This document shows, piece by piece, positions 1 through 64,000 of a stretch of DNA of 64,000 bases. This DNA is from Pseudomonadaceae bacterium. GTDB lineage: Bacteria; Pseudomonadota; Gammaproteobacteria; Pseudomonadales; Pseudomonadaceae. Below the pieces are notes generated by a model. It was not told the origin of the DNA, ran no database searches, and saw nothing but the letters and a program-made list of their open reading frames with translations. The stretch spans positions 1 through 64,000 of the forward strand of contig JAUVZY010000017.1 in the NCBI GenBank assembly GCA_030602315.1, in the 5' to 3' direction. The position numbers and the translations under genes are program-made. Position 1 is the stretch's first letter. The number at the start of each line of letters is the position of its first letter.

Positions 1-29
1 GCCCGCCGCTCGTCCGCCGAGCAGCGGGC
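1..29 (-). terminator. Hairpin downstream of the DUF4197 gene
   Basis: Two 12-base arms (1-12 and 18-29) pair with one G-T wobble around a 5-base loop. It lies 9 bases past the stop of the DUF4197 gene on the minus strand, where a terminator is expected. Any T-run would lie outside the window, so the call rests on the stem alone. Confidence 0.5.
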
Positions 30-37
30 CTTGGCGC

Positions 38-715
38 TCACAGCGCGCCGAACACCTTCTTCGCCAGGCTGGTGGCGGCGGCGGCCGGGTCCTTGCGCAG
101 GGTGGCTTCCTGCCGGGCGATGACCTGGAACAGGCCGTCCAGCGCGCGTTCGGTCACGTAGCTTTCGATGTTGGCGCTTTTTGCGTCCAGTGCGCCGAAC
201 GAGGCGGCGGTGCCGGCGAAGCTGTTGTACTGCTGGGCCAGGCCGACCTGGTCGGTGGCCTGCTTGACGATCGGCAGAAAGCGCGTGCGCAGCTGCTCGC
301 GGCTGGTGCGCGAGAGGTACTGGGTCGCCGCGTCCGGCGGGCCGGCGAGGATGCTCTTGGCGTCGGCCACGGTCAGCTGCTTCACCGCGTCGAGCAGCAG
401 GGCCTGGGCTTCGGGCACCGCCAGTTCGGCGGCGCGGTTCATGCTCGTTTCGAGCTGCTCGACCTGGGCGCCCATGCCCATCATCTTCATGGTCCGCGCC
501 ACCTTGCCGAGGTTGCCCGGCAATTCGATGCGCAGCGTTGGGTCCTCGCTGAAGCCGCCGGGGCGGCCGAGTTGCTGCACGGCGACCTGGGCGCCCTGGC
601 TCAGGGCGTCGCGCAGGCCGCCGGCGGCATCGTGCTGGCTGAGGTCGGCCAGCGAGAGGGCGAGGGCGTTGGCGCTGAGCGCCAGGCCGATAAGCAGAGC
701 GGTGAGACGGCGCAT
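38..715 (-). CDS. DUF4197 family exported protein
   Basis: 225 residues. The N-terminus has a signal peptide (basic MRR, then a hydrophobic stretch to about residue 19), so the product is probably periplasmic. The body fits the DUF4197 family: it opens with a GLRDALSQG segment and has the conserved middle region ending near the YNSFAG segment, followed by an alpha-helical C-terminus ending in AKKVFGAL. No catalytic motif is visible and no biochemical function is established for the family. It is monocistronic: a hairpin lies right after its stop, and the upstream FtsH-like gene ends in its own hairpin at 838-870. Family assignment is by recognition; function is unknown. Confidence 0.8.
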   Translation of the reverse strand: MRRLTALLIGLALSANALALSLADLSQHDAAGGLRDALSQGAQVAVQQLGRPGGFSEDPTLRIELPGNLGKVARTMKMMGMGAQVEQLETSMNRAAELAVPEAQALLLDAVKQLTVADAKSILAGPPDAATQYLSRTSREQLRTRFLPIVKQATDQVGLAQQYNSFAGTAASFGALDAKSANIESYVTERALDGLFQVIARQEATLRKDPAAAATSLAKKVFGAL

Positions 716-837
716 GCGGCATACCTGCGGTGGCGGGGGATGCTGCCGATCATAGCCGGGTCGCGGCGCGGGCGCGCGATTAAGCGGTACGGGGAGGCCG
801 GCGCGGCATGATGCCGGTCGCCTGCGGGCACAAACAA

Positions 838-870
838 CGACGCGCCGCAGGCTGAGCCGGCGGCGCGTCG
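838..870 (-). terminator. Intrinsic terminator of the FtsH-like gene
   Basis: Perfect 11-bp stem (838-848 with 860-870) around an 11-base loop, about 26 bases past the FtsH-like stop codon. Reading the minus strand, a T-rich stretch follows the stem. Confidence 0.65.
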
Positions 871-895
871 GGGGGCTGGGTTAGAGCTGCTCGGT

Positions 896-2869
<1,974 letters not shown>

Positions 2870-2907
2870 CGCAGGTCCAGGCGGGGGATTTCCCCGTCGT
2901 TGCAGAT

Positions 2908-2932
2908 AAAAAACACCCGCCCCGAAAGGCGG
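2908..2932 (-). terminator. Terminator-like hairpin in the FtsH-paralog leader
   Basis: On the minus strand a CCGCC/GGCGG stem (2917-2921 with 2928-2932) with a 6-base loop is followed by a short spacer and six T residues. It ends about 39 bases before the protease start, so it lies in the 5' leader. A T-run also lies on the plus-strand side (2940-2945). It could be an attenuator or could stop antisense transcription. Confidence 0.4.
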
Positions 2933-3192
2933 AACACCGTTTTTTCATGAGCAGCGCCGGCGTGGGTTGACCGGGGCTATGGGTCAACGCGAAAGCGTCG
3001 ACTCCATGACGGGCGTGTTCCCGACGGCCCCGAGAATACGGCAACGATCCTGGCGCAAACGCCGGCACGACGAATGGCCCGGCAGTTTGCGACGAATGAC
3101 CTCAAGACCGGGAACTCGACGCAGCGGCGGAATTTTTTCCCGGCGTTCACAGCCTAACGGCAGAGAGTCCTTCCTCCGCGGTTCGAGCTTCC

Positions 3193-3648
3193 ATGAAATC
3201 CTTATGCAAAGTGTGCGTCTCGCTGATCTGCCTGGCCCTGGCCGGCACGCTCGGTGCCGTCGAGTTGCCGGCGGTGATCGGCCATGTGCGGGCGGTGGAG
3301 GGCGAGGCGTTCTTCGTCAGTCGCGGGCAGACCAACGCGGCGCACGTCGGTCAGGCGGTGCTCCGTGGCGGCACGCTGGCCACCGGGGCGCGCGGGGCGG
3401 TGGGGCTGACGCTGGATGACGGCAGTCGCCTGGCCCTTGGACCAGGCAGCGAGCTGCGCCTCGGGGAGTTCGTCTTCGAACCGGCCAGCGGGCGGTTGCA
3501 GATGGAGCTGTGGCTCGAGCGCGGCATGCTGGTGGTCACCGCCGGCGACGTGGCGCGGCTCGCGCCGGGGGCGCTGCGTCTGGAGACGCCGGAGGGCGCG
3601 GTGGAAGTGCTGGGCGATGCGCAGGTCGCGGTGAGGGTGGCGCGATGA
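3193..3648 (+). CDS. FecR-domain periplasmic protein
   Basis: 151 residues. A signal peptide spans about 1-22. The rest resembles a stand-alone FecR domain: a VRAVEGEAFFVSRG opening, a G-rich turn leading into TLDDGSRLALGPGSELRLGEF, and a late ALRLETPEGAVEVLG strand pair. There is no transmembrane helix after the signal and no anti-sigma N-terminal region, so this is not a FecR-type sigma regulator. Stand-alone FecR domains are usually secreted beta-rich modules of unknown ligand. The stop codon overlaps the start of the OmpA-family lipoprotein gene (ATGA), implying coupled translation and probably a joint role at the cell envelope. The specific function is not known. Confidence 0.75.
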   Translation: MKSLCKVCVSLICLALAGTLGAVELPAVIGHVRAVEGEAFFVSRGQTNAAHVGQAVLRGGTLATGARGAVGLTLDDGSRLALGPGSELRLGEFVFEPASGRLQMELWLERGMLVVTAGDVARLAPGALRLETPEGAVEVLGDAQVAVRVAR

Positions 3649-4214
3649 GGCCGGTGTGGCTGATGGCGGCGCTGGCGGGGCTGCTGAGCGGCTGCATGAC
3701 CAGCGAGGTGCTGCTGCTGGAAGGTTCGCGCACCGGTGGCGCCGCGGAAGTGCAGTGGCGCGGGCAGCATCTGTTGCTGGTCGAGGCCGGCCAGGGCCTG
3801 CGGCTGAACGACGGCCAGCGCCTCGGCAGCTCGCTGGACTGGCTGACCTGGCAGTACCGCCCGGCGCTGGCTGTGCAGCCGCTGGAGCCGCGGCGATTCC
3901 AGCTGTTGCTGGAGGCGGACGGGCGGATGAGCGAGGCGGCGCTGGCGGTCTACGAGCAGGCGCTGGCGACCATTCGCCAGCGCGCGCCGGCTTCGGTGTG
4001 GGTGATCGGCCATACCGACACGCTGGGCGATGCACGCACCAACGAGCGGGTGGGGCTGCGCCGTGCGCAGCAGGTGGCGCGCATGCTCGAAGCCGAGAAG
4101 CTGGATCTGTTGCGTCTTAAGGTCGGCTCGCACGGCGAGCGCAACCTGTTGATCCATACCCCGGACGGCACCGCCGAACCGCGCAATCGGCGGGTCGAGG
4201 TGCGCGTCCAGTAA
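3645..4214 (+). CDS. OmpA-family outer-membrane lipoprotein
   Basis: 189 residues. The start is the ATG overlapping the FecR-domain stop; the open frame extends further upstream but there reads as low-complexity Arg/Gly/Ala. A lipobox LSGC places the lipidated Cys at residue 17, followed by Met-Thr, which predicts outer-membrane sorting. The C-terminal half (about residues 85-189) is an OmpA-like peptidoglycan-binding domain: VIGHTDTLGDARTNERVGLRRAQ with the characteristic Asp and Arg, and a closing NRRVEVRV. It probably anchors the outer membrane to peptidoglycan or scaffolds the FecR-domain partner. Its stop lies 3 bases from the stop of the convergent ridA-like gene. Confidence 0.8.
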   Translation: MRPVWLMAALAGLLSGCMTSEVLLLEGSRTGGAAEVQWRGQHLLLVEAGQGLRLNDGQRLGSSLDWLTWQYRPALAVQPLEPRRFQLLLEADGRMSEAALAVYEQALATIRQRAPASVWVIGHTDTLGDARTNERVGLRRAQQVARMLEAEKLDLLRLKVGSHGERNLLIHTPDGTAEPRNRRVEVRVQ

Positions 4215-4217
4215 GGC

Positions 4218-4601
4218 TCAGCCGAGGACCATCACCCCGTCCATCTCGACCTGCGCGCCACGCGGCAGCGAGGCCACGCCGATGGCCGCGCGGGCCGGGT
4301 AGGGCTGCTGGAAGTAGCGGCTCATCACTTCGTTGACGGTGGCGAAGTTGGAGAGGTCGGTGAGGAAGATGTTCAGCTTGGCGATGTCGGCCAGCGAACC
4401 GCCGGCGGCCTCGCACACGGCCTTGAGGTTCTCGAACACCTGTACCGCTTCGGCCTCGAAGCCGCCTTCGACCATCTGCATGGTGGCCGGCACCAGCGGA
4501 ATCTGGCCGGACAGGTAGACGGTGTCGCCGACCTTGATCGCCTGGGAGTAGGTGCCGATGGCGGCGGGGGCCTTGTCGGTGGAAATGACGGTCTTGCTCA
4601 T
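4218..4601 (-). CDS. ridA: RidA family enamine/imine deaminase
   Basis: 127 residues, the usual size for the YjgF/YER057c/UK114 (RidA) family. It starts [22 protein letters not shown] and has the family features [11 protein letters not shown], the conserved [11 protein letters not shown] helix and, near the end, [21 protein letters not shown], in which the Arg binds the substrate carboxylate. RidA proteins hydrolyse reactive enamine/imine intermediates from PLP enzymes and so protect against 2-aminoacrylate damage. It is the last gene of the yicC-gmk-rpoZ-spoT-ridA string, 85 bases after the spoT stop. The same spoT-ridA order is known in P. aeruginosa (PA5338-PA5339). Confidence 0.9.
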
Positions 4602-4686
4602 GCGGGACTCCTGATAGGGAATGGATGGGCGAACAATGGGACAGGCCGCCAGCGCCGCCGAGCAACGGTCCGGCGGGCGCCGGCGT

Positions 4687-6795
4687 TCAGGCCTTGACCC
4701 GGGTGATATGGCTGAGCCCGCCGATCTTGCGCAGTTTCTTGATCACGCGGGCCAGATGCACGCGGTCATGCACGCTGACCACCAGCTGGACCACGCTGAC
4801 CCGGCCGTCGCGCTCGTCCATGCTGATCTTCTCGATGTTGGCGTCGGCGGCGTTCACGCTGCCAGCCAGCAGGGCGATCAGGCCGCGCTGGTGCTCCAGC
4901 TCGATGCGCAGCTCGACGCTGAACTCGCCGGAAACGTCACGCGCCCAGGACAGCGGGATGCACTTGTCGGGGTTGTGGCGGATCTCGATGACGTTACGGC
5001 AGGTCTCCTGGTGCACCACCATGCCCTTGCCGGCCGACAGGTGGCCGACGATCGGGTCGCCGGGGATCGGCGAGCAGCAGCGCGCGTAGGACAGCACCAG
5101 CCCTTCGGTGCCGCGGATGGCCAGCGAGCCCTCGGCCTGCGGGGTCTGGTCGCCTTCGTCGGCCAGCAGGCGGCGGGCGATCACGTAGGCCATGCGGTTG
5201 CCCAGGCCCACGTCTTCGAGCAGGTCCTCGAACACCTCCATCTGATACTCGTCGAGCACGTGGCGGATGCTCTCCTCGGAGATGTCGTCGAGGCTGGCGT
5301 CGAAGCCGGCCAGCGCCTTGTTCAGCAGGCGCTCGCCGAGGCTGATCGACTCGGAGCGGCGCTGTTGCTTGAGTGCGTGGCGGATGTGCGTGCGCGCCTT
5401 GCCGGTGACCACGAAGTTGAGCCAGGCGGGGTTCGGCCGGGCGCCGGGGGCGGTGACGATTTCCACGGTGGAGCCGCTTTCCAGCGCCTGCGACAGCGGC
5501 GCCAGGCGGCGGTTGATGCGGCAGGCGATGCAGGTGTTGCCGACGTCGGTGTGCACCGCGTAGGCGAAGTCCACCGCGGTCGAGCCCTTGGGCAGCTCCA
5601 TGATGCGGCCCTTGGGGGTGAAGACGTAGACCTCGTCGGGAAACAGGTCGATCTTCACGCTCTCGATGAATTCCAGCGAATTGCCGGCGCGCTGCTGCAG
5701 CTCGAGGATGCCCTTGACCCACTGGCGGGCGCGGGCGTGGGTGCCCTTGGGCGTCTCCTCGCCGTTGGACTTGTACAGCGAGTGAGCGGCGATGCCGTTG
5801 TTGGCCATCTCTTCCATCTCGCGGGTGCGGATCTGGATCTCGATGGGCACCCCGTGCATGCCGAACAGGGTGGTGTGCAGCGACTGGTAGCCGTTGGCCT
5901 TGGGAATCGCGATGTAATCCTTGAAGCGGCCGGGCAACGGCTTGTACAGGTTGTGCACGGCGCCGAGCACGCGGTAGCAGGTGTCGACCTTGTCCACCAC
6001 GATGCGGAAGGCGTACACATCCATGATTTCGCTGAAGGACTTACGCTTGCTGCGCATCTTCTTGTAGATGCTGTAGAGGTGCTTCTCGCGGCCCATCACC
6101 TCGCCGGGCAGCCCCTCGCGTTCGAGGCAGGCGACCAGCGACTGCTCGATCTTGGCGACGATCTCCTTGCGATTGCCGCGAGCGCGGCGCACCGCGGCGC
6201 GGATGCGTTCGGAGCGCATCGGGTGCATCGCCTTGAAGCCCAGATCCTCGAACTCCACGCGCATGTTGTGCATGCCCAGGCGGTTGGCGATCGGGGCGTA
6301 GATTTCCAGGGTTTCCTTGGCGATGCGCCGGCGCTTTTCGCCGGAGAGCACTTCCAGCGTGCGCATGTTGTGCAGACGGTCGGCGAGCTTGACCAGGATC
6401 ACGCGGATGTCGCGGGCCATGGCCATGGCCATCTTCTGGAAGTTTTCCGCCTGTGCTTCGGCCTTGGTCTCGAAGTTCATCTGGGTCAGCTTGCTGACCC
6501 CATCGACCAGCTCGGCGACGGTCTCGCCGAATTGCCGGGTCAGGGCTTCCTTGGGGATGCCGGTGTCTTCGATCACATCGTGCAGCATGGCGGCCATCAG
6601 GCTCTGATGGTCCATGTGCATGTCGGCGAGGATGCCGGCCACGGCCAGCGGGTGGGTGACGTAGGCTTCGCCGCTGCGCCGGCGCTGGCCGTCATGGGCC
6701 TGCTCGGCATAGAAATAGGCGCGGCGGACCAGGTTGACCTGGTCCGGGCCGAGGTAGGTCGACAGCCTTTGGGCGAGAGTCTCTATGCTGGCCAA
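4687..6795 (-). CDS. spoT: Bifunctional (p)ppGpp synthetase/hydrolase SpoT
   Basis: 702 residues. Order of domains: an HD hydrolase domain (His48, His72-Asp73, and the Glu-Asp pair at 76-77), the RelA/SpoT synthetase domain (about 240-350) with the [19 protein letters not shown] segment, a TGS domain (about 388-447), a helical/zinc-finger-like region, and a C-terminal ACT domain (about 630-702). The RFKD (RxKD) motif in the synthetase domain is the signature of bifunctional SpoT/Rel enzymes rather than monofunctional RelA, which has ExDD. The HD motif is intact, so both synthesis and hydrolysis of ppGpp are expected. It lies 56 bases downstream of rpoZ on the minus strand, linking the alarmone enzyme to the RNA polymerase subunit that forms one of its binding sites. 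Confidence 0.97.
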
Positions 6796-6851
6796 TGCCT
6801 AGCTCCTCGCCCGTGCGGCTCCAGGGTCAGGTGACGTCGACCGGGCATCGA

Positions 6852-7121
6852 TCAAAGCATCTCGTTGGGATCTTCTTCGTACTGCGGCGTGCTGAACAAC
6901 GGTTCTTCGTGGACGATCTCGTCCTGGGCGATCACGTCGTAGTCGACCAGGCCGCTGGCGATTTCGCGCAGGGCAACCACGGTCGGCTTGTCGTTTTCCC
7001 AGGCCACCTTCGGCTCCTTGCCGCCGGTCGCCAGCTGGCGTGCACGCTTGGTGGCCAGCATGACCAGCTCGAAGCGGTTATCGACGTTGTCCAGGCAGTC
7101 TTCAACGGTGACGCGAGCCAT
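6852..7121 (-). CDS. rpoZ: DNA-directed RNA polymerase omega subunit
   Basis: 89 residues. The start at 7121 gives the canonical [21 protein letters not shown]-terminus; an upstream in-frame start would add 26 residues not found in omega. The ATKRARQL and [12 protein letters not shown] segments are conserved. Omega helps assemble beta' into RNA polymerase and forms part of a ppGpp site. It sits between gmk and spoT, as in most gammaproteobacteria. Confidence 0.96.
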
Positions 7122-7244
7122 GGTGTTCCTCGTGATCTTTGCGGTGACGGCCAAAAGGCCGGGCGGGACTGGGTAGTCTAAAGAAAAGGCCTGCGCCAAG
7201 GGAAGCCGGTGGGCAGCAGTCGACGAACAGCGCGAGGAGGTGGG

Positions 7245-7271
7245 GCGGACGAAAAGACCCTTTCGTCCCGC
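7245..7271. other. Stem-loop between gmk and rpoZ
   Basis: GCGG-ACGAAA at 7245-7254 pairs with TTTCGT-CCCGC at 7261-7271 with one bulge around a 6-base loop, in the 187-base gap between gmk and rpoZ. No T-run follows on the minus strand, so it looks more like an mRNA processing or stability element than a full terminator. Confidence 0.35.
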
Positions 7272-7308
7272 TGTGCAGCCTCCTGCGCTTGTGCCGGCGC
7301 CTGGGGTG

Positions 7309-8818
<1,510 letters not shown>

Positions 8819-8952
8819 CGCGAGTCCTCGGGCGGGTGGAAAAGCCGGCGATTGTAGCCCATTACGCCGGATGCGGGGGCTGGCGCGGCAGGGCCGCCCG
8901 GCCGGCTGGGGCGAATCTGCCCGGCAGGCGCGCCAAGGCCCGCGGCGGTCTC

Positions 8953-8958
8953 TATAAT
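8953..8958 (+). promoter_or_regulatory. -10 element of the rph promoter
   Basis: A consensus TATAAT lies 37 bases before the rph start codon in a GC-rich gap. No good -35 hexamer is seen 17 bases upstream. Confidence 0.5.
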
Positions 8959-8994
8959 GTCGGCCCATACACCCATCAGCAGACAGGTTTTTCC

Positions 8995-9714
8995 ATGAAG
9001 CGTCCCAGTGGCCGCGCCGCCGATCAGCTGCGCCCGATCCGCATCACCCGTCACTACACCAAGCATGCCGAGGGTTCGGTACTGGTGGAGTTCGGTGACA
9101 CCAAGGTGATCTGCACCGCCAGCGTCGAGGCGGGCGTGCCGCGCTTTCTGAAAGGCCAGGGCCAGGGTTGGCTGACCGCCGAGTACGGCATGCTGCCGCG
9201 CTCGACCGGTGAGCGGAACCAGCGCGAAGCGAGCAAGGGCAAGCAGGGTGGTCGCACCCTGGAGATCCAGCGCCTGATCGGCCGTTCGCTGCGCGCCGCG
9301 CTGGACATGACCAAGCTCGGCGAGAACACCATCTACATCGATTGCGATGTGATCCAGGCCGACGGCGGTACCCGCACCGCGTCGATCACCGGGGCGATGG
9401 TCGCGCTGGTCGACGCACTGGCCCTGCTGAAAAAGCGCGGCGCGCTGAAAGGCGAGCCGCTCAAGCAGATGATCGCCGCCGTCTCGGTGGGCATCTTCCA
9501 GGGCGAGGCGGTGCTGGACCTGGACTACCTGGAAGATTCGGCCGCCGACACCGACCTGAACGTGGTGATGACCGAGGCCGGTGGTTTCATCGAGGTGCAG
9601 GGCACCGCCGAGGCGGCACCGTTCACCCCCGAGCAGTTCAACGCCATGCTGGCGCTGGCCGAGCGCGGCATGCGCGAGTTGTTCGCCCTGCAGCGCGCGG
9701 CGCTGGCCGACTGA
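8995..9714 (+). CDS. rph: Ribonuclease PH
   Basis: 239 residues, the family length, from the ATG at 8995 ([19 protein letters not shown]). It has the phosphate-binding [11 protein letters not shown]-type segment (here [11 protein letters not shown]), the conserved [17 protein letters not shown] loop with the catalytic-site arginines, and the [20 protein letters not shown] block. It trims tRNA 3' ends and rRNA by phosphorolysis, as a hexamer. The full C-terminus is present, unlike the rph frameshift of E. coli K-12. It lies 6 bases ahead of the DUF4870 gene. Confidence 0.97.
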
Positions 9715-9720
9715 TCCGGC

Positions 9721-10089
9721 ATGAGCGACCAGCAGCTGGTCCCGCTGCCGAGCCCCGAGGCGCGGCGCTGGGCGATGCTCTGCCATTACGCCGCCTTCTG
9801 CTGGTTTCTGCTGCCGATGATCGGCAATGTGCTGGGGCCGCTGATCCTCTGGCAGCTCAAGCGCGAGTCCGATCCGTTCATCGATGACCAGGGGCGCGAG
9901 GCGCTGAATTTCCAGATCACCTTCAGCGTGTGGATGATGATCGCCGGCATCCTGGCGTGGGTCATCATCGGTTTCGCGCTGATTCCGCTGATCAGCCTGG
10001 TGGCGCTGGTGCTGGTGATCATCGCCGGCATGCGTGCCAACGAGGGCAAGCGTTACCGCTACCCGTTCTGCTGGCGGGTGCTGAAGTAG
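9721..10089 (+). CDS. DUF4870 family small membrane protein
   Basis: 122 residues. A short N-terminal region carrying SPEARRWAMLCHYAAF precedes hydrophobic helices at about 24-43, 70-88 and 90-106, with the family motif DQGREALNFQITFSVW between them. This pattern (RxWAxLCHxxAF, then DxxGREALNFQ) identifies the DUF4870 (Tic20-like) family. Its function in bacteria is unknown. It sits 6 bases after rph and is followed by a strong terminator, so it is co-transcribed with rph, as in P. aeruginosa (PA5334-PA5333). Confidence 0.85.
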   Translation: MSDQQLVPLPSPEARRWAMLCHYAAFCWFLLPMIGNVLGPLILWQLKRESDPFIDDQGREALNFQITFSVWMMIAGILAWVIIGFALIPLISLVALVLVIIAGMRANEGKRYRYPFCWRVLK

Positions 10090-10115
10090 GCGCCGGTCTG
10101 CCTGGCGGGCAAATG

Positions 10116-10145
10116 AAAAGGCCGACCCCTGTGGGTCGGCCTTTT
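10116..10145 (+). terminator. Intrinsic terminator after rph-DUF4870
   Basis: AAAAGGCCGACCC pairs with GGGTCGGCCTTTT around a 4-base loop (13-bp stem). A/T runs on both sides make it bidirectional, so it can also end crc transcription from the minus strand. Confidence 0.9.
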
Positions 10146-10176
10146 GCTTTCTTGGGTTCTGCCGCGCGGCGGCGAG

Positions 10177-10956
10177 CTACACCGACAGGGTCCAGTCATA
10201 GTCGATGATCAGCGGTGCGTGCTGGGAGAAGCGCGGCTGGCGGGGCAGGCGCGCGTGCCGGACGAAGCGCCGCAGACCCGAGGTGAGGATCTGGTAGTCA
10301 TAGCGCCAGCCGAGGTTGAGCATCTCGGCCTGCTCGGTGTCCGGCCACCAGCTGTACTGATCGGGCTCGCGATTGACCTCGCGGAAGGCGTCGATATAGC
10401 CCAGGTTGCCGAACACCTGATCCAGCCAGGCACGCTCGGGGGCGAGAAAGCCCGGGCTCTGCTGGCACTCGCGCCAGTTCTTCACGTCCAGTTTCTGGTG
10501 CGCCACCTGCAGCGAGCCGCAGTAGATGTATTCGCGGCGCTTGCGACGCTGCTTGTCCAGGTAGTGGGTGAAGTCGTCCATGAACTTGAATTTCTGGTTC
10601 AGGTGTTCGTCACCCTCGCGTCCGCTGGGCAGCATCAGGCTGGCGATGCTGAGCTTGTCGAAGTCGGCCTGCAGGTAGCGGCCGTAGCGGTCGGCGCTCT
10701 CGAAGCCCAGGCCGAAGATCACGGCCTTGGGCTGCAGGCGCGAGTAGATGGCGACGCCGCCCTGCTCGGGAAACTCACCCTCGGCGGCGTAGAGGAAGTA
10801 GCCATCGAGCTGGAAGGCGGGGTCGTCCAGCTCGACGGTAGAGGCGCGGGTATCCTGCAGGCAGATGACGTCGGCATTCTGCGCCTGCAGCCAGCTGAGA
10901 AGCCCCCGCTGCACCGCCGCATGAATGCCATTCACGTTGATGCTGATAATCCGCAT
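10177..10956 (-). CDS. crc: Catabolite repression control protein Crc
   Basis: 259 residues, the same length as P. aeruginosa Crc, in the conserved position divergent from pyrE. It has the exonuclease III fold: it starts MRIISINVNGIHAA and contains DVICLQDTRA and DYQILTSGLRR. The nuclease active site is degenerate: the GDMN motif that carries catalytic Asp and Asn in E. coli XthA reads GSLQ here, the metal-ligand Glu is Asp, and the terminal SDHAP reads SQHAP. This supports the known role of Crc as a non-enzymatic partner of Hfq that represses translation of catabolic mRNAs carrying A-rich motifs, released by CrcZ-type small RNAs. The downstream polyamine genes are the kind of target it controls (inference). 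Confidence 0.95.
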   Translation of the reverse strand: MRIISINVNGIHAAVQRGLLSWLQAQNADVICLQDTRASTVELDDPAFQLDGYFLYAAEGEFPEQGGVAIYSRLQPKAVIFGLGFESADRYGRYLQADFDKLSIASLMLPSGREGDEHLNQKFKFMDDFTHYLDKQRRKRREYIYCGSLQVAHQKLDVKNWRECQQSPGFLAPERAWLDQVFGNLGYIDAFREVNREPDQYSWWPDTEQAEMLNLGWRYDYQILTSGLRRFVRHARLPRQPRFSQHAPLIIDYDWTLSV

Positions 10957-11035
10957 AAATGGCCCCTGAAAAAACGTGCGTGTATCATAACCGCAACTAT
11001 CCCTTTAGCTAAATCGGCAGGTTCTGGAGCACTAC

Positions 11036-11677
11036 ATGCAGGCGTATCAGCGTGAATTCATCCGCTTCGCGATCGAGCGGGGCGTGCTGCGGTTCGGTGA
11101 GTTCACCTTAAAGTCAGGTCGCACCAGTCCCTACTTCTTCAATGCCGGCCTGTTCAACTCCGGTGTCGCTCTGGCGCAGCTCGGGCGCTTCTATGCCGAG
11201 GCGGTGGTGCACAGCGGGGTGGACTTCGATGTGCTGTTCGGCCCGGCCTACAAGGGCATTCCGCTGGCGGCGGCCACCGCCGTGGCGCTGGCCGAGCAGC
11301 ATGGGCGCGACGTGCCCTGGTGCTTCAACCGCAAGGAAGCCAAGGATCATGGCGAGGGTGGCACGCTGGTCGGTGCGCCGCTCAAGGGGCGGGTGCTGAT
11401 CATCGATGACGTGATCACCGCCGGCACCGCGATCCGTGAAGTCATGCAGATCATCCAGGCGCAGCAGGCCCAGCCGGCCGGCGTGCTGATCGCGCTGAAC
11501 CGCCAGGAGCGGGGGCAGGGCGAGTTGTCGGCAATCCAGGAGGTCGAGCGCGACTTCGGCATGCCGGTGATCAGCATCGTCTCGTTGAACCAGGTGCTCG
11601 AATACCTGGCCGAGGATGCGCAGCTCAAGCAGTACCTGCCGGCCGTCGAGGCCTATCGCGCCGCCTACGGCGTGTGA
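11036..11677 (+). CDS. pyrE: Orotate phosphoribosyltransferase
   Basis: 213 residues. The PRPP-binding motif [13 protein letters not shown] is at about 120-132, and the flexible catalytic loop [13 protein letters not shown] at 97-109 is intact. It converts orotate and PRPP to OMP in pyrimidine synthesis. It is divergent from crc with a 79-base gap that must hold both promoters; the TATCAT/TAGCTA-type hexamers there are not convincing enough to assign. A GC hairpin follows the stop. Confidence 0.97.
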
Positions 11678-12008
11678 TCCCCCGGGGCGCCGCGTCCGCG
11701 GCGCCCGTCCTGGTTCGCGCGCCGCGCGCCGATCCCGCCCTTTCAGCTTCTGCCGTTCGTCGCTTCGCTCGGGCTGCCGGGCGTCGCGCGTTCGGCTGTC
11801 CGCCATTTGCCAGGCAGTGTTACTTTTCGTAGCTTGATGCCGCGACTCGGCTCGCTGGCGCGGGCGTCGAGCGCGCGCGGCCGGCGGGTCGCGGAGCGCT
11901 CTAAATAGCAGCTTGTTCGTCTGGTGGTCAATTCCCGGATGGTCGGGCTGAGCGCCTTTGTCTCAGTCTTGTAACTTTTCGACCCAAATTCCTGGGGGTC
12001 TACACACT
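11678..12008. other. 331-base gene-free region between pyrE and the DUF3360 gene
   Basis: It holds the pyrE hairpin (11685-11706), a GC-rich centre and an AT-richer last 60 bases. The 9-mer CCGTTCGTC at 11753-11761 equals the published AlgR-binding core. No convincing sigma-70 promoter or small gene was found. Confidence 0.5.
11685..11706 (+). terminator. Hairpin downstream of pyrE
   Basis: GGGCGCCGC pairs with GCGGCGCCC (9 bp, 4-base loop), 7 bases after the pyrE stop. There is no T-run, so termination may be Rho-assisted. Confidence 0.5.
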
Positions 12009-13487
12009 ATGACTGATACGGTAACAGGCGGCAGCTACCGCGAGCTGCACAAGCCCAAGCAAGAATTCGCCTCGCGGGCGGAATACCTCGAGCACGAGCT
12101 CGAGATCATGGCGCCGCGTCGCTGGGGCATCAATCTGCCGATCCGCGACTACCGCTTCGAGCTGGAGGACTGGGTGCCGGCGATGGCGGCCACCATCGGC
12201 AAGATCGTCATGGTCGCGGCGGTGGTCGCCGCCTTCGCCGCCCCGCTGGGGCTGTCGAATGATTTCGTGATCGAAAACGTCCGCTTCGAGATGTTGATCG
12301 CGGCGCTTTTGTTCGTGGTGCTGTTTTCCGGCGTGCTCAATCCCACCGCCAACCTGGCCGGCACCCATGGACCGCTGATTCCGCTGATTCCGCTGATCGT
12401 GGCCTCCGGTGGCCATCCGATGGCGCTGGGCATCATGGTCGGGCTGCTGGGTTTCAGCCTGGGCCTGTTCAAGGGCGGCAGTCTGTTGGCGCGCCTGACC
12501 AGTAACGGGGTGTGCGGAGGCCTGTTGCTCTATCTCGGCTTCATCGGCGTGACCTCGCAGATCAAGAAGCTGTTCGCCTGGGCCGACGGCTTCGACATGG
12601 GCTACATCGCCTTCGTCGTGGTGTTCGCCACCGTGGTGATGTACGCCTACCTCGAGCACATCCGCATGCGCTGGCTGGCCATTCCGCTGGGTTCGGCGAT
12701 GGCGGCGCTGATCGCGTTTGCCCTCGGCGCGCCCTTCGAGTTCACCACCGAGCCGGGCATTCCCAACCTCAACCCGGCCTACTGGTGGGGCGAGGACACC
12801 GGCTGGCAGCTGGGCCTGCCGACCTTCCAGCATTTCGTCGCGGTGGCGCCGTTCGCCGTGCTGGCGATCGCCATGTGGTCGCCGGACTTCCTCGGCCATC
12901 GGGTGTTCCAGGAGCTGAACTACCCGGCGCGGGCCAAGAAAGTGCTGATGAACATCGATGACACCATGTGCATCGCCGCCGCTCGCCAGGTGGTGGGCAC
13001 CTCGCTCGGTGGCGGCAACCTGGCCTCGTCCTGGGGTACCTACATGGTGCCGGCGGCCATCGCCAAGCGGCCGATTCCTGCCGGCGCGGTGCTGACCGGC
13101 CTGCTCTGCGTGATTGCCGCGATCTGGGGCTATCCGATGGACCTGGCGATCTGGCCGCCGGTGCTGTCGGTGGCGCTGATGGTGGGTGTGTTCCTGCCGC
13201 TGCTGGAAGCCGGCATGCAGATGACCCGCGAAGGCAAGACCTCGCAGTCCGCCGCCATCGTGATCTTCTCCTCGGCGCTGGTGAACCCGGTGTTCGGCTG
13301 GTCGCTGACCGTGCTGCTGGACAACCTGGGGCTGATCGGTGACAAGGAGCGTGGCCAGGCGATGCCGCACCTGCACCGCTGGGTGATCCCCGGCATCATG
13401 TTTGCCGTGCTCTGTGCGGTGATGGCGGCGATCGGCATGTTCCCGGGCATTCCGGCGCTGCTGGAGTCGTTCCGCAACCTGCACTAA
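12009..13487 (+). CDS. DUF3360 family multi-pass membrane protein (putative permease)
   Basis: 492 residues from the ATG at 12009; a longer frame (17 more residues) exists but the family pattern begins around SYRELHKP. A soluble N-terminal stretch of about 60 residues carries EFASRAEYLEHELEIMAPRRW, followed by about ten hydrophobic helices. Notable polar membrane motifs are NPTANLAGTHGPLIPLIPLI, ASGGHPMALGIMVGLLGF and GTSLGGGNLASSWGTYMVPAA, which look like re-entrant substrate-site segments of a secondary transporter with two similar halves. The family is annotated only as DUF3360; substrate and direction are unknown. The gene stands alone, ends in a strong bidirectional terminator shared with argB, and has an AlgR-like 9-mer 248 bases upstream. 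Confidence 0.75.
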   Translation: MTDTVTGGSYRELHKPKQEFASRAEYLEHELEIMAPRRWGINLPIRDYRFELEDWVPAMAATIGKIVMVAAVVAAFAAPLGLSNDFVIENVRFEMLIAALLFVVLFSGVLNPTANLAGTHGPLIPLIPLIVASGGHPMALGIMVGLLGFSLGLFKGGSLLARLTSNGVCGGLLLYLGFIGVTSQIKKLFAWADGFDMGYIAFVVVFATVVMYAYLEHIRMRWLAIPLGSAMAALIAFALGAPFEFTTEPGIPNLNPAYWWGEDTGWQLGLPTFQHFVAVAPFAVLAIAMWSPDFLGHRVFQELNYPARAKKVLMNIDDTMCIAAARQVVGTSLGGGNLASSWGTYMVPAAIAKRPIPAGAVLTGLLCVIAAIWGYPMDLAIWPPVLSVALMVGVFLPLLEAGMQMTREGKTSQSAAIVIFSSALVNPVFGWSLTVLLDNLGLIGDKERGQAMPHLHRWVIPGIMFAVLCAVMAAIGMFPGIPALLESFRNLH

Positions 13488-13503
13488 GCGGAAGAGGGGC
13501 ATG

Positions 13504-13531
13504 AAAAAGGGGAGCCGCGGCTCCCCTTTTT
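13504..13531. terminator. Bidirectional terminator between the DUF3360 gene and argB
   Basis: AAAAAGGGGAGCC pairs with GGCTCCCCTTTTT around a 2-base centre. Both flanks carry A/T runs, so it serves the two convergent genes. Confidence 0.9.
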
Positions 13532-13547
13532 CGTTTCGCTGAACGCC

Positions 13548-15856
<2,309 letters not shown>

Positions 15857-16038
15857 AACGCTTGCTCCTTGGCGCGGAGCCGGCCGGCGCCGGTTCCGTC
15901 GAGAACATCATGTTAAGAGAGGCTGATCCGGCATTGCCGGAGGTGCCAATGGCCGTGCTCCGTCCGTTGTCTGGGCCGTGCGACCGGCCGAGTTTGGAGA
16001 GTGGTGCGCAGGCAGAGTTCCGGCCTGCCGCGTGCCGC

Positions 16039-16494
16039 TCAGCTGCGCCCGGAATGGCCAAATCCGCCGGCGCCGCGCACGCTGGCATCGAATTCCTGGA
16101 CCAGCTCGAACTGCGCCTGCACCACCGGCACCAGCACCAGTTGCGCGATGCGCTCGCCGACGGCGATGTCGAAGGCGGTCTGGCCGCGGTTCCAGCACGA
16201 CACCATCAGTTCGCCCTGGTAGTCCGAGTCGATCAGGCCGACCAGGTTGCCGAGCACGATGCCGTGTTTGTGGCCGAGCCCCGAGCGCGGCAGGATCAGT
16301 GCGGCGAGGCCCGGATCGCCGATGTGGATCGACAGGCCGGTGGGGATCAGTACGGTCTGGCCGGGCTCCAGGCGGGTGTCCTGTTTGAGCATGGCGCGCA
16401 GGTCGAGGCCGGCCGAGCCTTGGGTGGCGTACTGCGGCAGGGGGAAGTCGGTGCCCAGGCGGGGGTCGAGGATTTTCGCTTGCAGTCGGTGCAT
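16039..16494 (-). CDS. dut: dUTP diphosphatase
   Basis: 151 residues from the ATG at 16494 ([14 protein letters not shown]). The trimeric dUTPase motifs are in order: [31 protein letters not shown] with the catalytic Asp and uracil-site residues, ERIAQLV, and the C-terminal P-loop-like [11 protein letters not shown]. It removes dUTP and makes dUMP for thymidylate synthesis. Its start is one base after the coaBC stop, so the two are co-transcribed and probably coupled. Confidence 0.97.
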
Positions 16495-16495
16495 G

Positions 16496-17704
16496 TCAGG
16501 CCTTGTGGAATCGGTCGGCGATGAAGGCCACCAGCTGGCGGGCGATGTGCCCCTTGCTGGCCTGGCCCAGGCGGGTGACCTGGCGGGCGCGGTCGATGAT
16601 GCTGACGGCGTTCTCTTCGCTGTTGAAGCCAATGCTCGGGTTGGCCACGTCGTTGGCGATGATCAGGTCGAGGTTCTTGTCCACGAGCTTGCGCGTCGCG
16701 TACTCGAGCAGGTTCTCGGTCTCGGCGGCGAAGCCGACGCTGAACGGGCGGTCGGCGCGGGCCGAGAGGGTGGCCAGGATGTCCGGGTTGCGCACCATGC
16801 GCAGCAGCATGCCGTCGCCGCTTTGCGGGTCCTTCTTGATCTTCTGCTCGGCGACCACCTCGGGGCGGTAGTCGGCCACCGCCGCGGCGGCGATCAGGAT
16901 GTCGCAGGGCATCGCCGCCTCGCAGGCCGCGAGCATGTCACGGGCGCTGACCACATCGATCCGCTCGACCCGATCGGGCGTGCGCAGATGCACCGGGCCG
17001 CTGACCAGCGTCACTCGGGCGCCGGCTTCGGCAGCGGCTTCGGCCAGCGCAAAACCCATTTTTCCCGAGCTGTGGTTGGTGATATAGCGCACCGGGTCGA
17101 TGTTTTCCTGGGTCGGGCCGGCGGTGATCAGTACGTGGCGGCCGGTGAGCAGGCCGCTTGCGAAGCAGTCGGCCGCCGCCTGCGCCAGCTGGTCCGGCTC
17201 GAGCATGCGCCCCGGGCCGACATCGCCACAGGCCTGGCTGCCGGCCGCCGGGCCGAACAGGCGGATGCCGCGCTGCTGCAACAGCGCGGCGTTGGCCACG
17301 GTCGCCGGGTCGCGCCACATCGCCTGATTCATCGCCGGGGCCAGGGCAACCGGCGCATCGGTGGCCAGCACCAGGGTGGTCAGCAGGTCGTCGGCCACGC
17401 CCTGGGCCAGGCGCGCCATCAGGTCGGCGGTGGCTGGGGCGATCAGCACCAGATCGGCCCAGCGCGCCAGTTCGATATGGCCCATGGCCGCTTCGGCGGC
17501 CGGGTCGAGCAGGTCCTGATGCACGGGGTGGCCGGACAGCGCCTGCAGGGTCAGCGCAGTGATGAACTCGCGGCCGCCGCGGGTCATCACCACCCGCACG
17601 TCGGCGCCTTGGTCGCGCAGGCGGCGGACCAGTTCGGCGCTCTTGTAGGCGGCGATGCCGCCGCCGACGCCGAGGATGATGCGTTTACGATAAAGCCGCT
17701 GCAT
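16496..17704 (-). CDS. coaBC: Bifunctional phosphopantothenoylcysteine decarboxylase/synthetase
   Basis: 402 residues from the ATG at 17704 ([21 protein letters not shown]). The N-terminal CoaC flavoprotein domain (about 1-190) carries GGIAAYK, the [11 protein letters not shown] segment, the PAMNQAMW active-site motif and the Cys of [10 protein letters not shown]. The C-terminal CoaB domain (about 190-402) has [24 protein letters not shown] and AAAVADYRP. It catalyses two consecutive steps of coenzyme A synthesis: 4'-phosphopantothenate joined to cysteine with CTP, then decarboxylation. It heads the coaBC-dut pair and is divergent from radC. Confidence 0.97.
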
Positions 17705-17825
17705 GGATCGCCCGTTCGCGTTGCAGAAGGCGCGTGCACCAGTGCCGGGCCCGCGCGGATGAGGGCGGCTAAGATAGCACAGCGCCCCACAGGGATATGG
17801 GGGCAGGACAGGCAAGGAGCCAATG

Positions 17826-18500
17826 ATGAGCATACGGGACTGGCCGGCCGCCGAGCGGCCGCGGGAGAAGCTGCTGGCCCAGGGCGCGGCGGCGCTGTCG
17901 GACGCCGAGTTGCTGGCGATATTCCTGCGCACCGGGGTCGCGGGCGTCAGTGCGGTGGACCTGGCACGCCGCCTGCTCGCCGACTTCGGCAGCCTGCGCG
18001 CGTTGCTGGAAGCGGATCTGATCGGCTTCAGCGAGCACCTGGGCCTGGGCCCGGCGAAATACGCGCAGCTGCAGGCGGTGCTGGAGATGGCGCGGCGGCA
18101 CCTGGCCGAGCGCCTGCGCCGCGACTCGGCGCTGGAAAGCCCGCAGGCGGTGCGCGACTACCTGAAGGCGCGGCTGCGTCACGAGCCGCACGAGCTGTTC
18201 GGCTGCCTGTTTCTCGACGCGCGGCATCGGGTGCTGGCCTTCGAGGTGCTGTTTCATGGCACCATCGATGGCGCCAGCGTCTACCCGCGCCAGGTGGTCA
18301 AGCGGGCGCTGGCGCACAACGCGGCGGCGCTGATCCTCACCCACAACCACCCCTCGGGGGTGGCCGAGCCCAGTCAGGCCGACCGCCAGTTGACGACCAG
18401 GCTCAAGGACGCCCTGGCGCTGGTCGACGTGCGCGTCCTTGATCACTTCATCGTCGGTGACGGCGAGCCGCTGTCGATGGCCGAGCTGGGCTGGTTATAA
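17826..18500 (+). CDS. radC: RadC family JAB/MPN-domain protein
   Basis: 224 residues. Two ATG codons are adjacent; an AGGAG at 17815-17819 is best spaced for the second (17826), giving [17 protein letters not shown]. An N-terminal helix-hairpin-helix (about 15-95) precedes the JAMM metalloprotease-fold domain with the metal motif [15 protein letters not shown]. The original DNA-repair role of E. coli RadC was attributed to another gene, so the function remains uncertain. It is divergent from coaBC, the common gammaproteobacterial arrangement, and precedes rpmB. Confidence 0.92.
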
Positions 18501-18818
18501 AGCCGCTGGAGGCGCGAGGTTGGCGCCTGGGCGAAACGCCAGGGTGCGCTGGCCGGCTCGGGGCGCGATCCCGCGTCATCCCGCCTGCCAGCTCCCGGCG
18601 CTCTTTTCGATCGCCCGTCCATCGGTCTGCTAACGACCTCCGCGCTTGTTGCCCCTCGGCCTTTCTGATATAAAGCAGCGCTCTTTTTTCAGGGCCGGCG
18701 CAGTTGATCCATGCGTTCGGCGCGTTGGCCCTGGCAAGATGCGGCGCAGAGCGCCGAATGACTAAGTTCAAGCGGCCAACCCATGCCGGGTTGGGCATGT
18801 GGTTTAGAGGGCTGAGGC
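18501..18818. other. 318-base leader/intergenic region upstream of rpmB
   Basis: Besides the rpmB promoter at 18646-18674, it leaves a 5' leader of roughly 130 bases before rpmB. The leader contains a run of six T residues followed by GC-rich pairs but no hairpin good enough to call. No small gene was found. Confidence 0.5.
18646..18674 (+). promoter_or_regulatory. Sigma-70 promoter of rpmBG
   Basis: -35 TTGTTG at 18646-18651 and -10 TATAAA at 18669-18674, with an optimal 17-base spacer. It is the best-formed core promoter in the window, as expected for ribosomal protein genes. Confidence 0.7.
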
Positions 18819-19055
18819 ATGTCTAGAGTCTGTCAAGTTACCGGCAAGGGCCCGGTAACCGGGAACAACGTTTCCCACGCAAACAACAAAACCCGTCGTC
18901 GTTTCCTGCCGAACCTGCAGCATCATCGCTTCTGGGTCGAGTCCGAGAAGCGCTTCGTGCGTCTGCGCGTTTCCGCCAAGGGCATGCGCATCATCGACAA
19001 GCGTGGTATTGACGTGGTTCTGGCCGAACTGCGCGGCCGCGGCGAAAAGGTTTAA
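18819..19055 (+). CDS. rpmB: 50S ribosomal protein L28
   Basis: 78 residues, full length. It starts [21 protein letters not shown] and has the conserved [12 protein letters not shown] and [10 protein letters not shown] segments. L28 is a large-subunit protein near the tRNA exit site. The single CxxC-type zinc-binding pair of C+ paralogs is absent, so this is the ordinary zinc-independent form. It is followed 12 bases later by rpmG. Confidence 0.98.
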
Positions 19056-19067
19056 GGGAGAACGAAC

Positions 19068-19223
19068 ATGCGTGACCTGATCCGTTTGGTGTCCAGCGCC
19101 GGTACCGGCCACTTCTACACCACCGACAAGAACAAGCGCACCACCCCCGACAAGATCGAAATCAAAAAGTTCGATCCTGTGGTTCGCAAGCACGTGATGT
19201 ACAAGGAAGCCAAGATCAAGTAA
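19068..19223 (+). CDS. rpmG: 50S ribosomal protein L33
   Basis: 51 residues, read directly from the sequence: [19 protein letters not shown] at the start and YKEAKIK at the end. An AAGGGAG stretch precedes the ATG. Being shorter than about 60 codons it is easily missed by length-filtered gene calls. The zinc-ribbon cysteines of the C+ form are absent. It is co-transcribed with rpmB and followed by a strong terminator. Confidence 0.98.
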
Positions 19224-19240
19224 TTGATCGAAGCTGCCAG

Positions 19241-19267
19241 AAAAACCCGCCAAACGGCGGGTTTTTT
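19241..19267. terminator. Intrinsic terminator after rpmBG
   Basis: AAAAACCCGCC pairs with GGCGGGTTTTTT around AAAC. The A and T runs make it usable from both strands; the convergent transaminase gene ends 19 bases beyond. Confidence 0.92.
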
Positions 19268-19285
19268 CGTTTCTGGGGCGCGCCG

Positions 19286-20596
19286 TCAGGCGGCCGTCCG
19301 CACGGCGTCGGCGAAACGCTCCAGTAGCGTGTCGATCTGGCCCTTGTCGATGATCAAAGGCGGCGACAGGGCGATGGTGTCGCCGCTGGCACGCACCAGT
19401 GCGCCGTTGCGGAAGGTCTGGCAGAACACCTCGTAGCCGCGCTTGCCGACGCCTTCGGCGCGCGCCTCGAACTGGATGCCGGCGACCAGCCCGACGGTAC
19501 GGATGTCGATCACATGCGGCAGCTCGCGCAGGCGCTGCAAAGCGTCCTGCCAGTAACCTTCCAGTTCGATGGCCTTCTGGAACAGCCCTTCGCGCGCATA
19601 GACATCCAGGGTGGCGAGGGCGGCGGCGCAGGCTACCGGGTGGCCGGAATAGGTGTAGCCGTGGAAGAACTCGATGGCGCTTTCCGGGCCGGTCATGAAC
19701 GCCTGGTGGATGGCCTCGTTGACCAGCACGGCGCCCATCGGGATGCAGCCGTTGGTCAGGCCCTTGGCGCAGGTGAGGATGTCCGGCGTCACACCCCAGC
19801 GCTGGGCGGCGAAGGCTTCGCCGACCCGGCCGAAGCCGGTGATGACCTCGTCGAAGATCAGCAGGATGCCGTGCTTGCGGGTGATTTCCCGCAGCCGCTG
19901 CAGGTAGCCCCTGGGCGGCAGGATGACTCCGGCAGAGCCCGACATCGGCTCGACGATCACCGCGGCGATGTTCTCGGCGCCATGCAGGGCGACCAGGCGC
20001 TCGAGCTCCTCGGCTTTCTCCACGCCATGCTCGGGCAGGCCCATGCTGAAGGCGTTGCGCTGCAGATCGAGGGTGTGCGAGAGGTGGTCCACACCCGGCA
20101 GCATGGCGCCGAAGGCGCGGCGGTTGTTGAGCATGCCGCCCACCGAGATGCCACCGAAGCCCACCCCGTGGTAGCCCAGCTCCCGGCCGATCAGGCGGGT
20201 GCGGCTGGCCTCGCCGCGGGCGCGGTGGTAGGCGAGGGCGATCTTCAGGGCGGTGTCCACCGACTCGGAGCCGGAGTTGGTGAAAAACACCCGGTTCAGC
20301 CCCGCCGGGGCGATGCCTGCCAGGCGCTCGGCCAGCTCGAACGGCAGCGGGTGGCCCATCTGGAAGGTCGGGGCGAAATCGAGCTTGGCGATCTGACGGC
20401 TGACCGCCTCGGTGATCTCGGCGCGGCCATGGCCGGCGTTGCAGCACCACAGCCCGGCGGTGCCATCGAGCACCTGACGCCCGTCGCTGTCGGTGAAGTA
20501 CATGCCCTTGGCGCTCTCGAGCAGGCGCGGCCCGGCCTTGAACTGGCGATTGGCGGTGAAGGGCATCCAGAACTGCTCGGCAGGGATGGTGGTCAT
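19286..20596 (-). CDS. gabT2: Class III omega-amino acid:pyruvate aminotransferase
   Basis: 436 residues. Class III PLP transaminase: GTAGLWCCNAGHG near 46-57, NSGSESVDTALK at 107-118 for phosphate binding, the cofactor Asp in FDEVITGFGR (Asp249) and Schiff-base Lys278 in TCAKGLTNG. It is closest to omega-amino acid (beta-alanine/GABA):pyruvate enzymes. Its place next to rpmGB matches P. aeruginosa PA5313 (gabT2), but the aldehyde dehydrogenase kauB that follows gabT2 in PAO1 is not here. It probably transaminates omega-amino acids from polyamine and beta-alanine breakdown, complementing SpuC in the island at 26-40 kb. The exact substrate is uncertain. Confidence 0.88.
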   Translation of the reverse strand: MTTIPAEQFWMPFTANRQFKAGPRLLESAKGMYFTDSDGRQVLDGTAGLWCCNAGHGRAEITEAVSRQIAKLDFAPTFQMGHPLPFELAERLAGIAPAGLNRVFFTNSGSESVDTALKIALAYHRARGEASRTRLIGRELGYHGVGFGGISVGGMLNNRRAFGAMLPGVDHLSHTLDLQRNAFSMGLPEHGVEKAEELERLVALHGAENIAAVIVEPMSGSAGVILPPRGYLQRLREITRKHGILLIFDEVITGFGRVGEAFAAQRWGVTPDILTCAKGLTNGCIPMGAVLVNEAIHQAFMTGPESAIEFFHGYTYSGHPVACAAALATLDVYAREGLFQKAIELEGYWQDALQRLRELPHVIDIRTVGLVAGIQFEARAEGVGKRGYEVFCQTFRNGALVRASGDTIALSPPLIIDKGQIDTLLERFADAVRTAA

Positions 20597-20687
20597 GGCG
20601 GGCTCCGAGTGGTGGGCGGTGTCTCAGTGTATGTTCGAAATATTGAACATCTCAAGGCGCCTGCGCCGCGTGGGCCTGCAAAAAATG

Positions 20688-21092
20688 CTACAGCGCCGGG
20701 TAGCTGGGCGCGCGCGCCTGTTGCAGGATCGCCTCCAGGCGCCCGGCCAGCTGGCGCGGGTCGAAGGGTTTGACCAGTACCTCGCAGGCACCCACGGCGA
20801 GCAGCTCGGCGCGCCGCGCCGGGTCGGTGTTGCCGGTGAGAAACACCACCGGTATCTCGCGCAGGTCCAGTCGCTCGGCCAGATGCCGGAGCAGCTGGGT
20901 GCCGTCCATCTGCGGCAGCATGGCATCCAGCAGGATCAGGTCGGGGGCGAAATCCGCGGCATGGAGCAGGGCCTGGGCGCCGGACTCGCAGCTCAGTACC
21001 TCGAAGCCGCCGATGCGCTCGAGCGCCAGTCGGGTCACCAGGCGGATGGACGGTACGTCCTCCACATGCAGGATGCGGCGACCTTGGCTCAT
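20688..21092 (-). CDS. CheY-like single-domain response regulator
   Basis: 134 residues, one receiver domain with no output domain. Phospho-acceptor Asp56 (LILLDAMLP), acidic pair Glu11-Asp12, Thr86 and Lys108 (LVKPFD) are all in place, so phosphorylation should work. The start overlaps the stop of the upstream sensor kinase by 4 bases, so they form a cognate pair. With no DNA-binding region it must signal by protein contact or by passing phosphate on. It lies 91 bases before the transaminase on the same strand. Confidence 0.9.
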   Translation of the reverse strand: MSQGRRILHVEDVPSIRLVTRLALERIGGFEVLSCESGAQALLHAADFAPDLILLDAMLPQMDGTQLLRHLAERLDLREIPVVFLTGNTDPARRAELLAVGACEVLVKPFDPRQLAGRLEAILQQARAPSYPAL

Positions 21093-23488
21093 GCCGCCGC
21101 CCCTTCGCCGAGCGGCAGCTCGAACCAGAAGCAGGTGCCGCCCTGGGCCGGGCTGTCATAGCCGATGCGGCCGCCCATCTGCTCGATCAGCGCCTTGCTG
21201 ATCGCCAGGCCCAGGCCGGTGCCGCCCTGGCCCCGCGCCGGCGACGGGTCGGCCTGGGCGAACTTCTGAAACACCCGCGGCTGGAACGCCGCGGGAATGC
21301 CCGGCCCCTGGTCGCAGACTTCGACTCTTACCCAGCCCTCGGTCTGGCGGATGTGCAGCTGCACTGTGGCGCCGCTGGGCGAGAACTTGGCGGCGTTGGA
21401 CAAGAGGTTGTTCAGCACCTGATGCAGGCGCAGCGCATCGACGCAGACCTCGGCCTCGGTGTGTTCGCACAGGTGCAGCTGCACCGCGTGACGCTCGGCG
21501 TAACCGCGGTTGTTGCGCAGCGCCTGTTCCAGCAGCGGCTGCAACGGCTGACGGCAAGGCTCGACGCGCATCTCGCCGGCATTGATTTTGTCGAGGTCGA
21601 GCAGGTCGTCGATCAGTGCGCCGAGCCGTTCGCTATTGTGCAGAGCGATCTCCAGCAGTTCGGCGATTTCCGTGGGCACGCTGCCCATCACTCCGTCGCA
21701 GATCAGTGCCAGCGAGCCGGTGATGGAGGTGAGCGGGGTGCGCAGCTCGTGGCTGACCATCGATACGAAGTCGCGTTGCAGGCGCTCGATGCGCTTGCGC
21801 TCGGTGATGTCGTGCATCACCGCCACCGCACCCAGCTGGCGGGCGTCCGAGCCGAACAGCGGGTCGGCGCTGGTCAGCAGGTGGCGCGCCTGATCGCCCA
21901 GCAGCACGGTGTGTTCGGCCTCGGCCACCACTTCGCCCTGTAGCGCACGGACCAGCGGCAGGCGTGCCGCCGGCTCGGGTCGTTTGCCTTCGCTATCGAA
22001 CACCGCCAGGTGCTCGAGCCATTCGGACAGGTTGTCGGGCAGTTGGCCGAACCAGGCGCGGGCCTGGTGGTTGGACAGGATCAGCCGGCCTTCGCGGTCG
22101 CAGGCGACCACCGCCTCGGAGAGCGACTCGATCAGCAGGCGGGTCAGCTCCTGCTGTTTTTCCAGCTCGTGCTGCTGGGCCTTGCGCGCGCTGATGTCGG
22201 TCACCAGGCCATGCCAGAGCAGCGCGCCATCTTCCTGTGGCAGCGGGCTGGCACGGCACTCGAGCCACAGCAGGCCCTTGTCCGGGTGTTCGGCGCGGTG
22301 CTCGAAGTGCCAGGGCTGGCTCGCCAGGGTGGCCTGATGCACGCGCTCCTGCACGGCAGCGCGATCCTCGGGGTGGATGCGCAGGAACAGGTCCTCGCCA
22401 TCGTCGATCACCCGCTGCGGGCTCAGCCCGAACACCGCCTCGATGCCTTCGCTGACGAAGGTGAAGCGGCCGCCTTCGAGCGGGTGCCAGCGGTATTGAA
22501 AGAGCATGCCCGGCACCTGTGCCGCGATCTGCTGGAAGCGCAGCTGCAGGGCCTGCTGGGCGGTGAGGTCGTAGGCGATCGCCAGATAGCCGCGCGGGCG
22601 CTGGTCGGGGCCGGGGATGCTGGAGACGCTGAGCAGGACCGGCACTTCCCGGCCGCTGCGGTGGCGCAGCCGCCAGGGGCGCTGCTCGCGGTGGCCATGG
22701 CGCAGCGGCGCGCTGAACACGGCGAAGTCGGGGCTCACCGGCTCGCCCAGTTCGGCGCTGAGTTCGGTCGCCCGCGCCGCCAGGGCGCTGGGGGGGAACA
22801 GGCTGCTGGCGAGCTGGCCGATCAGGCTCGTCTCGCTGTGGCCGAGCAGGGCCTGCGCGGTCGGGTTGGCCTGCTGGATACGGCCCTCGGCGCTCATCAC
22901 CAGGATCGCGCTGCCGGCGCTGTCGAGCATCACCTGCTGGAGGATGGCCTGCTCGGCGTGCTGACGGGTCAGCAGACGCTGCTCGAACAGGCGGATGACC
23001 TGCCGGCTGAGTCGCGCCAGGGCATCGCGCTGCTCGTCGTTCAGCTGGCGCGGCTCGCGGTCGATGACGCACAGGGTGCCGAGGTTGTGGCCATCGGGGG
23101 TGGTCAGCGGCGCCCCGGCGTAGAAGCGGATCTTCGGCTCGCCGGTGACCAGCGGGTTGTCGCGAAAGCGCAGGTCCTTCAGCGCGTCGTCCACCTCGAA
23201 CAGGGACTGGCCCTGGATGGCATGCGAGCAAAAGGCGATCTGCCGCGGCGTTTCGGTGGCGCTCAGGCCGACCCGGCTCTTGAACCACTGGCGGCGCTCG
23301 TCGACCAGGGAGATCAGCGCAATCGGGGTGCCGCAGATGAAGGCGGCCAGCCGGGTGAAGTCGTCGAACTCCTCTTCGCTCGGCGTGTCGAGGATTTCAT
23401 AGCGCAGCAAGGCCGACAGCCTCGACAGTTCCTGCGAGAGCGGGTGCGGGCGCGGGTCGCCCTGGCTGGATTCGTCGGTCGCCATCAT
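21089..23488 (-). CDS. GAF-PAS sensor histidine kinase
   Basis: 799 residues with no transmembrane helices, so cytoplasmic. Order: GAF domain (about 28-172, RYEILDTPSEEEFDDFTRLA start, typical of soluble light/redox/chemical GAF sensors), three PAS regions (about 183-310, 315-435, 448-565; the second PAS_3-like with IHPEDRAAVQ), HisKA dimerisation domain with phospho-His580 in SMVSHELRTPL, and HATPase with N-box NNLLSNAAKFSP and G-box GQGGTGLGLAISK. No receiver is fused. It phosphorylates most likely the adjacent CheY-like protein, which overlaps its stop. The signal is unknown. The first two codons are both ATG; either could be the start. Confidence 0.92.
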   Translation of the reverse strand: MMATDESSQGDPRPHPLSQELSRLSALLRYEILDTPSEEEFDDFTRLAAFICGTPIALISLVDERRQWFKSRVGLSATETPRQIAFCSHAIQGQSLFEVDDALKDLRFRDNPLVTGEPKIRFYAGAPLTTPDGHNLGTLCVIDREPRQLNDEQRDALARLSRQVIRLFEQRLLTRQHAEQAILQQVMLDSAGSAILVMSAEGRIQQANPTAQALLGHSETSLIGQLASSLFPPSALAARATELSAELGEPVSPDFAVFSAPLRHGHREQRPWRLRHRSGREVPVLLSVSSIPGPDQRPRGYLAIAYDLTAQQALQLRFQQIAAQVPGMLFQYRWHPLEGGRFTFVSEGIEAVFGLSPQRVIDDGEDLFLRIHPEDRAAVQERVHQATLASQPWHFEHRAEHPDKGLLWLECRASPLPQEDGALLWHGLVTDISARKAQQHELEKQQELTRLLIESLSEAVVACDREGRLILSNHQARAWFGQLPDNLSEWLEHLAVFDSEGKRPEPAARLPLVRALQGEVVAEAEHTVLLGDQARHLLTSADPLFGSDARQLGAVAVMHDITERKRIERLQRDFVSMVSHELRTPLTSITGSLALICDGVMGSVPTEIAELLEIALHNSERLGALIDDLLDLDKINAGEMRVEPCRQPLQPLLEQALRNNRGYAERHAVQLHLCEHTEAEVCVDALRLHQVLNNLLSNAAKFSPSGATVQLHIRQTEGWVRVEVCDQGPGIPAAFQPRVFQKFAQADPSPARGQGGTGLGLAISKALIEQMGGRIGYDSPAQGGTCFWFELPLGEGAAA

Positions 23489-23803
23489 CGGGCAGCCTCA
23501 TGCACAGGGGGCGGCAGTTGCTGGGCAAGCACGATGCCGCAGGGCTCGGCGGCTGAGCCGCATTGCCTGGTTAGAGCGGCCGGCGCAAGAAAATGTCCGT
23601 CTTGCGCCCGCGCCTGCCGCCGTCGGGCGCTGCCGTGCGTCGTCCTGTGCCGGTCGGGTACGTGCATGGGGGGTCTCCTTGCCGTGTGTGCGCCAGCCGC
23701 CAGTGTCGCCCAGAATGCCGGCCGCGCGACGCGCAGCATCCCACAGGGCGAGCGTGCTTGCCTTTACACTTTATAAAAAGATATTTTGTATAAGTCTTAA
23801 TTA
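23489..23803. other. 315-base region between the sensor kinase and the arsR-like gene
   Basis: It is GC-rich for the first 260 bases and then switches to an AT-rich block (about 23762-23803) that holds the arsR-like promoter and operator. Short open frames on both strands here lack ribosome-binding sites and family resemblance and are not called. Confidence 0.5.
23763..23795 (+). promoter_or_regulatory. Promoter with overlapping imperfect palindrome (ArsR-family operator)
   Basis: -35 TTTACA at 23763-23768. Candidate -10 hexamers are TTGTAT or TGTATA (17-18 base spacer) and TATAAG at 23789-23794 (20-base spacer). An imperfect inverted repeat, ACTTTATAAAA (23768-23778) against TTTTGTATAAGT (23784-23795), spans the spacer and -10. 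AT-rich palindromes over the promoter are typical of BigR-type self-repression; the operator role is inferred. Confidence 0.55.
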
Positions 23804-24133
23804 ATGGTGACGCTCGTGACACTCGATGCGCATGAGTTGCAGTTGCTGCGTGCCAACGCAGGCGAAGCCTGTCAACTGCTCAAGACGCTGGCCAATCCTG
23901 ATCGGCTGTTGCTGCTTTGCCAATTGGTCGATGGTGAACGCAATGTCGGCGACCTGGAGCGCGAACTGGGCATCCAGCAGCCGACACTTTCCCAGCAGCT
24001 GGCGGTGTTGCGTCGCGAGTCGCTGGTGAGCACGCGGCGCGAGGGCAAGCAGGTGTACTACCGCATCGCCAGCCCCGCTGCGCTCGCCGTTCTGCAAACG
24101 CTTCATCAACTATTCTGTGGAGGAGAGCGATGA
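23804..24133 (+). CDS. ArsR/SmtB repressor, persulfide-sensor (BigR/SqrR) type
   Basis: 109 residues, one winged-helix domain with recognition-helix region GIQQPTLSQQLAVLRRE. Cysteines are at 23, 39 and 105. The Cys39-Cys105 spacing of 66 residues is the same as the dithiol pair of SqrR (41/107) and BigR (42/108), placed in alpha-2 and the C-terminal helix, and metal-site ELCVC-type motifs are absent. Known family members lose DNA binding when persulfide links the cysteines. It overlaps the downstream transporter gene by 4 bases and should repress this operon. No Shine-Dalgarno precedes the ATG and the predicted transcript start is only a few bases upstream, so the mRNA may be leaderless. An in-frame GTG at 23816 is an alternative start. 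Confidence 0.85.
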   Translation: MVTLVTLDAHELQLLRANAGEACQLLKTLANPDRLLLLCQLVDGERNVGDLERELGIQQPTLSQQLAVLRRESLVSTRREGKQVYYRIASPAALAVLQTLHQLFCGGER

Positions 24134-24561
24134 GCATCGATTGGGCGAATTTCACGCCCTGGTCAGCCTTGGCCGGAGGACTGCTGATCGGCCTCGGGGC
24201 TGGTGCGTTCGTGTTGTTCAATGGCCGGATCGCCGGCATCAGCGGCCTGTTGGGCAGCCTGTTCGGCAAGGGTGACGGGCGCGCCGAGAAGGGCCTGTTC
24301 CTGCTGGGTATCGTGGTTGCGCCGTTGCTGTGGGCGTTGTTCCACGCGCTGCCGGCGGTGGAGTTTCAGACGGGTTGGCTGGGCCTGGTGATTGCGGGGC
24401 TCTTGGTCGGCATCGGCACCCGCTACGGTTCGGGTTGCACCAGCGGTCACGGCGTCTGCGGCCTGTCGCGGCTGTCGCCCCGTTCGCTGGTCGCGACGCT
24501 GGCGTTCATGACCAGCGGCTTTCTGACCGTGTTTTTGCTGCGTCATTTGTTGGGGGGCTGA
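24130..24561 (+). CDS. YeeE/YedE family sulfur transporter, first half (PmpA-like)
   Basis: 143 residues, about four hydrophobic helices. It has the family motif GSGCTSGHGVCGLSRLSPRS near residue 99, with two cysteines that in YeeE/TsuA transporters line the thiosulfate path, and the earlier GRIAGISGLLG segment. Single full-length YeeE proteins contain two such halves; here the second half is the next gene, which starts immediately after. The pair resembles the split PmpA/PmpB transporters found with BigR-type regulators. The likely substrate is a reduced sulfur species such as thiosulfate or persulfide-related sulfur; direction of transport is not known. Confidence 0.85.
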   Translation: MSIDWANFTPWSALAGGLLIGLGAGAFVLFNGRIAGISGLLGSLFGKGDGRAEKGLFLLGIVVAPLLWALFHALPAVEFQTGWLGLVIAGLLVGIGTRYGSGCTSGHGVCGLSRLSPRSLVATLAFMTSGFLTVFLLRHLLGG

Positions 24562-24981
24562 ATGAGCAAGATCACCGCATTGTTCGCCGGGCTGATATTT
24601 GGACTTGGCCTGCTGCTGTCGGGGATGACCAACCCGAGCAAGGTGCTGGGCTTTCTCGATCTGGCCGGCAACTGGGATCCGTCGCTGGCGCTGGTGATGG
24701 TCGGCGCGATCGGCGCCGCGCTGCTGCCGATGCAGTGGGCCAGGCGCCACGACAAGTCGCTGCTCGACCAACCCATGCAGCTGCCGACCAAGCGTGCGCT
24801 CGATCAGCCGCTGATCGCCGGCAGCCTGCTGTTCGGCGTCGGTTGGGGCATCGCCGGGATCTGCCCGGGGCCGGGGCTGGCGCTGCTGACCCAGGGCTAC
24901 TGGCAGGGCTGGCTGTTCGTCGCCGCGATGATCGCCGGCATGCTGATATTCAAGGCGCTGGAGTCCCGGCGCCATTCGTGA
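24562..24981 (+). CDS. YeeE/YedE-type sulfur transporter, second half (DUF6691, PmpB-like)
   Basis: 139 residues, about four helices. Family features: GLLLSGMTNPSKVLGFLDLAGNWDPSLALVMVG and, in the second part, FGVGWGIAGICPGPGLALL with the conserved Cys of the pore motif. It starts on the base after the stop of the first half, so the two are made together and probably form one transporter with the pseudo-symmetric halves on separate chains. The operon order (ArsR sensor, half 1, half 2) matches BigR-controlled operons of plant-associated proteobacteria. Confidence 0.85.
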   Translation: MSKITALFAGLIFGLGLLLSGMTNPSKVLGFLDLAGNWDPSLALVMVGAIGAALLPMQWARRHDKSLLDQPMQLPTKRALDQPLIAGSLLFGVGWGIAGICPGPGLALLTQGYWQGWLFVAAMIAGMLIFKALESRRHS

Positions 24982-24996
24982 GTGGAGGGAAACATC

Positions 24997-25194
24997 ATGC
25001 AAGCCAACGTAGGAACCCTTGATCGGATCGCACGCATCGTCGTCGGTCTGGCGCTGATCGGCTTGACGCTCGCCGGCGTGATCGGCGTTTGGGGCTGGAT
25101 TGGCGTCGTGCCGCTGGCCACCGGCATCTTCCGTTTCTGTCCGGCCTACCCGCTGCTGGGCATCAACACCTGCGGCAAGTGCAAGAGCCGGTGA
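24997..25194 (+). CDS. DUF2892 (YgaP-type) small membrane protein
   Basis: 65 residues from the ATG at 24997, preceded by GGAGGGA with 6-base spacing; a GTG 15 bases upstream is possible but worse placed. N-terminus NVGTLDRIARIVVGLALIG and C-terminal FRFCPAYPLLGINTC are the DUF2892 pattern seen as the membrane part of YgaP-like rhodanese proteins. Two helices form a hairpin; three cysteines (CPAY, NTC, GKC) cluster at the C-terminal end, and could carry sulfane sulfur. It fits the sulfur theme of the operon. It has no rhodanese domain of its own. Confidence 0.8.
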   Translation: MQANVGTLDRIARIVVGLALIGLTLAGVIGVWGWIGVVPLATGIFRFCPAYPLLGINTCGKCKSR

Positions 25195-25919
25195 ACCCCA
25201 CGCCTGACGCCGGGCCATCGCCGGCTTCGCTGATCCGCGTATGGGACGCGCCGCTGCGGATGTTCCACTGGACACTCGCGGCGAGCGTGGTCGCCGCGCT
25301 GGTCACCGGCTGGCTGGGCGGTGGCCTGATGGTCTGGCATGGCCGGCTGGGGATGCTGATCCTCGGCCTGCTGGTGTTTCGCCTGGCCTGGGGCGTACTC
25401 GGTTCAACCTACGCGCGCTGGTCACGCATTTGCCTGGCGCCGTTTGGCGTGCTCGCCTATCTGCGCGGCCAGTGGCGCGAGCCCGGGCACAGCCCACTCG
25501 GCTCGCTGGCCACGCTCGGCCTGTTGAGCGTGCTCGGCCTGCAGGTGGCGAGCGGCCTGTTCGCCAATGACGACATCGCCTTTCGCGGACCGCTGCAGCG
25601 GTTGGTGGATGGCGGGACCAGTGACTGGCTGACGGGCGTGCATCGCCAGGCGAAGTGGTTGGTACTCGGCATGATCGGCCTGCATCTGGCGGCGATCGCC
25701 TTCTATCAGCTGGTGCAGCGGCGGCCCTTGGTGCGCGCGATGATCAGCGGGCGTTGCCCGCGCGAGTTCGCCTCCCAGCGCGATGCGGTGGGTGGGGCCT
25801 GGTGGGCGCTGTTGCTGGCGGTCGGTCTGGCGGTGCTGGTGGTATGGCTGGTGCAGGCAGCGCCGGACTGGCTGACGCCGCCCGCGCCACCGCCCGCACC
25901 GGCGGTGCTCGACTGGTAA
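25191..25919 (+). CDS. Cytochrome b561-like membrane protein
   Basis: 242 residues from a GTG start whose last two bases lie in the stop of the DUF2892 gene (GTGA overlap). Four to five transmembrane helices with histidines placed as haem b ligands: FHWTLA (helix 1), VWHGRLGM (helix 2), GVHRQAKW and GLHLAAI later. It starts IRVWDAPLRMFHW, the Ni/Fe-hydrogenase b-type/cytochrome b561 pattern, and ends in a Pro/Ala-rich tail. It should move electrons between quinol and a periplasmic partner, plausibly the convergent cytochrome c'. Its membership of the persulfide-regulated operon is inferred from overlap. Confidence 0.85.
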   Translation: MNPTPDAGPSPASLIRVWDAPLRMFHWTLAASVVAALVTGWLGGGLMVWHGRLGMLILGLLVFRLAWGVLGSTYARWSRICLAPFGVLAYLRGQWREPGHSPLGSLATLGLLSVLGLQVASGLFANDDIAFRGPLQRLVDGGTSDWLTGVHRQAKWLVLGMIGLHLAAIAFYQLVQRRPLVRAMISGRCPREFASQRDAVGGAWWALLLAVGLAVLVVWLVQAAPDWLTPPAPPPAPAVLDW

Positions 25920-25920
25920 G

Positions 25921-25943
25921 GCGGGCCTGCAGCGCAGGCCCGC
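25921..25943. terminator. Hairpin between the cytochrome b and cytochrome c' genes
   Basis: Perfect 10-bp stem (25921-25930 with 25934-25943) and a 3-base loop between two convergent genes. There is no T-run, so it may act as a bidirectional block or mRNA stabiliser. Confidence 0.6.
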
Positions 25944-25951
25944 GGCAGCTG

Positions 25952-26416
25952 TCAGTCGTGGCGGAACTTGTCGTGGCAGGACTTGCAGGTCTTGCCGGTT
26001 TCGCCGAAAGCAGCCTTGATCGCGCCCTTGTCGCCGGATGCGGCCACGCTGGCCAGCTGGTTGGCGGCCAGGTTGAACTCCCTGCCCAGCCGTGAGGCTT
26101 CGTCGAGGTTCTTGAAGAAGTCGGCTTTCAGACGGGTCTGCTTGCCCAGTTCGGCGCGGCTGGTGCCAGGGCTGAACAGTTCACCCATGCCCGAGTTGGC
26201 CACGGCGGCGATGGCATTGGCCGCCGCCTGTACCTTCAGCGGATCGTAGGGCACGCTCTCGTCCACCACCTGGGCCTTGATCTTGCCCATGTTCCACGCC
26301 ATGAACTGGTAGCCGGCCTTGCGGTTTTTCACCTGGTCCTTGGGCTCGAGGGGCTGGGCGTAGGCGCCGGTGGCCAGCAGTGCGGCGCTCAGGCCGCCGA
26401 TCAACAGTGCTTTCAC
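25952..26416 (-). CDS. Cytochrome c' (periplasmic haem c protein)
   Basis: 154 residues. Signal peptide cleaved after about residue 20 (ATGAYA-QP). Haem motif CKSCH at 144-148 near the C-terminus, followed by DKFR, with the four-helix-bundle layout of class II cytochromes c. Gln/Phe and Met near 37-43 (YQFMAWNMG) match the segment that shapes the sixth-ligand pocket of cytochrome c', usually open and able to bind NO. Cytochromes c' are linked to NO tolerance and electron carriage. It faces the cytochrome b561-like gene tail to tail; in many proteobacteria cytochrome c' and a b561 gene are neighbours, which suggests a working pair. Confidence 0.88.
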   Translation of the reverse strand: MKALLIGGLSAALLATGAYAQPLEPKDQVKNRKAGYQFMAWNMGKIKAQVVDESVPYDPLKVQAAANAIAAVANSGMGELFSPGTSRAELGKQTRLKADFFKNLDEASRLGREFNLAANQLASVAASGDKGAIKAAFGETGKTCKSCHDKFRHD

Positions 26417-26518
26417 GGTTATCTCCTTGTGTCTTGCGCGTGGCGATCGTCCGATCGCCGTGGCTGTATGGTCGGCGCGCCGGGCGGCCGATGCAAGGCG
26501 CCGGCCGCGTCGCGCGGC

Positions 26519-27634
26519 TCAGCCGTGATGCCGCCGGCCTGCCGGTTGCTGTTGGGTGATGCAATGGATGTTGCCGCCGCCGAGCAGGATCTCGCGCCCC
26601 GGCACCATCACCACCTCGCGCTCGGGAAAGCACGCCGCGAGGATCGCCCGCGCCTCGGCGTCCTTGGCGTCGTCGAATGCCGGCGCGATGATGCCGCCGT
26701 TGACGATCAGGAAGTTGACATAGGAGCCGGCCAGGCGGATCGACGGATCGCGCGGCTGACTGCCGGCGACGATATCCACCGCCGCGCACTCGGCCGTGCT
26801 GGCGTGCAGCGGGCCGGGGATCGGGAGGCGGTGGATGGTCAGCGTCCGGCCCCGGGCATCGCGCGCCTGTTCCAGCACTTTCAGGGCCGCCTGGCAACGC
26901 GGGTAGTTCGGGTCGGCCGGATCGTCGGTCCAGGCCAGCAGCACCTCGCCGGGCCGGACGAAACAGCAGAAGTTGTCCACGTGGCCGTCGGTCTCGTCGT
27001 TGTGGAGGCCCTGCGGCAGCCAGATGATGACGTCCACGCCGAGGTGCTCGCGCAGCATCGCCTCGATTGCTTCGCGGCCGAGCGCCGGGTTGCGGTTGCG
27101 ATTGAGCAGGCACTCCTCGGTGGTGAGCAGGGTGCCTTCGCCGTCGACGTGGATGGCGCCGCCCTCGAGCACAAAGCCCTCGGTGCGGTAGCGCGCACAG
27201 CCCTCGAGCGCGAGGATCTTGCGCGCGACCTGGTCGTCGCGCTGCCAGGGCCAGTACAGCCCGCCGTCAAAGCCGCCCCAGGCGTTGAAGGTCCAGTCGA
27301 CCCCGCGCACCGCGCCATCGTGATTCACCACGAAGGTCGGGCCGGTGTCGCGCACCCAGGCGTCGTCGCTGGAGAGCTCCACCACGCGGATGTGCGGGTG
27401 ATCGAGCCGGGCGCTGGCATTCTCGTACTGCGCGGCGGACACCCCGACGCTGACCGGCTCGAAGCGGGCGATGGCGCGGGCGACCTCGGCGAACGCGGCC
27501 TGCGCCGGCTTGGCACCGGAGTGCCAGTTGTCAGGGCGCTCCGGCCAGAGCATCCAGGTCTGCTTGTGCGGCGCCCATTCGGCCGGCATGTAAAAGCCGT
27601 CGGCGCGTGGCGTGCTGGTCAGGGCCGTCATCAT
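26519..27634 (-). CDS. aguA: Agmatine deiminase
   Basis: 371 residues from the ATG at 27634, which overlaps the aguB stop by 4 bases (an ATG 3 bases later or a GTG at 27640 are alternatives). Guanidino-modifying fold with [53 protein letters not shown] and the catalytic Cys in [11 protein letters not shown]. It hydrolyses agmatine to N-carbamoylputrescine and ammonia. The product goes to AguB, encoded just upstream on the same mRNA. As aguBA under AguR in Pseudomonas, it feeds putrescine into the adjacent spu pathway. Confidence 0.96.
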
Positions 27635-28512
27635 TTGCACTCGTGCCGGCCATCGAGGGTCTTGATCGGCGCGTAGAGCGTCGGCCGGCGGTCACGGTAC
27701 ACGCCCCAGGCGCTGCGAATGTGCTCCAGCTGATCCAGGTCGAAGCTGTGTACCAGCACGCCCTGCTCGGTTTGGTCGAGCTCCTCGACCTTGGCGCCGA
27801 ACTGGTCGGCGATGAACGACGAGCCGTAGAAGGTGATCTGGTAGCCGTCCTGCTCCTCGGTGCCCACCCGGTTGCTGGCCACCAGCGGCATCAGGTTGGC
27901 GCCGGCGTGGCCCTGTTGCACGCGCTGCCAGTGATCGCGCGACTGGATGCTCGGATCATGGGGCTCGCTGCCGATGGCGGTGGGGTAGAACAGGATCTCG
28001 GCGCCCAGTAGCGCCATGCTGCGCGCGGTTTCCGGGAACCACTGGTCCCAGCAGATGCCGACGCCGATTCGCGCATAGCGGGTGTCCCACACCTTGAAGC
28101 CGGTGTCGCCGGGGTTGAAGTAGTACTTTTCGTGATAGCCCGGGCCGTCCGGGATATGGCTCTTGCGATAGACGCCGAGCAGGCTGCCGTCGGCGTCGAT
28201 CACCGCCACGCTGTTGTAGCGGGCGCGCCCGGCCAGCTCGAAGAAGCTGATCGGCAGCACCACCGCCAGCTCGGCGGCGACCTTCTGGAAATGCGCGATG
28301 GCCGGGTTGGTTTCGACGGGCGTCGCCAGCTGCAGATACTGCGCGTTGGGCTTCTGGCAGAAATACGGCGTCTCGAACAGTTCCTGGATCAGGATGATCT
28401 GCGCGCCGCGCGCGGCCGCCTCGCGCACCAGCTGCTCGGCGCGGGCGATGTTGGCCTGGCGATCCCAGGAACAGGCCATCTGGGTGGCGGCGACGGTTAC
28501 GGTACGGGGCAT
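27631..28512 (-). CDS. aguB: N-carbamoylputrescine amidase
   Basis: 293 residues, nitrilase superfamily. The Glu-Lys-Cys triad is Glu44 (IQELFE), Lys117 (YRKSHIPD) and Cys154 ([10 protein letters not shown]). It converts N-carbamoylputrescine to putrescine, CO2 and ammonia. It is translationally coupled to aguA by a 4-base overlap. Upstream lies a promoter with an embedded palindrome (28593-28621), and then the TetR-type regulator gene. Confidence 0.96.
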
Positions 28513-28592
28513 GGCGGCTCTCCTGGCGGGTATCTCGCGTCAGCGATGGGAGCGGGGCGCTCGATGGGGGCGGTCCGGCGGGTGATGGCTGC

Positions 28593-28621
28593 TTTATAGT
28601 CGATAAATATCGGTATTTGAA
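28593..28621 (-). promoter_or_regulatory. aguBA promoter with palindromic operator
   Basis: On the minus strand: -35 TTCAAA (28621-28616), 17-base spacer, -10 TATAAA (28598-28593). The spacer contains the inverted repeat AAATA-TCGG-TATTT (28605-28618). A TetR-type repressor bound there would block polymerase; AguR is the obvious candidate as its gene is next door. Confidence 0.6.
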
Positions 28622-28668
28622 GCGCGATTCGGCGGAGGGTGCCGTACGCTGCGCTTGTTAGCTCGATA

Positions 28669-29298
28669 TCAGTCGGCTGCGTGTGGCAGGCAGGGCGGCA
28701 GGTAGAGCGACAGATACGCCTCGAACACCCGCATGCCTTCTTCGGCCAGGCGCGGGGTGATTTCGCCATGCAGCTGCATGGAACGAGCATAGACCCGGTC
28801 ACCCAGCTCGAAGGCGAGGGCGAACACATCCACATCCGTAGGTAGCGGCGGCAGCTGGAAATGCCGGGCGAACAGCGCGCGCATCAGGGCGCCGAGTTCG
28901 GTGTCGTGGCGGGCGTCGGCCTGCACCACCTCGGCCAGTCCATGCTGGGTGAGGATCAGCTGGCGCGCGGCCGGATCGGCGGCGTAGACCGCCAGCATGC
29001 GCTGCTCGATCAGTCGCGCCAGGGCCGGCCAGCTCGCCGGTGGCGGGCCTTCGAGCGGTGTCTCCAGGCAGGCGCGAAAGGCGGCATGCACCTTGGCAGT
29101 CAGTGCCTCGAGGATGGCCGGCACGCCGGGGAAAAAATGATAGACCGACGAGGGCGGGATGCCGGCGCGCTCGGCCACCGCGTACATGCTGAGCGCGCCG
29201 ATGCCGTGCTCGGCGAGCAGGCTGCGGGCGGCGCATAGCAGGGTGTCGATGCGCGCCTGACTGCTGGCGCGCGGCTTGCGGGCGGTGGGTGTGCGCAT
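28669..29298 (-). CDS. aguR: TetR-family regulator AguR
   Basis: 209 residues from the ATG at 29298. The N-terminal TetR helix-turn-helix (about 17-65) reads RIDTLLCAARSLLAEHG ... MYAVAERAGIPPSSVYHFF. The rest is a helical ligand-binding domain. Its position between aguBA and spuI matches P. aeruginosa AguR (PA0294), which represses aguBA and is released by agmatine and N-carbamoylputrescine. The stop is 156 bases before aguB, leaving room for the operator-containing promoter. It may also be expressed from spuI, 79 bases upstream on the same strand. Confidence 0.9.
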   Translation of the reverse strand: MRTPTARKPRASSQARIDTLLCAARSLLAEHGIGALSMYAVAERAGIPPSSVYHFFPGVPAILEALTAKVHAAFRACLETPLEGPPPASWPALARLIEQRMLAVYAADPAARQLILTQHGLAEVVQADARHDTELGALMRALFARHFQLPPLPTDVDVFALAFELGDRVYARSMQLHGEITPRLAEEGMRVFEAYLSLYLPPCLPHAAD

Positions 29299-29377
29299 GC
29301 AGACCTCGGCTTCGGAGGGCTGTATTGGACGCGAGCCGGCGCCCGCCCGGCAAGGGGCGGTGCCGGCAGGCCGGTGC

Positions 29378-30754
29378 TTACACCGTGTGCAGGTACCAGT
29401 TGTACTCGAGGTCGGAAATCGAGTGCTCGAACTCCTCCAGCTCGCTTTCCTTGCAGGCGACGAAGATGTCGATGTAGTCGGGGCTGATGTAACGGGCCAT
29501 GACCTCGCTGTCGTCCAGCACCCGCAGGGCATCGCGCAGGTTGTTCGGCAGGCTGGGTTCGACCTGCTCGTAGGAGTTGCCCTCGATCGGCGCGTCCGGC
29601 TCGATTCTCTCGCTCAGCCCGTGGTGGATGCCGGCCAGCACCGCCGCCATCAGCAGGTAGGGGTTGGCGTCGGCACCGGCCACGCGGTGCTCGATGCGCA
29701 CCGCGTCGGCCGACTCGCCGGGCACCCGCAGCGCCACGGTGCGGTTGTCGATGCCCCAGCAGGGTGCATTGGGCACGTAGAACTGCGCGCCGAAGCGGCG
29801 GTAGGAGTTCACGTTGGGGCAGAGGAAGGCCATCGACGCCGCCATGGTCTGCTGCAGGCCGCCAATGGCGTGGCGCAGGGCCTGGTTTTCCAGCGGATTG
29901 TCGGCGGCGAAGATGTTGTTGCCGTCCTTGTCCAGGATCGACACATGCACATGCAGCCCGTTGCCCGCCTGCCCCGGGTAGGGCTTGGCCATGAAGGTGG
30001 TGTCCATTTCATGGTCGTAGGCGATGTTCTTGATCAGCCGCTTGAGCAGCACCGCGTAGTCGCAGGCTTTGATCGGGTCGGCCACATGGTGCAGGTTGAC
30101 CTCGAACTGGGCCGGCGCGCTCTCCTTGACGATGGCGTCGGCCGGAATGCCCTGCTCCTTGGCGCCTTCGAGGATGTCCTGCAGGCAGTCGACGTATTCG
30201 TCCAGATCATCGATCAGGTAGACCTGGGTCGACTGCGGGCGCTTGCCGGAGATCGGCGAGCGTGGCGGCTGCGGGCGGCCGTTCACGTTCTCCTGGTCGA
30301 TCAGGTAGAACTCGATCTCGAATGCCGCGCAGATGGTCAGGCCCAGGGCGTCGAACCGCTCGACCACCCGGCGCAGCACCTCGCGCGGGTCGGCGAAGAA
30401 CGGCGAGCCGTCGCGCTCATGCATGGTCATCAAGAGCTGCGCGGTGGGGCGTTTCTGCCAGGGTTCCTTGGACAGCGTATTGGGGATCGGCAGACAGGTA
30501 CGGTCGGCGTCGCCAATGTCCAGGCCAAGGCCCGAGCTTTCCACCGTGATGCCGTTGATGTTGAGGGCGAACAGCGAAGCCGGCAGGTTGATGCCCTTTT
30601 CATACACCTTGTGCAGGCTGGCGCGCTCGATGCGTTTGCCGCGAACCACCCCGTTCATATCGGCGATCAGAAGATCGATGTACTGGACCTCGGGGTGTTC
30701 CTTGAGGAATGCGTTCGCCTCGTTGAGCTGAACCACACGTGGCGGGGGTGACAT
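29378..30754 (-). CDS. spuI: Gamma-glutamylpolyamine synthetase SpuI (glutamine synthetase family)
   Basis: 458 residues. Glutamine-synthetase fold: the beta-grasp N-terminus with YIDLLIADMNGVVRGKRI, EIEFYLID for metal, QFEVNLHH, NGLHVHVS, CPNVNSYRRF, NRTVALRVPG and ADANPYLLMAA. This is the PuuA-type subfamily that ligates glutamate to a polyamine amine, opening the gamma-glutamylated putrescine/spermidine route. It matches SpuI (PA0296, also called PauA-family) by position, divergent from spuA. It is the first of four minus-strand genes (spuI, aguR, aguB, aguA). A second family member, SpuB, is encoded on the other strand. Confidence 0.92.
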   Translation of the reverse strand: MSPPPRVVQLNEANAFLKEHPEVQYIDLLIADMNGVVRGKRIERASLHKVYEKGINLPASLFALNINGITVESSGLGLDIGDADRTCLPIPNTLSKEPWQKRPTAQLLMTMHERDGSPFFADPREVLRRVVERFDALGLTICAAFEIEFYLIDQENVNGRPQPPRSPISGKRPQSTQVYLIDDLDEYVDCLQDILEGAKEQGIPADAIVKESAPAQFEVNLHHVADPIKACDYAVLLKRLIKNIAYDHEMDTTFMAKPYPGQAGNGLHVHVSILDKDGNNIFAADNPLENQALRHAIGGLQQTMAASMAFLCPNVNSYRRFGAQFYVPNAPCWGIDNRTVALRVPGESADAVRIEHRVAGADANPYLLMAAVLAGIHHGLSERIEPDAPIEGNSYEQVEPSLPNNLRDALRVLDDSEVMARYISPDYIDIFVACKESELEEFEHSISDLEYNWYLHTV

Positions 30755-31001
30755 GATTGCACCTTCGATTTGTTAAAAATTTCGATCGTTTATGGCTCGA
30801 AGCCAGTCAATCCGAAAAGCCTTGGGGCTGTCAATACGCCCTTTTCGTGCGCCCTGTTGGCGCGCACGCGGCCATTTTTGGGGCGCCTGCCGCAGGGCGG
30901 CGCCCGCCGTGGCAGGGCGCCTGTTCACCCGGCTGTTCGGCAAGTTGTAAGAAAAAACGAACAACGCTACGCTCGGAGAAACGCCTGTAACGGAGCAAGC
31001 C
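30755..31001. promoter_or_regulatory. Divergent spuI/spuA control region
   Basis: 247 bases separate the two starts. The spuI side is AT-rich and holds a direct repeat TTCGAT (30764-30769 and 30781-30786, start-to-start 17 bases), a possible regulator site. The spuA promoter is at 30945-30973. The centre is GC-rich without recognisable sites. Confidence 0.5.
30945..30973 (+). promoter_or_regulatory. Core promoter of spuA
   Basis: -35 TTGTAA (30945-30950), 17-base A-rich spacer, -10 TACGCT (30968-30973), 28 bases before the spuA ATG. The -10 is weak, suggesting that an activator helps. Confidence 0.5.
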
Positions 31002-31748
31002 ATGGCCCGTCTGCCGCTGATCGGTGTTACCGCCTGCACCACCATGCGCGGTCACCACCTGTTTCATATCGCCGGAGACAAGTACCTGCGCGCCGCCGCC
31101 ATCGCCGGGCTGCCGGTGATCGTGCCCGCCTTCGGTGACAGCCTCGACCGGGCGTCCCTGTTGGAAAGCGTAGACGGCCTGCTGTTCACCGGCTCGCCTT
31201 CCAATGTCGAGCCGCACCACTACCAGGGCCCCGCCAGCGAGGCCGGCAGCCACCACGACGCCGCGCGCGACAGCACTACCCTGCCTTTGATCCGCGAAGC
31301 CGTGGCCCTGGGCATTCCGGTGTTCGGCATCTGCCGCGGCTTTCAGGAAATGAACGTGGCGTTCGGCGGGAGCCTGCACCAGAAGGTGCACGCGGCCGGC
31401 CCGTTCCACGATCACCGCGAAGACCAGGATGACCCGGTGGAATTGCAGTACGGGCCGAGCCATCTGGTGCACCTGCGTCCGGGCGGTCTGCTGGACAGCC
31501 TCGGCCTGCCGCCGGAGTTGAAGGTCAACTCGCTGCACGGTCAGGGCGTCGAGCGGCTGGGTGCGGGCCTGCGGGTGGAGGCGGTGGCGCCGGACGGGTT
31601 GATCGAAGCGTTCAGCGTCGAGGGCGCGCAGCGCTTCGCCCTCGGCGTGCAATGGCACCCGGAGTGGCGGGTGCACTCCAACCCGCACTACCTGGCGATG
31701 TTCCAGGCTTTTGCCGAGTCTTGCCGAGCGCGCGCGCAGGAGCGCTAA
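31002..31748 (+). CDS. spuA: Gamma-glutamyl-gamma-aminobutyrate hydrolase SpuA (class I glutamine amidotransferase-like)
   Basis: 248 residues. PuuD-type peptidase C26: nucleophile Cys111 in GICRGFQEMN, with His219 and Glu221 in QWHPEW completing the triad. An N-terminal IGVTACTTMRG and LLFTGSPSNVEPHHY loop fit the family. It removes glutamate from gamma-glutamylated GABA or polyamine products. It is first in spuABCDEFGH, 18 bases ahead of spuB. Matches PA0297. Confidence 0.94.
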   Translation: MARLPLIGVTACTTMRGHHLFHIAGDKYLRAAAIAGLPVIVPAFGDSLDRASLLESVDGLLFTGSPSNVEPHHYQGPASEAGSHHDAARDSTTLPLIREAVALGIPVFGICRGFQEMNVAFGGSLHQKVHAAGPFHDHREDQDDPVELQYGPSHLVHLRPGGLLDSLGLPPELKVNSLHGQGVERLGAGLRVEAVAPDGLIEAFSVEGAQRFALGVQWHPEWRVHSNPHYLAMFQAFAESCRARAQER

Positions 31749-31766
31749 GGCCCAACGGAGGCACCG

Positions 31767-33122
31767 ATGGCGAGCGATTTCGAGGATCTGGCCAACTGGC
31801 TGAGGGAGCGGCGGATCACCGAAGTGGAGTGTCTGGTGAGCGACCTCACCGGCATTGCCCGCGGCAAGATCTCGCCGACCAGCAAGTTTCTCGTGGAAAA
31901 GGGCATGCGCCTGCCCGAGAGCGTGCTGCTGCAGACGGTGACCGGCGACTACGTCGAGGACGAAATCTACTACCGCCTGCTCGATCCGGCCGACATCGAC
32001 ATGTTCTGCCGCCCCGACCCGCGCGGGGTCTACCTGGTGCCCTGGGCCATCGAGCCGACCGCCCAGGTGATCCATGACACCTATGACAAGCAGGGCCGGC
32101 CGATCGAGCTGTCGCCGCGCAACGTGCTGAAGAAGGTGCTGGCGCTGTATGCCGCGCGCGGCTGGCGGCCGATCGTGGCGCCGGAGATGGAGTTCTACCT
32201 GACCCGCCGCTGCGAGGATCCGGACCTGCCGCTGCAGGCGCCGATCGGGCGCTCCGGTCGCCAGGAGACCGGTCGGCAGTCGTTCTCCATCGATGCGGCC
32301 AACGAGTTCGACCCGCTGTTCGAGGACATGTACGACTGGTGCGAAGCGCAAGGCCTGGATCTGGACACGCTGATCCACGAGGAAGGCACGGCGCAGATGG
32401 AGATCAATTTCCGTCACGGCGACCCGCTGCACCTGGCCGACCAGATCCTGGTGTTCAAGCGCACCATGCGCGAGGCGGCGCTTAAGCACAATGTCGCCGC
32501 CACCTTCATGGCCAAGCCGATGACTGGCGAGCCGGGCAGCGCCATGCACCTGCACCAGAGCGTGGTCGATGACGCCGGGCGCAGTGTGTTTTCCAATGCC
32601 GACGGTGCGTTCAGTGAGCTGTTCTTGCACCACATCGCCGGCCTGCAGAAGTACATCCCCGAGCTGCTGCCGCTGTTCGCCCCCAACGTCAATTCGTTCC
32701 GCCGCTTCCAGCCCGATACCTCGGCGCCGGTGAACGTCGAATGGGGCGAGGAAAACCGTACCGTGGGCCTGCGCGTGCCGGAGTCGGACGCGCAGAACCG
32801 GCGCGTGGAAAATCGTCTCGCCGGCGCCGACGCCAACCCCTACCTGGCCATCGCCGCCAGCCTGTTGTGCGGTTACATCGGCATGGTCGAGGGGCTTACG
32901 CCGAGCCAGCCGGTGCAGGGGCGCGGTTACGAGCGGCGCAACCTGCGTCTGCCGCTGTCGCTGGAGGCGGCGCTCGAGCGCATGGAGCACTGCAAGGATC
33001 TGGAAGCGTACCTGGGCAGCAAGTTCATCACCGCCTACGTGGCGGTCAAGCGCGCCGAACAGGAGAACTACAACCGGGTCATCAGCTCGTGGGAGCGCGA
33101 GTTCCTGATGCTCTCGGTGTGA
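31767..33122 (+). CDS. spuB: Gamma-glutamylpolyamine synthetase SpuB (glutamine synthetase family)
   Basis: 451 residues, same fold as SpuI: VECLVSDLTGIARGKI, EMEFYLTR, AQMEINFRHGD, GSAMHLHQSVVDD, APNVNSFRRF, NRTVGLRVPESDAQNRRVENRLAGADANPYLAIAAS. It adds glutamate to putrescine or a related amine with ATP. Having SpuB and SpuI together suggests different polyamine preference, as described for Pseudomonas PauA paralogs. It is preceded by GGAGG with good spacing and followed by a 107-base gap before spuC. Matches PA0298. Confidence 0.93.
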   Translation: MASDFEDLANWLRERRITEVECLVSDLTGIARGKISPTSKFLVEKGMRLPESVLLQTVTGDYVEDEIYYRLLDPADIDMFCRPDPRGVYLVPWAIEPTAQVIHDTYDKQGRPIELSPRNVLKKVLALYAARGWRPIVAPEMEFYLTRRCEDPDLPLQAPIGRSGRQETGRQSFSIDAANEFDPLFEDMYDWCEAQGLDLDTLIHEEGTAQMEINFRHGDPLHLADQILVFKRTMREAALKHNVAATFMAKPMTGEPGSAMHLHQSVVDDAGRSVFSNADGAFSELFLHHIAGLQKYIPELLPLFAPNVNSFRRFQPDTSAPVNVEWGEENRTVGLRVPESDAQNRRVENRLAGADANPYLAIAASLLCGYIGMVEGLTPSQPVQGRGYERRNLRLPLSLEAALERMEHCKDLEAYLGSKFITAYVAVKRAEQENYNRVISSWEREFLMLSV

Positions 33123-33229
33123 GCGCAAGGGCCGGGATAGGCGCTGAAGACTGGACGACCACAGCGACCACGTCGGGTGGGGGCGCCGAGGCTGGCGCGC
33201 AGCGCTTGTGAAGCATCAAGGAGGCAGTC

Positions 33230-34585
33230 GTGAGTCAACGCAACACCGAGCACTGGCAGGCCCTGGGTCGGTCCCACCACCTGCCACCGTTTAGCGACTA
33301 CAAGGCGCTCAATGCCAAGGGCTCGCGCATCATCACCCGCGCCGAGGGCGTCTACCTGTACGACAGCGAGGGCCGGCGCATCCTCGACGGCATGGCCGGG
33401 CTGTGGTGCGTCAACGTCGGCTACGGGCGCGAAGAGCTGGTCGAAGCCGCGGCGCGGCAGATGCGCGAGCTGCCGTACTACAACCTGTTCTTCCAGACCG
33501 CCCATCCGCCGGCATTGGAGCTGGCACAGGCGATCGCCGAGATCGCGCCGTCGGGGATGCACCACGTGTTCTTCACCGGCTCAGGCTCGGAAGCCAATGA
33601 CACCGTATTGCGCATGGTGCGCCACTACTGGGCGGTGCAGGGGCGGCCGGAGAAGCAGGTGATCATCGGCCGCTGGAACGGCTACCACGGCTCGACCGTG
33701 GCCGGTGCCAGTCTCGGCGGGATGAAGGCGATGCACGGCCAGGGCGGTCTGCCGATCCCGGGGATCGAGCACATCGACCAGCCCTACTGGTTCGGCGAAG
33801 GCGGTGACGAAGACCCGGACGCCTTCGGTGTGCGCGTGGCCAACCAGCTCGACGAGAAGATCCGCGCGATCGGCGCGGACAAGGTCGCCGCCTTCATCGC
33901 CGAGCCGATCCAGGGCGCCGGCGGGGTGGTCATCCCGCCGGACAGCTACTGGTCGCGGATCAAGGCGATCCTCGCCGCGCACGACATCCTGTTCATCGCC
34001 GACGAGGTGATCTGCGGCTTCGGCCGCACCGGGGAGTGGTTCGGCAGCGACTACTACGGCCTGACGCCGGATCTGATGCCGATCGCCAAGGGGCTGACCT
34101 CGGGCTACCTGCCGATGGGCGGGGTGATCGTGCGCGACAAGGTGGTCGAGGTGCTCAACGAGGGCGGCGAGTTCTTCCACGGCTTCACCTATTCAGGCCA
34201 TCCGGTGGCGGCGGCGGTGGCCCTGGCCAACCTGCGCATCCTCCAGGAGGAGCGCATTCTGGAGACGGTGCGCGAGCGCACCGCGCCCTACCTGCAGCGC
34301 CGCTGGCGCGAGCTGGCCGAGCACCCGCTGGTGGGCGAGGCGCGCGGGCTGGGCATGCTGGCGGCACTGGAGCTGGTGCAGGACAAGCGCAGCCGCGCGC
34401 GCTTTGCCGGCGAGACCGGCCTGCGCTGCCGTGAGCACTGCCTGAACAACGGACTGGTGATGCGTGCGGTAGGCGACACCATGATCGTCGCGCCGCCGCT
34501 GGTGATCCGCCAGGCCGAGGTGGACGAGCTGATCGACAAGGCCTGGCGCTGTCTGGACCTGACCGCACGCGAGCTGGGCCGATGA
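33230..34585 (+). CDS. spuC: Polyamine:pyruvate aminotransferase SpuC
   Basis: 451 residues from a GTG start preceded by AAGGAGG. Class III PLP transaminase: [48 protein letters not shown], cofactor Asp in [14 protein letters not shown] and Schiff-base Lys in [14 protein letters not shown]. It moves the amino group of putrescine, spermidine or cadaverine to pyruvate, giving an aminoaldehyde and alanine. It is a paralog of the transaminase at 19.3 kb. The 107-base gap ahead has no clear promoter. Matches PA0299. Confidence 0.94.
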
Positions 34586-34612
34586 GCGCAAATCGGCTCA
34601 GGCGGTCTGTAA

Positions 34613-35881
<1,269 letters not shown>

Positions 35882-35889
35882 GCCCTGCC

Positions 35890-35917
35890 ACGCTCCCCCT
35901 CGCGGGGGAGCGTTGTT
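35890..35917 (+). terminator. Intercistronic hairpin between spuD and spuE
   Basis: Perfect 9-bp GC stem (35891-35899 with 35904-35912) and a 4-base loop, followed by TTGTTT. It probably acts as a partial terminator or 3' stabiliser within the spu operon. Confidence 0.65.
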
Positions 35918-35986
35918 TCGGCGCCAGAGCAGGCCCCCGCGGCCGCGGTTGCATGGCGTGACAGTGCCGTCGTTCGGTGCTGTTGA

Positions 35987-37150
<1,164 letters not shown>

Positions 37151-37256
37151 CAGCGGCATGGCGGACGCTGCCGGGCAGCGGCCTTGCAGCGTTCCGTCCG
37201 CCGGTAGTCGCCTGCCCCGCGGCTGGCACAAAATTCAAACATTCGGGAGTTCGCGC

Positions 37257-38408
37257 ATGGCCGTAGCCTCCAGCGCCTACAAGAAAGCCCTGAGCGGCGA
37301 GAGCCTCAATCGTGAGGTGCTGCTCAAGATCGACCGGGTCACCAAGAAGTTCGACGAAACGGTGGCGGTCGATGATGTCTCGCTGAACATCCACAAGGGC
37401 GAGATCTTCGCCCTGCTGGGCGGCTCGGGCTCGGGCAAGTCCACGCTGCTGCGCATGCTGGCCGGCTTCGAGCGCCCCACCGAAGGCCGCATCTACCTGG
37501 ACGGCCAGGACATCACCGACCTGCCGCCCTACGAGCGGCCGATCAACATGATGTTCCAGTCCTACGCGCTGTTCCCGCACATGACCGTGGAGCAGAACAT
37601 CGCCTTCGGCCTCAAGCAGGACAAGCTGCCCAAGGCCGAGATCGACGAACGCGTGGCCGAAATGCTGCGCCTGGTGCGCATGGAGCAGTACGCCAAGCGC
37701 AAGCCGCACCAGCTCTCCGGCGGTCAGCGCCAGCGTGTGGCCCTGGCCCGCTCGCTGGCGAAACGGCCCAAACTGCTCTTGCTCGACGAGCCGATGGGCG
37801 CGCTGGACAAGAAGCTGCGCTCGCAGATGCAGCTGGAGCTGGTGCAGATCATCGAGCGCGTCGGCGTGACCTGCGTGATGGTCACCCATGACCAGGAAGA
37901 GGCCATGACCATGGCCGAGCGCATCGCCATCATGCACCTGGGCTGGATCGCCCAGGTCGGCAGCCCGATGGACGTCTACGAGACGCCGGCCAACCGCCTG
38001 GTCTGCGAATTCATCGGCAACGTCAACCTGTTCGACGGCGAACTCACCGAAGACCTGCAGGACCACGCGATCGTCCACTGCCCGGATCTGGAGCGGCCGA
38101 TCTACATCGGCCACGGCATCAGCACCCGCGCCCAGGACAAGCACGTCACCTACGCCCTGCGTCCGGAAAAGGTGCGCATGAGCATCGAGCCGCCCGAGCT
38201 GCCCAACCCGGACTTCAACTGGGCGCGCGGCGTGGTGCAGGACATCGCCTACCTGGGCGGCCATTCGGTGTACTACGTGCGCCTGGCCTCGGGCATCGTG
38301 GTGCAGGCGTTTGCCGCCAACGCCGAGCGACTGGGCACCGCGGCGACCTGGGAAGACGAGGTGTACCTGTACTGGCAGGACGACGCCGGCGTGGTGCTGA
38401 ACTCATGA
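37257..38408 (+). CDS. spuF: Polyamine ABC transporter ATPase SpuF
   Basis: 383 residues from the ATG at 37257, which has GGGAG upstream; the open frame runs further upstream without family similarity. Walker A GGSGSGKST at 55-63, Q-loop FQSYALFPHM, signature LSGGQRQRVALARS, Walker B LLLLDEPMGALD, switch His in VTHDQEEAM, and a C-terminal TOBE domain. PotG/PotA-type. It energises uptake with SpuG and SpuH. It overlaps spuG by 4 bases. Confidence 0.95.
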   Translation: MAVASSAYKKALSGESLNREVLLKIDRVTKKFDETVAVDDVSLNIHKGEIFALLGGSGSGKSTLLRMLAGFERPTEGRIYLDGQDITDLPPYERPINMMFQSYALFPHMTVEQNIAFGLKQDKLPKAEIDERVAEMLRLVRMEQYAKRKPHQLSGGQRQRVALARSLAKRPKLLLLDEPMGALDKKLRSQMQLELVQIIERVGVTCVMVTHDQEEAMTMAERIAIMHLGWIAQVGSPMDVYETPANRLVCEFIGNVNLFDGELTEDLQDHAIVHCPDLERPIYIGHGISTRAQDKHVTYALRPEKVRMSIEPPELPNPDFNWARGVVQDIAYLGGHSVYYVRLASGIVVQAFAANAERLGTAATWEDEVYLYWQDDAGVVLNS

Positions 38409-39301
38409 ACCGGCCACGTCTGAGCGCCGGACGCCGGCTGGTGATCGGCGTCCCCTTCCTCTGGCTGGGGCTGTTCTTCCTGCTGCCGTTCGCCATCGTG
38501 CTGAAGATCAGCTTCTCCGAGGCCGAGGTGGCGATTCCGCCGTACAGCGAGATCTTCAGCTACGCCGACCAGCAGTTGCAGGTGCTGATCAACCTCGGCA
38601 ACTACCTGTTCCTTTCCGAGGACGAGCTGTACCTGGCCGCCTATCTGGGCTCGCTGAAGATCGCCACCATCAGTACGCTGCTCTGCCTGCTGATCGGCTA
38701 TCCGATGGCTTACGCCATCGCCCGGGCGCGCAAGGACATCCAGACCGTGCTGCTGCTGCTGATCATGATGCCGACCTGGACGGCGATCCTGATCCGCGTG
38801 TACGCCTGGATGGGCATTCTGAGCAGCAATGGCCTGCTCAACAGCCTGCTGCTGGGGCTTGGGCTGATCGACCGCCCGCTGCAGATCCTCAATACCGATC
38901 TGGCGGTGTACATCGGCGTGGTCTACTCGTACCTGCCGTTCATGGTGCTGCCGCTGTACGCCAACCTGGTCAAGCATGACCCGAGCCTGCTGGAGGCGGC
39001 CGCCGACCTCGGTGCGCACCGCTTCGCCAGCTTCTGGAAGATCACCGTGCCGCTGTCGAAGAACGGCATCATCGCCGGCTGCATGCTGGTGTTCATTCCG
39101 GTGGTCGGCGAGTTCGTCATCCCCGAGCTGCTCGGCGGCCCGCAGACGCTGATGATCGGCAAGGTGCTCTGGCAGGAGTTCTTCAACAACCGCGACTGGC
39201 CGGTGGCGGCGTCGCTGGCGGTGGTGATGCTGGCGATCCTGTTGATCCCGATCGTGCTGTTCAACAAGAACCAGGCCAAGGAACTGGAGGGCAAGCTATG
39301 A
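38405..39301 (+). CDS. spuG: Polyamine ABC transporter permease SpuG
   Basis: 298 residues, six hydrophobic helices (PotH type). It has the ATPase-contact EAA loop, here EAAADLGAHRFASFWKITVPL. It starts within the spuF stop (ATGA) and ends within the spuH start (ATGA), so the transporter subunits are translationally coupled. With SpuH it forms the channel for putrescine/spermidine import. Confidence 0.95.
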   Translation: MNRPRLSAGRRLVIGVPFLWLGLFFLLPFAIVLKISFSEAEVAIPPYSEIFSYADQQLQVLINLGNYLFLSEDELYLAAYLGSLKIATISTLLCLLIGYPMAYAIARARKDIQTVLLLLIMMPTWTAILIRVYAWMGILSSNGLLNSLLLGLGLIDRPLQILNTDLAVYIGVVYSYLPFMVLPLYANLVKHDPSLLEAAADLGAHRFASFWKITVPLSKNGIIAGCMLVFIPVVGEFVIPELLGGPQTLMIGKVLWQEFFNNRDWPVAASLAVVMLAILLIPIVLFNKNQAKELEGKL

Positions 39302-40209
39302 AGCGCTGGAGCTTCTCCAACCTGATCCTGGTGCTGGGGCTGGTGTTCATCTACCTGCCGATGGTCATCCTGGTGATCTACTCGTTCAACGCCTCGCGCC
39401 TGGTGACGGTGTGGGGCGGCTGGTCGATCCACTGGTATACCGGCCTTCTGGACAACACCCAGCTGATGGGCGCGGTGTTCCGCTCGTTGAAGATCGCCTT
39501 CTTCACCGCCCTCTCGGCGGTGATCCTCGGCACCCTGGCGGCGTTCGTGCTGACGCGGATTCCGCGCTTTGGCGGGCGCACGCTGTTCGGCGGGCTGGTC
39601 ACCGCGCCGTTGGTGATGCCCGAGGTGATCACCGGCCTGTCGCTGCTGCTGCTCTTCGTGGCCATGGCCGATCTGATCGGCTGGCCGGCGCAGCGCGGGC
39701 TGACCACCATCTGGATCGCCCATACCACCTTCTGCACCGCCTACGTCGCGGTGGTGGTGATGGCGCGCCTGCGCGAGCTGGACCTGTCGATCGAGGAAGC
39801 GGCGATGGACCTGGGGGCGCGGCCGTGGAAGGTGTTCTTCCTGATCACCATGCCGATGATCGCGCCGTCGCTGGCCGCCGGCGGCATGCTGTCGTTCGCC
39901 CTGTCGCTGGACGATCTGGTGCTGGCGAGCTTCGTCTCCGGCCCCGGCGCGACGACCCTGCCGATGGAGATCTTCTCCGCGGTGCGCCTGGGGGTGAAGC
40001 CGGAGATCAACGCCGTGGCCAGCCTGATTCTGCTGGTGGTGTCGCTGGCGACCTTCATCGCCTGGTACATCGCCCGGCGCAGCGAGCACGCGCGGCGGCG
40101 GGCCATGCAGCAGGCCATGGAGGAAGGCGCGGCGGCCGATGCCGGCGCCCGCGCGGCGACCCGCGCCACCGATGGCCGGCGCTTCACTTCACCGCCGGCG
40201 CACAGCTAA
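39298..40209 (+). CDS. spuH: Polyamine ABC transporter permease SpuH
   Basis: 303 residues, six helices (PotI type), EAA loop [22 protein letters not shown]. The C-terminal tail of about 35 residues is Ala/Arg-rich and not conserved in PotI. It is the last gene of the spu operon; a hairpin follows 11 bases after the stop. Confidence 0.94.
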
Positions 40210-40220
40210 GCGCAACACTG

Positions 40221-40243
40221 ACACGGGGCCTGCGGCCCCGTGT
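40221..40243. terminator. Shared terminator hairpin between spuH and the DUF6436 gene
   Basis: ACACGGGGCC pairs with GGCCCCGTGT around a 3-base loop, touching the stop codon of the convergent gene. The T-content downstream is modest on the plus side. Confidence 0.65.
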
Positions 40244-40807
40244 TCATTTCCAGTCGCAGAAGCAGGCCACGGCCATGGTGTTGGCCGCGCGCACCGCACG
40301 GCCATCGAGGATCGCCTCGAGGATCGGCTCGACGAAGCTGTTCTCCGCGTTGCACGCCGCGCCCTCGCTGTAAGGCCCCAGATAGGCCAGGCGGCCCTCG
40401 GCGTCCCAGATGCCGACGGCGGGGCTGGCCGGCAGCTGCTCGCTGCCCCGGAGCCCGGCAAGCGGGGTGAGGCCCTGCAACGGCTTGGGCAGCTGACCCT
40501 TGCTGCCGGGTTTCTGTACCACGAAAAAGGCCACGCCGCGCTCGCGGTAGCGGGCCAGCAGCTCGGCCAGATGCTGCTGGTTGCCGACGTTGCACGGGCA
40601 GGCCGGGTCCCAGAAATGTACGAAGCGCACCGGGCCGGGGCCGGCCAGTGCGTCCGGCAAGCGCAGGCGATCGCCGTCGAACACCTCGGCGCGGTTGTCG
40701 AACGCGCGCAGGTAGCGTCCCTCGTACCAGCGATGGGCAGCGAACAGGGCGACGGCGCAGGCCAGCACCAGCAGGGCGGTCAGCAGATAGCGGGGGCGCA
40801 GGGGCAT
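40244..40807 (-). CDS. DUF6436-type thioredoxin-like membrane-anchored protein
   Basis: 187 residues. One N-terminal helix (about 8-24) anchors it or serves as a signal. The remainder resembles a thioredoxin fold: VRFVHFWDPACPCNVGNQQHL with a CPC motif (Cys70, Cys72) where thioredoxins have CxxC, GVAFFVVQ, and PAVGIWDAEGRLAYLGPYSEG with the cis-Pro region. A second CxC (Cys182, Cys184) ends the chain. CxC centres have unusual redox potentials or bind metal, so a copper or disulfide role in the periplasm is conceivable but unproven. It is divergent from the alpha/beta hydrolase with an 85-base gap. Confidence 0.7.
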   Translation of the reverse strand: MPLRPRYLLTALLVLACAVALFAAHRWYEGRYLRAFDNRAEVFDGDRLRLPDALAGPGPVRFVHFWDPACPCNVGNQQHLAELLARYRERGVAFFVVQKPGSKGQLPKPLQGLTPLAGLRGSEQLPASPAVGIWDAEGRLAYLGPYSEGAACNAENSFVEPILEAILDGRAVRAANTMAVACFCDWK

Positions 40808-40892
40808 GGCAGCTCGCGGACGGGTGGGCAGGGCAGCTAGCTTGCCACGTCAGGTCTGGCAGCAGAATATCGGCGCACGCAAAGGATTTTCT

Positions 40893-41831
40893 ATGTCGCC
40901 ACCTGTCGATCCTCACCTCATCCGCCAGGAGCTGGCCGAGCTCGATCTCGCCCGGCCGCTGTTGCCGGCCGCCGACGCCTATCAGGCCGTGTACGGGCTG
41001 GACCTGCCGCAGCTGGCGGCGGTGCAGCGGCGCATGGGCCGGCTGAAGGTGCACGACTACCAGGTGGTGACCCAGCTGTGGCTGCCGCCGCAGCCCTTGG
41101 GCACGCTGATCGTGCTGCACGGCTACTACGACCACATGGGGCTGTACCGGCATGTGGTGGCGTGGGGGCTGGGCATGGGCTTTGCCGTGCTCGGCTGCGA
41201 CCTGCCCGGGCACGGCCTTTCCAGTGGTGCGCCGGCGAGCATCAACGAGTTCGCCGAATACCAGGCGGTGCTCGAGGCGCTGCTCGGCGAGGCGCGCCGG
41301 CTGGACCTGCCGCAGCCCTGGCACCTGCTCGGACAGAGCACCGGCGGGGCGATCCTGATCGACCACCTGCTGCACGGCGAGCCGCAGGCCGAGCTGGGCC
41401 AGAGCATCCTGCTGGCGCCGCTGGTGCGCCCGCGTGCCTGGAACCGTTCGCGCCTGAGCTACTGGCTGCTGCGTCCGTTCGTGCGGCAGATCGCCCGGCA
41501 GTTCACCGACAATTCGAGCGACGAGGATTTCCTGCGTTTCGTGCGCCAGCACGACACGCTGCAGGCGGACATCCTGCCGACCGCCTGGGTCGGCGCGCTG
41601 GATCGCTGGATCCGCCGTATCGAAGGCGCGCCGCCGAGCGGCCGGGCGCCGTTGATCGTGCAGGGCGAGCAGGACATGACGGTGGACTGGCGCTACAACC
41701 TGCCATTGCTGCGCGAAAAATTCGGCCAGGCCGAAATCCTGCAACTGCCCGAGGCCCGTCACCATCTGGCCAACGAGCGCGAGCCGCTGCGCCAGCGTTA
41801 TTTCGACTTCCTGCGCGAAAGGCTGCGCTAG
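40893..41831 (+). CDS. Alpha/beta hydrolase
   Basis: 312 residues from the ATG at 40893; upstream codons are not conserved in character. Serine-hydrolase fold: oxyanion-side LIVLHGYYDHMG, nucleophile elbow GQSTG, acid Asp in the QGEQDMTVDW strand and a catalytic His in ARHHLANE. CDLPGHGLSSG after the second strand is typical of monoacylglycerol-lipase-like (Hydrolase_4) enzymes. The substrate is likely a lipid ester or small ester. Its stop is one base from the stop of the convergent DUF2059 gene. Confidence 0.88.
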   Translation: MSPPVDPHLIRQELAELDLARPLLPAADAYQAVYGLDLPQLAAVQRRMGRLKVHDYQVVTQLWLPPQPLGTLIVLHGYYDHMGLYRHVVAWGLGMGFAVLGCDLPGHGLSSGAPASINEFAEYQAVLEALLGEARRLDLPQPWHLLGQSTGGAILIDHLLHGEPQAELGQSILLAPLVRPRAWNRSRLSYWLLRPFVRQIARQFTDNSSDEDFLRFVRQHDTLQADILPTAWVGALDRWIRRIEGAPPSGRAPLIVQGEQDMTVDWRYNLPLLREKFGQAEILQLPEARHHLANEREPLRQRYFDFLRERLR

Positions 41832-41832
41832 C

Positions 41833-42594
41833 TCAGATGGCCGGCGCCTCGAGCTCGGCGGTGCTGCGGCCCACCGCCAGCCCGGCGCGCAGCGCCTCGA
41901 GCGCGGCCTGGAAGTAGCGTTGGCCTTCGGCCGACTGGGCGAAATCCAGGTACTCCTGCAGCTCCGGGTCGGAGAGGTCGCGATAGACCCACAGCAGGGT
42001 ATTGTCGAGGTCGGCCTCGATCTGCTGGATCAGGCGCTGGCGCTGGCCCTGCAGCAGGCCGTGGGCCTGGTTGCCGGAAAGCAGGCCGGGAATCATCTGG
42101 CTCAGGCTGTCGGCCGCTACTCCGGCCAGCGCCAGGCTGACCTCGGCGCCGGCCTGGCTGGCCGGCAGTGCCTGCGCCAGATGGCGGATCAGCAGTTGCC
42201 GGTTGCTCTCGGCCGGCATGCGCGGCAGGCCGTTGCTGTGCTGGGCCAGCTGATCGCGGCGCGAGGCCTGGATTTCCGCGGCGACCACGCGCCGGCCGAG
42301 CGCCGATCGGTAGAAATCCAGCGCCGGTTGCGGCGTGTCCAGCTGCTGGCGCAGGGCGGCGAGGGCGCGCTGGTCCATGGCCTGGGGGGCGAAGCGGCGG
42401 TTGCTGTTGGTCACCAGCGCCTGGTAGATCGCCGGCGGCAGGGTGCCCTGGTACTGACGCTGGGCCAGCTCCAGGGCGTCGTGAAAATGCGCTCGCTGTT
42501 GCGGCCAGCCGGCGGCACGGTACAGCTCGGCGTAAGCGTCGGCGAACACGGGAAGGCTCAAACACAGCAACAGACAGGCAAAAAGGGTGCGCAT
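41833..42594 (-). CDS. DUF2059-containing exported protein
   Basis: 253 residues from the ATG at 42594. Signal peptide to about residue 18 (SLPVFA-DA). The rest is helical; the C-terminal LSDPELQEYLDFAQSAEGQRYFQAALEAL segment resembles the DUF2059 module, and an earlier QPALDFYRSALGRRVVAAEIQA is a diverged second copy, suggesting internal duplication. Function unknown. It is divergent from the 2OG-Fe(II) oxygenase gene with a 109-base gap containing a (GC)8 tract. Confidence 0.65.
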   Translation of the reverse strand: MRTLFACLLLCLSLPVFADAYAELYRAAGWPQQRAHFHDALELAQRQYQGTLPPAIYQALVTNSNRRFAPQAMDQRALAALRQQLDTPQPALDFYRSALGRRVVAAEIQASRRDQLAQHSNGLPRMPAESNRQLLIRHLAQALPASQAGAEVSLALAGVAADSLSQMIPGLLSGNQAHGLLQGQRQRLIQQIEADLDNTLLWVYRDLSDPELQEYLDFAQSAEGQRYFQAALEALRAGLAVGRSTAELEAPAI

Positions 42595-42628
42595 GGCAAC
42601 TCCGGACGGGCAGCGGCGGCTATTCTCG

Positions 42629-42644
42629 GCGCGCGCGCGCGCGC
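42629..42644. repeat. (GC)8 alternating tract
   Basis: Sixteen bases of uninterrupted GC dinucleotides in the gap between the divergent DUF2059 and 2OG-oxygenase genes. Alternating GC can adopt Z-DNA under supercoiling and can slip. Confidence 0.85.
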
Positions 42645-42703
42645 TTGTCGAGGTGCGGCGAAGTGCTGCTAGACTCGCGCACCCGCCCTGGAGTTTCCCG
42701 CTC

Positions 42704-43306
42704 GTGAACTTCGACACCATCATCGCCGATCTGGCCGAACAGGGCTGGTCCCTGCAGGAACGCTTTCTTCCCGAGACGCTGACTCGCGCCCTGGCCGAAG
42801 AGTGCCGCCAGCGCGAGCAGCGCGGCGACCTGGCCCCGGCCGGGGTCGGGCGTGCCGAGCAACTGGCGGTGCGCGAGAGCATTCGCGGCGATCGCATCCA
42901 GTGGCTCGAGCCCGGCCAGTCGGCCGCCAGCGACGCCTACCTGGCATTGCTCGACGAGCTGCGCCAGGCGCTCAATCAGGCGTTCTTCCTCGGTCTGGAA
43001 GAATTCGAATGCCATTTCGCCCTGTATCCACCGGGGGCCTTCTATCAGACCCACCTCGATCGCTTCCGCGACGACGACAGCCGTACCGTCACCGCGGTGG
43101 CCTACCTCAATCATGATTGGCAGCCCGCGCACGGCGGGGCCATGCGCATGCACCTGGCCGACCGGCCGGCGCTGGATATCCCGCCACTGGCCGGGCATCT
43201 GGTGGTGTTTCTCTCCGCCGATATCCCCCACGAGGTGCTGCCGACCCACAGCGAGCGGCTGGCGGTGACCGGCTGGTTCCGTCGGCGCGCCCAGCGCCTG
43301 GTGTGA
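42704..43306 (+). CDS. 2OG-Fe(II) oxygenase family protein
   Basis: 200 residues from a GTG at 42704 with GGAG at 42690-42693; the frame extends upstream through the (GC)8 tract but without protein-like sequence. Prolyl-4-hydroxylase-like fold: FYQTHLDRF supplies the iron-binding His and Asp, and the third His and the 2-oxoglutarate Arg lie in the late strands around PHEVLPTHSERLAVTGWFRR. AVAYLNHDWQPAHGGAMRMH matches the family core. It probably hydroxylates a protein or small substrate; the closest described relatives are PA0310-type Pseudomonas proteins of unknown substrate (from memory). Confidence 0.85.
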   Translation: MNFDTIIADLAEQGWSLQERFLPETLTRALAEECRQREQRGDLAPAGVGRAEQLAVRESIRGDRIQWLEPGQSAASDAYLALLDELRQALNQAFFLGLEEFECHFALYPPGAFYQTHLDRFRDDDSRTVTAVAYLNHDWQPAHGGAMRMHLADRPALDIPPLAGHLVVFLSADIPHEVLPTHSERLAVTGWFRRRAQRLV

Positions 43307-43475
43307 AGCGGGCAATGAAGGCGTTTTGCCTTCTCTTGTTGACCTGGCTCATCGTTCCTTCGCGTTCAAGCTGACAGGATGTCTCGCTCTAACGCGAAAG
43401 CGCGCAGGAATGCGGCTTTCGCCTGGCCAAGCCCGGCCTGTCGCAGCGGCCGGGCGCACCTGTCGAGCGGTGAGC

Positions 43476-46463
43476 ATGAACAAGGACATTACGGAACTCG
43501 TTGCTGCCGACCTCGTCCAGCTCGATGCCACCTGCCAGTGCGCGCCGGATCAGGCGGACGAAGGCACGGCGGCCATCTTGCAGGCGGTCATCGAGGCACT
43601 GCGTAACCAGCAAGGAGTGCTGGTGGCCCACAACCGGACGCTGCTCGAGCAGAACGCCGAGCTGGCGCGGGCGCGCGATCACTATCGCCAGCTGTTCGAG
43701 GCCAACCCCGAGCCGCTCTGGGTGATGGAGGGCGAGCGCTTTGTCGAGGCCAACCCGGCGGCCTGCCGGGTGTTCGGCCACGCCGACCGGGCGGCGCTGC
43801 TCGATGCCCGCGTCGACCCGGCGATTGCCGGGCCCGCGCGCCTGGCGGCCCTCGGCGAGATACAGCGCGTCGAGCTCGAGCATGCCGTGGGCGGTGCGCT
43901 GGAGGGGCTCGCCGAGGTCACCCTGGCGCCGCTGCCGGGCGATGGTCGGCGCCTGGTGCTGGGCAGCTGGCGCGATGTCAGCCTGGCCCGCTCGGTCGAG
44001 CGCCAGCTGATCGCCAGCGAGCGCCAGGCCCGCGAGGACAACCAGCGCCTGCGCGAACTGATGCAGGGCACCCACACCGGCATGTGGGAGTGGAACCTGG
44101 AGACCGATCGGCTGGTGGTCAATCCGCGCTGGGCCGAAATCATCGGGCGCAAGGATGACCTGCCGGCCAACTTGACCTTCGACACCTGGTACGAGCGGAT
44201 CCACCCCGAGGACCGTGACCACGCGCTGCTGCAGATCCGTCGCTGCTGCGCGGGCGAGATCGAGCAGTTTCGCATCGAGCTGCGCGTACGGCATGCCGAG
44301 GGCCACTGGCTGTGGACGGTGGAGCGCGGGCGGATCGTCAACTGGACAGCGCAGCGCCGGCCACTGCGCATGGCGGGCACCTGCCAGGACATCACCCGCC
44401 ACAAGCAGGCCGAGGAGCAGCTCAAGCTGGCCGCCAGCGTGTTCACCCATGCCAGCGAGGGCATCCTGATCACCGATGCCAATGTGCGCATCGTCTCGGT
44501 GAACCGTGCCTTCACCCGCATTACCGGCTACGCAGCCGACGAGGTGATCGGCTGTTCGCCTGCGGTACTGCGTTCGGGGCTGCATTCGCCGGAGTTCTAC
44601 GCGGCGATCTGGCAGGCCTTGCGCGAGACCGGGCATTGGTCGGGGGAAATCTGGAACCGCCACAAGGACGGCCACCTCTACGCCGAGCTCGCCAACATCA
44701 GCACCGTGTGCAACGAGCAGGGCCAGGTGGAGAACTACGTGGCGCTGTTCACCGACATCACCGCGGCGAAGAATCACCAGCAGCAGCTCGAGTACAGCGC
44801 CAACTACGACGCGCTGACCGATCTGCCCAACCGTCTGCTGCTTGCCGACCGTCTGCACCAGGCCATGGCCCGGGCGCGGCGCAACGGTGGCCGGATCGCG
44901 GTGGCTTATATCGATCTGGATGGCTTCAAGGCGGTCAACGATCAGCACGGCCACGACGTCGGCGATCAGCTGCTGGTGGCGCTGGCAGGTCGCATGAAGG
45001 GCCTGCTGCGCGAGAACGACACGCTGGCACGGCTCGGTGGCGACGAGTTCGTCGCGGTCATCGTCGATATGGTGCGCCTGCAGGACTGCACCCAGGCCAT
45101 CGAACGCCTGCTACGTGCGCTGGCTGACCCGGTGCTGATCGGTGAACGCGTGCTGCATGTCTCGGCCAGCATCGGCGTGACGCTCTATCCGGCCGACGAT
45201 GTGGACGCCGACCAGCTGCTGCGCCATGCCGACCAGGCCATGTATATCGCCAAGCAGACCGGCAAGAACCGCTACCAGCTGTTCGACGGTCAGCCGGCGC
45301 GCATCGCTCCCGAGCCAGAACGCGAGCTGGAACTGCTGCGCCAGGCGCTGGAGCGCAACGAGTTGCGTCTGCACTACCAGCCGCGGGTGAACATGCGTAC
45401 CGGCCAGGTGGTGGGCGCCGAGGCCCTGCTGCGCTGGCAGCATCCCGAGCGCGGCCTGTTGCTGCCGGGCGAGTTTCTGGGCGCGCTGCAGCATCACAGC
45501 CTGGCCGCGGCGATCGGCCATTGGGTGATCGATCAGGTGCTCTGCCAGATTGCCCTCTGGCGCAGCCAGGGGCTGCAGATTCCGGTCAGCGTCAACATCG
45601 CGCCGCGCCACCTGCAGCAGCGCGACTTCATCGCCGCGCTCAAGGCGCTGCTGCGGGCGCACCCCTCGGTGGAGCCGGCGATGCTCGAGCTGGAGCTGAT
45701 GGAGTCACATGCCCTGGACGACATCGATTACGTCGGCGAGGTGATGGAGGCGTGCCAGCAGTTGGGCATGCGTTTCGCGCTGGACGATTTTGGCACCGGC
45801 TACACCTCGCTCAGCTACCTGCGGCGCTTGCCGGCCGACACCCTCAAGCTCGACCACAGCCTGGTGCAGGCGATGCCCAGCGAGCGCGACGATCTGTACA
45901 TGGTCGAGGCCGTGCGTGGCATGGCCGGAGCGTTCCGCCGCCGACTGGTGGCCGAAGGCGTGGAAACCGAGTGGCAGGGCGAGATGCTGCTGGCGCTTGG
46001 TTGCGAACTGGCGCAGGGCTTTGCCATCGCCCGGCCGATGCCCGCCGAGGCGCTGCCCGGCTGGGCGGCCACCTGGCAGCCGCCGGCGAACTGGCAGGCC
46101 TGGGCCAGCCACGTTCTGACCGCGCAGACCTTGCCGGTACTGTTGGCCACGGTCGAGCACAGTGCCTGGCGCGATCAGCTGATCGCGCATCTGGAAGGGC
46201 GGGACGAGCACTTGCCGCCGATCCATTACGACGACTGCCGCTTCGCCGCCTGGTACCGCGGAGAGGGCCGCCAGCGTTTCGCTTCGCATCCGCAGTTCGC
46301 CGTCATCGGCCAGCTGCATGAGCGGGTGCATCAGCTGGCGGCCTGTCTGGTCGGTAGTCCGCTGCCCCCGCCGGCACCGCAGGCGTGTGACCTGCGGCAG
46401 TTCTGCCAGGAGAGCCAAAAGCTGCTCGACAGCCTGCGCTCGCTGGCCTGGAGCGCGGCCTGA
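43476..46463 (+). CDS. PAS-GGDEF-EAL c-di-GMP enzyme with C-terminal zinc-binding CZB domain
   Basis: 995 residues from the ATG at 43476; no transmembrane helices. Order: a coiled N-terminus, PAS (about 70-175), PAS_3 (about 195-310, IHPEDRDHAL), PAS (about 320-440), GGDEF (about 445-605), EAL (about 620-865) and a CZB domain (about 885-985). GGDEF is intact near 521-525 and preceded by an inhibitory-site RxxD (REND) five residues away. The EAL side has EALLRW, NIAPRHL, ELELMES, DDFGTG, LKLDH and AEGVE, so phosphodiesterase activity should be preserved. The CZB part has HYDDCRFAAWYRGEGR and later H-x-x-H-type pairs (LHERVHQL). Cyclase activity may be regulatory only. It is monocistronic. Confidence 0.9.
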   Translation: MNKDITELVAADLVQLDATCQCAPDQADEGTAAILQAVIEALRNQQGVLVAHNRTLLEQNAELARARDHYRQLFEANPEPLWVMEGERFVEANPAACRVFGHADRAALLDARVDPAIAGPARLAALGEIQRVELEHAVGGALEGLAEVTLAPLPGDGRRLVLGSWRDVSLARSVERQLIASERQAREDNQRLRELMQGTHTGMWEWNLETDRLVVNPRWAEIIGRKDDLPANLTFDTWYERIHPEDRDHALLQIRRCCAGEIEQFRIELRVRHAEGHWLWTVERGRIVNWTAQRRPLRMAGTCQDITRHKQAEEQLKLAASVFTHASEGILITDANVRIVSVNRAFTRITGYAADEVIGCSPAVLRSGLHSPEFYAAIWQALRETGHWSGEIWNRHKDGHLYAELANISTVCNEQGQVENYVALFTDITAAKNHQQQLEYSANYDALTDLPNRLLLADRLHQAMARARRNGGRIAVAYIDLDGFKAVNDQHGHDVGDQLLVALAGRMKGLLRENDTLARLGGDEFVAVIVDMVRLQDCTQAIERLLRALADPVLIGERVLHVSASIGVTLYPADDVDADQLLRHADQAMYIAKQTGKNRYQLFDGQPARIAPEPERELELLRQALERNELRLHYQPRVNMRTGQVVGAEALLRWQHPERGLLLPGEFLGALQHHSLAAAIGHWVIDQVLCQIALWRSQGLQIPVSVNIAPRHLQQRDFIAALKALLRAHPSVEPAMLELELMESHALDDIDYVGEVMEACQQLGMRFALDDFGTGYTSLSYLRRLPADTLKLDHSLVQAMPSERDDLYMVEAVRGMAGAFRRRLVAEGVETEWQGEMLLALGCELAQGFAIARPMPAEALPGWAATWQPPANWQAWASHVLTAQTLPVLLATVEHSAWRDQLIAHLEGRDEHLPPIHYDDCRFAAWYRGEGRQRFASHPQFAVIGQLHERVHQLAACLVGSPLPPPAPQACDLRQFCQESQKLLDSLRSLAWSAA

Positions 46464-46527
46464 GCGATTGACGTGGGCGGGGGTGCCGCTAAGCTGCGAC
46501 CTTTGGGCACGCTCGTGAGGAGAGGCG

Positions 46528-46944
46528 ATGAAAGTTGCAGTGCTGGGTACGTTGATGCTGCTGTCGGTGGGTGTCCAAGCGCAGACGCTGGCGGTGCATC
46601 TGCATGAGGTGGCGCATGAGCGCGGCACTCTGCGGGTGGCCGTGTATGCCGACGCCAAGGCGTTCCGCAAGGAGAACCAGGCCTTCCTCACCGCGGAGAT
46701 ACCTGCCGCGCCCGGCACCCAGACCGTGCAGTTCGACAACGTTCCGGCGGGCACCTACGCGGTGTTGGCCTACCACGACGAAGACGGCAACGGCGAACTC
46801 AACCGCCGTCTGGGCATGTTCCCGGCCGAGGGGTACGCCCTGTCCAACAACCCCAAGGTGATGGGGCCGCCGGCCTTCATCGACAGCGCCTTCGAGGTTG
46901 GCGAGCAGGCGACCACCGAGGTCGACATGAGCATGCGCTACTAA
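46528..46944 (+). CDS. DUF2141 family exported protein
   Basis: 138 residues, preceded by GAGGAGAGG. Signal peptide to about residue 18 (VGVQA-QT). The beta-sandwich core has GTLRVAVYADAKAF, FDNVPAGTYAVLAYHDEDGNGELN and a late PKVMGPPAFIDSAF, all DUF2141 hallmarks; the HDEDGNGELN loop looks able to bind calcium. Function unknown, probably an envelope-associated beta protein. Its stop codon shares two bases with that of the convergent gene. Confidence 0.85.
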   Translation: MKVAVLGTLMLLSVGVQAQTLAVHLHEVAHERGTLRVAVYADAKAFRKENQAFLTAEIPAAPGTQTVQFDNVPAGTYAVLAYHDEDGNGELNRRLGMFPAEGYALSNNPKVMGPPAFIDSAFEVGEQATTEVDMSMRY

Positions 46945-47399
46945 GCGTCCTCGTCCTCGTCCTCGTCCGCTGAGGCAGGCAGCTCCGGCAGCGCGCGCAG
47001 CATCCGCTCGTAGTTGTCCAGGTCGAAGCTGCGCTGCTCCTGCAGCATGCTGCGGATTTCGTGCGCCAGCACCGAGGCCATCAGCATCAGGCTCTCTTCG
47101 CGCTCGAAGCCCACCAGGGTCAGCTTGTTCAGCGTGGCCTTGGCGGCCGCCGGCTCGCCGGCGGCGATCTGGTTTTCGATGGCCTCGATCAGCTGGGTTT
47201 CGGCGAAGGCTTCGTCGTGCTGATCCTGTTCGGGGGTGTCACTCATGGCTGGCCTCATCGGGGCGGGGTTTTCTTCATCCAGACGGCAGAGGGTACAGCT
47301 GCCGTCATCGGGGCGGTTGGTTTCCACATAGCGCACTCGCCGTGTGCCGGCCTCGCGGTTGGCATCGATGCGAAAGCGTGGGCGGTCGGAAGTCGGCAT
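46941..47399 (-). CDS. Small acidic-tailed protein, function unknown
   Basis: 152 residues from the ATG at 47399, chosen for its strong GGAGG (47409-47405) five bases upstream. An N-terminal segment of about 50 residues (RFRIDANREAGTRRVRYVE, then CTLC) precedes a helical core (FAETQLIEAIENQIAAGEPAAAKATLNKLTLVGFEREESLMLMASVLAHEI) known as a short hypothetical protein in Pseudomonas, which there starts at a position equivalent to the internal ATG at 47246. That internal start has its own GAGG, so two products are possible. The tail ends in alternating Asp/Glu encoded by a 6-base repeat. No function can be given. Confidence 0.7.
   Translation of the reverse strand: MPTSDRPRFRIDANREAGTRRVRYVETNRPDDGSCTLCRLDEENPAPMRPAMSDTPEQDQHDEAFAETQLIEAIENQIAAGEPAAAKATLNKLTLVGFEREESLMLMASVLAHEIRSMLQEQRSFDLDNYERMLRALPELPASADEDEDEDA
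46946..46968. repeat. CGTCCT hexanucleotide repeat
   Basis: Nearly four copies of CGTCCT, in frame, encoding the Asp/Glu tail of the minus-strand gene. Copy-number change would alter tail length by two residues without a frameshift. Confidence 0.9.
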
Positions 47400-47554
47400 G
47401 TGATCCTCCATGGGCAGGCTGGGCTCAGCGCTGGCCGGTGGACAAGGGGCAGGGCGACAGGGAGACTTCGAAGGCTACACCAACCGCACGGTGCCGGCCC
47501 GCTCGGATGAACGGCCAGCACCCTGCGTAAAGCATGCGACCAGGATTTAGCTCG

Positions 47555-48517
47555 ATGATCACCTACCACTGTTATGACAAGGGCACCCTGAGCCACCAGG
47601 TGGCGACCGAGCTCGAAACCCTGCCCGGCAATGTGGTCTGGATCGACCTGCTGAGCCCGACCGCCGAGGAGGAGCGCTTTATCGAGGCGGCGCTGGGGCT
47701 CGATATTCCCACCCGCGAAGAGCTGGCGGAAATCGAAGATTCGTCGCGCTTCTACACCGAAGGCCATGCGCTGTTCATGACCGCGACGGTGGTCAGCGGC
47801 ATCGACAAGAAGCGCCCGAGCGCGACGCCGGTGACCTTCGTGCTGACGGCCCGCCAGTTGATCACCGTGCGCTATGGCGAGCTGTCTTCGTTCAATCAGT
47901 TCGTCGCCAAGAGCGCGCGCCAGCCGGAGGTGTTTCGCTCCAGCGGGCGTACCTTCATCGCCCTGGCCGATGCGGTGGTCGATCGCATTGCCGACGTGCT
48001 GGAGACGCTGCAGGCGCAGCTCAACCAGTTGTCGATGCGCATCTTCCACGATGACGGCGAGCATGCCGATCTGCTCAAGGTGCTCAAGCAGTTGGGGCAG
48101 CACCGCACGCTGCTCGCGCATCTGGGCGAGAGCCTGTTCAGTGCCAATCGGCTGCTTCTCTATTATCGCGAGCATTTCGATGAAAACCGCGGCGGGCCGG
48201 CGGCGCACTGGACGCGCTCGCTGGAGCGCGACGTGCGCTCGTTGGGCGAGCACCAGACCAAGTTGCTGGCCGACGTGGCGTTTCTGCTCGATGCCTGCCT
48301 CGGCCTGATCAACATCGAGCAGAGCGGCACGATCAAGGTGTTTTCCATTGCCGCCGTGCTGTTTCTGCCGCCGACGCTGGTGGGCACGATCTACGGAATG
48401 AACTTCGAGTACATGCCGGAGCTGGACTGGCTGCTTGGCTACCCGATGGCGCTGGTGATGATGGTGGTGTCGGCGATCATCCCCTACGCCTGGTTCAAGT
48501 ATCGCGGCTGGCTGTAG
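47555..48517 (+). CDS. corA: CorA family magnesium/divalent metal transporter
   Basis: 320 residues from the ATG at 47555 (MITYHCYDKGTLSHQV), with AGGA upstream. The long cytoplasmic N-terminal alpha/beta domain is followed by a stalk helix and two C-terminal transmembrane helices; the pore-entrance motif YGMN is followed by FEYMPEL, the CorA signature. It forms a pentameric channel for Mg2+ and other divalent ions. A perfect hairpin sits between it and the convergent argH. Confidence 0.93.
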   Translation: MITYHCYDKGTLSHQVATELETLPGNVVWIDLLSPTAEEERFIEAALGLDIPTREELAEIEDSSRFYTEGHALFMTATVVSGIDKKRPSATPVTFVLTARQLITVRYGELSSFNQFVAKSARQPEVFRSSGRTFIALADAVVDRIADVLETLQAQLNQLSMRIFHDDGEHADLLKVLKQLGQHRTLLAHLGESLFSANRLLLYYREHFDENRGGPAAHWTRSLERDVRSLGEHQTKLLADVAFLLDACLGLINIEQSGTIKVFSIAAVLFLPPTLVGTIYGMNFEYMPELDWLLGYPMALVMMVVSAIIPYAWFKYRGWL

Positions 48518-48532
48518 CGGAGCGCCCGCCGA

Positions 48533-48557
48533 ACCCCGGCGCGTGGCGCGCCGGGGT
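48533..48557. terminator. Hairpin between corA and argH
   Basis: Perfect 11-bp stem (48533-48543 with 48547-48557) with a TGG loop, between convergent genes. No T-run. Confidence 0.6.
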
Positions 48558-48568
48558 GGCAGGGACGA

Positions 48569-49960
48569 TCAGCGCGCGGCGAGCAGCGCCCGGCCACGCG
48601 AGACCGCGGCGCGCACCTGTGCCGGCGCGGTACCGCCGATGTGATTGCGGGCGTTGACCGAGCCCTCCAGGGTCAGCACGGCGAACACGTCGTCGCCGAT
48701 CTCGGCGCTGAACTGGCGCAGCTCGTCCAGGCTCATCTCGGCCAGGTCCTTGCCGGTCTGCACGCCATACTTGACCGCGTGGCCGACGATCTCGTGGCAG
48801 TCGCGGAACGGCAGTCCCTTGCGCACCAGGTAGTCGGCCAGATCGGTGGCGGTGGAAAAGCCGCGCAGCGCCGCCTCGCGCATGATCTCGCGCTTGGGCT
48901 TGATCGCCGGGACCATGTCGGCGAAGGCCCGCAGCGAGTCGCGCAGGGTGTCGGCGGCGTCGAACAGGGGTTCCTTGTCTTCCTGATTGTCCTTGTTGTA
49001 CGCCAAGGGTTGCCCCTTCATCAGGGTCAGCAGGCCCGTGAGTGCGCCGAACACGCGGCCGCTCTTGCCGCGTACCAGCTCGGGCACGTCGGGGTTCTTC
49101 TTCTGCGGCATGATCGAGGAGCCGGTGCAGAAGCGATCCGGCAGGTCGATGAACTGGAACTGCGCGGAGGTCCACAGCACCAGCTCTTCGGAGAAGCGCG
49201 ACAGGTGCATCATGGCCAGCGAGGCGGCGGCGCAGAATTCGATGGCGAAGTCGCGGTCCGACACGCCGTCGAGCGAGTTGCCGGAAATCGCCTCGAAGCC
49301 CAGCAGCTGGCAGGTGATCTCGCGCTGGATCGGGTAGGTGGTGCCGGCCAGGGCGGCCGAGCCCAGCGGCATGCGGTTGACCCGCTTGCGGCAATCCACC
49401 AGGCGCTCGTAATCGCGCGAGAGCATCTCGAACCAGGCCAGCAGGTGGTGGCCGAAGGTCACCGGCTGGGCGGTCTGCAGGTGGGTGAAGCCCGGCATCA
49501 CGGTGTCGGCCTCGGCCTCGGCCAGCTCCAGCAGGCCCTGCTGCAGGCGGGTGATTTCGCCGAGGATCACGTCGATTTCGTCGCGCAGCCACAGGCGGAT
49601 GTCGGTGGCCACCTGATCGTTGCGCGAACGTCCGGTGTGCAGCTTCTTGCCGGTGATGCCGATGCGATCGGTCAGGCGTGCCTCGATGTTCATGTGCACG
49701 TCTTCGAGGTCCACGCGCCAGTCGAACTGGCCGGCTTCGATCTCCGCCTGGATCTGCTTCAGCCCTTCGATGATGGCATCGCGCTCGGCCACGTTCAGCA
49801 CGCCGGCCTGTTCCAGCATGGTGGCGTGGGCGATCGACCCCATGATGTCGTGGCGGTAGAGGCGCTTGTCGAACTCGACGGAGGCGGTGAAACGGGCGAC
49901 GAAGGCGTCGACGGGCTCGCTGAAACGGCCGCCCCAGGACTGGTTGGTCTTGTCGGTCAT
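48569..49960 (-). CDS. argH: Argininosuccinate lyase
   Basis: 463 residues from the ATG at 49960 ([21 protein letters not shown]). Fumarase/aspartase superfamily: [27 protein letters not shown] and the signature loop [12 protein letters not shown] with the catalytic Ser. It splits argininosuccinate to arginine and fumarate, the last step of arginine synthesis, and so also supplies the agmatine/polyamine routes encoded here. It is divergent from algZ with a 210-base gap, as in P. aeruginosa. Confidence 0.97.
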
Positions 49961-50125
49961 GAATGCGCTCGCTGCAAAATGCGTGGGCTGAAAAGAAGGC
50001 GCGCATGATAGCAGGGTTGCCGCCTGGCACGGACGCGTCCGCCACGTCCGCCGCTGCCGGAGCACAGCCGCTCTGCGCTGACCGTGCGCTGTTTTGCACG
50101 GCACAAATTTGTCATGACTGCGGCC

Positions 50126-50134
50126 GACGAACGG
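50126..50134 (-). promoter_or_regulatory. AlgR-like binding core upstream of algZ
   Basis: GACGAACGG, the reverse complement of the published AlgR core CCGTTCGTC, ends 36 bases before the algZ ATG. An exact 9-mer is expected about once by chance in this window, so position is the main argument. Confidence 0.4.
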
Positions 50135-50170
50135 CTTGTCGGCGCTGCGCTTCGCATCGAAACTGCATCC

Positions 50171-51244
50171 ATGAAAACCCCTCATTTCTCCGCGCCGCGT
50201 CCGCTGGCGAGCGACGACTTCTTCATTCCCGAGCTCTGTCGGCCCGAGGCGCTGTTCGCCCTGGTGCTGGCGGCCGAGCTTTTGGTGCTGGTGCTGGTAT
50301 TGGCCGAGCCGATGTCCAGCGGCATGGACTGGATGCGCCTGGCTTTGACCTCGCTGTTCGTGCAATGGATCGTCCTGCTGTCGGCGGGCCTGTTGTGCTT
50401 CCTGCGGCCGCTACTGGCGCGTCTGAACGCCGGGCTGGCCGGCGGGCTGTGCTGCGCGCTGGTGGTCGGGCTGACCCTGGCCTGCTCGGCGTTCGCCGAG
50501 CTGTACGTGCTGGCCGGTCCGCTGGAGCCGGACGCCGGCCGCTACCTGCGCCACGCGCTGATCAGCCTGATCATGTCCGGACTGCTGCTGCGCTATTTCT
50601 ACCTGCGCAGCCTCTGGCGACGGCAGGAGCAGGCCGAGCTGCGGGCGCGCATCGAGTCGTTGCAGGCGCGCATCCGCCCGCACTTTCTGTTCAACAGCCT
50701 GAACAGCATCGCCAGCCTGATCGCCACCGCGCCGGACAAGGCCGAGCAATCGGTGCTGGATCTGTCCGATCTGTTCCGCGCCAGCCTGGCGCGGCCGGGT
50801 ACCCTGGTGCCCTGGCGCGACGAGCTGGAGCTGGCCCGCCGCTATCTGTCCATCGAGCAGTACCGCCTGGGCGACCGCCTGCAGGTGAGCTGGGCGGTGG
50901 AGGGCGTGCCGGAGGACCTGCCGATCCCCCAGCTGACCCTGCAGCCGCTGCTGGAAAACGCCATCCTGCACGGCATCCAGCCGCGCGTGGAAGGAGGTTG
51001 CATCACCGTGGAAGCGGACTACCGTGAAGGCATGTTCGAGTTGCGCGTGAGCAATCCGTGCGAGGCCGACTCAGGCCCGCGTACTTCGCGCGGTACACGC
51101 CAGGGACTGCCCAATATCGAGGCGCGACTGGCGGCACTTTTCGGTCCTCGGGCGAGTCTCAGCGTGGAACGGCGTGAAGGTCGCCACTACACCTGTCTTC
51201 GCTACCCCATTGCGAAGCAAATGCAGGAAGCCGGATCTTTATGA
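50171..51244 (+). CDS. algZ: Sensor histidine kinase AlgZ/FimS
   Basis: 357 residues from the ATG at 50171. Four or more hydrophobic helices (about 28-47, 58-78, 89-116, 128-145), then a LytS/HisKA_7TM-like His_kinase domain with phosphorylatable His171 in [13 protein letters not shown] and the N-box [16 protein letters not shown]. As in the P. aeruginosa protein the ATP-lid region is short and diverged ([16 protein letters not shown]). It controls AlgR phosphorylation and, through it, type IV pili, alginate and virulence genes. It overlaps algR by 4 bases. Confidence 0.94.
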
Positions 51245-51987
51245 ATGTTCTGATTGTCGATGACGAACCTCTGGCCCGCGAACGACTGAGCCGACTGATC
51301 AATGAGCTCGATGGCTATCGGGCGCTCGAACCTGCCGCCAGCAATGGCGAGGAAGCGCTGAAGCTGATTGACGAGCTGCATCCGGATATCGTCCTGCTGG
51401 ATATCCGCATGCCGGGCCTCGATGGCCTGCAGGTCGCCGGCAAGCTCTGCGAGCGTGAAGCGCCGCCGGCCGTCATCTTTTGCACTGCCCATGACGAATT
51501 CGCCCTGGAAGCCTTCCAGGTCAGCGCGGTCGGTTATCTGGTCAAGCCGGTGCGCAAGGAAAACCTGCAGGACGCGCTCAAGCACGCCGAACGGCCCAAT
51601 CGCATGCAGCTCGCCGCGCTCACCCGTCCGGCGGCCGAGACCGGCAGCGGCCCGCGCAGCCACATCAGCGCGCGAACCCGCAAGGGCATCGAGCTGATTC
51701 CGCTGGATCAGGTGATCTACTTCATCGCCGACCACAAGTACGTGACCCTGCGTCATGAGGGCGGCGAGGTGCTGCTGGACGAGCCGCTCAAGGCGCTGGA
51801 AGACGAGTTCGGCGATCGCTTCGTGCGTATCCACCGCAATGCGCTGGTGGTGCGCGAACGCATCGAACGGTTGCAGCGCACGCCGCTCGGCCACTTCCAG
51901 CTCTACCTGCGCGGGCTCGAAGGCGAGGGGCTCACCGTCAGCCGCCGGCATGTGCCGGGGGTGCGCAAGCTGATGCAGAACCTTTAG
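51241..51987 (+). CDS. algR: Response regulator AlgR
   Basis: 248 residues, same length as P. aeruginosa AlgR. Receiver domain (1-120) with phospho-acceptor Asp54 (VLLDIRMPG) and acidic Asp7-Asp8; LytTR DNA-binding domain (about 140-245) with [22 protein letters not shown] and RIHRNALV. It regulates alginate genes including algC, fimbrial genes and others. It starts in the algZ stop codon and is followed by hemC 94 bases later, an arrangement conserved in Pseudomonas. Confidence 0.97.
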
Positions 51988-52081
51988 TCCGACGCTCGGG
52001 CCGGTGCTGGGGCCTGGCCCCGCGCTGCTCGAGCTTTCGGCTCTTGCTATTATGCCGGCACTTTTTCTGCCGGAAGCCGTC

Positions 52082-53023
52082 ATGTCCCCTCGCGAAATCC
52101 GCATCGCCACCCGCAAGAGTGCCCTGGCCCTGTGGCAGGCCGAATACGTCAAGGCCCGCCTCGAGCAGGCCCATCCCGGTCTGCAGGTTAGCCTGGTGCC
52201 GATGGTCAGCCGCGGCGACAAGCTGTTGGACGCGCCGCTGGCGAAGATCGGTGGCAAGGGCCTGTTCGTCAAGGAACTGGAAACCGCGCTGCTCGAGCAG
52301 GAAGCCGATATCGCCGTGCACTCGATGAAGGACGTGCCGATGGAGTTCCCCGAAGGGCTCGGCCTGTACTGCATCTGCGAGCGCGAAGACCCGCGCGATG
52401 CGTTCGTCTCCAACCGTTTCGACAGCCTCGATGCGCTGCCCGAGGGCAGCGTGGTCGGCACCTCCAGCTTGCGCCGCCAGGCCCAGCTGCTGGCCCGCCG
52501 GCCGGATCTGAAGATCCAGTTCCTGCGCGGCAACGTGAATACCCGCCTGGCCAAGCTCGATGCCGGCGAGTATGACGCGATCATCCTCGCCGCCGCCGGG
52601 CTGATCCGCCTGGGCTTCGGCGAGCGCATCCGCGCCAGCATCGGCGTGGAAGAGAGCCTGCCGGCCGGCGGGCAGGGCGCGGTGGGTATCGAGTGCCGCA
52701 GCGCCGACCTGGATATCCAGGCCTTGCTGGCTCCGCTCAACCACGCCGAGACCGCCGCGCGGGTCAGCGCCGAGCGCGCGCTCAACCGCCATCTCAACGG
52801 CGGCTGCCAGGTGCCGATCGCCTGCTACGCGCTGCAGGAAGGCGATCAGTTGTGGCTGCGCGGACTGGTCGGCCAGCCCGATGGCAGCGTCTTGCTGCGG
52901 GCCGAGGAGCGCGCGCCGGTGGCCGATGCCGAGGCATTGGGCGTGCGTGTGGCCGAAGCGCTGCTGGCCCAGGGCGCCGGGCGCATCCTGGCCGACATCT
53001 ATGGTGAGGATCGCACGCTGTGA
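52082..53023 (+). CDS. hemC: Hydroxymethylbilane synthase
   Basis: 313 residues from the ATG at 52082. Dipyrromethane cofactor attached to Cys242 (LNGGCQVP), catalytic Asp in HSMKDVPME, and cofactor-contact arginines in [11 protein letters not shown] and [10 protein letters not shown]. It polymerises porphobilinogen to hydroxymethylbilane. A TATTAT hexamer at 52048-52053 may be its -10. It overlaps hemD by the GTGA device. Confidence 0.97.
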
Positions 53024-53793
53024 AAGCCTGGCGGCTGCTGCTGACCCGTCCGGAGCAGGAGTGCGCCGTCCAGGCGCAGCAGCTCGCCGAGCACGGCATT
53101 GTCAGCCATTGCCTGCCGCTGCTTGCCATCGAACCGCTGGACGAGACGCCGGAACAGCGCAGCCTGATGCTCGATCTTGACCGCTACCAGGCGGTCATCG
53201 TGGTCAGCAAGCCCGCCGCCCGCCAGGGCCTCGAACGACTGGACCGCTACTGGCCCCAGCCGCCGTTCGAGCAGCACTGGTTCACGGTCGGCGCCGCCAC
53301 CGGGCAGCTGCTGGCCGACTACGGCCTGCGGGTGCACTGGCCGGCGCGCGGCGACGATAGCGAAGCGCTGCTGGCGCATGCCGCGCTCGCCGCGGCGCTG
53401 GCCGTGCCGGAGCCGCGTGCGCTGATCATCAAGGGCGAAGGCGGGCGCGAGCTCTTGGCCGAGAGCCTGCGTGGCCAGGGGGTAAAGGTCGATACGCTGG
53501 AGGTCTACCGGCGTCGCCGGCCGGACTATCCTCTGGGAACCCTGTCCCGGCTCGTTGAGCAGGAACACCTCGATGGCCTGGTGGTCAGCAGTGGGCAGGG
53601 CCTGGAGTCACTGTGCGAGCAGGCCGGAACAGCGTGGCCTGACCTGCGCCGGCTGCCGCTGTTCGTGCCGAGTCCGCGGGTGGCCGAGATGGCGCGGGCG
53701 CTGGGCGCCTGTGATGTGGTGGACTGCCGGGGTGCGGGCACCTCGGCCTTGCTGGCGGCGCTGCGTGCTTACCCCACGCCAGCCGTCCCCTGA
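53020..53793 (+). CDS. hemD: Uroporphyrinogen-III synthase
   Basis: 257 residues from a GTG start overlapping the hemC stop. Two-domain HemD fold: [21 protein letters not shown] at the start, [32 protein letters not shown] and a late [18 protein letters not shown]; sequence conservation in HemD is low, so the context supports the call. It closes hydroxymethylbilane to uroporphyrinogen III with D-ring inversion. It precedes hemX by 16 bases. Confidence 0.95.
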
Positions 53794-53809
53794 TGCAAAG
53801 GATGGAAAC

Positions 53810-55072
53810 GTGAGCGAAGCAGACAAGCCCGACAACCAACACACCGCCAAGACGCACGGCGCAGAGACGCCCCGCGAACCGTCCGCGCCCGGCGAGGCTG
53901 CGGCGGCCAGCCCCGGCGCCGCGCCGTCAGCGGCTCGAGACGCGCGGCGCGATGCCCCCGCGCCACGTCAGGCGTCCTCCGGCAAGGGCCTGGCCCTGCT
54001 GGCACTGCTGGTGGGCTTGGCCGGCCTGGGCGCCGGCGGCTATGCGCTGTTGCAGCAGCAGAAGCTGGCCACGCTGGAAGGGCAGCTCGATCAGCGCCTG
54101 GGGCGTTTCGAGTCATTGCCCGAGCGCACCCGCGAGCTGGCTCAGCGCAACGAACAACTGGCCGCCCGCTTGCAGCCGCTGGAACAGCTGCCCTCGGCGC
54201 AGACCCTGCAGGAGCGTGGCCGCTTGCTGGCCGATCTGCAGGGCCAGCAGCAACAGCTGCGCGAGCGCGTCGAGCAGGTGCTCGGCTCCAGCCGTGAGCA
54301 GTGGCGCCTGGCCGAGGCCGAATACCTGATTCGCATGGCCATGCTGCGGCTGTCCGCCATGCAGGACACCGAAAGTGCCATCGCGCTGCTCGGCGAGGCC
54401 GACCTGATCCTGCGCCGGCAGAACGATCCGGGCGCTTACGCCGCCCGTGAGCGGCTGATGGAAGGGCTCGAAGCGCTGCGCAGCCTGCCGGAGATCGACC
54501 GCACCGGTCTGTTCCTGCAGCTGGGCGCCTTGCAGGGGCGCGCCGGGCAGCTGGCGGCGCTGGCGCCGGCGTTCCAACTGGGCGAGGCGACCGGCGAGCA
54601 GCCCGAACAGCCTTTCTGGGAGCGCTGGCTGGCCGAGGCCGGCCGCTATGTGCGCATCGATCTGGACAGCGAGGCCCAGGTCAAGCCGCTGCTGGCGGGG
54701 CAGAGCCTGGCCCAGGTGCGCCTGGCCCTGTCGCTGGCCATCGAGCAGGCGCAGTGGGCCGTGCTCAACGGCAATAGCGAGGTTTACCGGCAGGCGTTGG
54801 GGCAGGCGGTGAGCCTGCTCGAGCAGCTGTTTAGCGAAGACAACGAGCAGGCCCGCGCGCTGGCCGAGCGCCTGCGTGAGCTGATGGGCCGCGAGGTGGC
54901 TGTCGAGCTACCCGAGCTGACGCCGGCCTTGCGCGCGCTGCAGGGCTATATCAGCGAGCGCGAACAGAACGGTAGCCTGCCGGCTGAACGGTCGCAGGAG
55001 CCCTCGGCAGCCGGCGAGCAGCCGGACGCCGGAGCCGAGCCGGCGCCCGCGGCGGAGGGGGCGAGCACATGA
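53810..55072 (+). CDS. hemX: HemX-like membrane protein
   Basis: 420 residues from a GTG with AAAGGAT upstream. A Pro/Ala-rich cytoplasmic N-terminus, one helix (about 59-79), then long coiled-coil regions (QQQKLATLEGQLDQRLGRFE) and a WRLAEAEYLIRMAMLRL segment typical of HemX. Despite frequent annotation as uroporphyrinogen-III methyltransferase it lacks the SAM-binding motifs. It is thought to help organise haem synthesis at the membrane. It overlaps hemY by 4 bases. Confidence 0.92.
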   Translation: MSEADKPDNQHTAKTHGAETPREPSAPGEAAAASPGAAPSAARDARRDAPAPRQASSGKGLALLALLVGLAGLGAGGYALLQQQKLATLEGQLDQRLGRFESLPERTRELAQRNEQLAARLQPLEQLPSAQTLQERGRLLADLQGQQQQLRERVEQVLGSSREQWRLAEAEYLIRMAMLRLSAMQDTESAIALLGEADLILRRQNDPGAYAARERLMEGLEALRSLPEIDRTGLFLQLGALQGRAGQLAALAPAFQLGEATGEQPEQPFWERWLAEAGRYVRIDLDSEAQVKPLLAGQSLAQVRLALSLAIEQAQWAVLNGNSEVYRQALGQAVSLLEQLFSEDNEQARALAERLRELMGREVAVELPELTPALRALQGYISEREQNGSLPAERSQEPSAAGEQPDAGAEPAPAAEGAST

Positions 55073-56286
55073 AGCGGCTGATCCTTTATGTGCTGCTCGC
55101 GCTGCTGGCCGTCGCCGCGCTGGTCTGGGCCGTGGCCCAGGATGCGGGCTACGTGCTGATCACCTACCAGCGCTTTCGCTTCGAATCGACCTTCTGGGTC
55201 TTTCTCGCGCTGGGCTTCGGCCTGTGGTTGCTGGCCTTTGTGCTCAACCGTGTGCTGCGCCTGCTGGTGGTGTCCGGCGCGCTGGTCAACCCCTGGTCGA
55301 CACGCCATCGCAAGCGCCGGGTCGGCAAGGCGGCGATGCTGGGTCAGCGCGAACTGGCCGAAGGTCGCTGGACGCAGGCGCTCGAGCACCTGCGCGTGGC
55401 CGCGGAGCGCGACAAGCAGCCGCTGATGCATTATCTGGGCGCGGCGCGGGCGGCCAACGAGGCTGGCCTGTACGCCGAGAGCGATGCGCTGCTGGACAAG
55501 GCGCTGGCGCGCGAGCCGGATGCGGCACTGGCGGTGGGGCTGGCGCGCTCGCGTCTGCTGATCGAGCGCGGCGAGCCGGCACAGGCGCGCGATGTGCTCA
55601 AGACGCTGCATGCGGAGCATCCGCGCAATGTGCAGGTCCTGCAGCTGCTGCAGCAGATCCATGTGCACCTGGAAGAGTGGATGGCGCTGTGCACGCTGCT
55701 GCCGGAGCTGCGCAAGCTCAAGGTGTTGCCGGTACCCAGGCTCGATGAGCTGGAGCGCCTGGCCTGGACGGCGGCGCTGGAGCAAAGCGCGGCCGGGGTC
55801 GGCGAGGCAGGGGAGGGCCTGGAACGTCTGGAGCGTCGCTGGCAGGACGTGCCGTCCGGACTGCGCGCCGAGCCTTCGCTGGTGCATGCCTATGCGGCCG
55901 GCCTGGCCCGGCTCGGCGCCCCGGTGCGTGCGGAAGAGGTGCTGTGCGCGGCACTCAAGCGACGTTTCGACGATCCGCTGGTCGATCTGTATGGACGCAT
56001 CGAAGGGCGCGATGCCGCCCGTCAGCTGGCCGCCGCCGAAGGTTGGCTGAAACACTACCCCGAGGATGCGGTGCTGCTGCTGGCGTTGGGGCGACTGAGT
56101 CTGCGTAACCAGTTGTGGGGCAAGGCACGCGACTACTTCGAGGCCAGCCTGCGTTTCGCCCATCGCCCGGAAACCTGCGTCGAACTGGCGCGACTTCTCG
56201 CCCACATGGGCGATACGGGGCGCAGCAATCAGCTGTTTCAGGAAGGGCTCGGCCTTTACGAGCGCAGCCTGCCGACCCTGCGCTGA
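55069..56286 (+). CDS. hemY: HemY-type TPR membrane protein
   Basis: 405 residues. Two N-terminal helices (about 5-24 and 41-65) precede TPR-like helical repeats (GQRELAEGRWTQALEHLRVAAE, LLALGRLSLRNQLWGKARDYFEASL). This is the proteobacterial HemY of haem biosynthesis operons, unrelated to Bacillus HemY oxidase. It probably acts as a scaffold with HemX. It starts in the hemX stop. A dsbB-like gene follows after 119 bases. Confidence 0.93.
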   Translation: MKRLILYVLLALLAVAALVWAVAQDAGYVLITYQRFRFESTFWVFLALGFGLWLLAFVLNRVLRLLVVSGALVNPWSTRHRKRRVGKAAMLGQRELAEGRWTQALEHLRVAAERDKQPLMHYLGAARAANEAGLYAESDALLDKALAREPDAALAVGLARSRLLIERGEPAQARDVLKTLHAEHPRNVQVLQLLQQIHVHLEEWMALCTLLPELRKLKVLPVPRLDELERLAWTAALEQSAAGVGEAGEGLERLERRWQDVPSGLRAEPSLVHAYAAGLARLGAPVRAEEVLCAALKRRFDDPLVDLYGRIEGRDAARQLAAAEGWLKHYPEDAVLLLALGRLSLRNQLWGKARDYFEASLRFAHRPETCVELARLLAHMGDTGRSNQLFQEGLGLYERSLPTLR

Positions 56287-56405
56287 GTCATGCCGGGTGC
56301 CGGCGGGGGCCGTTGGACAGGTCCCAGTCGGTGCCGGCCTTGCTTGTCAGGCTTTCGCCCTTTCCTTACCGTAGCGGCTATTTTTTCTGCCGCGCGGAGT
56401 TTTCC

Positions 56406-56897
56406 ATGAGCCTGGCAAGCCCCCGATTCACCTTCTTCCTGGCCTTCATCGGCTGTCTGGTCATCCTGGCGCTGGCGCTCTATCTCGAGCATGTGGTCGG
56501 TCTGGCACCGTGCCCGTTGTGCATCGTTCAGCGGGTCTGCGTGATTGCCTTTGGCATCGTCTGCCTGATTGCCGCGATCCATGGTCCGGGCCTTGCCGGG
56601 CGCCGCGGCTATGCCGCCGGCGCCGGCCTGTTCGCCCTGTTCGGCGCAGGAACGGCCATTCGTCAGGTGTGGCTGCAAAGCCTGCCGCCGGAAGATCTGC
56701 CCAGCTGCCTGCCCAGCCTCGAATACATGATGGAGGCGCTGCCGTTCCAGGAGATCGTCCGTCTGGTGCTGCATGGCACCGCCGAGTGCGCCGAGGTCGG
56801 CTGGACCATGCTGGGGCTGAGCATTCCTGAATGGAGCCTGCTGATGTTCATCGGCATGCTCGCCTTCTGCGTCTGGCAGTTCCTGCGTCGCGGCTGA
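56406..56897 (+). CDS. dsbH: DsbB-family disulfide oxidoreductase DsbH
   Basis: 163 residues, four transmembrane helices. Redox pairs: Cys36-Cys39 in APCPLC next to the first helix and Cys101/Cys128 in the second periplasmic loop, plus the quinone-site Arg after the first pair (QRVCV). It reoxidises a DsbA-like protein and passes electrons to quinone. By position after hemY and before algQ it matches P. aeruginosa DsbH (PA5256), the second DsbB of the genus. Confidence 0.93.
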   Translation: MSLASPRFTFFLAFIGCLVILALALYLEHVVGLAPCPLCIVQRVCVIAFGIVCLIAAIHGPGLAGRRGYAAGAGLFALFGAGTAIRQVWLQSLPPEDLPSCLPSLEYMMEALPFQEIVRLVLHGTAECAEVGWTMLGLSIPEWSLLMFIGMLAFCVWQFLRRG

Positions 56898-57112
56898 ACG
56901 GTTCGAACTCCGCTGGAAAGGTGGCGGTCTGTGCTGGAGCCACCGCGTCGCTGCGTTATGCGCGAGACGTGTTCGTCGGCCTACGGGTTGATGCTCGGGC
57001 GCGGGGGGCATAGTCTGGCCAGACGGCGCCAAGAATGTTTGCGCCGCTTCTCGTCGAGCCGGCCTGCAGGGTCGGTGTAATGCACACAATCGGTTAGGGA
57101 AGTGAGGACATC

Positions 57113-57577
57113 ATGCTCGAGAGTTGCCGTAATGCGCAGGAACGTTGGGGAGGCGTGCACCAGCTGATCGATCGCTGGCTGCAGGAGCGCGAGGAATTGA
57201 GCGCGGCCTATGCGTCCCTGCGGGACCATCTCGATGGTGCTACCCGGGAAGCCTTGCAGGAGTTCTGCAGCATCCTGGTCGACTATTGCTCGGCAGGCCA
57301 CTTCGAGGTCTACGAGCAGCTGGTGCGCGAGGCCAGGGCCTTCAACGACCAGCGCGGGCTCGATCTGGCCGCCCAGATCTATCCGCGCATCGAGGCGCTG
57401 ACCGATATGCTGCTGACCTTCAACGATCAGTGCGAGCGCGGTGAATGCCACGACAGCCCCTCGTTGGAGCTGGATTTTGCTCGGGTCGGCGAGCTCTTGC
57501 AGGAGCGTTTCGAGCTGGAAGACTGCCTGATCGAAGTGCTACATAATGCCCACAAACAGGTGGCCGCCACTGCCTAG
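57113..57577 (+). CDS. algQ: Anti-sigma-70 regulator AlgQ (Rsd family)
   Basis: 154 residues, all-helical. It starts [23 protein letters not shown] and has the conserved [26 protein letters not shown] core and a C-terminal [17 protein letters not shown]. The Rsd/AlgQ family binds region 4 of RpoD and reshapes sigma use; in P. aeruginosa AlgQ affects alginate, siderophore and virulence genes. It has its own upstream gap of 215 bases, which contains the small inverted repeat GTGT-AATGC-ACAC near 57075. It precedes algP by 36 bases. Confidence 0.94.
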
Positions 57578-57613
57578 GACGGCCACAGACCACGTCTCGC
57601 AAGGAGTCGCGTC

Positions 57614-58237
57614 ATGCCTGCCAAGAAAAAGCCCGCCGTCACCACGCCCCTGCAACTGTTGGAGCAGCTGTCCGGCGATCTGCTGAAGTATTTCGAAAAG
57701 GCCTGTGGCAAGGCGCTGGACGAGGCCGAAGGGTTGTTGGCCGAGCTCGAAAAGGAGCGCGCGCGCAGCCAGGACAAGCTGCACAAGGCCCAGGAGAAGC
57801 GCGCCGCCGCCGTTGAGGCGGGCAAGCTCAAGGCGCAGGCCAAGGCCGAGGCGCGTATCGCCGAACTCGACACGCTGCTGGCACAGCTGCAGGTGCGTCA
57901 GCAGCAGCTTCTGACCTACCTCGCGCAGCTGCGCCGTGACAGCGATCGCGGTCTGCAACTGGCCAAGGGGATTCGCGAGGTCGAGCTCTCGGCGCGCGCA
58001 GCCCAGCAACCGGCGCCCGAGGAGCTGGCGAAGAAGGCTCCGCGCCGTACCAGTCAGCCGGTCGCCCGCGCGGCCGCCGCCGGTGCGCCGCGCGTCGCCC
58101 GTCCGCGTCCGGCCGCCGCCAAACCCGCTGCGCCAGCGGCGGCCAAGCCCAAGGCAGCGAGCAAGCCTGCCGCCAGCAAGCCTGCGCCACGCCGTCCGGC
58201 GGCGAAGAAAACCCCGCCGACTCAACCCTCCGAGTAA
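57614..58237 (+). CDS. algP: AlgP, histone H1-like regulator (short form)
   Basis: 207 residues. The N-terminal coiled-coil region (TPLQLLEQLSGDLLKYFEKACGKALDEAEGLLAEL...) is the conserved AlgP domain; the last 70 residues are Lys/Pro/Ala-rich, histone-H1-like. P. aeruginosa AlgP is about 350 residues with a long run of KPAA repeats; here only a few KPAA/KPKAA units remain. The basic tail should bind DNA without sequence specificity; the role in alginate control described for AlgR3 depends on strain. Its end overlaps the next convergent gene by 16 bases. Confidence 0.92.
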   Translation: MPAKKKPAVTTPLQLLEQLSGDLLKYFEKACGKALDEAEGLLAELEKERARSQDKLHKAQEKRAAAVEAGKLKAQAKAEARIAELDTLLAQLQVRQQQLLTYLAQLRRDSDRGLQLAKGIREVELSARAAQQPAPEELAKKAPRRTSQPVARAAAAGAPRVARPRPAAAKPAAPAAAKPKAASKPAASKPAPRRPAAKKTPPTQPSE

Positions 58238-58689
58238 GCGGCGCGCGCCGCCTCCTGCAGGCGTGCGCGCTCGCTGGCTGCCAAACGCTCCTGCAGCACC
58301 GCCGGCAGCCAGGGCTGTGCGTCCGGGCCGGCCGGCCAGCGCGCGCAGGTCTCTTCCAGTCGCTCCAGCAGCTGCTGTTCGGCGGCCAGTTCCAGTTCCT
58401 GCAGTCGCGTTCTGAGCGCTCTGAGGGCCGGATCGCCGGCCGCGGCGGGCTTCCAGGCCTGGCGCAGCTGACGCAAGGGCGCGACGACGCGCTGCTGCCA
58501 GTCCGCCGCCTGTGCCCCCAGCTGTTCGCCGCGCACGGGCGTCCAGCCGACGGCGCGCTGATCCAGCCACAGCGCGCAGAGCAGCAGGCAGACATCCATC
58601 CCCTGATCCTGGGCTTTGAGGCACAGCTCGGCGACTGGCGGCTCGGCATAGCAGCGGCAGGCGAAATCCCACAGGTGCGGCTTGGGCAT
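58222..58689 (-). CDS. TIGR02444 family protein
   Basis: 155 residues. Opening WDFACRCYAEPPVAELCLKAQDQGMDVCLLLCALWLDQRAVGW is the defining region of TIGR02444, a small helical family found in Pseudomonas and relatives next to algP and the ABC-F gene. Function unknown. Its 3' end overlaps the end of algP by 16 bases, so each stop codon lies inside the other gene. Confidence 0.85.
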   Translation of the reverse strand: MPKPHLWDFACRCYAEPPVAELCLKAQDQGMDVCLLLCALWLDQRAVGWTPVRGEQLGAQAADWQQRVVAPLRQLRQAWKPAAAGDPALRALRTRLQELELAAEQQLLERLEETCARWPAGPDAQPWLPAVLQERLAASERARLQEAARAAYSEG

Positions 58690-58797
58690 GGCGGTCTCCT
58701 TCAGGCGCGCCCAGCATAACCAGCCGGCGGCCGGGCGAGGTTTTTTTCCCGGCGCCGCATTGGCCGCAGGGGTGAACTGCTAAACTCTCGCGCCATC

Positions 58798-60704
<1,907 letters not shown>

Positions 60705-60708
<4 letters not shown>

Positions 60709-61286
60709 ATGGCAGCTGGCCGCAGCTCACCGAGCTGTGGGGGGCGCAGCTGCTGATGGGCGGCCAGATTCTGCTGATCGTGGTATTCGCCCTGATCGCC
60801 CAGCGCCTGGTGGTGCGCGGGCTGGCCGGGCTGGCCCGGCGTTATCCGTTGCCGGCAGAAATCCTGCTGCCGATTCGCACCGGTTCGCGCTGGCTGATCA
60901 TCGGCGGTGCGCTGATCATGGTGCTCGAGCGCTTCGGTGTCTCGGCCACCGTGCTGTGGACGGCCATCTCCGGGTTTCTCGCGGTCGCCGCGGTGGCGTT
61001 CTTCGCCATGTGGAGCGTGCTGTCGAACCTGTTGTGCACCGTGTTCATCCTGAGCGTCGGCTCGTTTCGCGTCGGCGATCGCATCGAGGTGATCGACAGC
61101 GCCGACAAGCCGGGCGTCAGGGGCCAGGTCGTCGACATCAACCTGCTTTACACCACCCTGCAGGAAACCCACGAGAACGGTGACAGCAACCTGGTGCAGA
61201 TCCCCAATAGCCTGTTCTTTCAGAAAATGATGCGCCGCTGGCATAGCGCCGACGCGGCCACGCCTCCCTCTCTTCCTCACGAGTGA
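60705..61286 (+). CDS. MscS-like mechanosensitive channel protein (short)
   Basis: 193 residues from a GTG overlapping the ABC-F stop. Two to three N-terminal helices (about 15-33, 60-78, 84-110), then the MscS beta domain with FRVGDRIEVIDSADKPGVRGQVVDINLLYTTLQ and IPNSLFFQKMMRR. It is much shorter than E. coli MscS (286) and lacks the C-terminal vestibule domain, ending soon after the beta domain. It should be a small osmotic or solute channel. It ends within the terC start. Confidence 0.88.
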
Positions 61287-62050
61287 TCACACCATTGGAA
61301 TGGCTCTCTAGCCCCGAGATCTGGGTGGCGTTTCTGACCTTGACGGCTCTGGAAATCGTCCTCGGCATCGACAACATCATCTTCATCTCCATCCTGGTCA
61401 GCCGGTTGCCCAAGGCGCAGCAGCCGAAGGCGCGCTTTTTCGGGCTGGCGCTGGCCATGGGCACGCGCATCCTGCTGCTGCTTTCGATCGCCTGGGTGAT
61501 GCGCCTGACCGCCGATCTGTTCGAGGTGTTCGGCGAGGGTATCTCCGGGCGCGATCTGATCCTGTTCTTCGGCGGTCTGTTTCTGCTGTTCAAGAGCACC
61601 ACCGAGATCTGGCACAGCGTCGAGGGCGAGGAGGAAGGGCAGCAGGGCGGCGGTGGCAAGGCCGGCTTTCTGGGCGTGATTCTGCAGATCGCGGTGATCG
61701 ACATCATCTTCTCGCTCGATTCGGTGATTACCGCCGTGGGGCTGGTGGATCATGTGCCGGTGATGGTGGCCGCCATCGTCATCGCGGTGATCGTGATGAT
61801 GCTCGCCGCCGGCACCATCAGCGATTTCATCGAGAAACACCCGTCACTCAAGCTGCTGGCGCTGTCGTTCCTCATCGTGGTCGGCACGCTGCTGGTGGCC
61901 GAGTCGTTCGACGTGCACGTGCCCAAGGGTTATGTCTACTTCGCCATGGCCTTCTCGCTGGCGGTGGAGGCGCTGAATATCCGTATGCGGACACTGCGCA
62001 GCCGGCGCCTGAAGGCACCGCTCAAGCTGAACCGCCAGCTGCCGGAGTAG
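61283..62050 (+). CDS. TerC family integral membrane protein
   Basis: 255 residues from a GTG overlapping the mscS-like stop. Seven or so helices with the TerC motif LEIVLGIDNIIFISILV (acidic residues in the first helix) and a second, DIIFSLDSVITAVG, in the middle. TerC/Alx proteins are linked to metal (Mn2+) export and tellurite tolerance. Here no ter operon is present, so a manganese or general metal role is more likely. It ends in a UUCG-loop hairpin. Confidence 0.9.
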   Translation: MITPLEWLSSPEIWVAFLTLTALEIVLGIDNIIFISILVSRLPKAQQPKARFFGLALAMGTRILLLLSIAWVMRLTADLFEVFGEGISGRDLILFFGGLFLLFKSTTEIWHSVEGEEEGQQGGGGKAGFLGVILQIAVIDIIFSLDSVITAVGLVDHVPVMVAAIVIAVIVMMLAAGTISDFIEKHPSLKLLALSFLIVVGTLLVAESFDVHVPKGYVYFAMAFSLAVEALNIRMRTLRSRRLKAPLKLNRQLPE

Positions 62051-62058
62051 GTGCTGAC

Positions 62059-62082
62059 CACGGGGCGCTTCGGCGCCCCGTG
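62059..62082 (+). terminator. UUCG-loop hairpin after terC
   Basis: 10-bp stem CACGGGGCGC/GCGCCCCGTG closed by a TTCG loop, 8 bases after the stop. There is no T-run, but the very stable tetraloop stem suggests termination or 3'-end protection. Confidence 0.6.
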
Positions 62083-62153
62083 CGTTGCGCCACCACAGGC
62101 CGTTGCCGCGCCCGGCCTGGATTAACATGGACGCCTTTCCAGAGGAGTACCCG

Positions 62154-62627
62154 ATGCGAGTGTGGATCGACGCCGACGCCTGCCCCCGCGCTGCCCGTGA
62201 TCAGGTGATCAAGTTCGCCTTGAAGCGCAAGTTCGAGGTGGTGATGGTCGCCGGTCAGGCCCAGGTCAAGCCGGCGTTCGCCTGCGTGCGGCTGATCGTG
62301 GTGCCGAGTGGACCGGATGCGGCCGACGATTATCTGGTCGAACATGCCGCGCCCGGCGAGCTGGTGATCTGCAGCGACGTGCCGCTGGCCGACCGCCTGG
62401 TGAAGAAGGGCGTCGCCGCGCTGGACCCGCGCGGGCGCGAGTTCGACGAGCGCAACATGGGCGAGCGGCTGGCGGTGCGCAACCTGTTCACCGACCTGCG
62501 CGAGCAGGGCCAGGTCGGTGGCGGCCAGGCGGCCTACGGCGAGCGCGATCGACAGGCCTTCGCCAATGCCCTCGACCGCCTGCTCACCCGCCTGACGCGG
62601 CAGGCGCCACCCGCCGCGCCGTGCTGA
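62154..62627 (+). CDS. YaiI/YqxD (UPF0178) family protein
   Basis: 157 residues from the ATG at 62154, preceded by AGAGGAG. N-terminal WIDADACPRAARDQVIKFA with the conserved Asp residues and GPDAADDYLVEHAAPGELVICSDVPLADRLVKKG are UPF0178 hallmarks. The acidic cluster suggests a PIN/NYN-like nuclease fold. Function unproven. It converges on elbB with a 10-base gap. Confidence 0.88.
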   Translation: MRVWIDADACPRAARDQVIKFALKRKFEVVMVAGQAQVKPAFACVRLIVVPSGPDAADDYLVEHAAPGELVICSDVPLADRLVKKGVAALDPRGREFDERNMGERLAVRNLFTDLREQGQVGGGQAAYGERDRQAFANALDRLLTRLTRQAPPAAPC

Positions 62628-62637
62628 CCGGCTCGGC

Positions 62638-63294
62638 TCAGGCCAGTTCGAGCACCTGATCGACCAGCTTGTTGATGCCGCTGGCGGCCTGGCTGATCGA
62701 TTCGGCGAGCATGTAGGCCGGCGTGCTGACCAGCTTGTGCTGGCGGTCGACGACGATCTCCTCGACGGTGGCTTCCTTGTGATGTGCCCCCATCTGCCGC
62801 GCCGCGCCGGCGGCCTCGCAGTCGTCGCTGCCCAGGGTACAGGTGACCCCCGCCCCGAAAATGCGCGCGGCCATCGCCGGGGCGATGCAGATCAGCCCGA
62901 TCGGCTTGCCGGCCTTGGCAAAGCCCTGGGCCAGGGCGAGAAACTCCGGATTGACCTGGCAATCGGCACCCTTGACCGCAAAGTCGCATAGGTTCTTCGC
63001 CGCGCCGAAGCCGCCGGGCACGATCAGCGCATCGAAGTCGGCCACCTGGGCTTCTGACAGCGGCTTGATCTTGCCGCGCGCCAGTCGCGCCGCTTCCACC
63101 AGCACGTTGCGCGTCTCGCCGGTTGCCTCGCCGGTCAGGTGATTGATCACATGCATCTGCGCAATGTCCGGCGCGAAGCACTGCACCTGCGCGCCGCGCT
63201 GATCCAGCCTAAGCAGGGTGATGACGCTCTCGTAGATTTCCGAGCCGTCGTAGACGCCACAGCCGGAAAGCACCACGGCCACTTTCTTGTTCAT
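62638..63294 (-). CDS. elbB: ElbB-type glyoxalase/DJ-1-like protein
   Basis: 218 residues. DJ-1/PfpI-like fold: VLSGCGVYDGSEIYESVITLL at the start, CFAPDIAQMHVINHLTGE, LIVPGGFGAAKNLCDFA, and the nucleophile Cys in LICIAPAMAARIFG. E. coli ElbB has weak glyoxalase activity and was linked to isoprenoid production; it was once taken for a sigma-cross-reacting protein. It is preceded by AGGAG and is divergent from hemB. Confidence 0.92.
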   Translation of the reverse strand: MNKKVAVVLSGCGVYDGSEIYESVITLLRLDQRGAQVQCFAPDIAQMHVINHLTGEATGETRNVLVEAARLARGKIKPLSEAQVADFDALIVPGGFGAAKNLCDFAVKGADCQVNPEFLALAQGFAKAGKPIGLICIAPAMAARIFGAGVTCTLGSDDCEAAGAARQMGAHHKEATVEEIVVDRQHKLVSTPAYMLAESISQAASGINKLVDQVLELA

Positions 63295-63357
63295 TGGAAG
63301 GACTCCTGGTGGGATAGGTTGATGGTCATGCTAATACGACCGCCGAGGGCAGGTTAA

Positions 63358-64000
<643 letters not shown>

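Follow-up and report, generated by a model that had tools for sequence, protein, structure and literature searches.

Which signal does the small ArsR-type repressor of this Pseudomonadaceae bacterium answer to, and what does a cytochrome b561 do in the same operon as a sulfur transporter? We addressed both questions in the window, the whole stretch of 64,000 nucleotides analysed here. The preliminary description, made from the sequence alone, had proposed a persulfide-sensing operon of five genes at 23804-25919. All five open reading frames (arsR, yeeE, yedE, a small DUF2892 gene, and cytochrome b561) were found where it had placed them, with neighbours overlapping or at most 15 bp apart (Table 1). 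The arsR and yeeE genes join through an ATGA overlap, and the DUF2892 stop and the cytochrome b561 start share 4 bp (GTGA). No promoter turned up in a scan for the sigma-70 consensus. Two of the tabulated features, the candidate operator and the cytochrome c' gene, were absent from the preliminary description.

Table 1. Features of the candidate operon and its flanks (positions in the window).
Feature	Position	Strand	Family match or basis
Candidate operator, AT-rich, near-palindromic, 27 bp, 13 bp before arsR (TTACACTTTATAAAAAGATATTTTGTA)	23764..23790	+	matrix score
arsR, BigR/SqrR-like repressor, 109 aa, Cys39 and Cys105	23804..24133	+	Pfam HTH_5
yeeE-like half transporter, 143 aa, Cys103	24130..24561	+	Sulf_transp PF04143, 27.8 bits (cutoff 27)
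yedE-like half transporter, 139 aa, Cys101	24562..24981	+	DUF6691 PF20398, 177.6 bits
DUF2892 / YgaP-like transmembrane protein, 65 aa, Cys48, Cys59, Cys62	24997..25194	+	PF11127, 85.9 bits
Cytochrome b561-type membrane protein, GTG start	25191..25919	+	PF01292, 74.8 bits (cutoff 30.1)
Cytochrome c', CKSCH haem motif, convergent with cytochrome b	25952..26416	-	PF01322, 113.4 bits (cutoff 26.5)

The closest PDB match to ArsR was BigR (3pqj, 4.1e-26), followed by the 6o8k/6o8l series (1.5e-23), structures that we take to be SqrR. Cys39 and Cys105 align with cysteines of 3pqj and of 6o8k, and each is kept in 54/54 ArsR sequences (window included), 66 residues apart. This agrees with the preliminary description, which had likened the pair and its spacing to those of SqrR and BigR; the class follows from comparison, and from it we infer the sensing itself. 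In BigR, the equivalent Cys42 and Cys108 are reported to control DNA release (PMC5823870). Taken together, these similarities suggest that the ArsR switch probably senses reactive sulfur. A further cysteine, Cys23, which had not been listed before, is a cysteine in 11 of the 54 sequences (window included). The best NCBIfam model was also BigR (NF040642, an equivalog), with 109.9 bits, under the cutoff of 155; therefore, we consider ArsR a relative of BigR and do not give it the same name. Since no clear Shine-Dalgarno sequence was found before 23804, the arsR start and the residue numbering are uncertain, and the 66-residue spacing is unaffected.

The general metalloregulator model of NCBIfam, HTH_metalloreg, passes on ArsR (86.1, cutoff 55). 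This is one point for a very unlikely alternative, in which ArsR responds to a metal or to general redox stress and the transporter has a different task, for example taking up thiosulfate as a sulfur nutrient. However, no CxCxxC-type metal motif was seen in the ArsR sequence, as had been described, and the dithiol is invariant, which argues against metal sensing. Moreover, persulfide dioxygenase (PDO) genes follow in many arsR-operator loci of relatives, which also speaks against this alternative.

The candidate operator scored 29.1 with a matrix made without the window, and the best non-overlapping score elsewhere in the 64 kb was 2.6. Without any row from the window's genus it scored 29.2, a value that none of 2000 first-order Markov sequences (local AT-rich 64 bp) reached (maximum 25.7). 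The inverted-repeat search did not report its imperfect palindrome, and the deduced SqrR site ATTC-N8-GAAT, as cited in PMC9774250, is by eye absent from it. Among 77 family loci (77 yeeE loci from 76 genomes, leaving untabulated a weak yeeE match of G021 and a second match of G126), 53 had both arsR and the operator, 16 neither, one arsR only, and seven the operator only. Since 29 of these loci built the matrix (L107, L110, and L098 were excluded from it), we used the remaining 48 to test the association: 24 had both, 16 neither, one arsR only, and seven the operator only (8 discordant; Fisher p 1.7e-6, relatedness ignored). The whole source genome contained seven matches with up to three mismatches, compared with two when the pattern was reversed; the arsR site, read on each strand, accounts for two of the seven, and the matrix scores of the remaining five are under 16. 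In G001, a congener, the loose pattern was non-specific (134 matches vs. 112 reversed), so for that genome we went by the matrix. In G003, one site (L113) reached 27.6; it lies between unrelated genes in an AT-rich stretch and was taken as chance. The preliminary description had proposed looking for the same gene order in other Pseudomonas: many genomes share the order, the cysteines, and the operator, and the pattern of the locus is thus beyond chance.

The yeeE and yedE products had been read as a split sulfur importer or exporter. They are two adjacent small membrane proteins with one invariant cysteine each (Cys103 and Cys101, each in 77/77 family loci), as in the YedE1E2/PmpAB type, and the split reading holds; between import and export, the literature favours import, going by the uptake results of PMC10812762. 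According to these results, Cys104 of CpYedE1 and Cys101 of CpYedE2 are essential for zero-valent sulfur uptake, and the cysteines of the window have close numbers (a comparison of residue numbers). The single-chain YeeE (TsuA) is described as taking up thiosulfate (PMC11073785), which would fit the thiosulfate role mentioned above. However, the split YedE form sped zero-valent sulfur uptake and the single-chain YedE3 did not, according to the same uptake results (PMC10812762), which goes against that role. In the DUF2892 protein, the C-terminal cysteines previously pointed out are present; C48 and C59 are kept in 27/27 sequences, but C62 in only 8/27.

Most of this arrangement has precedents. 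In Acinetobacter baumannii, BigR is reported to control a yeeE-yedE-pdo2 operon through the dithiol C34/C100, 66 apart (PMC7315123). The BigR-type repressor, the dithiol spacing, and the two-gene transporter are common to both operons. The A. baumannii operon includes a persulfide dioxygenase, whereas the last two genes of the operon in the window are DUF2892 and cytochrome b561, and the genome has its pdo on a different contig. In Serratia sp. ATCC 39006, PigS/PmpAB (Gristwood 2011, via citing papers) likewise places a pair of small YeeE-type membrane proteins under the control of a regulator; the accounts in those citing papers mention no cytochrome, whereas the window has one. CpYedE1/E2 are given as 59% identical to PmpA/PmpB (PMC10812762). 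In Cupriavidus pinatubonensis, YedE1E2 are also two small membrane proteins beside an ArsR gene, with one conserved essential cysteine each, but their genomic partners are others, with no cytochrome among those that the transporter account mentions (PMC10812762). Finally, the Escherichia coli ygaVP operon, as outlined in PMC9774250, combines a SqrR/BigR-type repressor with YgaP, whose transmembrane domain model in Pfam matches the DUF2892 protein; YgaP is a rhodanese-like enzyme, whereas the window has the membrane part only, plus the transporter and the cytochrome. With BigR and a YeeE/YedE pair already published for Acinetobacter, and the Serratia precedent as cited, the operon, its cytochrome apart, is of the PigS/BigR with PmpAB kind.

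The preliminary description had also emphasized that the dioxygenase and rhodanese usual for BigR were missing. They are absent at the operon, and the PDO gene is not beside it, but contig C19 of the same genome carries in one run a pdo-like gene, a sulfurtransferase/SQR-like fusion, and SulP, which rules out a genome lacking PDO. Control of this pdo by ArsR through the same operator was discarded (best upstream score -3.5). The name PDO is putative and was given from similarity. In Pfam, the reference protein scores above the metallo-beta-lactamase cutoff; in NCBIfam, it aligns to the dioxygenase half of the Blh model with 404.8 bits, short of a cutoff (625) that was set for a protein of two domains. 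The SQR model, at 175.8, also stays under its cutoff of 525. The source genome is a draft with 78% completeness, and absences in it carry little weight. In the family, PDO lies near yeeE in 31/77 loci, follows on the same strand in 22/77, and is lacking from the fetched stretch in 46/77 (the window's among them). Local absence is thus common, and the nearby-PDO counts are lower bounds because 25/77 loci were fetched as stretches below 8 kb. The 24 pdo loci examined include some directly after yeeE.

The two cytochromes set the locus apart from these precedents. His 26, 50, 100, 151, and 165 of cytochrome b are invariant in 14 aligned sequences and are haem ligand candidates. The best PDB matches of cytochrome c' (5b3i, 8rkp, and 1bbh) are named cytochrome c prime or c', and the C-terminal CxxCH is found in 17/17 sequences. 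Cytochrome c' adjoins cytochrome b in 29/30 fetched cytochrome b-centred family loci. The matrix scan found no operator of its own for cytochrome c' in the window, and among 108 cytochrome b-centred loci an operator score above 20 was found only in L216, L233, and L245, whose stretches include the module promoter; these three linked loci come from the cultured environmental relatives Pseudomonas linyingensis, P. neustonica, and P. oryzagri.

It is worth weighing whether cytochrome b is a chance neighbour. In that case, which we judge possible although on the unlikely side, the other four genes would be a plain PigS/BigR-PmpAB sulfur-uptake operon and cytochrome b one half of an independent cytochrome b/c' pair, co-transcribed by position and with no shared role. 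Several observations are consistent with it. The sulfur module is near the pair in only 3/80 named loci as fetched (77/80 without it; best 80 of at least 583 confirmed stretches), and in the loci of genera g15-g18 the pair has no adjoining module. Beside the same two agmatine-type genes, G003 has cytochrome c'-cytochrome b without the module and G042 the module without cytochromes. Among the four sampled genomes of the window's genus, the G003 contig that carries the pair lacks the module, and G002 gave no match for cytochrome b or yeeE. Outside Pseudomonadaceae no linkage was seen: in the class sample, both genes were present in 11/274 genomes and linked only in the window's own genome.

Against chance, no more than 6 kb separates cytochrome b from yeeE in 20/35 family genomes with both, in three genera and three layouts with different gene orders (g1 2/2, g5 10/11, g10 8/8, g7 0/1, g15 0/8, g16 0/1, g17 0/4). 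This count used 59 cytochrome b matches, 30 of them the cytochrome b-centred family loci above, excluding those weaker than E 1e-40. The transporter tree has well-supported branches that require the linkage state to have changed at least twice. Moreover, G001 keeps arsR-yeeE-yedE-DUF2892-cytb beside different neighbours, separate from cytochrome c'; about 7 kb away, a second ArsR-type operator stands between the divergent cytochrome c' and pdo genes, with a score that was reached by 0/3000 Markov sequences, and this arrangement supports one regulon. Thus, the claim that cytochrome b is under the same repressor finds support in the gene overlap and the G001 regulon, but its usual partner is cytochrome c' and the pair is mostly away from sulfur genes.

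Nearby PDO (31) and nearby cytochromes (20) never coincide in the 77 loci. PDO is elsewhere in all eight linked g10 genomes, in G001, and in the source genome; 7/8 linked g5 genomes searched had no match above 40% identity, the eighth (G065) had one at 79%, and two linked g5 genomes were outside the search. Replacement of PDO by the cytochromes is not supported statistically, as this exclusion tracks genus lines: Fisher p was 6.7e-6 ignoring relatedness, and the independent-pairs test gave p 1 (two pairs).

We consider it fairly probable, judging from the sequences, that the locus is a reactive-sulfur-response operon under autorepression, of the BigR/SqrR/PigS kind, importing zero-valent sulfur and provided with a cytochrome b561/c' electron path. 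Persulfide or polysulfide would join Cys39 and Cys105 of ArsR, which would leave the operator and allow expression of the operon. YedE1E2 would then carry zero-valent sulfur into the cytoplasm as persulfide via its two cysteines, DUF2892 may hold or pass on sulfane sulfur, and a PDO encoded elsewhere in the genome would oxidise the imported sulfur. Cytochrome b561 and periplasmic cytochrome c' could together make up a quinone-linked route for electrons across the membrane; these would most likely travel from sulfide or persulfide oxidised in the periplasm to quinone, or in the opposite direction, during sulfur import. A more specific proposal is tentative and rather doubtful: the pair would be a persulfide-induced envelope module that acts with the importer under one BigR-type repressor and replaces a local PDO in some Pseudomonadaceae, with electrons from periplasmic sulfide or persulfide reaching quinone by way of cytochrome c' and then cytochrome b561, and YedE1E2 importing the sulfane sulfur formed. 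The mutual exclusion of nearby PDO and nearby cytochromes and the linked g5 genomes with no PDO match speak for it; the PDO genes elsewhere in the g10 genomes, G001, and the source genome, and the genus-bound pattern, speak against it.

Cytochrome c' proteins bind NO, and the best structural matches bear that name. The pair could instead handle nitric oxide or nitrosopersulfide: a five-coordinate cytochrome c', kept reduced by cytochrome b561, would trap the NO that arises or is set free where sulfide and nitrogen oxides come together. We find this unlikely, since none of the five operon genes is an NO-response gene; it is compatible with the sulfur-response reading for the rest of the operon.

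No paper on YeeE, or on SqrR/BigR, together with cytochrome b561 was found in the open PubMed Central literature. The cytochrome pair joining a sulfur operon is the new part, a hint that sulfur stress and electron flow may be connected in a way not yet studied. Dioxygenases, SQR, and transporters are known targets of bacterial persulfide sensors, and a recurrent cytochrome link would tie sulfane-sulfur sensing to transmembrane electron flow. The candidate operator offers a means to trace the regulon in other genomes, and the link to a sulfur operon gives the widespread cytochrome b/c' pair a condition under which its role can be tested.

At the protein level, all five reading frames claimed in the preliminary description were present, with neighbours overlapping or at most 15 bp apart. 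Their products matched HTH_5 (ArsR), Sulf_transp, DUF6691, the YgaP-like transmembrane domain (DUF2892), and prokaryotic cytochrome b561 in Pfam, the yeeE-like protein with 27.8 bits against a Sulf_transp cutoff of 27. We compared the ArsR protein with PDB sequences using phmmer, and the best match was BigR (3pqj, 4.1e-26), followed by the 6o8k series (1.5e-23), which we take to be SqrR. Cys39 and Cys105, already pointed out in this protein, were both there, as well as Cys23, and the first two face cysteines in both 3pqj and the 6o8k series. Among the ArsR proteins adjoining yeeE (n = 54, including this one), Cys39 and Cys105 were each kept in 54/54, and Cys23 in 11/54. With NCBIfam models, it scored 109.9 bits for BigR, under the cutoff of 155, and passed the general metalloregulator model (86.1 vs. 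55). Thus, it is a relative of BigR and not BigR by the NCBIfam rule. A second ArsR gene of the same genome encodes ELCVCEL, a metal-type motif, unlike the ArsR studied here. The counterpart of Cys39/Cys105 in BigR is the Cys42/Cys108 dithiol, described as forming a disulfide upon exposure to H2S or polysulfide and letting DNA go (PMC5823870). Two conserved cysteines are also reported as common to SoxR, BigR, YgaV, HlyU, and sHdrR (Cys50 and Cys116 in sHdrR; PMC12423496, 2025).

The upstream regions of arsR relatives have in common a 27-bp AT-rich near-palindrome, a candidate ArsR operator. The window site scored 29.1 with a matrix built without the window, and the next best non-overlapping site in the whole window scored 2.6. 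Leaving out both rows of the window's genus gave 29.2, which none of 2000 Markov sequences of local composition reached (maximum 25.7). Across 77 yeeE loci from 76 genomes of the family, 53 presented arsR and operator, 16 neither, 1 only arsR, and 7 only the operator. The matrix was built from 29 of these loci; the remaining 48 split into 24, 16, 1, and 7, respectively (Fisher p 1.7e-6, uncorrected for relatedness). In genus g17 (L089, L090, L275, L278), the operator lies immediately 5′ of yeeE with no arsR adjoining, so a regulator likely acts from elsewhere. Genus g11 (L094, L095, L252, L253, L288-L290) carries yeeE-yedE followed by the persulfide dioxygenase gene (pdo), without arsR or operator, likely under another regulator.

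The two half-size transporter proteins belong to the same type as YedE1/YedE2 from Cupriavidus pinatubonensis. These are described as zero-valent sulfur importers that promote glutathione persulfide formation, stimulating import, not export, with YedE1 Cys104 and YedE2 Cys101 essential; the same source describes the single-chain YedE3 as lacking this import effect (PMC10812762). The yeeE-like Cys103 and the yedE-like Cys101, set beside the Cupriavidus cysteines by residue number, were kept in 77/77 loci.

Downstream, a convergent cytochrome c′ gene faces the cytochrome b561 gene, whose product has five invariant histidines (14 aligned sequences). Of the 30 family loci retrieved around cytochrome b, 29 had this arrangement, convergent each time, with the congener G001 as the exception. 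For the best 80 of at least 583 stretches in named genomes, 65 had a cytochrome c′ match, mostly convergent and some in tandem, and 3 held the operon's sulfur module inside the fetched stretch: P. linyingensis, P. neustonica, and P. oryzagri. Since the two cytochromes are frequently adjacent and the module is seldom nearby, they make up a conserved pair of their own.

The pair's usual location away from sulfur genes counts against a link to the module: 3/108 cytochrome b-centred loci scored > 20 for the operator, all with the module's promoter inside the stretch, and loci outside the module had no strong operator. Linkage nevertheless recurs. A strong cytochrome b match was present in 59 family genomes; yeeE accompanied it in 35 of them, and in 20 the two genes lay within 6 kb of each other (g1, the window's genus, 2/2; g5 10/11; g10 8/8; g7 0/1; g15 0/8; g16 0/1; g17 0/4). 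The window's gene order was found in g1, whereas linked loci of g10 and g5 are ordered otherwise, with three layouts in all; because these differ, either cytochrome can be the operon-placed one. No cytochrome c′ was found in whole-genome searches of two g5 genomes (G057, G065). On the transporter tree, the linked state requires 4 changes, 2 of them forced by well-supported branches, with G001 on a long branch. A class-wide sample of 274 genomes had both genes in 11, linked in the window's own genome only. The operon occurred in 2 of the four sampled genomes of the genus. Of the other two, G003 (70% complete) keeps its cytochromes together, next to the two agmatine-type genes also seen in the window, with the module missing there, and in G002 none of cytochrome b, yeeE, and cytochrome c′ was matched. 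In G042, these agmatine-type genes adjoin the module, with no cytochromes there. These arrangements fit either chance joining or loss.

Features and linked layouts in the window and the compared genomes
Feature	Location	Arrangement	Basis or remark
GAF/PAS histidine kinase and single-domain response regulator	window 20688-23488 (-)	divergent from arsR	
Candidate ArsR operator	window 23764-23790	upstream of arsR	motif matrix
Cytochrome c′ gene	window 25952-26416	convergent with cytochrome b gene	Pfam
PAD_porph (agmatine deiminase-type) and carbon-nitrogen hydrolase genes	window 26519-28512 (-)	adjoin cytochrome c′	compare L065, L092 (G003, G042)
Second ArsR gene, window's genome	L107 (G000:C44), near 4688-4924		
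ATACCCCATGGAGTAT	L106 (G000:C19:64000-82000), 10000-10015	at pdo start	one base from CsoR-type palindrome
BLH-phosphatase-type sulfurtransferase domain fused to SQR-like flavoprotein domain	L084:8151-9890; L106:7337-9100 (-)	beside pdo	
G001 cytochrome c′	C3:320270-320728, minus	apart from cytochrome b, divergent from pdo	
G001 pdo	C3:320945-321811	divergent from cytochrome c′, then SulP	
g1 layout		arsR-yeeE-yedE-DUF2892-cytb	
g10 layout		(arsR)-yeeE-yedE-cyt c′ facing cyt b	no arsR match in G012
g5 layout		arsR-yeeE-yedE-SulP-(DUF2892)-(cyt c′) facing cyt b	

The preliminary description identified the kind of system correctly, overlooked cytochrome c′ and the operator, and overstated the absence of the dioxygenase. 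Genome-wide absence is ruled out by a pdo-like gene on contig C19 of the window's draft genome (2.79 Mb, 78% complete). It runs with a sulfurtransferase/SQR-like fusion and SulP, with chrB, chrA, and an MBL-rhodanese gene as neighbours, and its product is 78% identical to that of a pdo located after yeeE-yedE in a relative. The ArsR operator was not there at this pdo (score -3.5). The site that is there, ATACCCCATGGAGTAT, resembles CsoR-family operators and may point to a second sulfur sensor; a loosely similar element lies upstream of 15/24 pdo genes searched, and one CsoR-family gene was found in the draft genome, on another contig. Another element, TCTA(A/T)GC(A/T)TA, several times as TTCTATGCATAGAA, is conserved in 10/24 pdo upstream regions (e.g. 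L142, L144, L147, L151, L153, L154, L156). By analogy with Acinetobacter baumannii, described as having FisR and BigR as separate sulfur-response systems in one cell (PMC7315123), the window's genome would also hold two. Dioxygenase and cytochromes were never both near yeeE (0/77 loci, flanks short in 25), an exclusion that tracks genus lines and fails an independent-pairs test.

G001 preserves the window's gene order among different flanking genes. A second ArsR-type operator lies between its cytochrome c′ and pdo. It scored 35.1 under the matrix without the window's genus, above every one of 3000 Markov sequences modelled on this intergenic region (maximum 22.5). This site and the arsR operator were the only strong ones in the 14 kb examined. 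The strongest evidence for a possible common regulon of cytochrome b, cytochrome c′, and pdo thus comes from this single genome.

The cytochrome pair could alternatively serve in NO handling. Under a sulfur-response role, persulfide would free ArsR from its candidate operator and zero-valent sulfur would then be imported, while cytochromes b561 and c′ would pass electrons between quinone and periplasm.
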